From IMG/VR virus record IMGVR_UViG_3300021959_000326, positions 1-26,374 of that record: DNA of 26,374 bases; one strand, 5' to 3'. The translations under genes were made by a program, and so were the position numbers. Under the pieces are notes generated by a model, which worked only from the letters and a program-made list of their open reading frames with translations, was not told the origin of the DNA and ran no database searches. Below are positions 1-26,374 of this stretch, one piece after another (the first letter of the stretch is position 1; each line of letters opens with the position of its first letter). Source of the DNA: a virus.

Positions 1-46
1 TTTCAAAATGGAGAAACAATACTTTATATATATCTATATAATCAAA

Positions 47-134
47 CTTGAATGGCATCTTTTTTAGGTGTCATTTGAGATTGGTTTTATATCAATCATT
101 TTATATATTTTTAAACTTTAAAAGGTAAATTATT
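47..134 (+). promoter_or_regulatory. Two-hairpin leader module, copy A
   Basis: Hairpin 1 pairs 47-60 with 66-79 around a TTTTT loop, giving a 14-bp stem with some G-U pairs. Hairpin 2 pairs 79-85 with 91-97 (GATTGGT/ATCAATC). An A/T-rich spacer and AAACTTTAAAAGGT follow. The AAGG in that string is the SD for the gene at 135. The same layout recurs before the genes at 808 and 1367. Role inferred: an RNA processing, stabilising or translational leader. Confidence 0.7.
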
Positions 135-482
135 ATGAAACTATCTGCAATGAATAACTTTAATAAACTAGCAACAAATGAAACTCCACTTAGTAAACAG
201 AAAGAATTGTTAGGTCTTGATTATCTGAATGATGAATTATCAGATGATGATTATGATGCTGATGTTGGATTTGTCACAAAAGGTGATACTCTAATCAATC
301 AATTTTATAATGGCAATTGGAGTGCATCCGTTCAAGAAATGAAAGACCACTTTATTTGGTGGAATGAATTGTTAGATTATATGAAAGACCATGAAGTTTG
401 GAGTGACTTTATAAAAGAGAATGACCACTTTGACCATGCTTTTTGGGGTGAATTAGGTCATGCATTAGGGAGGAAATCATAA
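135..482 (+). CDS. Hypothetical early protein (115 aa)
   Basis: I do not recognise this protein. It is acidic, with an Asp-rich stretch around residues 35-45, and has an aromatic-rich C-terminal half containing many Trp, Phe and His residues between about 70 and 108. There is no signal peptide or membrane segment, so it is probably a soluble cytoplasmic protein. The ATG lies 9 nt after the AAGG of leader module A. The stop TAA shares its last base with the next ATG (TAATG), so the two genes are probably translated together. The location among small early genes suggests a host-takeover role, but that is inference only. Confidence 0.75.
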   Translation: MKLSAMNNFNKLATNETPLSKQKELLGLDYLNDELSDDDYDADVGFVTKGDTLINQFYNGNWSASVQEMKDHFIWWNELLDYMKDHEVWSDFIKENDHFDHAFWGELGHALGRKS

Positions 483-718
483 TGAATGACATAATGAAAA
501 AAGTAAGTGATGAAAGTTATCTTATAAAAATGTTTGATGATTTCAGACTAGGATATATAAATAAGTTTGAAGTTTATCCATCTGCATTGAAACTCATTAA
601 AGAAAAAAGAATTACATTAAAGAGGGTTAAACAAATTGCATGGATGACATGCAAAATACCCTCCAATGTAGTTGATGACAGAATTGAATACATGCAAATT
701 TTAGAAAATCAATTATAA
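482..718 (+). CDS. Hypothetical early protein (78 aa)
   Basis: I recognise no family. It is small, lysine-rich and predicted helical, with the basic stretch KLIKEKRITLKRVKQIAW in the middle. That could contact nucleic acid, although no clear helix-turn-helix can be assigned. The start at 482 overlaps the upstream stop as TAATG and is served by GGGAGG about 8 nt upstream. An in-frame ATG at 494 (MKKVSD) is a weaker alternative. Leader module B begins 10 nt after the stop. Confidence 0.7.
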   Translation: MNDIMKKVSDESYLIKMFDDFRLGYINKFEVYPSALKLIKEKRITLKRVKQIAWMTCKIPSNVVDDRIEYMQILENQL

Positions 719-727
719 AAGTATCAA

Positions 728-807
728 CTCATAACATCTCTTTTTGGGGTGTTATGGGATTGTTATTTTTAACAATCATTTTACAAACTTTAAAAGGTAT
801 AAAAACA
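728..807 (+). promoter_or_regulatory. Two-hairpin leader module, copy B
   Basis: Hairpin 1 is a 13-bp stem (728-740 with 746-758) with a TTTTT loop. Hairpin 2 is a perfect 8-bp stem (758-765 GATTGTTA with 770-777 TAACAATC) with a 4-nt loop. ATTTTAC and AAACTTTAAAAGGT follow, ending with the SD of the gene at 808. Sequence differs from copies A and C mainly where pairing is preserved. Confidence 0.75.
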
Positions 808-1287
808 ATGGATAAACATAAATTAGCATTTAATCAATTAAAAGCAGAAACACGTTCTTTAACCTATCCAATCATGAACCCTCATGATGATATTACAGAT
901 TTATTTGATTATGCCAATGATAAAATCATGGATTACATCAACAGACAAAATCACAATATGCAATATTTTAGAGATGAATTCTCAAGGTTGAGACATCAAA
1001 ACGATAAACTCCAAAGAATGTTAGTCAAATCAGTTTTAAACATCACCTATTCTGAACCACTCACATTTGATGAAATCACTAGGATATTGAGAAGATACGA
1101 ATCACCAAAGTTGGAAAGCTCAACTCATTCCAAGATCCCAATCAAGTATATAAATGAGGTCAAAAAGCATTATAAAGGCAAATTCAAATATAAATATAGA
1201 GGTAAATCTATCAAAGAAATAGGTTATGAAAGACCTCAAAGTCATACAACAAGAGCTTTTGCCACTCATTTTGCATTATATAAGTGA
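808..1287 (+). CDS. Hypothetical early protein (159 aa)
   Basis: I recognise no family. It is hydrophilic and basic, especially at the C-terminus, where residues about 110-140 are rich in Lys, Tyr and Arg. A helical, possibly coiled-coil stretch (about 45-75) precedes this. Nucleic-acid or ribosome binding is possible but unproven. I place the start at ATG 808 (MDKHKLAF). The upstream in-frame ATG at 754 would translate leader hairpins B and lacks an SD, whereas 808 has the AAAAGG plus about 10-nt spacing shared by the genes at 135 and 1367. It is soluble with no membrane segment. Confidence 0.75.
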   Translation: MDKHKLAFNQLKAETRSLTYPIMNPHDDITDLFDYANDKIMDYINRQNHNMQYFRDEFSRLRHQNDKLQRMLVKSVLNITYSEPLTFDEITRILRRYESPKLESSTHSKIPIKYINEVKKHYKGKFKYKYRGKSIKEIGYERPQSHTTRAFATHFALYK

Positions 1288-1290
1288 TAC

Positions 1291-1366
1291 CTTTTAGCAT
1301 CTCAATGAGGTGCTAAGGGATTATCATTTGATAATCATTTTATAAACTTTAAAAGGTGAAATTATT
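1291..1366 (+). promoter_or_regulatory. Two-hairpin leader module, copy C
   Basis: Hairpin 1 is a 13-bp stem (1291-1303 with 1307-1319) around an AAT loop. Hairpin 2 is a perfect 7-bp stem (GATTATC 1319-1325 with GATAATC 1330-1336). ATTTTAT, AAACTTTAAAAGGT and the ATG at 1367 follow. This is the third copy of the module and lies 4 nt after the stop of the preceding gene. Confidence 0.75.
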
Positions 1367-1690
1367 ATGGGAAATCGTGCAGTAATTTGTCTTAAAGACA
1401 ACAATAAGCAAGATACAGTCAATGATGATGATTTAGGAATCTATCTACATTGGCATGGTTCAGAGGATGATGTTAAAAGCTTTTTAGACCTCACAAAGTC
1501 TTTAATGAGTGATAGGTTAGGTGATGTCATTTATGGCAAGGCAAGGCTTTTAGGTGTCATCCATGAATGTATAAAAGGCAATTTGTCTTTTGGTTTAGAT
1601 AAATGCAAATATCTTGATACAGAAAATTATGACAATGGCACTTATATTGTTGACTGTTCAAAGATGGAAATTATAGGGGTGCAATCATGA
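1367..1690 (+). CDS. Conserved phage/bacterial protein of the 'MGNRAVI' type (107 aa)
   Basis: The N-terminus MGNRAVICLKD, the GIYLHWHGSEDDVKSFLDL segment (about residues 24-42) and a late DNGTYIVD match a small conserved protein that I recall from bacteria and phages. There the pattern reads MGNRAVI, then GIYLHWNGG, then VEAFL, then DNGVY. Its function is unknown. It appears to be a compact soluble alpha/beta protein. The start is fixed by leader module C and by the family N-terminus. The stop TGA overlaps the ATG of the next micro-gene (ATGA), with AGGGG in the last codons acting as that gene's SD. Confidence 0.85.
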   Translation: MGNRAVICLKDNNKQDTVNDDDLGIYLHWHGSEDDVKSFLDLTKSLMSDRLGDVIYGKARLLGVIHECIKGNLSFGLDKCKYLDTENYDNGTYIVDCSKMEIIGVQS

Positions 1691-1767
1691 AAGAATATTT
1701 AATTATATTTATTGCAATGATAATGCCTTTATTGCCTTTATTAATGATTTATTTTTTAGGGGGATAA
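1687..1767 (+). CDS. Putative membrane micro-protein (26 aa)
   Basis: A 26-codon ORF, MKEYLIIFIAMIMPLLPLLM and six more residues ending GG. It is almost entirely hydrophobic, so it would form one membrane helix. Its ATG overlaps the TGA of the preceding gene by four bases, and AGGGG lies 8 nt upstream. The next micro-ORF starts one base after its stop, with GGGGGA from its own last codons as SD. I recognise no family. Small early membrane peptides in phages can modify the host envelope, but this is inference. Confidence 0.55.
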   Translation: MKEYLIIFIAMIMPLLPLLMIYFLGG

Positions 1768-1768
1768 C

Positions 1769-1858
1769 ATGAACCTATTTTTAATCATAGCAATGCCATT
1801 TTTATGCATAGGAGTGGTTGCATTTTGTGCCATGTTGCTAGAACATTATTTAGGTTGA
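1769..1858 (+). CDS. Putative membrane micro-protein (29 aa)
   Basis: A 29-codon ORF beginning MNLFLIIAMPFLCIGVVAFC and ending LEHYLG. One hydrophobic helix spans about residues 3-24. GGGGGA lies 4 nt before the ATG, a strong SD. It is the last gene of the first early operon and a strong terminator follows within about 20 nt. Its final codons overlap the GGTTGAGATACCT repeat at 1853. It resembles the adjacent 26-aa protein in size and hydrophobicity, though not clearly in sequence. Function unknown. Confidence 0.55.
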   Translation: MNLFLIIAMPFLCIGVVAFCAMLLEHYLG

Positions 1859-1869
1859 GATACCTATTT
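1853..1869 (+). repeat. GGTTGAGATACCTATTT repeat, copy 1
   Basis: An exact 17-bp copy of 2089-2105. The first 13 bases also occur inside the exonuclease gene at 3847-3859. AGGT and ACCT ends make it weakly palindromic. Here it runs from the last codons of the 29-aa gene into the pre-terminator spacer. Confidence 0.7.
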
Positions 1870-1873
1870 CATT

Positions 1874-1913
1874 AAAAAGGGGGATGTCATAGTATTGGCA
1901 TCCCTTTTTTTTT
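1874..1913 (+). terminator. Rho-independent terminator of first early operon
   Basis: GGGATGTCA (1881-1889) pairs with TGGCATCCC (1896-1904) around a TAGTAT loop, and nine T residues follow (1905-1913). Five A residues before the stem also let it work, less strongly, on the minus strand. It closes the operon that ends with the micro-protein at 1858. Confidence 0.9.
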
Positions 1914-2049
1914 GCCTTAGAACGCCTTAAAATGACTCCAAATATCTCAATGATCGAAATATGGCCCCAAATTGCACTTGTCGATCATAAAGGTTGAGAC
2001 AACAAATTCAATGGCCGCGTAGCAGTTTTCAATGGCTGCAATAATAAAA
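1914..2049 (+). promoter_or_regulatory. Control region upstream of second early operon
   Basis: A non-coding, locally GC-richer stretch. It holds the inverted pair ATGATCGA (1950-1957) and TCGATCAT (1981-1988), a GGTTGAGA at 1992-1999, and a direct repeat TCAATGGCCGC (2008-2018) / TCAATGGCTGC (2029-2039). The direct repeats are exactly 21 bp apart, about two helical turns, and lie just upstream of the promoter. They look like regulator binding sites. No regulator gene can be linked to them from this window. Confidence 0.55.
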
Positions 2050-2080
2050 TTTACACAAAACGATATCCATGATATATAAT
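2050..2080 (+). promoter_or_regulatory. Sigma-70-like promoter for second early operon
   Basis: A TTTACA/TTACAC -35 (2050-2056) and a perfect TATAAT -10 (2075-2080), 18-19 bp apart. Transcription would start near 2087-2089, at the GGTTGAGATACCT repeat. It follows a strong terminator and precedes a long run of plus-strand genes. Confidence 0.65.
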
Positions 2081-2088
2081 TGTATCCA

Positions 2089-2105
2089 GGTTGAGATACC
2101 TATTT
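2089..2105 (+). repeat. GGTTGAGATACCTATTT repeat, copy 2
   Basis: Identical to 1853-1869 and placed at the expected transcription start of the second operon. TTTTAAACTTTGATAAGG follows, a variant of the AAACTTTAAAAGG leader seen before other early genes. It could be an operator or a 5' transcript element. Confidence 0.65.
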
Positions 2106-2132
2106 TTAAACTTTGATAAGGAAAAATAAACT

Positions 2133-2618
2133 ATGAAATATTTAATTATTCATGTAACAAATGGTGATGACATGTCAAGTTCTGGCGTGTCGATCATCAA
2201 TGCAAAAAATGATTCTGACATAGAATCACATATCCAAGAAAACTATATCAATGACCTTAGTGAAGATGTGCAAGTCACTAAAGATACTCGTGGCAGAATA
2301 ACATCAGGTGGTGAAGAGGTCATACCAGGTTTTCAAGCAATTTATTATATTGGTGATAGAGAAGATTGTGATTTCATTGGTTTCATGCCATACGATGACA
2401 CCATTGAGGCATTTTTGTTTGAGCCAAATATCTGTGAAGTAACTCCCTTGTATAATAAAGATACACTCAATGACATCATTGATGAGGTGCTTGAAGATTT
2501 AGACAATCGTGATTTAACTAAAGAAGATATTTTAGATGGTGATTTATTTGACTTCTATGAGGGTTCTTATGGAAAAATCGTAACTAAAAATACTTTTAAT
2601 ATGGAGGTGCAATCATGA
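2133..2618 (+). CDS. Hypothetical acidic protein (161 aa)
   Basis: First gene of the second early operon. I recognise no family. It begins MKYLIIHVTNGDDM and is strongly acidic, with Asp/Glu clusters around residues 108-140. It has no membrane segment or signal peptide. Very acidic small phage proteins sometimes mimic DNA or bind host enzymes, but nothing here shows that specifically. The start has AAGGA about 11 nt upstream. Its last codons (EVQS) contain GGAGG, the SD of the next gene, and the stop overlaps that gene's ATG (ATGA). Confidence 0.8.
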   Translation: MKYLIIHVTNGDDMSSSGVSIINAKNDSDIESHIQENYINDLSEDVQVTKDTRGRITSGGEEVIPGFQAIYYIGDREDCDFIGFMPYDDTIEAFLFEPNICEVTPLYNKDTLNDIIDEVLEDLDNRDLTKEDILDGDLFDFYEGSYGKIVTKNTFNMEVQS

Positions 2619-2884
2619 ATGGTCAAATTAAAAGATGGCTTGATGATCGAAAATTAGAATACAGAGAATCATCAACAGGTGGTGGCTTTAGTGCTTTATA
2701 TATTTGGTCAGGAAACTCAAAGAAAACATACATCTCTGTAAGTTCTCAAGAGTTTGATGAGATACCTACATCACTAATTCAGCCATTAAATTTAGTCGTG
2801 TCAGATGATGACAATACTTTCAATATTTCAATATTGCTTAAAGATGGATTTGCATCTTTAGACGATATTATCGTGTGTTATTAA
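2615..2884 (+). CDS. Hypothetical protein (89 aa)
   Basis: I recognise no family. Predicted small soluble beta-rich protein with a Gly-Gly turn (STGGGFSALYIW, about residues 20-31) and several hydrophobic strands. The start overlaps the upstream stop by four bases with GGAGG 7 nt upstream, so translation is coupled. It ends CY just before a hairpin-less copy of AACTTTAAAAGG, the SD of the next gene. Location suggests an early accessory function. Confidence 0.75.
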   Translation: MNGQIKRWLDDRKLEYRESSTGGGFSALYIWSGNSKKTYISVSSQEFDEIPTSLIQPLNLVVSDDDNTFNISILLKDGFASLDDIIVCY

Positions 2885-2903
2885 CTTTAAAAGGAAACAA
2901 ACA

Positions 2904-3140
2904 ATGAACGATAACCGAGGAACTAACGAATGGGATGGGGATGAAGGAGTTGAAGATAACATCCCAATGGATGGATTTGAACAACAAAAAGAATTAGAGG
3001 AGGCTCATCAACATTTCCTCATTAGAGATTTTGGTGAACTTGTGCTAGAACTTGGCCCTAATGCAGTAATTAATCAAATGGATAACGATGCAAGACAAGA
3101 GTTATCAATGGCTTTTAATAACCTAAAAAAAGGAGAGTAA
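2904..3140 (+). CDS. Hypothetical acidic protein (78 aa)
   Basis: Highly acidic N-terminal half (residues 1-35 rich in Asp, Glu and Asn) followed by a helical segment HQHFLIRDFGELVLELG. I recognise no family. AAAAGG ten bases before the ATG and the preceding AACTTT match the early-gene leader consensus. The gene lies 2 nt before the exonuclease gene and probably shares its transcript. It could be an accessory factor for recombination, but that rests on position only. Confidence 0.75.
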   Translation: MNDNRGTNEWDGDEGVEDNIPMDGFEQQKELEEAHQHFLIRDFGELVLELGPNAVINQMDNDARQELSMAFNNLKKGE

Positions 3141-3142
3141 AT

Positions 3143-4108
3143 ATGGTAGGAAAAGTAACACCGAATGACCAACTTTCAGCATCCGAGATACCTGTATTGA
3201 TGGGTGCTAGTAAGTTTAAAACAGTCAATGAACTGTTAAAAGAAAAGATGGATATTATTTCAGGAATTGAACCACCATTTATATCTAATGAATCAATGGA
3301 TTGGGGGAATACCTTGGAGGAAACTATCTTGGTTCAAGCGTGTAAGCGTTTAGGATTAGATGTCAAAGATTTAACGACTAAACATCCCAAGCCTTATTTT
3401 CATAAAGACTTGCCATTCGCATGTAGTTTAGATGGGGATGTCAAAGGCAATGATTCGATCATCATGACCGATCTTGATAAGGGTATTATCTGTGTCAATG
3501 AGGACGAGATAAGGTTAGAGGGCGTAGGTGTAGTAGAAGCCAAACTAACTGCTCACGAGGTAGAGAGTGCAGACTCTTTGCCTCTCTATCGTGGCCCATT
3601 GCAACTGCAAATGCAAATGGATACAGTAGGTGCTACTTGGGGTGCAGTGTGTGTTCTGTATCGTGGTACAACACTACGGACTTTTGTTTACCAAAGGGAT
3701 GTAGATGTATTGGCTCAAATACATGATGCTATCAATGACTTTCAGCGTAGGTTAGATAAGTATAAAACCAATGATGAGGTTGAATGGTATGAAATTAAAA
3801 CACCATCTGAGGCATCATCTATTTTCGATCATCCTGACAAGGATGAGGTTGAGATACCTGAAGCCGAGCATTACGCTGAAAAGATAATTGAATTTAGAGA
3901 CATGATAAAAGACTTGGAGGAGCAGATCGACTTGCATCAGATTCAGATTATGAATTTTATGAGAGACAATCAACATGCTATTTCAGGGCGTTATAAAATC
4001 TCATGGCCTGTAATCAATTATAAAGCGCAGCCAGAAAAGATAGTTAAAGCAAAAGAGGCAAGAACTATTCGACAATCTAAATTAAGAATCAGAGATAGGG
4101 AGTTATAA
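3143..4108 (+). CDS. YqaJ-type viral recombinase / alkaline exonuclease
   Basis: A 321-aa member of the YqaJ exonuclease family (PD-(D/E)xK nuclease fold, lambda Exo-like). These enzymes resect double-stranded DNA ends 5' to 3' to expose single strands for annealing. Visible family features are the N-terminal SASEIPVLMGAS motif (about 12-23), GNTLEE (55-60), the metal-binding Asp in SLDG (D97), the VEAK catalytic pair (E132, K134), and QLQMQ (154-158) with a following WGAVCVLY segment. A charged C-terminal helix (about 240-275) follows. The ERF annealing gene lies about 120 nt downstream, giving the usual exonuclease/annealase pair. GGAGAG lies 6 nt before the ATG. The length is usual for the family. 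Confidence 0.92.
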   Translation: MVGKVTPNDQLSASEIPVLMGASKFKTVNELLKEKMDIISGIEPPFISNESMDWGNTLEETILVQACKRLGLDVKDLTTKHPKPYFHKDLPFACSLDGDVKGNDSIIMTDLDKGIICVNEDEIRLEGVGVVEAKLTAHEVESADSLPLYRGPLQLQMQMDTVGATWGAVCVLYRGTTLRTFVYQRDVDVLAQIHDAINDFQRRLDKYKTNDEVEWYEIKTPSEASSIFDHPDKDEVEIPEAEHYAEKIIEFRDMIKDLEEQIDLHQIQIMNFMRDNQHAISGRYKISWPVINYKAQPEKIVKAKEARTIRQSKLRIRDREL

Positions 4109-4110
4109 CT

Positions 4111-4251
4111 ATGGAAGATTATGAACTAAAAGATACTCATACTTTTTTAGAAGTATTGTATCGCAATGTAAAAGATGTAAGTAAAAGGCAAGATATTATC
4201 AAACTTTATTTTGAGGAGAAAGACAATGACAACAACATCGGAGATTGCTAA
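4111..4251 (+). CDS. Small hypothetical protein between exonuclease and ERF (46 aa)
   Basis: A 46-codon ORF starting MEDYELKDTHTFLEVLYRNV and ending NIGDC. It is charged and helical. It starts 2 nt after the exonuclease stop with GGGAG upstream, and its stop lies 26 nt inside the ERF gene, so it may couple translation of the two recombination genes. I recognise no family. Support is positional (start context, spacing, fills an otherwise empty gap), so it could still be a chance ORF. Confidence 0.5.
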   Translation: MEDYELKDTHTFLEVLYRNVKDVSKRQDIIKLYFEEKDNDNNIGDC

Positions 4252-4660
4252 AGCGTTTGTAGCGGCACAGAAAGAGTTTGCACCAGCTTTAAAGAACAGT
4301 ACCAATCCACATTTTAGAAGTCAGTATGTAGACTTGGCTGGTTGTATTGAGGCAGTATTAGATGCACTACACAATCATGGATTAGCATTAATACAAAAGA
4401 CTCATGATGCAGAGTCAGGCATTAGGGTTGAGACAATTTTTCTACATGAGAGTGGCGAAGAGATGTCAGGGGGTGTGATTCATGTACCTGCTGACAAGCA
4501 GACACCACAAGGTTATGGCTCGGCTTTAACTTATGCAAGGCGTTATTCGATCATGGCCGCAACAGGTATTGCACCTGAAGATGATGATGGCAATGCTGGC
4601 ACAAAGTCTATGTCTGAAAAGTTAAAGACAACTGCACCTGTAAAAAAGCCATTAGCCTGA
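4226..4660 (+). CDS. erf: ERF-superfamily single-strand annealing protein
   Basis: A 144-aa ERF family protein that anneals complementary single strands in phage recombination and replication. Diagnostic pieces are QKEFAPALKNSTNPHFRSQY (15-34) with VDLAG after it, HGLALIQ (51-57), the ET-IFLHESGE segment (69-78), and QGYGSALTYARRYS (95-108) followed by IAPEDDDGNAG. The last is the typical acidic end of the core. The start is ATG 4226 with GAGGAG 7 nt upstream. An in-frame TTG at 4211 would sit on top of the SD and is rejected. The protein is shorter than many ERF proteins but keeps the whole core. Confidence 0.92.
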   Translation: MTTTSEIAKAFVAAQKEFAPALKNSTNPHFRSQYVDLAGCIEAVLDALHNHGLALIQKTHDAESGIRVETIFLHESGEEMSGGVIHVPADKQTPQGYGSALTYARRYSIMAATGIAPEDDDGNAGTKSMSEKLKTTAPVKKPLA

Positions 4661-4683
4661 GTCTGCCAGGCAAAGGAGAGTTG

Positions 4684-4893
4684 ATGTTTCCTGATGAGTA
4701 CAAGTTTACAGATGGATTTATAAGCTTGATTAATAAGATAGATAACTCATCAATAGATGCTAAAACTAAAAAGGAAAAAGCAGACCTATTATTTAAAACC
4801 AACAAAGCGGTATTGGAGAACCGCATATCAAAGTTTAAATTGTCAGACATTAAAAGAGCAATGGATGACCTTTTTAATAAGCATAAGGATTAG
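4684..4893 (+). CDS. Hypothetical protein (69 aa)
   Basis: A small, lysine-rich, predicted all-helical protein. I recognise no family. The start is ATG 4684 with AGGAG 5 nt upstream. A TTG at 4681 in the same frame is too close to the SD. It lies between the ERF annealase and the following phage genes, in the same operon (gap of 2 nt downstream). A DNA- or protein-binding accessory of the recombination module is possible but not shown. Confidence 0.7.
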   Translation: MFPDEYKFTDGFISLINKIDNSSIDAKTKKEKADLLFKTNKAVLENRISKFKLSDIKRAMDDLFNKHKD

Positions 4894-4895
4894 TT

Positions 4896-5201
4896 ATGAA
4901 AGACCATTATTTAGTAGATGCAGAGTACGAAAACTTTACATTCAGCAATCCAAACATGGGTAACCCTGATGCTAGATTGTTTATTGCAATACTAGCTAAT
5001 GCGATACATGATGCAGTTGCAGCACAATCAGGTGCAAGGGTGAGACAACAAGCATTGGATTGGCTAGAGAATGATGATGGACTTATATATTATTGTCTTG
5101 GTGTTTCTCGGATAAGTCGTGATGGATTATTAAGACGAGTTCGAGAAATGCGAGACAACAATATTAATCTTAAAAATATGTACACTAGGAGAGATAAATG
5201 A
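4896..5201 (+). CDS. Small phage protein, helical, WL...GV-type (101 aa)
   Basis: The middle of the protein contains an alanine-rich helix (about 30-50), ALDWLENDDGLIYYCLGVSR (53-72) and RDGLLRRVREM. That pattern recalls small proteins encoded near recombination or terminase genes in many phages, which carry an A-x-x-WL then C-x-x-x-G-x then R-x-R/V motif of unknown function. I cannot name a family with certainty. It is soluble, and the basic end RDGLLRRVREMRD could contact DNA. The start has AAGGA upstream. The stop overlaps the next ATG (ATGA), coupling it to the helix-turn-helix gene. Confidence 0.7.
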   Translation: MKDHYLVDAEYENFTFSNPNMGNPDARLFIAILANAIHDAVAAQSGARVRQQALDWLENDDGLIYYCLGVSRISRDGLLRRVREMRDNNINLKNMYTRRDK

Positions 5202-5413
5202 ATATGACAAATCAAGAAACAAGATTATTGCATTACCTAGAATCAAACAAAAAGATCAGTCCGATGGAAGCTTGGACTGAACTTGGTATTTATAGATTAA
5301 GTGATGTGGTATTTAAGTTAAGAAACAAAAACTACGAGATCGAAACCGAAAGAAAGTCAGTATTAAACAGGTTCGATGAACCATGTAGTTTTGCAGAGTA
5401 CAAACTACTATGA
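5198..5413 (+). CDS. Small helix-turn-helix DNA-binding protein (71 aa)
   Basis: Residues 5-50 fit the short phage winged-helix-type domain found in many prophages (Pfam HTH_39-like). QETRLLHYLESNKKISPMEA covers the first helix and turn. WTELGIYRLSDVVFKLRNKN covers the recognition part (R33-L34), and YEIETE is the wing strand. It is probably a sequence-specific DNA-binding regulator acting on phage genes. It overlaps its neighbours on both sides by ATGA and has AGGAG before the start. Its position directly before the methyltransferase suggests co-expression with it. Confidence 0.85.
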   Translation: MNMTNQETRLLHYLESNKKISPMEAWTELGIYRLSDVVFKLRNKNYEIETERKSVLNRFDEPCSFAEYKLL

Positions 5414-7005
5414 ACTATTTATCCGTATGTAGTGGCGTAGAGGCTGCAACAGTAGCTTGGCATAAGCTAGGTTGGAATCCTGTTGCATTTTCAGAGATAG
5501 AGAAGTTTCCAAGTGAGGTGTTGGCACATCATTATCCCGGTGTGCCTAACCTTGGAGATATGTCTAATTATAAGGAGTGGAATTTTGGAAAAAAAACAAT
5601 TGACCTTTTGGTCGGAGGAACACCTTGTCAATCCTTCTCAGTCGCAGGACTCAGAAAAGGACTTGAAGATCCGAGAGGCAATCTTGCCCTCATCTATTGT
5701 GGAATTCTTGACAAGTTTAGACCCAAGTGGTTCATTTGGGAAAACGTGCCAGGTGTCCTCAGTAGTAACAAAGGACGAGACTTTGGTTCATTCCTCGGGG
5801 CGGTGGGCGAACTCGGGTATGGGTTCAGCTACCGAGTGCTTGATGCTCAGAACTTCGGAGTCCCACAGCGAAGGCGAAGAGTCTTTGTTGTCGGACATCT
5901 TGGAGACTGGCGACCTGCCGCAGAAGTATTATTTGAGCCAGAAAGCTTGTCAAGGCATATTGAGGAGAGCAGAAAAAAGAGGAAAGACACTCCCAAAGAC
6001 ACTAGAATTGGCATTGACACAAGTGGCCCACTCCAAGCAAGAGATTGCAACGGCCCAAATTCAGATGGACTCAACAAAACCTCTGCAAAAATGATACCTG
6101 TTATGGGTACTATTAAAAAAAGTGGCCCACTTGCAGCCAGAGACTACAAAGACATGGGAACAGATGGACTCAACAAAACCTCAGCAAAAATGATACCTTT
6201 GTTACATCAAGACCATATAGATGCTTTATGTGCAAGAGACTATAAAGGATTAAACTCTGATAGCTTAGATAAGAAAGCTATCGTTGAAGTCTTTGAGAAC
6301 CATCCAGCTGATAGTCGTGTTAAAGAGATGGGTGATACTTGTCATTCAGTAACTGCAAGATGGGGTACAGGCGGTGGTAATATTCCTTTTGTATTAGGTG
6401 GTCAGCATCCAAACGCTGCAGTTGCAGAAAACCAATCACCAACATTAACTAATGCAATGGGCAGTGGTGGTGGTCATGTTCCTGTATTAAACAATCCTAT
6501 TGCTTATAGTATTCGTGAGGATGGACAAAAGAATAACATGAGTGTTACTGAGTTAGATGTATCTAATTGTTTATCCTCTCATCAGCCAAGTATCATGTCA
6601 CATCATGCACAAACTTTTGTAATGGATCAAGCAGTAGCTTTTGGTTGGCAGAATAGTGACTCACAATCTATGTCAGTTGATACGATTACTCCTACATTAG
6701 ATAAAAGTAAGACACCAGCAGTAGCTTTTGATACATACAACACAACAGTAAGTAATACTAATCAAACTATAAAAAGTCCTAATGGTGGAGTGCAAGAAAG
6801 TGTAGGTACTGTATTTAAAAATATGGCAGTAAGAAAATTAACACCAATTGAGTGTGAAAGATTGCAAGGTTTTCCTGATGGATATACAAACATCAAAGAA
6901 AATTGTCCTGATGGACACAGATATAAAGCAATGGGTAACAGTATGGCCGTTCCTGTGATGAAATGGATAGGAAAAAGGATCGAATTACTTAGTAAAACAC
7001 GCTAA
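5410..7005 (+). CDS. C5-cytosine DNA methyltransferase (531 aa)
   Basis: Transfers a methyl group from S-adenosylmethionine to C5 of cytosine. Motif I-like SVCSGVEAAT (5-14) is the AdoMet-binding site. GGTPCQSFS holds catalytic C73, WENV (110-113) is motif VI and QRRRRV (153-158) is motif VIII. RKLTPIECERLQGFP (from about 475) and AMGNSMAVPV are the C-terminal motifs IX-X. The target recognition region (about 190-470) is unusually long and partly repetitive (see 6022-6219). Base composition changes inside the gene: about 55% G+C at 5761-5880 by hand count, 28% at 6721-6780. No restriction enzyme gene is visible, so self-protection against host restriction or DNA marking is the likely role. 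The start overlaps the HTH stop (ATGA). Confidence 0.93.
   Translation: MNYLSVCSGVEAATVAWHKLGWNPVAFSEIEKFPSEVLAHHYPGVPNLGDMSNYKEWNFGKKTIDLLVGGTPCQSFSVAGLRKGLEDPRGNLALIYCGILDKFRPKWFIWENVPGVLSSNKGRDFGSFLGAVGELGYGFSYRVLDAQNFGVPQRRRRVFVVGHLGDWRPAAEVLFEPESLSRHIEESRKKRKDTPKDTRIGIDTSGPLQARDCNGPNSDGLNKTSAKMIPVMGTIKKSGPLAARDYKDMGTDGLNKTSAKMIPLLHQDHIDALCARDYKGLNSDSLDKKAIVEVFENHPADSRVKEMGDTCHSVTARWGTGGGNIPFVLGGQHPNAAVAENQSPTLTNAMGSGGGHVPVLNNPIAYSIREDGQKNNMSVTELDVSNCLSSHQPSIMSHHAQTFVMDQAVAFGWQNSDSQSMSVDTITPTLDKSKTPAVAFDTYNTTVSNTNQTIKSPNGGVQESVGTVFKNMAVRKLTPIECERLQGFPDGYTNIKENCPDGHRYKAMGNSMAVPVMKWIGKRIELLSKTR
5513..6094 (+). CDS. Overlapping +1-frame ORF inside the methyltransferase gene
   Basis: A second frame stays open for 193 codons (GTG 5513) across the methyltransferase catalytic core, in a genome where AT-rich stops are frequent. 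Its C-terminal part reads LSDILETGDLPQKYYLSQKA, then CQGILRRAEKRGKTLP. From memory, this strongly resembles the end of hypothetical proteins annotated in many phages, some overlapping a methyltransferase and some free-standing. The likely functional start is uncertain. GTG 5513 has no good SD, TTG 5600 is possible, and an A8 run (5589-5596) in the methyltransferase frame could allow slippage into this frame. Function unknown. It could also be a by-product of codon constraint. Confidence 0.4.
   Translation: MRCWHIIIPVCLTLEICLIIRSGILEKKQLTFWSEEHLVNPSQSQDSEKDLKIREAILPSSIVEFLTSLDPSGSFGKTCQVSSVVTKDETLVHSSGRWANSGMGSATECLMLRTSESHSEGEESLLSDILETGDLPQKYYLSQKACQGILRRAEKRGKTLPKTLELALTQVAHSKQEIATAQIQMDSTKPLQK
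6022..6219 (+). repeat. Tandem 99-bp repeat in methyltransferase recognition region
   Basis: Unit 1 (6022-6120) and unit 2 (6121-6219) are 33 codons each. Both begin SGPL, contain ARD, and share DGLNKTSAKMIP. Bases 6062-6099 and 6161-6198 differ at one position of 38. A third, diverged unit (CARDYKG then LDKK) follows from about 6229. Such ARDYKG-like modules are typical of the target recognition region in phage C5 methyltransferases. Confidence 0.85.
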
Positions 7006-7021
7006 TACTGTCAGGAGTTGT

Positions 7022-7104
7022 CACAAGAGTCGTGGTAAATATTTTAATATAATCTAATACTAACACTTAGGTACACATGAGAAAAGCTTACCACGAGCTT
7101 TGTG
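7022..7104. repeat. Long imperfect inverted repeat between convergent operons
   Basis: CACAAGAGTCGTGGTAA (7022-7038) pairs with TTACCACGAGCTTTGTG (7088-7104) at 14 of 17 positions, the inner nine (TCGTGGTAA) perfectly. The spacer is 49 A/T-rich bases and includes TATAAT at 7048-7053. It sits exactly where plus-strand and minus-strand genes converge. It lacks a T-run, so it is not a classical intrinsic terminator. Confidence 0.6.
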
Positions 7105-7115
7105 TGAGGTCGTTT

Positions 7116-7349
7116 TTAGTGGACTGACTTCATTTTAGGTTCAACTAGATATAAATCTGCACCTTCGCAATGAATTAGTAAATAATCATCATCTTCACGA
7201 GAAAAACAGATTTTGATCATGGACTGTGTATCATCTTCTAGCAGTTCTACATTCCAAATCTTTCTCCCGATCAACTTATCTAAAGTTTCAGCTTGATTTG
7301 CATCAGCCTCGGAAGTAAACTCTACATCTAAACTATCGTCCCCGTCCAT
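7116..7349 (-). CDS. Hypothetical acidic protein, last gene of the late block (77 aa)
   Basis: I recognise no family. It is strongly acidic, with MDGDDSLDVEF at the start and further Asp/Glu-rich patches, and is predicted to be soluble and beta-rich from about residue 28 (IGRKIWNVELLEDD). It overlaps the end of the metallophosphoesterase gene by 22 bases. AAGGA and GGAGG upstream of the ATG support translation. As the most distal gene of the leftward block it may be weakly expressed. Function unknown. Confidence 0.65.
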   Translation of the reverse strand: MDGDDSLDVEFTSEADANQAETLDKLIGRKIWNVELLEDDTQSMIKICFSREDDDYLLIHCEGADLYLVEPKMKSVH

Positions 7350-8035
7350 CTTCCTCCATCCTTTAACACCATCGGCATTAGTTTTGGTTGTCCATCTATA
7401 ATCATGCCGCAGCCGATTACAAATCTCGATTTAAAATTCTTTGCATACTCAAACGCAAGTTCTTTTTGATTGATAAGACATCCTGTTTGTAATCCCCATA
7501 CTAATTTGTCAGGGTTAGAATAATAACTAATACTAAATTTAGAATGATAATGTCCTTGGACTGCATGCATGCCATATTGTTGCGCCACTTTCATTACATC
7601 GGCTGCCATGCCATGAGTAAAGAAACATCTTTGACCATCAGATAGCGTAACCTTTAAGTCATCTACCCATTCCCATCCAGGGCCTACATTTAGAAACTCG
7701 TTGTAAGATTTCAGATACTCTAGGCTCAAGCCATGAGCGACTGCTTTACGATAAACTAATGATGAATGATTAGAGTGTACCAAGGTCATTTTTGGAAAAA
7801 TTTTTTCTAGTTCTTTTACATACTTCCTAGCCTCACGCAACTCATCACCTGGTGACTTTAGATCTGGATGATGATTATGAAAACTAATAGAGTGTTGATC
7901 GATTTCATCACCGATGTTTACGATTAAGTCTGGCTTGTATTTTTTCTTGAGTGCTGCTAAAAATTTAAACGCATCAGGATGATGGTAAGGTATGTGTAAA
8001 TCTGATATTACTAATACGGATTTATAATTACTCAT
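7328..8035 (-). CDS. Calcineurin-like metallophosphoesterase (235 aa)
   Basis: Metal-dependent phosphoesterase fold with SDLH (D12, H14), GDEID (D43), an NH pair (N89-H90), THG (about 140) and GHYH (about 160), the usual set for two metal ions. The usual GNHD/E block reads SNHSS here, so the acidic residue after the His is replaced by Ser. Substrate is unknown. Phage relatives are usually annotated only as phosphoesterase. It is predicted to be soluble. It follows the endopeptidase gene by 38 nt with no SD, and its start codon lies in an inverted repeat (8034-8051), so translation may depend on coupling. Confidence 0.88.
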   Translation of the reverse strand: MSNYKSVLVISDLHIPYHHPDAFKFLAALKKKYKPDLIVNIGDEIDQHSISFHNHHPDLKSPGDELREARKYVKELEKIFPKMTLVHSNHSSLVYRKAVAHGLSLEYLKSYNEFLNVGPGWEWVDDLKVTLSDGQRCFFTHGMAADVMKVAQQYGMHAVQGHYHSKFSISYYSNPDKLVWGLQTGCLINQKELAFEYAKNFKSRFVIGCGMIIDGQPKLMPMVLKDGGRWTGTIV

Positions 8036-8051
8036 GTTATAAGGATAACAT
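8034..8051 (-). promoter_or_regulatory. Inverted repeat over the phosphoesterase start codon
   Basis: ATGTTAT-AAGG-ATAACAT, a perfect 7-bp palindrome with a 4-bp centre. In the minus-strand RNA it forms a hairpin that includes most of the start codon at 8035-8033, and no SD is visible. It could limit initiation, or bind a protein as DNA. Confidence 0.5.
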
Positions 8052-8073
8052 ATGTTGTTGATTCATCAAGGTT

Positions 8074-8511
8074 TTACTCGTACAGTAACACTCCACTCTT
8101 ATTTATTCTCATCATTTGTCTACGAGGTTTCTCTCCCTGTTTTGGAAAAGCAATATGAATCCATCTTCCAAACTCTAGGATGAGTTGATCAAACTGTATA
8201 GAGCTATCAGCTAATCTTCTCATTATCTCCTGAACATTACCAAAGCTAGGACAAGTAAAGTCTGCGGCTAACCCCACTGTGTGGTAGCTAGTGTCTTTAG
8301 ATTTTAACGCACGATTTAATTCTAGGCATCTGAATCCTGATGATATTAGGATAGGCCTACTATCTAGTTTAGTTCTAACTTGCTCTAATCCTTCTGCTAA
8401 AATTTCTAGGTTAGCAATCTCTTCTGCCAGGGGAGTGTTATCTATATCTAATCTTGTAGCTGTATTGGAATAACTTAGCTCGGCTAAGGTAAAGTGAGGA
8501 CTGAGCTGCAC
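8074..8511 (-). CDS. Peptidase M15-family endolysin (145 aa)
   Basis: Zinc D,D- or L,D-endopeptidase of the M15 (Peptidase_M15_3-like) family, which cuts peptidoglycan cross-bridges at lysis. SSGFRCLELNRAL (57-69), SYHTVGLAADF with zinc ligands H77 and D84, catalytic-type E113 and WIHI with H119 complete the active site. There is no signal peptide, so export would depend on the upstream holin. The start is GTG 8511, whose G is the last base of the holin stop (TAGTG), a coupled arrangement. The length is usual for single-domain phage M15 enzymes, with no separate wall-binding domain. Confidence 0.92.
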   Translation of the reverse strand: MQLSPHFTLAELSYSNTATRLDIDNTPLAEEIANLEILAEGLEQVRTKLDSRPILISSGFRCLELNRALKSKDTSYHTVGLAADFTCPSFGNVQEIMRRLADSSIQFDQLILEFGRWIHIAFPKQGEKPRRQMMRINKSGVLLYE

Positions 8512-8903
8512 TACTTGGTAAGGCCCTTCAGCTTTTCAAAAGTTCTTAATCCCGCAATCCCAAGCATTGCAAATACAAGCTCAAGTAGTATCTCTGAATC
8601 TATAGAGGGGAGTGTCTGAAATGATCCATCTAAATGATCGATCCATGTAGCCAAAGGATGACCAATGAATAACCAAAAGACTCCTAATGCACATGACCAT
8701 CCAATAGCAGGTCGCCATCCAGCAACGAATAAACTCTGATGAGCTGCTTCTATTTTATTGGTTTCTGTTTGTGCTAGTAAAAGTTTGTTAGCGTTGTCAG
8801 TAAGAGACTTTTCTATCTCTCTCTTTGCTTTTGCGTTAGCGTTCTTGTCAGGAACTACTCTATCAATTACATTCCCAATCAATGGTAATAAGGCTTGTAT
8901 CAT
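8511..8903 (-). CDS. Holin of the 3TM / gene-transfer-release type (130 aa)
   Basis: The FVAGWRPAIGWSCALGVFW segment (59-77) is the hallmark of the 3TM holin family (PF11351-like), first noted in gene transfer agents and common in alphaproteobacterial and marine phages. A hydrophobic N-terminus (1-17), charged linker (18-55) and two clear membrane helices (about 60-88 and 104-118) follow the family layout. It would form inner-membrane pores that release the M15 enzyme. Its ATG overlaps the TGA of the upstream micro-gene (ATGA) and its stop overlaps the endolysin start. Confidence 0.9.
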   Translation of the reverse strand: MIQALLPLIGNVIDRVVPDKNANAKAKREIEKSLTDNANKLLLAQTETNKIEAAHQSLFVAGWRPAIGWSCALGVFWLFIGHPLATWIDHLDGSFQTLPSIDSEILLELVFAMLGIAGLRTFEKLKGLTK

Positions 8904-9016
8904 GATTCAGTCCATCCGTATAGTAAACATAAAATTACAGGAGTAACAGGGAGTGCTGCCAATAAAGCTATGGTAACAGTTACAGGTTTTGTTAGAAAAA
9001 ATTTAAACCAACGCAT
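8900..9016 (-). CDS. Membrane micro-protein before the holin (38 aa)
   Basis: A 38-codon ORF, MRWFKFFLTKPVTVTIALLA then ALPVTPVILCLLYGWTES. The basic, aromatic N-terminus and one long hydrophobic helix fit an inner-membrane peptide. The start is 14 bases inside the 23-aa gene and the stop overlaps the holin ATG by four bases. There is no SD, so translation should rely on coupling. It may be a holin partner or antiholin-like factor, by position only. Confidence 0.55.
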   Translation of the reverse strand: MRWFKFFLTKPVTVTIALLAALPVTPVILCLLYGWTES

Positions 9017-9074
9017 AGCAGTATGTAAATAATACTATGAGTCCAAAGAATGCAACAAGAGTTTCTTCTGTCAT
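9003..9074 (-). CDS. Membrane micro-protein (23 aa)
   Basis: A 23-codon ORF, MTEETLVAFFGLIVLFTYCY then ALV. One hydrophobic helix with an acidic N-terminus. Its ATG overlaps the stop of the 53-aa gene (ATGA) and its end overlaps the start of the 38-aa gene. The four-step chain of overlaps in one operon argues against chance, but the peptide is very short. Function unknown, probably linked to lysis. Confidence 0.45.
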   Translation of the reverse strand: MTEETLVAFFGLIVLFTYCYALV

Positions 9075-9232
9075 ATTTTCCAGCCTTGAGATGTGGCCCA
9101 CAAGTAAACTAATGCAACTAACATCAAAGCAAATATGCCACGAAGAGAGAACTTTCCAAACTCAGAGAACTTGTCATTCAGCCACTCTTGCAAACCTTCT
9201 TTGATCGCTTGTTTTTGTTCTTCAGATTTCAT
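9071..9232 (-). CDS. Small single-helix membrane protein (53 aa)
   Basis: Residues 1-30 are charged and probably amphipathic (KEGLQEWLNDKFSEFGKFSL), and residues 31-50 form one membrane helix (RGIFALMLVALVYLWATSQG). This layout is frequent for small phage membrane proteins near lysis genes. It overlaps the preceding tail-associated gene by 11 bases and the next micro-gene by ATGA. It may be a second holin or a spanin-like partner, but no lipobox or coiled coil marks it as a spanin. Confidence 0.6.
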   Translation of the reverse strand: MKSEEQKQAIKEGLQEWLNDKFSEFGKFSLRGIFALMLVALVYLWATSQGWKI

Positions 9233-9380
9233 CTGCTTCTTCTGGTTTGTTACCTTTAGCTACCCATTCTAAATATTCTTGGTAGTCTGTATTATCTTTG
9301 TCAAAAGAGATTGATTCTTTTGTTTCATTATTAAATATACCTACTAACTTACCTAAATGTTCTTGTTTTTTATATTTCAT
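9222..9380 (-). CDS. Small tail-fibre-associated protein (52 aa)
   Basis: The C-terminal half contains DNTDYQEYLEWVAKGNKPEE. It is paralogous to the 58-aa product of 11381-11557, which has NQEYLVWVAEDNTPQE. The pattern resembles the YxxWLAxGNxPxPAD tail end of phage fibre-assembly or fibre-adjacent proteins. Like its paralogue it directly follows a fibre gene, and its SD (GGAG) lies in that gene's last SEL codons. It is probably a fibre chaperone or accessory, as inferred from position and motif. Confidence 0.7.
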   Translation of the reverse strand: MKYKKQEHLGKLVGIFNNETKESISFDKDNTDYQEYLEWVAKGNKPEEADEI

Positions 9381-9382
9381 AA

Positions 9383-10495
9383 TTATAACTCCGAATCTGC
9401 TGAATAATGATAAATATAACTTTGTGCTGCTAAAGTAGTTCCCCCTGTTTGTCTAGGTAAAAATCCTTTTGTTGAGTTTTGAATTGCATCTGCTGTTGCA
9501 ATAGTTGCTCCACTATCACCATTTGAAATTGAACCAGCAGTTCCATTATAAGCATATACAATAACAGTAGCACCTGCCCTTTTTTCAACTGTATAAAACA
9601 CAGTGTCTATTCCATAGTTATTAGGTCTTGTTATTCCGACACAAGTATGCTTTGCACCGTTACCACCTGCTGTCCCAGCAACAGTTCCATAAGGATAAGA
9701 GTGTTCATAATACCTTTTACATAAAACTAACTGTTGTCCGTACTGTAAATGTTCAAAAGGTGTTGCTGTTGTGCCTACTTCTAATTGAACACCTGTAATA
9801 TTTACATAGTTAGATGTAGAATCTGCTAGGTTTACTTGACCTACTGCTCTGTTTGCATTTACAGTTGAGTTCCAAGATGTATTTAAAGTTCCTGATGAAA
9901 AATCACTTCCAGCAGCTAACCAAAGATATACATCTAAACTACCACCATTATCATTATTTAAAGTTCCAGTAGTGTCAGGAACAAAAGTAAGTGTTTTCTT
10001 TTCCCATGTATCAGCAGAGCTAATAGTGTATGCTTGTGATATATCTCTACTATTATCTATGTCTTGTAGTTCTGCAATATATGTTCCTGTTTTGTTAGAT
10101 TTTATCCAAAAAGATAGTGTTACTGATTCTGCATTTGCAGTACCTTTTTTTATTGACTGTGTATTAAATCCTTCTATTCTTTGATACATAAATATTCTAT
10201 CAGATGCACCAAGAGAAGCATCAGCAGTTGTACAATCCATTTTTAATGATTTTGCAAAACCTTCATTAGTTACTCCTGTATCTTGTGTTTGTGTCCAAGT
10301 ACCTGCTGTTCTTACAAGTGACTCCCATCTATCACAAGTATAAAACCCATCTGCTGTAATTGAAGTTTTACTTGTTGCTCTTTGAGCAATCTGCATATTA
10401 CCATTAATAATAAGATTCTTACCTACAGGAGCAGATGGTTGTAATGATCCATCATTATATGTAATACCATTAGTTCCGTTAATTGCTACACTCAT
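9383..10495 (-). CDS. Distal tail fibre / receptor-binding protein, paralogue 2 (370 aa)
   Basis: It begins with a short N-terminal adaptor (about 1-30) and then a jelly-roll-like carbohydrate-binding region. GKNLIINGNMQIAQRA marks its start, SFWIKSNKTGTYIAEL and TWEKKTLTFVP follow. Then comes the conserved ITGVQLEVGTTATPFEHLQY with CKRYYEHSY, a signature shared by many marine phage fibre proteins. The last 100 residues are variable and probably contact the receptor. It is paralogous to the product of 11559-12752. The start overlaps the upstream gene (ATGA), with AAGGAG in range. Confidence 0.8.
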   Translation of the reverse strand: MSVAINGTNGITYNDGSLQPSAPVGKNLIINGNMQIAQRATSKTSITADGFYTCDRWESLVRTAGTWTQTQDTGVTNEGFAKSLKMDCTTADASLGASDRIFMYQRIEGFNTQSIKKGTANAESVTLSFWIKSNKTGTYIAELQDIDNSRDISQAYTISSADTWEKKTLTFVPDTTGTLNNDNGGSLDVYLWLAAGSDFSSGTLNTSWNSTVNANRAVGQVNLADSTSNYVNITGVQLEVGTTATPFEHLQYGQQLVLCKRYYEHSYPYGTVAGTAGGNGAKHTCVGITRPNNYGIDTVFYTVEKRAGATVIVYAYNGTAGSISNGDSGATIATADAIQNSTKGFLPRQTGGTTLAAQSYIYHYSADSEL

Positions 10496-10719
10496 GATAT
10501 AGTCGCTCCTTTAAGTTCTTCTACTGTAGTCATGTTATCTATTTGGTCAGTCACATCACGCAGTCTTTGTTTCTCTGCTACGATGGCAGAAGTATCTGTA
10601 CCTTGTTCTTGTGCTTGCATAAATAATATGTCTTGTGCTTCAAGCAATGGTTTACGCTTTTGTCGCAGTCTATCCTTTGTAATGTCTTTTGCTTTAGCTA
10701 TATTTATTTTTATTCCCAT
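10492..10719 (-). CDS. Fibre-adjacent assembly-type protein, C-terminal half of a split gene (75 aa)
   Basis: MGIKINIAKAKDITKDRLRQ then helical, with QRLRDVTDQIDN and TTVEELKG near the end. In many phages an INxxKAKEIHKDRLRxxRxPLLxALD segment of this kind forms the C-terminal part of one protein. Its N-terminal part ends TDRTFRDAW, which here is the upstream gene 10710-10898 in another frame. The start is ATG 10719 or, two codons earlier, GTG 10725. It is possibly a fibre-assembly chaperone. Either the gene is naturally split and coupled, or a -1 frameshift joins the halves. Confidence 0.7.
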   Translation of the reverse strand: MGIKINIAKAKDITKDRLRQKRKPLLEAQDILFMQAQEQGTDTSAIVAEKQRLRDVTDQIDNMTTVEELKGATIS

Positions 10720-10898
10720 GTCCACGCATCCCTAAAAGTTCTATCTGATGGTATTTCTGAATCTTCTACAATATGATACTCTTTACCTATTGGTACATCT
10801 TTAATTGCAATTTCTTCTACTGTCATTGTCTCTAATGCTTCTGGTGTAGGAATAATTACTGCTACTCCACCTTCTTCTGTTTTATATATTATTCTCAT
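10710..10898 (-). CDS. Fibre-adjacent assembly-type protein, N-terminal half of a split gene (62 aa)
   Basis: MRIIYKTEEGGVAVIIPTPE and VEEIAIKDVPIGKEYHIVED followed by IPSDRTFRDAWTWE match the N-terminal half of a widespread small phage protein found next to tail fibres. The usual protein continues directly into an INxxKAKEIHKDR region. Here that region is encoded by 10492-10719 in the -1 frame, with a short overlap. AAAGGA overlapping the stop codon of the upstream fibre gene is the SD. Function unknown, presumed fibre assembly. Confidence 0.75.
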   Translation of the reverse strand: MRIIYKTEEGGVAVIIPTPEALETMTVEEIAIKDVPIGKEYHIVEDSEIPSDRTFRDAWTWE

Positions 10899-10907
10899 AA
10901 TTGTCCT

Positions 10908-11381
10908 TTATCTGAAATAGTTTACACATACTCTACTAAAATCATAACCACCACCCGTGGTAGATGCAACTACAAAAACTACTGCGGTGGTTGTTGAGTA
11001 TGTACCGCTATGAGTAGTTACAAGACCTGCATTATCGTTTGCAGAACCAGAACAACTGTAATTAGCATCAGGCATTGCAGTTGCAAAGTTTACTTGGTAA
11101 TTTCCAGTACCATTATCAGTAATACTACTAACATTACCACTAGCATTAATTGCTACTGTACCTGTACCATTAAAGTTTACCCACGCTCTTGCAGAGTAAC
11201 TTGGTGCAGAACCGCTCGCTGTTGATAAAGCAGTTGGTTTTGGTACATCCGCTGCTGCTGTTGCTGACGTTATAGCTGTTCCTGTATTTGCAGGTAATGT
11301 AATTGTGTTTGTTCCTGCTACTGCTGGTGCTGCAACTGTAATAGCTCCAGAGGTATCGCCTGTTAATACTATATCAGCCAT
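10908..11381 (-). CDS. Short tail fibre tip-like protein (157 aa)
   Basis: The N-terminus MADIVLTGDTSGAITVAAPA is a phage fibre adaptor-like beta repeat. The C-terminal domain (about 62-157) has ARAWVNFNGTGTVAINASGN, SSITDNGTGNYQVNF and AMPDANYS, a common C-terminal domain of phage fibres. It is rich in Gly, Ser, Thr and Asn, as expected for an extended beta structure. It is probably another receptor-binding or tip subunit within the fibre cluster. Its ATG overlaps the stop of the 58-aa gene (TAATG). Confidence 0.8.
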   Translation of the reverse strand: MADIVLTGDTSGAITVAAPAVAGTNTITLPANTGTAITSATAAADVPKPTALSTASGSAPSYSARAWVNFNGTGTVAINASGNVSSITDNGTGNYQVNFATAMPDANYSCSGSANDNAGLVTTHSGTYSTTTAVVFVVASTTGGGYDFSRVCVNYFR

Positions 11382-11557
11382 TATGCGTTCTCCTCATCAG
11401 TCTCTTGTGGTGTATTATCTTCTGCTACCCAAACTAGGTATTCTTGGTTAGTATCATCTACTGGAAAAGATGTAAAACTACCATCACCATTATCTATAAT
11501 AATATGTTCTTGATTTGCACCATTTACAGATTCTATAGTAATTTTTTTATATGTCAT
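11381..11557 (-). CDS. Small tail-fibre-associated protein, paralogue (58 aa)
   Basis: MTYKKITIESVNGANQEHII, then an acidic linker and TNQEYLVWVAEDNTPQETDE. It shares the YLxWVAxxNxPxE motif with the 52-aa product of 9222-9380. It follows its fibre gene by one base, and its SD GGAG is formed by that gene's final Ser-Glu codons. Its stop shares one base with the next ATG. The paired arrangement of fibre gene plus this small gene occurs twice, suggesting a dedicated chaperone or accessory role. Confidence 0.7.
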   Translation of the reverse strand: MTYKKITIESVNGANQEHIIIDNGDGSFTSFPVDDTNQEYLVWVAEDNTPQETDEENA

Positions 11558-11558
11558 A

Positions 11559-12752
11559 TTATAGCTCCGAATTAAATCCTATGTAATTAGTAGCGCCACC
11601 AGGCAATACTCCATACATTTTTTCTGCTGTTACTCCAGTAGTAGTACAATTTAAAGTAACACTTGTAGTTCCAGACTCTGCAATAGCAATTGCTGAAATT
11701 GTTGTTAATGCTCCACCTAACCACCTACCCCATCCTGAACCATAAGTCACTGATGATGGATTGCTTCTCATAGTAGTTGGAAATTTTACATCTCCGTATA
11801 ATGCTGTAGTACCTACCCCCATAGCAAACATAAGAAAATTATTGGCTGAAGAAGTGTTCCATTGATAATAATACCTCTGACACAAAGCTAATTGATGCCC
11901 ATATTGTAAGTGTTCAAATGGTGTGGCAGATGTTCCTTCTTCTAGTTGAACTCCTGTAATTTGCCATGTTGCTGATGCGTTAGCTACAAAATGTACATTA
12001 GAAGAAATAGACCTTTTACTACCTGCTACCCATTCATTTGCTGTTGTATCAAAATTTGTTCCTGCATCTAAACCAAACATTACATTAATGCCCAATGAAT
12101 TACTTGTTAGCCAAGTTCCTGATGTATCACCTGCAATAGTTACAGTTTTCTTTTCCCATGTATTAGCAGAAGAAACAGTATAGGTTGATACATAAGCTCT
12201 ATCAAAAGCATTATTACTTATTGACACAGGGTATGTTCCTGTAACAGATGCTTTTACCCAAAAAGATATAGTTATTGTTTTTGCATCTGAAGTACCCCAA
12301 TTTAAATGAGCAGTATTAAGTCCTTCTATTTTTTGTCTTGGAGTAAGAGCATTACCTGCACCTACTGATTGTGTTGTTGAGTTATTTGTAATTTTTAAAG
12401 AATGTGAAAATCCTGCTGGAGCATCTGTTACTTGTTGATAAGTTTGAGCATTAGTAATTCCATGTAAAAAAAGTTGCCATCTATCTGTCATCATAGCACT
12501 GGTTGAATGACTTGTGCTTGTGCCTACAAGAGTATTACTAGCACCACCATTTCTTTGGTCAATCCTCATATCACCATTAATAATTTTATTTTTACCTGCT
12601 TGTGAAGTAATAGCACTACCACTTGCATTTTGTAATCCACTAGATGTTATTTTAGCTTTTGTAGTACCACCTGATTGCAGTTCTAAATCACCACTTGTAT
12701 CAGAAGTTAGTTTTAATCCGTTACTTGTATCTGCATTTATTATTGTAGCCAT
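11559..12752 (-). CDS. Distal tail fibre / receptor-binding protein, paralogue 1 (397 aa)
   Basis: The N-terminal adaptor (ADTSNGLKLTSDTSGDLELQ, about 8-27) is a beta-repeat typical of fibre attachment regions. Then comes the same module as in 9383-10495: GKNKIINGDMRIDQRN, SFWVKASVTGTYPVSI, TWEKKTVTIAGDTSG, ITGVQLEEGTSATPFEHLQY and LCQRYYYQW. The C-terminal 100 residues diverge from the paralogue, fitting alternative receptor specificities. It ends FNSEL, encoding the SD for the small gene downstream. One base separates it from the preceding fibre gene. Confidence 0.82.
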   Translation of the reverse strand: MATIINADTSNGLKLTSDTSGDLELQSGGTTKAKITSSGLQNASGSAITSQAGKNKIINGDMRIDQRNGGASNTLVGTSTSHSTSAMMTDRWQLFLHGITNAQTYQQVTDAPAGFSHSLKITNNSTTQSVGAGNALTPRQKIEGLNTAHLNWGTSDAKTITISFWVKASVTGTYPVSISNNAFDRAYVSTYTVSSANTWEKKTVTIAGDTSGTWLTSNSLGINVMFGLDAGTNFDTTANEWVAGSKRSISSNVHFVANASATWQITGVQLEEGTSATPFEHLQYGHQLALCQRYYYQWNTSSANNFLMFAMGVGTTALYGDVKFPTTMRSNPSSVTYGSGWGRWLGGALTTISAIAIAESGTTSVTLNCTTTGVTAEKMYGVLPGGATNYIGFNSEL

Positions 12753-12753
12753 A

Positions 12754-14511
12754 TTATAATATCACCCATCGTTGTCCAGAAGGAACAGTAACTGTCTTTG
12801 AGGCTGCTATAGTTATAGGCCCTACCGACATACCATTCGATCCTGAAGTTAAAGTATAGTTATCTGTAATGTCATCTGTATTTTCATAAATAGCACCGCC
12901 TGCTGATGCACCACCTCCAATAGAACCCCAAGCTCCTGAAGCATATCCCTCAAACTCACTTAAAGTAGAGTTATATCTAAACATACCATTTGCTGGCGAT
13001 CCATCTCTTTGAGCAGTTGTACCTGCTGGTATAGATGCTGAAGCAGTTGTTCCTGTCTGAGCTACATACGCAGTGGCTGCCGTAGTTGCAGCAGTTCCTA
13101 GTCCAAGGTTAGTCCTAGATGTACTTGCATTTGCAACATCAGATAAGTTATTAGCAGAAGTAAGTAATCCAGAAGCTGATATAGCTGTTACTTGCCAAGC
13201 CGATCCATTGTATATTCTTGTTTCATTACTTGTTGTATTAAAGTACCAATCACCAGCGGTAACTGCATCGCCATTATTATCTACTGTTGGGTTAGATGAT
13301 TGTGCGCCAAGATAGAACTCATCAATACTATCTTTGGTTGCGGCAGCGGCGGCGGCACTTGCAGCAGATGCAGTCGCTGAACTAGCAGATGCAGTAGCTG
13401 ATGTAGCTGAAGCAGTTGCAGAGGTCGCAGCATTAGTTGCAGAAGTTGCAGCTTCACTTGCTTTAGTCGTAGCAGTTGATGCTGATGCACTTGCCTCACT
13501 AGCTTTCGTTGTCGCAGTTGATGCTGAAGAGGTAGCACTAGTTGCTGATGAAGCGGCTGCTGTTGCGCTAGAGGCAGCGGCAGTTGCAGAGGTACTTGCT
13601 TCTGATGCTTTAGTTGTTGCTGTACTTGCATTAGTTGCAGCACTTACCATATAGGCATTTGCAGCTACAGCACTTGTTTCCGCCTCTCCCGCTTTTGTAG
13701 TCGCTGTAGTCGCAGAGGATGCAGCACTAGTTGCACTTGTAGCCGCAGCAGTCGCACTCGTAGCCGCAGCAGTTTCACTTGCAGCCGCAGCAGTCGCACT
13801 AGCCGCAGCAGCAGTCGCACTTGCTCCAGCCGTAGCTGCATCTACAATTAAATCCCATTTAGCTGCATCAGTATTCGTTGTTAATGGTTGTGAACCACTC
13901 GATGTATGAGCAGTGTTAGCCATAAATATATTGCTAGTTGATGTATCTTTTACTAAATCACGCTTGTTGTATGCTGTACTAGCTGCCCAATTACCACGAT
14001 AGTCACCAATCTGCTCACCAATAACAGGATCACCATTAGCATCAAACGCTAGTGTTTTATTTGCTCTCGTTGTATTGTCAGGCAACTCCATGTTGACTGT
14101 AGTAGGATCTGTATTTGGCGCACGAAGTGATCGATTAGATTGTTCTAGGTTTTGTTGGGTAAAGATAGTAAGACTGTCTAACTCATCATTCAGTGATGTA
14201 GCAAAGAGTGGGCCACCTGTGGTAAAGTCAGTAGTCCTTTGTATGGTTCTATCACCGATAATAGTTATTCGGTCATCAGCATCTGGTGTACTTGGAACTC
14301 TTGCACTACCACCTACAACAATAGTTACACTACCTGTACCATCAGCACTAATAGCTACTGTATAATCAGTAGTTAGTGTTAGCTCTGTATCATTAAAGTA
14401 TACGGCTAGATCAGTATTTACTAATATGTTAAACGCATAAGCATACGGGCCTGTACCTGCTGAACCAGTATAGACGATACGCCTTGTTGTTGCTGAAATG
14501 TCAATTGCCAT
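12754..14511 (-). CDS. T7 gp17-like tail fibre with alanine-rich coil (585 aa)
   Basis: Residues 1-160 resemble the T7 tail fibre N-terminal domain that docks to the tail: a TRRIVYTGSAGTGPYAYAFN opening, TTDYTV, ITIIGDRTIQRTTDFTTGG and SLNDELDSL. Residues 225-392 form a heptad-repeated, Ala/Ser/Thr-rich region. Then FYLGAQSSNPTVDNNGDAVT and GDWYFNTTSNETRIYNGSAW form a frequent fibre shaft domain, and a C-terminal region follows. It is the proximal fibre, with the smaller fibre genes downstream supplying distal parts. There is a 72-nt gap to the upstream gene. AGAGGA precedes the ATG by about 9 nt. Confidence 0.88.
   Translation of the reverse strand: MAIDISATTRRIVYTGSAGTGPYAYAFNILVNTDLAVYFNDTELTLTTDYTVAISADGTGSVTIVVGGSARVPSTPDADDRITIIGDRTIQRTTDFTTGGPLFATSLNDELDSLTIFTQQNLEQSNRSLRAPNTDPTTVNMELPDNTTRANKTLAFDANGDPVIGEQIGDYRGNWAASTAYNKRDLVKDTSTSNIFMANTAHTSSGSQPLTTNTDAAKWDLIVDAATAGASATAAAASATAAAASETAAATSATAAATSATSAASSATTATTKAGEAETSAVAANAYMVSAATNASTATTKASEASTSATAAASSATAAASSATSATSSASTATTKASEASASASTATTKASEAATSATNAATSATASATSATASASSATASAASAAAAAATKDSIDEFYLGAQSSNPTVDNNGDAVTAGDWYFNTTSNETRIYNGSAWQVTAISASGLLTSANNLSDVANASTSRTNLGLGTAATTAATAYVAQTGTTASASIPAGTTAQRDGSPANGMFRYNSTLSEFEGYASGAWGSIGGGASAGGAIYENTDDITDNYTLTSGSNGMSVGPITIAASKTVTVPSGQRWVIL
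13336..13839 (-). repeat. 21-bp periodic repeat encoding 24 alanine-rich heptads
   Basis: Residues 225-392 of the fibre divide without a break into 24 seven-residue units such as ATAAAAS, ATAAASS, ASTATTK and ASEASAS. Ala is nearly always first in the unit. This predicts a rigid trimeric alpha-helical coil. The DNA repeat also creates long open shadow frames on both strands, which are not genes. Confidence 0.85.
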
Positions 14512-14583
14512 AATTTATAATCCTCTGCCTTATTTTACCTATAATATTTATTAAATTCTACTAAATGATATCTCTCATACTAA

Positions 14584-17175
14584 TTATAATTGTGATGGTT
14601 TAGTAAAGATAAACCCTTGGTTATAATCTTTCTCCATTCTTTTCTCAACTCTTTTTAATACACCAGGACTCATAAACTCCATCATCTGATGTCCAATTAA
14701 ATAATCAAACGCTGCCTTTGCATAAAATACATTTAAGAATGGTATATTAGCTATGGTATTTCTGTACGCCAACTTACCTGCCTTACTAGGCTCTCCATCA
14801 ATAACTGCGTATTTTATTGCTTGCAGATAATCAAATGCACTTAAAGGTACAGGCCCTAATAAACTAGCAGCAATGTCGCCACCTGATCTTGTTTCTTGGA
14901 ACAACACATCACCATATATACCTAATCCACCACCTTGCAAGAAAGAAGCATAAAATATATTCTTAAATGTTTCCATATCATCAGGAACTCTTGGCTCTCT
15001 CCCCTTTAATATATCTTTAGCAGTCATAGATACATAACCCATTAAAGTAGACATTGCTATAATTGATGCTATACCTGTCATTCCTCTTACTTTATTGCCA
15101 GCTTTGAAAAAAGATTTTTCCCTAGATAAGGTTTTCATTATGATAGATGCTGGGAATGCTTTGAATTGACCAACAAATCTTATAGCCTCACCGCCCCATG
15201 TTCCAGCAATAGTGCTTCTTGTTAATGTTGCTTTAACTCTAGCATCAGGTTCAATCACAGCAAAAGTTGATCGATCTAATAACATACCAGATACTGATGA
15301 TTTAAAACTATCTTTAATGTTCCTTAATTCTCTTGGACTTGGATTATCTAGTCCAGATATTAGTTTAGCTTCGCTATCTGTAATCTTATCTAGTAGCGCA
15401 ATGTTTATAAACTCTGTACCATCATCAGCTTTTTCCATAGCAATATTTCTAATGATGTTCCATCTTGTAGAATTAATATCATACTGTTTAAATAAAGTCT
15501 TTAAGCCAGGATTTAAATCATCAAATTTTATATTCTTCTGTTTAGCAAAGTAATTAGCCATGCCAAGCATAGCACTCTCTTTTAAATTGTTTGTCCACCA
15601 AGAAAGTAAGTTGTATTTAAAAAATGTTCTTTGAGCGTTAGTCCATCCTTTAGACATACTATCGCCAACTTGAAATCTGCCTGATACATCATAGATACTA
15701 TTGTCAAACATAATGCCTAGCATTTGAGCAATATTTTTTCTATCTTTTTTATTCTTTATTTTAGCTAAAGATCCCATTGCTTCATTCATACCACCAAAAA
15801 AGGATCTGCCTTGATACCTCATTTCTCCGCCATACTGAGCCAAATCCGCTGCTGCACTAACTACAGCTCCACCTAGCTTTGCCATACTAGCAATGGCACG
15901 AGTAATTGCACCCCACTTTGCTCCAGTAAAACTTCCTGTTTCGTATATTCTGCCAGTAACTACATCTAAGAACTTGTTAAACTGTTTACTGTCTACTTTG
16001 TTAGAATCTTGACCGCTTTGAGTTATACGAGTTGCAACTGCTTTTCTAATTTTTTCAAAGTTTACTTCTGGCTTTGTACCTAATGTATCCATAATGCCTA
16101 AATTACGACCAACAGAAGTTAAGCCTGAAAAGAAAGACTCATTTAAATTGCCCATACCAAAATTCTTATTGTATTCAAACCAAGTATCAGCGTTTTTAAA
16201 ATGTAATACCCTTTTCATCTGTGATGATTTAGCTATATTTTTTGTTGGCTTTGCATTGTATGTAAACTCAGCACCATCAGATTTTAAGTTTTCATTTTTA
16301 ATAAGAGAGTTATATGCAAATAACATAAACTCATCAATGTTCTCTACACCAGCAAATGTTCTTTCTTGGTCTAATCTTTCCATTACAAAGTTTTTCCAAG
16401 CTTTGAAGTTTCTATTGTAATTTTTATCCCATTTACCTTCAATGCTAGGATCAGCCTCTGTAGTTGTATCACCCAAAACTTTAGCAGCATCTCTAACTGA
16501 ATATGGATCATGTGATTGTCTAACTACATAACCCCAAATTTTACCAATGTTAGCACCTCGATCATTTAGCTTAATCCTCATCATTTCAGAATACTCATGC
16601 AAGATAGTAGCAAGTTTAATTATTTCTGCATTTTTTTCTGTAATAACAGGTTTAATCCCTGTGTCGGCTTCTGCTTTAGTTGGCTTTTGTGCTAACTCAT
16701 ACATAGTTCTAACAATTCTTAATTGCATAGGCTCATCAGCTTTAGCAAATAAAGTTTCTACATTGTTATCAGCTAATTGTTTCATTAATCCATTAATAGC
16801 TTGATTAACTGATGCATGTTGTTGTACTGCTACTGAAGCTCTTGCTCCTGCTTTCTGTTCATTAGATCCTACTAATATAGAAGTTAAGCCTTCTTGTGGA
16901 TTATCAGGAAACTCTCTTAATACATAATCAACTAATTCTCTACCTTTGATTTCATCTTCAATAGCATTTCGTTTATTAATTTTTCTTTGCAATATAATCT
17001 GTGACTGTACATCTTTAGCGACTACATCTACATTAATCTCATCAATACTATTAAGCTTTAACTCTGATTGAGCAATCTTAATTGCATTCATTATTTCGTC
17101 TTTTTCAACAAACCCAATAGAAGATTTGTCTAGCATTCCTTGTAATCTTACTAAACAGGTATTCTTTTTAGCCAT
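14584..17175 (-). CDS. Large internal virion / ejection-type protein (863 aa)
   Basis: The largest gene in the window. It is mostly helical and hydrophilic. A region about 620-730 (LDRSTFAVIEPDARVKATLT, then GTWGGEAIRFVGQFKAFPAS) resembles a motif that I recall in large virion proteins of many podoviruses. Hydrophobic segments follow (GIASIIAMSTLMGYVSM). Its place after tail tubular and internal protein genes, and before the fibres, matches T7 gp16-type ejection proteins. No lytic transglycosylase motif was recognised. It starts 2 nt after the stop of the 401-aa gene. It is probably packaged in the virion and injected with the DNA. Confidence 0.72.
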   Translation of the reverse strand: MAKKNTCLVRLQGMLDKSSIGFVEKDEIMNAIKIAQSELKLNSIDEINVDVVAKDVQSQIILQRKINKRNAIEDEIKGRELVDYVLREFPDNPQEGLTSILVGSNEQKAGARASVAVQQHASVNQAINGLMKQLADNNVETLFAKADEPMQLRIVRTMYELAQKPTKAEADTGIKPVITEKNAEIIKLATILHEYSEMMRIKLNDRGANIGKIWGYVVRQSHDPYSVRDAAKVLGDTTTEADPSIEGKWDKNYNRNFKAWKNFVMERLDQERTFAGVENIDEFMLFAYNSLIKNENLKSDGAEFTYNAKPTKNIAKSSQMKRVLHFKNADTWFEYNKNFGMGNLNESFFSGLTSVGRNLGIMDTLGTKPEVNFEKIRKAVATRITQSGQDSNKVDSKQFNKFLDVVTGRIYETGSFTGAKWGAITRAIASMAKLGGAVVSAAADLAQYGGEMRYQGRSFFGGMNEAMGSLAKIKNKKDRKNIAQMLGIMFDNSIYDVSGRFQVGDSMSKGWTNAQRTFFKYNLLSWWTNNLKESAMLGMANYFAKQKNIKFDDLNPGLKTLFKQYDINSTRWNIIRNIAMEKADDGTEFINIALLDKITDSEAKLISGLDNPSPRELRNIKDSFKSSVSGMLLDRSTFAVIEPDARVKATLTRSTIAGTWGGEAIRFVGQFKAFPASIIMKTLSREKSFFKAGNKVRGMTGIASIIAMSTLMGYVSMTAKDILKGREPRVPDDMETFKNIFYASFLQGGGLGIYGDVLFQETRSGGDIAASLLGPVPLSAFDYLQAIKYAVIDGEPSKAGKLAYRNTIANIPFLNVFYAKAAFDYLIGHQMMEFMSPGVLKRVEKRMEKDYNQGFIFTKPSQL

Positions 17176-17177
17176 AG

Positions 17178-18383
17178 TTATCTTCCATTCATGCAGTTAA
17201 TTGCATCTACAATTGCTTCATTTAAATCTTTTGGGTTAGCATTAGCTTGATCTAACTCATCTGTAACTTTTGTAATTTCTTTTCTATCTTGATCAAATCG
17301 TAAGTCTGCTGTCTTTTCTCTTTGTTCTTCTAATCTTGCAGATAAACTATCTAACTCTGTATCTAAATCTACATCTTCTTTATTGACTGTATTCTTTTCA
17401 ACTGTGTTTAAATCTTTTTGAGGTATTTCATTTTGTGTCTGAACTTTTGTATTACTTGGCCCAGGCATGTCTGACGATTGTTTAAGTGTTTCGTTTGTAT
17501 TTACAATAGGAGCAACATCAACAGGCTCTTCTAACAACAAATCATTAACTGATTTTCTTAACAATAGCTCTCTTGTTTGAGGATCTGTTTTTTGTAAATC
17601 CCTCATAATTGCAGAATCTTCAGGATAATAAGCTTTGTAAAGATTAATTTCTATATCTCTAGAATTTTCTATTCCAACTTTTTCTCTACCTTTTCTTATT
17701 TTATTTCTTAGTTTTCTAGTAGTGTAAATGTCTTTTAGTTTACCACCTCCAAAATGCAGTCCACCACCCATGATAGAACCAAAAGTAACATTTAAAAAAC
17801 TATCTGCTAATCCATAGTCAGCTTGTATTTCACTTGCTGCATATCCAATAAATGGCTCAACTAATGCTGCACCAACAGCACCCTCTACTGCGCCTCTTAC
17901 TGCTCTTGCCCTACCAAATCCTTGGCGTGCTACCAAACTTGCAAACCTAGCTTGTCCAAACACAGGAATAAATGCAGATGCTACATTAATAGGATCAAGC
18001 ATACTAACACCCAAACCTACACCAAACTTAGCTGCCCCTACTCCAAACCCTTGTGGGCCTCTATTGATAATATCTTGCCTTGCTCTTTCTAATTTCTTTT
18101 CTTCTACCATAATATCAACAACAGATTGATATTCATCTTCTTCAAAGAATAAACCTAAGTTAGAATACTCTCTATTTAAATCATCTCTTGGAACTAAAGG
18201 ACTTTCTTTCTTTTGTTCTGCTGTACGCAATTCACCTAAAGTAGATAAAGATGATAAAGGATTTCTTGCCCAAGTTTCTGATGCAACTGCACCCATAGTG
18301 TCAGCAAAAGAAGTTTCATAGTAATTGTATCCAACTTCTTTACCGCCATCAAAAGTATTTAATCCAAACCCTATTTGAGCCAT
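17178..18383 (-). CDS. Putative internal virion protein with hydrophobic core (401 aa)
   Basis: Residues about 110-220 are Gly/Ala-rich and hydrophobic (FGVGAAKFGVGLGVSMLDPI, then GAVEGAVGAALVEPFIGYAA), suited to membrane insertion during DNA ejection. The C-terminal third (about 300-390) is highly charged, low in complexity and probably coiled coil. Such Gly-rich segments are frequent in podovirus ejection proteins. It lies between a 773-aa and an 863-aa virion gene with gaps of only 2 and 6 nt. No enzyme domain was recognised. Function is assigned mainly from position and composition. Confidence 0.68.
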   Translation of the reverse strand: MAQIGFGLNTFDGGKEVGYNYYETSFADTMGAVASETWARNPLSSLSTLGELRTAEQKKESPLVPRDDLNREYSNLGLFFEEDEYQSVVDIMVEEKKLERARQDIINRGPQGFGVGAAKFGVGLGVSMLDPINVASAFIPVFGQARFASLVARQGFGRARAVRGAVEGAVGAALVEPFIGYAASEIQADYGLADSFLNVTFGSIMGGGLHFGGGKLKDIYTTRKLRNKIRKGREKVGIENSRDIEINLYKAYYPEDSAIMRDLQKTDPQTRELLLRKSVNDLLLEEPVDVAPIVNTNETLKQSSDMPGPSNTKVQTQNEIPQKDLNTVEKNTVNKEDVDLDTELDSLSARLEEQREKTADLRFDQDRKEITKVTDELDQANANPKDLNEAIVDAINCMNGR

Positions 18384-18389
18384 ACTATA

Positions 18390-20711
18390 TTATCTTCCTA
18401 TTCTGTAGCCAAATGTGTTTTTAGTTTTTTTGGTATCCAACACTACATCAGTATTAGGTAAGGTAAAACTTAAATCATTAAATTTAAAACTTAACAATTG
18501 TCCTTGATCATTTTCTATTGGTGTAAAACCTACTGAGGGTAAAACAATGCCGTACACTAAAGAAGTTCCATCAGCACTATTACGCCATACACCATTCTCA
18601 ATCATCTGATTTCTCATTTCTTCATTATATTCTTCATCAGTAATGTCTGGATTATCTGATCTAAAAGCGACAGGATTAAAATCTTGTAAGTAATGGTCTT
18701 TAATTAAACTAGCTTTTGCTGCAATCTGCTCTGGGTTTGTTGATTGACCATTATAAATATTAGGTATGTAATAATCATTTTCTAAGGTAAAAGAGTTGTT
18801 TATTAAATCTGCCGCAGCCTCTGCTCCATCACCTGCATCATATCCAGGGTTTGTTTGCATTTCTTGAAGAGCAAGGTAAGTTAAAGTATCTGTAATAGTT
18901 TCTAATTTTTTAGTTGCTACAGTTGTATTAAAATTACTACCAATCATAACTACTTCTTCAAAATCTTCTAATTCATCTCTTACCATAACCCTAATAGCTT
19001 GATAGCTTGTTTCGTTATCTTTAGCAAATGCTTTTAAATCATCTCGTTTTTCTTTGCTATCAAAACTAATTAACTTTTCAGTAAGTACAGGATCACCAAA
19101 GTAAGATGACAACTCTGCTGTTGATGGCAATCCACCATTAACTAATTGCATTAATGCTTGTGAGTTACTATCTCCAAATCCTTTATCTATTGTTTGTAAT
19201 AAAGCAACTCTTGTTGCTCCATCGCCATTCATGTACGCACTAACAAATCCACTAACTTCTGATTTAGTCATAATATTTGCAGTATATTGTGCTTCACTTA
19301 ATCCATACAATGGCCCATATGTACCTAATTGTTCTTGTCTTGTTTGTACTTGCTCTATCAATTGATCAGGATTAGAAAAATCTAAAGGCTCACTCACTCC
19401 TGCTCTTTTAATCATAGTGCCTACAGGATCATTTTTAAAAGCACTATTAATATTACTTACATATCTATTAAGTAAATCAAATGTTCCTAATTCTTCTGGA
19501 GTTTTTACTTTAGTAATATCCATCATGTCTTGTTGCGCAGCATTTAAACTAGCTACTAACTCAACATATGGAGTTGCGTTATAAGTTTCAATATTATCAG
19601 AAAACTTTTGTAATGTTTGCCACGCAGTGTATTCGCTTGAATCTACATCAATGTCTTTATTAATTTTATCTACTAACTGTTGAGGAATAGGTTGAAAAGT
19701 GTCTATGTAAACTTTGCTTTCTTTTACATTCTCCCTAACTTTTCTTTGTATTTCTGCTAACCCTGAGTTTTGAACAGTCAAAGCATTAGATATTTTTCTT
19801 TTAAATACATCTTGATCTACAATATTCTTATTATTGTAATATTCACCTACATTTGTTTTGTCTTTAGAAAGCTCAGTTAATACTTCAGCAAGATTGTTAC
19901 CTTTGTATTTAATAGCAATATCTTCTGCTACATGCATATCTTCTGTTTCATTTAAATCTTTTTTCATTTGCTCGGTTAATTCAAGCTGTTGTCTACTCAT
20001 ACTTAATGATGTATCAATAGCAATTTTTTCTATAGTATCTTTGTATATTCTTTTTTGCTCGTCTGTTGCATCAGGATAAGCTTTTAAGTATCTATTATAA
20101 TCATCATTGTTTTGTTGAATAGTTGTAATAGCATCAGCATAAGCTTTCTTTTCTTTTAATCCTTTAAATATTTGATCTCCCTGTATATATGCATTTCTAG
20201 CAGAAAGAGTTGCTTTCGATCCAAAAGCCGCAGCCATATCTGGATCAATTTTTGAAAAAAATTCTACTTGTGCTTTAATAGGTTCTGATAATTTAAATAA
20301 CAATGTTTCAGAATCATGAATTTCACCTAGTCTTACTTGCTCTAATAAATCACTATTATGTTTTGCTAGAGTAATATTTAATTCACCTGCTACTTGCTGA
20401 CCTAACATTTTAGTCATGGCTTCATTGTAAGCAGTACCGCCTTGTAAATATTTAGTAACTGGATTATCACCTGTTGCTCTTGCAACATCAATTTGTGATT
20501 TAGTAATTGGGTTTCTTATAGCATCTTCAATTGCTTGGTCAGTAGCATACTGAATACCTTGCTGTCTAAAGTCTTGAGTAACGCCTGATAAAAATTTATT
20601 AATACGCTCGCCAGTTGCAACTTCTTGTCTAGTGACAACATCTGTTAATTGAGCCATGCCTTCGTAATTAAAGCCAGCTGTTTTTTCGTATTTAGGTAGT
20701 TTTTTAGCCAT
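18390..20711 (-). CDS. Putative internal virion protein, gp15-like (773 aa)
   Basis: A long, predominantly helical, hydrophilic protein with no membrane segment or signal peptide. It begins MAKKLPKYEKTAGFNYEGMA and ends in a beta-rich segment (SFKFNDLSFTLPNTDVVL). Size, helical nature and order (after the small internal protein, before two other virion genes) match the T7 gp15-type ejection protein. No catalytic motif is recognised. Its ATG overlaps the stop of the upstream gene (TAATG), showing coupled translation within the virion gene set. Confidence 0.72.
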   Translation of the reverse strand: MAKKLPKYEKTAGFNYEGMAQLTDVVTRQEVATGERINKFLSGVTQDFRQQGIQYATDQAIEDAIRNPITKSQIDVARATGDNPVTKYLQGGTAYNEAMTKMLGQQVAGELNITLAKHNSDLLEQVRLGEIHDSETLLFKLSEPIKAQVEFFSKIDPDMAAAFGSKATLSARNAYIQGDQIFKGLKEKKAYADAITTIQQNNDDYNRYLKAYPDATDEQKRIYKDTIEKIAIDTSLSMSRQQLELTEQMKKDLNETEDMHVAEDIAIKYKGNNLAEVLTELSKDKTNVGEYYNNKNIVDQDVFKRKISNALTVQNSGLAEIQRKVRENVKESKVYIDTFQPIPQQLVDKINKDIDVDSSEYTAWQTLQKFSDNIETYNATPYVELVASLNAAQQDMMDITKVKTPEELGTFDLLNRYVSNINSAFKNDPVGTMIKRAGVSEPLDFSNPDQLIEQVQTRQEQLGTYGPLYGLSEAQYTANIMTKSEVSGFVSAYMNGDGATRVALLQTIDKGFGDSNSQALMQLVNGGLPSTAELSSYFGDPVLTEKLISFDSKEKRDDLKAFAKDNETSYQAIRVMVRDELEDFEEVVMIGSNFNTTVATKKLETITDTLTYLALQEMQTNPGYDAGDGAEAAADLINNSFTLENDYYIPNIYNGQSTNPEQIAAKASLIKDHYLQDFNPVAFRSDNPDITDEEYNEEMRNQMIENGVWRNSADGTSLVYGIVLPSVGFTPIENDQGQLLSFKFNDLSFTLPNTDVVLDTKKTKNTFGYRIGR

Positions 20712-21349
20712 TATGATGCTGTCCTTGTTTCTGCGAATATTTTTGCTGCGCTACCAAGATAACCTAACGCCTCTACTTTAGATCCAGTGACTGCTGACTC
20801 TCCAGCTTGTGCTAATAATGATGCTTCTGCATTTGCAAAACCTATGCTAGTTGATTCATTAAATTCTGCCATTTGCATTTCACGAATATACTCTTTTTCG
20901 TTTTCGCTCATAATTAATTTAACAGAGCCATCTAATCCATTAACTCCTCCAGCATATCCTGCTGCAAGTGCTGATGCATTAATTGCTCTTAATCTTTGTA
21001 ATCTATCTCTGGAATCTTCTATCCTATTTAATCGATCTACTTCTGCTTGTGCTAATACTTGTGTAGCTTGTAAGTCATATGAGCTTTGTAATGTTTGCCC
21101 TGTATTATATGCATTGTAAGCTTGCGCTCCTGATGAAAGAGAACTTATAACCCCTGCATATGGAGCAATTGTATTAGCAATACTTCCAATAGTCCCCATT
21201 AAACCACCACCTACAGAAATTCCTTGGCTTGCAGTTAATAATGTAGGTACATAACTTACATACGCAGTTGTTGCTGCTGTTGCCGCAGTTGTTGCTGCAA
21301 ATGAAGTCATTGTTGGCGTTAATGTTGATGCTGCTACTGCTGTTCCCAT
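20711..21349 (-). CDS. Small internal virion protein, gp14-like (212 aa)
   Basis: The N-terminal 90 residues are Ala/Thr/Gly-rich and hydrophobic (LLTASQGISVGGGLMGTIGS), suggesting membrane insertion. Residues 93-130 form a charged helix (AEVDRLNRIEDSRDRLQRLR). The next part has GYAGGVNGLDGSV (residues about 134-146). The R-x-x-RL, then G-x-x-x-GSV pattern is common in T7 gp14-like internal core proteins of podoviruses. It lies directly after the tail tubular B gene (3-nt gap), the usual place. It probably forms part of the ejection channel. Confidence 0.75.
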   Translation of the reverse strand: MGTAVAASTLTPTMTSFAATTAATAATTAYVSYVPTLLTASQGISVGGGLMGTIGSIANTIAPYAGVISSLSSGAQAYNAYNTGQTLQSSYDLQATQVLAQAEVDRLNRIEDSRDRLQRLRAINASALAAGYAGGVNGLDGSVKLIMSENEKEYIREMQMAEFNESTSIGFANAEASLLAQAGESAVTGSKVEALGYLGSAAKIFAETRTAS

Positions 21350-21352
21350 ACC

Positions 21353-23311
21353 CTATGTTCCTTGATAAACAGATATTTTATATTCTAAACCCAATAAAGT
21401 TAGCTTTAATGGCGCACTTTGTGTTACTGTAATTTGTCCATTATTGTTATACCCAAGTATACCATGTAAGACCTTTGTCCCTGTAAACTCTGCTACTGAT
21501 GTATCTAACGCACCAGATCCTAAATTTCTTATTGGAACTAAATTACCATTGATTACTATATTTTGTGTTTCGTACAACAAAGCATTAACTTCTACTATGC
21601 GCTTTTTAAATCCTATCCTTGTGCCTGATTGCATTTTAGTTTCTAATGGCATTGTTTTAATTTCAACATCTATAGGTAGTCCACATTCCGAGCTAGTAGA
21701 TGGTGGATTAGTAAAAGTAACTGTGCCTCCTCCTGGTACTGTTTGATTTGCCTCTACATAACCATCTGAAATACAATTAACTGTTTGCCCACCTAAATGA
21801 GACATGTTAGCAGTTGTAGATGTTGTACCTATAACGCCACAATCAGTTAAAGAATCATCATCAAATACTTCTACATAATATTTGTCTGATCCACTATCTG
21901 TTCTTTTAGTCACTACATATATATCTGTAATGTCTACGCCTACATCTAGGAATGATCCTGTTGTTGTAAACTCTGATGGCGCAATAACATTCTGCGCTCT
22001 AAGTAATGAATAAGCGGTTATACTTCCATCATCTGCATTTGTAATAAGTAATAAATCATTTTCATCGGTAGCCACTGCACGCCTAATATCCATGCTTGTA
22101 GGATTTTTTAATAAATGTCCACTTAACAGTGATATTTTAGATGTAATATAAGATAGTGTTGTATCAGAGTAAGATATTTCTGACAAAGCCTTACCTTGCC
22201 TTTGCATAAATAAAATGCCTGATTCTAACTGTTGTACTCGTATACCTTCTTTAGAACCATTACGAGAAGTGGTAGATAAGAAAAAACTAGAAGGTGTAAT
22301 TGCTGCTATGTTATCTTGAAGTACAGCAAACTCACCACCAGTAGTAAAAATTTGTAGATCCCTACCAGAAATAATATCCGTAATAGCATTAAAAGTATTG
22401 GTATCCAAGGTGGCTTCCACTGCATCGTCATCTAATCCTTCTATTGGCTCAAAATCAAAAAATAAAGCAACTTTAGATCCCCATATTGTTGATGGTCTTG
22501 ACCTACTACCGCCAAAATATAGTCGCCCTTGATGAAATGTTACTGTTCTAGGCCATCCCTTAGAAGATGACCAAACATTTTCATAGCCTGTTTCTAGTTC
22601 CCAATCAGCATTAGCTATTTGTGATGTATCAAACAATGGAAACTCTGTAACTGCATTAACTGTTGTGCCTGTTGTTACCTCTACAATCCTTGCACGACCT
22701 TGTGGTTGTACATTAATGTACTGACCTACATGAGCAGATGTAAATATAGAATGCTGTGAAGTTAAAGTTATTTTTCCTGAAACATCACTTGGTGTTAGAT
22801 GCCCAGCAGCACTAGTGTTTGTTATTGTTATAGTAAATGCATAGTTTGGAATAGAATCAAAAGTTATAGTACTTACAGTCCAATCTGTGTCTGATGCGCC
22901 ACGAACTATTTTTACTGGATTATAATCTTCATGTACAACAATTAATGTATCAGCCGATTGTGTCCAACACATTTTATCTAACATAGCACTAGGAATGCCT
23001 GTACTTGATTTTGTGTGAACTAATGCTTTGTTTTTGTAAACAAACATAGTGTCATTAGTAAAACACAACATATAACTGTCATCTACAGAAAATTCAAAGT
23101 GTACTAATCTAAAGCCATTAGCTGGACTACCACTTAACTCATTTATAAATTTAGTGCCAGGTCTACGAGTAACGCCACCTTGTGGCTGACATATGATATT
23201 CTTTGCTGACTCTAATGCATTGTTGTAGGAATCTATATCAACTCTAGCTCTGACAAGAGGATCTAACTCTCCAGAAGTAAAGTTTGTTTGCATGCTAACA
23301 AAGCGTGCCAT
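21353..23311 (-). CDS. Tail tubular protein B / nozzle (T7 gp12-like, 652 aa)
   Basis: The N-terminus is diagnostic of the family. TNFTSGELDPLVRARVDIDS (9-28) and NIICQPQGGVTRRPGTKFIN (38-57) correspond to the conserved N-F-x-x-GELxP then GGVxRRPGT motif of podovirus tail nozzle or stabilisation proteins. Later, WPRTVTFHQGRLYFGGSRSR and an internal GGEFAVL segment fit the beta-propeller. It forms the distal tube of the short tail. It overlaps the tail tubular A gene by one base (TAATG). The size is usual for marine podovirus homologues. Confidence 0.92.
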   Translation of the reverse strand: MARFVSMQTNFTSGELDPLVRARVDIDSYNNALESAKNIICQPQGGVTRRPGTKFINELSGSPANGFRLVHFEFSVDDSYMLCFTNDTMFVYKNKALVHTKSSTGIPSAMLDKMCWTQSADTLIVVHEDYNPVKIVRGASDTDWTVSTITFDSIPNYAFTITITNTSAAGHLTPSDVSGKITLTSQHSIFTSAHVGQYINVQPQGRARIVEVTTGTTVNAVTEFPLFDTSQIANADWELETGYENVWSSSKGWPRTVTFHQGRLYFGGSRSRPSTIWGSKVALFFDFEPIEGLDDDAVEATLDTNTFNAITDIISGRDLQIFTTGGEFAVLQDNIAAITPSSFFLSTTSRNGSKEGIRVQQLESGILFMQRQGKALSEISYSDTTLSYITSKISLLSGHLLKNPTSMDIRRAVATDENDLLLITNADDGSITAYSLLRAQNVIAPSEFTTTGSFLDVGVDITDIYVVTKRTDSGSDKYYVEVFDDDSLTDCGVIGTTSTTANMSHLGGQTVNCISDGYVEANQTVPGGGTVTFTNPPSTSSECGLPIDVEIKTMPLETKMQSGTRIGFKKRIVEVNALLYETQNIVINGNLVPIRNLGSGALDTSVAEFTGTKVLHGILGYNNNGQITVTQSAPLKLTLLGLEYKISVYQGT

Positions 23312-23925
23312 TAGTATCTCACATCAATAAGTGTAAAGTCTTGTATTCCGTTTGTTGGTTGACCTTGCCCATCTATATTCATAGCTTGGCGCATGTAACC
23401 ACCACGACCATTTTCCGATGGAGTGCCTTGTGCTACTGATCTCCAATAATCAGTTTTTTCTAACTGGTCTGTTATAGGCATTGCTAAATGCCATGCTAAT
23501 TGATACTTCATGTTTTGCACAAAGTAATGTGGCATTTCATATTCTTCTACTGCATATTGATAATCAACATACATTTTTTCATAGTTAGAAAGTATTTTTC
23601 CTCCTAACAATCTATATTCTCTTTGTGGTACTGCTCCCTCTTGATCGCTAATAAATACTTTTCTTGGTGTACCTATCATGTCAGAAGGTAATGCATATTC
23701 ATATTTGTATTCGGTTGTAGGCGTAGTAATTAATCTAGCCAATTGAACTTTCTTAAAAGAAAAAGACCAAGGATAACTTGCTAATGTCTTAATCTTAATA
23801 TCTTTATATAAACTGTCGCATATGTTAGCCTCGTCTGTCCCCTCGGTAAACGATGATATAGGACTTGCTCCAAGCATTAATAATGCATCAGAACAAATTG
23901 ATAATGAGGTGTCTCCAGATGCCAT
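23311..23925 (-). CDS. Tail tubular protein A / adaptor (T7 gp11-like, 204 aa)
   Basis: SICSDALLMLGASPISSFTE (8-27) and ICDSLYKDIKIKTLASYPWS (34-53) with FSFKKVQLA match the conserved start of the gp11-type adaptor: cSdALxxLGa, then A, then yxxxrdxxLxxxpWsFa. It forms the ring joining portal and nozzle. WPRS-type ends are not needed for assignment. GGAG lies 9 nt before the ATG. A GC-rich hairpin lies just upstream (23942-23978). The gene sits between the head-associated gene and the nozzle gene, as expected. Confidence 0.92.
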   Translation of the reverse strand: MASGDTSLSICSDALLMLGASPISSFTEGTDEANICDSLYKDIKIKTLASYPWSFSFKKVQLARLITTPTTEYKYEYALPSDMIGTPRKVFISDQEGAVPQREYRLLGGKILSNYEKMYVDYQYAVEEYEMPHYFVQNMKYQLAWHLAMPITDQLEKTDYWRSVAQGTPSENGRGGYMRQAMNIDGQGQPTNGIQDFTLIDVRY

Positions 23926-23941
23926 TTATATTCTCCAAATG

Positions 23942-23978
23942 TGCAAATAGGCGAGAGTCGAAACTCCCACCCTTTGCA
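23942..23978 (-). promoter_or_regulatory. GC-rich hairpin upstream of tail tubular A
   Basis: Outer stem TGCAAA (23942-23947) with TTTGCA (23973-23978). On the minus strand an inner stem GGGAG / CTCTC encloses TTTCGA. It resembles an isolated tRNA T-arm but no full tRNA fits. It may be a processing or partial termination site between head and tail genes. Confidence 0.5.
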
Positions 23979-23991
23979 TTATCACTACAAA

Positions 23992-24264
23992 CTAAGCTAC
24001 AGAAATATCTGTGCCTGCTGACACATCTACAACGCCTGCTGCACTGTTGCTTAACACAACATGCAAAGTAGCACTAACAGTAGAGTCAGTTTTGTATGCG
24101 AAAATTAAATCACCAACTTTTAATAAAGATGATGCGCTATTAAAATAACCAGATGCTGCTACTGTTGCCTTTGCATCTGTACTTGAGTAAGTCCACATTT
24201 GAGGAGCATTACCAGCTTTTGACTGTGCGCCAGCTGGGCTTAGTCCGTCTATGCTATAAGCCAT
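23992..24264 (-). CDS. Small head-associated / decoration-type protein (90 aa)
   Basis: MAYSIDGLSPAGAQSKAGNA, PQMWTYSSTDAKATV and ASGYFNSASSLLKVGDLIFA follow a pattern of small proteins that I recall next to the capsid gene in many podoviruses: AY-x-x-x-GL, then PxxWTY-x-T-D, then GYFN, then LLxxGDxI. They are thought to sit on or in the head. The whole protein appears to be beta-rich. GGAG lies 8 nt before the ATG and the gene follows the capsid gene by 17 nt. Exact role unknown. Confidence 0.78.
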   Translation of the reverse strand: MAYSIDGLSPAGAQSKAGNAPQMWTYSSTDAKATVAASGYFNSASSLLKVGDLIFAYKTDSTVSATLHVVLSNSAAGVVDVSAGTDISVA

Positions 24265-24281
24265 TTTTATATCTCCTTAAA

Positions 24282-25109
24282 TTATGATTCGTCTGCTTGA
24301 ACTTCAACAATACCTTCGCCATCAATAGCAACTGAGCAAGCTGATAGCATTGCGTTTACTAAGTGTGATGTTTTTTCAGGTACATAGTTGATTTCAGTTT
24401 TAGGGCCGATGCCTTCGCCATAACCAATAGCAGTCTTGTGGAATGCTAGGCAAGAACGAATACTTGAACCATTGATAGAAAGACCACCTTCAGTACGATC
24501 ACCTAATGTGTGGAATTTAAATCCTAAGAATGTGTCAACTTCGCCAGATACTAACGCACGAACTGTGTTGAAGTCAGCGGATGTTACTGCTGTTTCTGAT
24601 AGTAAGTGTGCTAGGTTGTTCGCATGAATAATCATGTGTCTGTCCTCTGCTGGTACATTGTTAGTGTCCATTGTTTTCTTTGCATCACGAAGTTTAGCAA
24701 CTGTTAGGTTTGCAGAGCCATGAGCTACTGTAGAACCTTTACCTGCTAAAAGTGCATCAAGGATAAGTTGATCTTGTCGACGACCAATAGCGTTCGCTAC
24801 TACTTGAACTAGCTCTTGTCTTTCTTCAAAATTAACTTTTTGTTGCATGAAGATGTCTGAATACTCAGCTGCGTTCCAATCTTGCATAGTCGCAGTAACT
24901 TGTGAAAAGTCAGTATTGAGTGGTGTAACATCTGTTTGTGGTACACGAAGTGTAGCCACGCCTTTCCCAACTTTTGGGAATTTAACTAAATTGCCTTCAA
25001 CGCCTCGTCTTTGTCTTGTAGCTTCTACAAGTGCAGCTTTACCTTGGTAAGCCTGTTTAACTTCAGCATCAAAGAGCGTTACATATGCTGGGGATAATCC
25101 GATAGACAT
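24282..25109 (-). CDS. Major capsid protein (275 aa)
   Basis: An HK97-fold-type coat protein of the BPP-1/Bbp17-like podovirus lineage. Indicative parts are the N-terminal SPAYVTLFDAEVKQAYQGKA (6-25), VPQTDVTPLNTDFSQVTATM, FEERQELVQVVANAIGRRQD (95-114) and the C-terminal NYVPEKTSHLVNAMLSACSV. Position after a scaffold-type gene, strong AAGGAG 8 nt before the ATG, and codon use less extreme than in flanking genes agree with a highly expressed structural gene. It lacks a visible protease or prohead cleavage domain. A 187-nt leader with hairpins lies upstream. Confidence 0.9.
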   Translation of the reverse strand: MSIGLSPAYVTLFDAEVKQAYQGKAALVEATRQRRGVEGNLVKFPKVGKGVATLRVPQTDVTPLNTDFSQVTATMQDWNAAEYSDIFMQQKVNFEERQELVQVVANAIGRRQDQLILDALLAGKGSTVAHGSANLTVAKLRDAKKTMDTNNVPAEDRHMIIHANNLAHLLSETAVTSADFNTVRALVSGEVDTFLGFKFHTLGDRTEGGLSINGSSIRSCLAFHKTAIGYGEGIGPKTEINYVPEKTSHLVNAMLSACSVAIDGEGIVEVQADES

Positions 25110-25296
25110 ATATATTCTCCTTAGAAATTAATAAATAAAAAAATTAATCGCTTTGGTATGCCAGAAGTCTGGGCCTGTGCTTGCTAATTACGATAGCCAT
25201 ACGACAAGATTACTTGCGTTTAAGGGTTGTATTACGATTGAATACAATAAGCCTTAACTGTAAAGTAGCATACAATCAAGGCTATTGCAATAAATA
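25110..25296 (-). promoter_or_regulatory. Structured leader between scaffold and capsid genes
   Basis: 187 nt without a gene. It contains a perfect 7-bp inverted repeat TTGTATT (25227-25233) / AATACAA (25241-25247) and AGCCTT (25250-25255) / AAGGCT (25278-25283). An A/T-rich tract with the capsid SD (AAGGAG) follows on the minus strand. It is the longest gap in the late block and is likely to set capsid expression by processing, partial termination or a promoter. Confidence 0.55.
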
Positions 25297-26106
25297 TTAA
25301 CCGAAGTTTTGTGAAAAAGCTTTTTCTACTTTGGCTCTGTATACAGGATCAGTTTGATATTTTTCATCTCCGACCATAGCGTATAATTCATCTTTAGATG
25401 GCGCACCATCTACTGGAGCAGTTTCTACAGGAATACGACCTTCATAAGAACTTCTAACTTTTTCTAAAGCTGCGAGTCCTCTTGCCGTACCTCCCATTAT
25501 TTTGAACTCTTCGAAGTCGTCTTTTCCCCACACGCCTTTCTGAACTAATCCAGCACCCCACTTAACCATGCCATTAATTCTAGCATCAGCGTTAGGGCCG
25601 AGTTGTTTTCTTTCTTCTTCTAAATTAACTTGATATTCTTCTGTAGCATTTTGATTCATGCCAACAACTTCACTTACTAATGAATCTAGTGCAGCTTGAC
25701 TAATACCATTTTCTTTTGCCCATCCAACAACATGTTGTTTAACAGGATCATCTTCAGGAGTTTCACCAAATGCACCTAGATCATACTTACCATCTTTTGG
25801 TGCTTTGTGTGTTCCTTGTGATATTTGCTTTCTTAAATCCATCCAAGATTTAGCTATACCTTCTAAATCAGGTTCTGCTCCATCTTCTTTCCAAAAGTTT
25901 TCAGGCCACCATTCTGGTCTTTCTAATGGCTCATCATCTCCCTCTTCTGCTTTTACTACTTCAGGATCACGATGATCGATTTCTGTTTCTTTTGGATCTG
26001 CACTGACTTCCTCTTCTGGTGTTGCATCGTCGAGTAGGCCAGTTGTTTCTTCAGTTACCTCTTCCGAAGTTTCTTCAGTCGTACTAGGCTCGATTGCTTC
26101 TTCCAT
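25297..26106 (-). CDS. Capsid scaffolding protein (269 aa)
   Basis: The N-terminal 60 residues are extremely acidic and low in complexity (TTEETSEEVTEETTGLLDD). RPEWWPENFW (63-72) then GIAKSWMDLRKQISQG is the conserved start of podovirus head assembly/scaffolding proteins. The rest is helical and charged (VNLEEERKQLG, then VRSSYEG), ending with DELYAMVGDEKYQTDPVYRA. It guides coat protein assembly and is later removed. It is next to the capsid gene. The ATG overlaps the upstream gene stop (TAATG). Confidence 0.9.
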   Translation of the reverse strand: MEEAIEPSTTEETSEEVTEETTGLLDDATPEEEVSADPKETEIDHRDPEVVKAEEGDDEPLERPEWWPENFWKEDGAEPDLEGIAKSWMDLRKQISQGTHKAPKDGKYDLGAFGETPEDDPVKQHVVGWAKENGISQAALDSLVSEVVGMNQNATEEYQVNLEEERKQLGPNADARINGMVKWGAGLVQKGVWGKDDFEEFKIMGGTARGLAALEKVRSSYEGRIPVETAPVDGAPSKDELYAMVGDEKYQTDPVYRAKVEKAFSQNFG

Positions 26107-26369
26107 TATAATTTCCTTGCTCTAATTATCCTTGCTTCTATATCTCTAATTATTGAATTTTGCCCTTCTCGATAAAATGCGTAACTAGAGTCGCTACCTG
26201 GCAAGGCTACAGGTTGCTCTAAAATGGTTTTTCGTAACCATTCCATTAATTCCATTCCGTTCTCATTGCCGAATACTCTTAAACATAATCGGTCTGTGTC
26301 ATCTCTTTGTTGCTTAACATCTCTAGCATCAAGAGGTAATGCTTGTTCTAAGTCATCCCATCCTGCCAT
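26106..26369 (-). CDS. Bbp19-like phage structural-cluster protein (87 aa)
   Basis: The pattern CLRVFGNENGMELMEWLRKT (29-48) followed by a Pro-rich linker (EQPVALPGSD) and YAFYREGQNSIIRDIEARII (63-82) matches the small Bbp19-type proteins encoded just before scaffold genes in BPP-1-like podoviruses. Their function is not established. The start is ATG 26369, five bases from the window edge, so its SD cannot be seen fully. Portal and terminase genes are expected upstream, beyond the window. Confidence 0.78.
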   Translation of the reverse strand: MAGWDDLEQALPLDARDVKQQRDDTDRLCLRVFGNENGMELMEWLRKTILEQPVALPGSDSSYAFYREGQNSIIRDIEARIIRARKL

Positions 26370-26374
26370 TATTT

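Follow-up and report, generated by a model that had tools for sequence, protein, structure and literature searches.

RNase III reads the length of a double helix, not its sequence, and in bacteriophage T7 its cuts yield single-gene messages with hairpin ends. The sites concerned are long hairpins between early genes of this podovirus. Cutting of T7 early RNA by RNase III is established (as cited in PMC5371410). Hammerhead ribozymes are found between the genes of phages and prophages, where their role is an open question: Perreault et al. (2011) only suggest processing of long phage transcripts (PMC3088659). Stabilization of mRNA by 5′-terminal stem-loops is established (as cited in PMC3997798). 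In cluster K mycobacteriophages, the ESAS are sequence-conserved 17-bp inverted repeats with a single consensus (PMC3203893), and in phage HK022 the put RNAs (putL immediately downstream of PL, putR some 270 nt past the PR start) bind the zinc-binding domain of the RNA polymerase beta′ subunit (PMC9378689). Each ingredient of the element described here—T7 RNase III sites, hammerheads between prophage genes, and 5′ hairpins as stabilizers—is known; a search of the open-access literature turned up neither a conserved cut-and-refold site of three strands nor a case of one being exchanged with hammerheads.

The whole stretch of DNA analysed, hereafter ‘the window’, measures 26,374 bases and is a linear contig from IMG/VR, with early genes on the plus strand and late genes on the minus strand. 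Its nearest relative, by gene layout and tail tubular protein (72.5% identity), is Methylophilales phage MEP301 (MW452941.1; L101 in our set), a cultured phage of the marine OM43 clade, and we regard the window as a marine-type virus of bacteria with podovirus relatives. MEP301 encodes no RNA polymerase gene and is therefore transcribed by host enzymes (PMC8024684). A YqaJ search of bacterial genomes returned one partial match (a metagenome bin) and no host, and the window is tied to no host genome. Relatives were gathered by pattern and protein searches, and further copies of the element by covariance models (R1 and R2).

Three two-hairpin leaders lie at positions 47–134 (copy A), 728–807 (copy B), and 1291–1366 (copy C), before ATG codons at 135, 808, and 1367. 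An earlier note had described them from the sequence, and the details it gave are all present: stem 1 (P1) has 13–14 bp, its last base is the first of stem 2 (P2), and ATTTTA and the ribosome-binding leader AAACTTTAAAAGGT follow. The compensatory changes are also as it quoted them, with two A-T pairs of stem 1 in copy B being T-A and G-C in copy C, and a G-C pair of stem 2 in copies A and B being A-T in copy C. The description was incomplete in that it missed a third helix (P0), a built-in stop codon, and the swapping of the element for hammerheads in relatives.

P0 is formed by X, the stretch just ahead of stem 1, pairing with X′, the region in which the 5′ arm of stem 2 lies. On the plus strand, copy A (40–97) consists of X at 40–45, P1 at 47–60/66–79, X′ (the P0 partner of X) at 81–86, and P2 at 79–85/91–97; copy B (716–777) of X at 716–727, P1 at 728–740/746–758, X′ at 760–771, and P2 at 758–765/770–777; and copy C (1281–1336) of X at 1281–1289, P1 at 1291–1303/1307–1319, X′ at 1322–1330, and P2 at 1319–1325/1330–1336. 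The minimum free energy (MFE) z-scores against dinucleotide shuffles are, in the same order, −4.5, −4.7, and −4.3, and in all three copies the MFE structure is the extended P0–P1 hairpin, with the two-hairpin P1+P2 form as its competitor. The upstream stop codon is a TAA at 716–718 for copy B and a TGA at 1285–1287, within X, for copy C; for copy A, a relative (L072) has the same sequence at its end, after an ORF whose TAA maps to window positions 39–41.

The AAACTTTAAAAGGT leader, common to all three copies, occupies 113–126 (copy A), 785–798 (copy B), and 1344–1357 (copy C) on the plus strand. The plus-strand ORF after copy A (135–482; 115 aa) belongs to no family, and further, uncharacterized plus-strand ORFs lie between copies A and B (482–718; 78 aa), after copy B (808–1287; 159 aa), and after copy C (1367–1690; 107 aa). 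A strong intrinsic terminator, called from its fold (1874–1913, plus strand; about 16 bp, T9), ends this three-element transcription unit. Just past it, positions 2052–2130 hold a sigma70-like promoter (TACACA-17-TATAAT), a hairpin, and the same leader before the gene at 2133, and a fourth leader, AACTTTAAAAGG, at 2883–2894 precedes the gene at 2904 without a two-hairpin element. A hairpin motif, AGGTTGAGATACCT, is repeated in the window at 1852–1866, 1990–2002, and 2088–2102, and also in relative L016 near 3905; one occurrence lies beside a stop codon, another where the transcript of the 2133 gene is predicted to begin, and one before a T6 run (L016).

Further copies exist, and covariance-model searches extend the element family to dozens of contigs from related podoviruses. 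Copy A was left out of the models because the MAFFT alignment had misplaced it, and a model so built still retrieves copy A (E = 0.0036, 371 kb searched). Alignment A6 has 45 rows, one of which (R2 match L119:794) is a promoter-type leader and not an element. Over these 45 aligned copies, P1 and P2 are paired in 97.5% of 834 cells, and both-side changes number 198, where shuffles give 51.8 ± 5.7 and sliding gives no more than 29. Such counts tally sequences rather than independent events, and kin sequences can exceed shuffles, an inflation against which the slid controls, together with highly divergent members (L061, L070, and L108), are a partial guard. G-U cells number 133 and A-C cells 2, so the selected molecule is the sense RNA. 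Pairing, both-side changes relative to the shuffled and slid controls, and this strand test strongly support selection on RNA structure, which the earlier note had read from the window copies alone. A DNA-level palindrome or operator was also considered and is rejected, the stems changing in step with G-U common and A-C nearly absent.

On an alignment fitted to P1 and P2 only, P0 has 30 both-side changes among the 45 copies (11.2 ± 2.4 in shuffles; at most 8 when slid) and, among 31 copies aligned in the same manner, 17 both-side cells (6.0 in shuffles; at most 2 when slid). In a set of 15 copies, its pairing reaches 96.6%, and both sides have changed at four of the eight pairs. The helix is imperfect, being 87.7% paired on the widest alignment and showing a T.T at one position in roughly one copy out of four. 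X, X′, and X″ (the strand that pairs with X′ in P2) vary jointly as column triples, and the spacing between P1 and P2 is zero nt throughout the aligned copies. Together, P0 and P1 form a helix of 19–25 bp in 30 elements, with an irregularity or bulge in the 3′ strand, placed at the P1/X′ junction and usually 10–14 bp from the loop, and the P0 state averages 2.0 kcal/mol below P1+P2 in the 26 elements for which both states were found. Such a double helix of about two turns, and the keeping of helix rather than sequence, are what is expected of an RNase III site.

The element resembles the ESAS in being an inverted repeat that closely precedes a conserved motif for translation start, at a subset of genes; unlike theirs, its stems covary freely, three strands compete for partners, and the sequence conservation that defines the ESAS is not seen. 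Rfam 15 at gathering thresholds matched no family in the window and 16 loci, and at lower thresholds the window gave only chance-level sRNA matches. In the main clade, P2 is followed by ATTTTATAAAC and the Shine-Dalgarno sequence AAAGG. Across the elements, P2 mostly starts 43–51 nt before the ATG (31–38 nt in the L061-like group).

The upstream stop codon (TAA, TAG, or TGA) lies in X, 7–14 nt before P1, in 40 of the 45 matches. This built-in stop fits a processing site and also a ribosome-sensing switch; in the latter, a ribosome at the stop codon would melt P0 and let P2 form, and the two folds would set transcription or translation of the next gene with no cut being made. P0 and P2 are mutually exclusive, conserved, and near-isoenergetic, as such a switch would have them, but the ribosome-binding site is left free in both folds, a U-tract after P0 or P2 is not consistently present, and the element's replacements, the hammerheads, carry a stop codon at a like place yet could not act in this way. 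We therefore think a switch unlikely.

The doubt that the earlier note had cast on a simple terminator was justified. An intrinsic terminator or attenuator would consist of P2, or of P0–P1, plus a T-tract, and ATTTTA or ATTTTTA does follow P2 in most copies; a scan flags P1 as terminator-like, and true terminators occupy similar slots of some relatives. Intrinsic terminators (T6–T8) stand directly before the shared leader, with no new promoter, in L054 near 4790, L071 near 955, L098 near 2345, L026 near 3755, and L083 near 1105. Nine members have, however, at most three U in the 8 nt after P2 (e.g. L106 and L108, with GGCC-AAACC); P2 is A+U-rich where an intrinsic terminator has a G+C-rich hairpin directly followed by a U-tract; and the downstream genes would be without a promoter. 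Termination by the element itself is thus very unlikely, while the terminators in L054, L071, L083, and L098 indicate that the slot is not reserved for cleavage sites.

The relatives also contain ten distinct predicted type I hammerheads; hammerhead cores were first spotted by reading the leaders of these genomes. Rfam model RF00163 scores that of L032 at 32.0 bits (E = 1.6e-6; gathering threshold 34) and that of L080 at 25 bits (E = 3e-4), both below gathering. With a strict structural scan, 895 kb searched on either strand yielded three, and 20 shuffles and the reversed sequence yielded none; further ones came from added relatives. In MEP301, a predicted type I hammerhead lies at 703–747 (listed as 703–752) between gp02 and gp03, with the cut predicted after 747; Rfam does not reach E 1 there, and the call rests on the full core, the three stems, and the slot. 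A term search of the MEP301 genome paper did not bring up intergenic elements. In all ten cases, the hammerhead overlaps or directly adjoins the stop codon of the upstream gene, and its predicted cut falls 31–38 nt before the next ATG. The window has no hammerhead among Rfam matches at E 1 and none by structural scan: the core (CUGANGA...GAAA...UH) with its three stems is absent there and present in relatives in the same slot.

The element stands at one recurrent border, where a variable early gene is followed by the element, small genes, in some genomes a resolvase-like gene, YqaJ, and ERF. Before the block IENL-c4-RES-YqaJ, the slot holds the element in L100, L117, L120, and L121 and a hammerhead in L118, L119, and L122, with L119 also retaining an element one gene earlier. 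Before NNFD-c11-c2-c9-YqaJ, it holds a hammerhead in L032, and L027 and L031 have the element upstream of the same block. MEP301 reads gp02-hammerhead-...-YqaJ, whereas L061 reads gp02 homologue-element-...-YqaJ, and in L080 and L102 both occur within one early region. The hammerheads share with the element not only the slots but also the placement relative to the upstream stop and the downstream start; the element differs in having no hammerhead core and no conserved unpaired bases. Compared with MEP301 and L100, L102 (2011–2631) and L119 (2112–2343) show apparent insertions of a gene together with a proposed processing site, be it the element or a hammerhead, as in cassette-like growth of the early region.

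The exchange before the same genes occurs among phages with 99–100% identical YqaJ proteins, which argues that the two do the same job and predicts which one: it suggests that the long message of the virus is divided by cutting into single-gene transcripts whose ends are protected. Same-slot exchange could also mean that the element is itself an unrecognized self-cleaving ribozyme; the 45 copies have no conserved unpaired nucleotides apart from the ribosome-binding leader, and we find this scarcely credible. Nor is it at all probable that the element is an antitermination RNA of the put kind, which in HK022 consists of two neighbouring stem-loops that bind RNA polymerase. The element does have two adjacent stem-loops of about 60–70 nt in an early phage transcript made by host polymerase (about 70 nt by the HK022 measure). 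It differs from put, which lies downstream of an early promoter, in being intercistronic, placed at stop codons between genes away from promoters, with up to three per unit and many per clade; its stem and loop sequences are free to change, and it is swapped with self-cleaving hammerheads, which destroy the linkage to RNA polymerase.

Because hammerheads replace the element in the same slot, an RNase site or mRNA stabilizer is the best supported of the three functions that had been offered for it; the third, a site for a phage RNA-binding protein, is less likely. A protein that reads sequence is an unlikely partner, given how little sequence is conserved in loops and stems.

We propose that the element is an intercistronic mRNA processing site that is cut by RNase III and then refolds, a statement that we consider probable as a whole. 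That it is an endonucleolytic processing site we hold with good confidence; that RNase III is the cutting enzyme we put at about an even chance. The element begins at the stop codon of the upstream gene, and during transcription X would pair with X′, lengthening P1 into one hairpin. A double-strand-specific host nuclease, most likely RNase III, would cut this long hairpin at or near the P1/X′ junction (RNase III could cut such a hairpin in several places), leaving the upstream mRNA with the strong P1 hairpin as a 3′ cap. X′, once freed, would pair with X″ to give P2 as the 5′-terminal hairpin of the downstream mRNA, just ahead of the common ribosome-binding leader. The common denominator of the slot would then be a message starting shortly before the next start codon, which a hammerhead would provide by cutting itself and a promoter by starting transcription there. 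The element lacks a catalytic core, but its two-turn helix of kept length and free sequence is what RNase III would be expected to read. RNase III leaves a 5′-phosphate, which RNase E senses and from which a 5′-terminal stem-loop shields (references in PMC3997798). Hammerhead leaders carry no 5′ hairpin, and the 5′-OH end of the hammerhead product may need none.

The likeness to the T7 sites implies no sequence relation, and the cut here is a predicted one; unlike those sites, the window element has a third strand, X″, that can refold with the cut strand, and an upstream stop is built in. P2 and the hairpins of promoter-type leaders would sit at the 5′ end, as do the ompA and papA stabilizers, but the 5′ hairpin of the element would arise only after the cut. 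Leaders of the promoter type (sigma70-type promoter, same ribosome-binding leader) carry a hairpin that begins about 7 nt past the −10 box, the expected 5′ end of the RNA, in 16 of 21 cases, and the orthologue of the window gene at 135–482 in L004 and L007 has such a promoter and hairpin leader and no element. AGATATC or GATATC is common to early promoters of the clade, within or close to the −35/−10 spacer, possibly an operator or factor site (L025:208–297, L031:3890–3981, L081 near 300, L061 near 960, and L013 near 4070).

That 5′ hairpins occur on promoter-type leaders and that the P1 hairpin is strong would also suit a two-sided stabilizer or insulator with no cut of its own, P1 blocking 3′ exonucleases and P2 shielding a 5′ end made by another nuclease (e.g. 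RNase E). Such an insulator would leave unexplained both the conserved P0, which competes with P2, and the absence of any nucleotide between P1 and P2 in every aligned copy, and we judge it distinctly unlikely.

A cut-and-refold processing site might, more tentatively, define a phage RNA class interchangeable with hammerheads, with a strand that switches partners, a hairpin held until the ribosome leaves the stop codon, a cut, and a 5′ cap-like refold needed by the 5′-phosphate end; we regard this fuller picture as possible rather than probable. Because the host of MEP301 is cultured, a relative with a predicted hammerhead in the slot is open to mapping of its transcript ends. If the proposal is true, the early operons of this clade would be series of gene cassettes with an exchangeable cutting site at the end of each.
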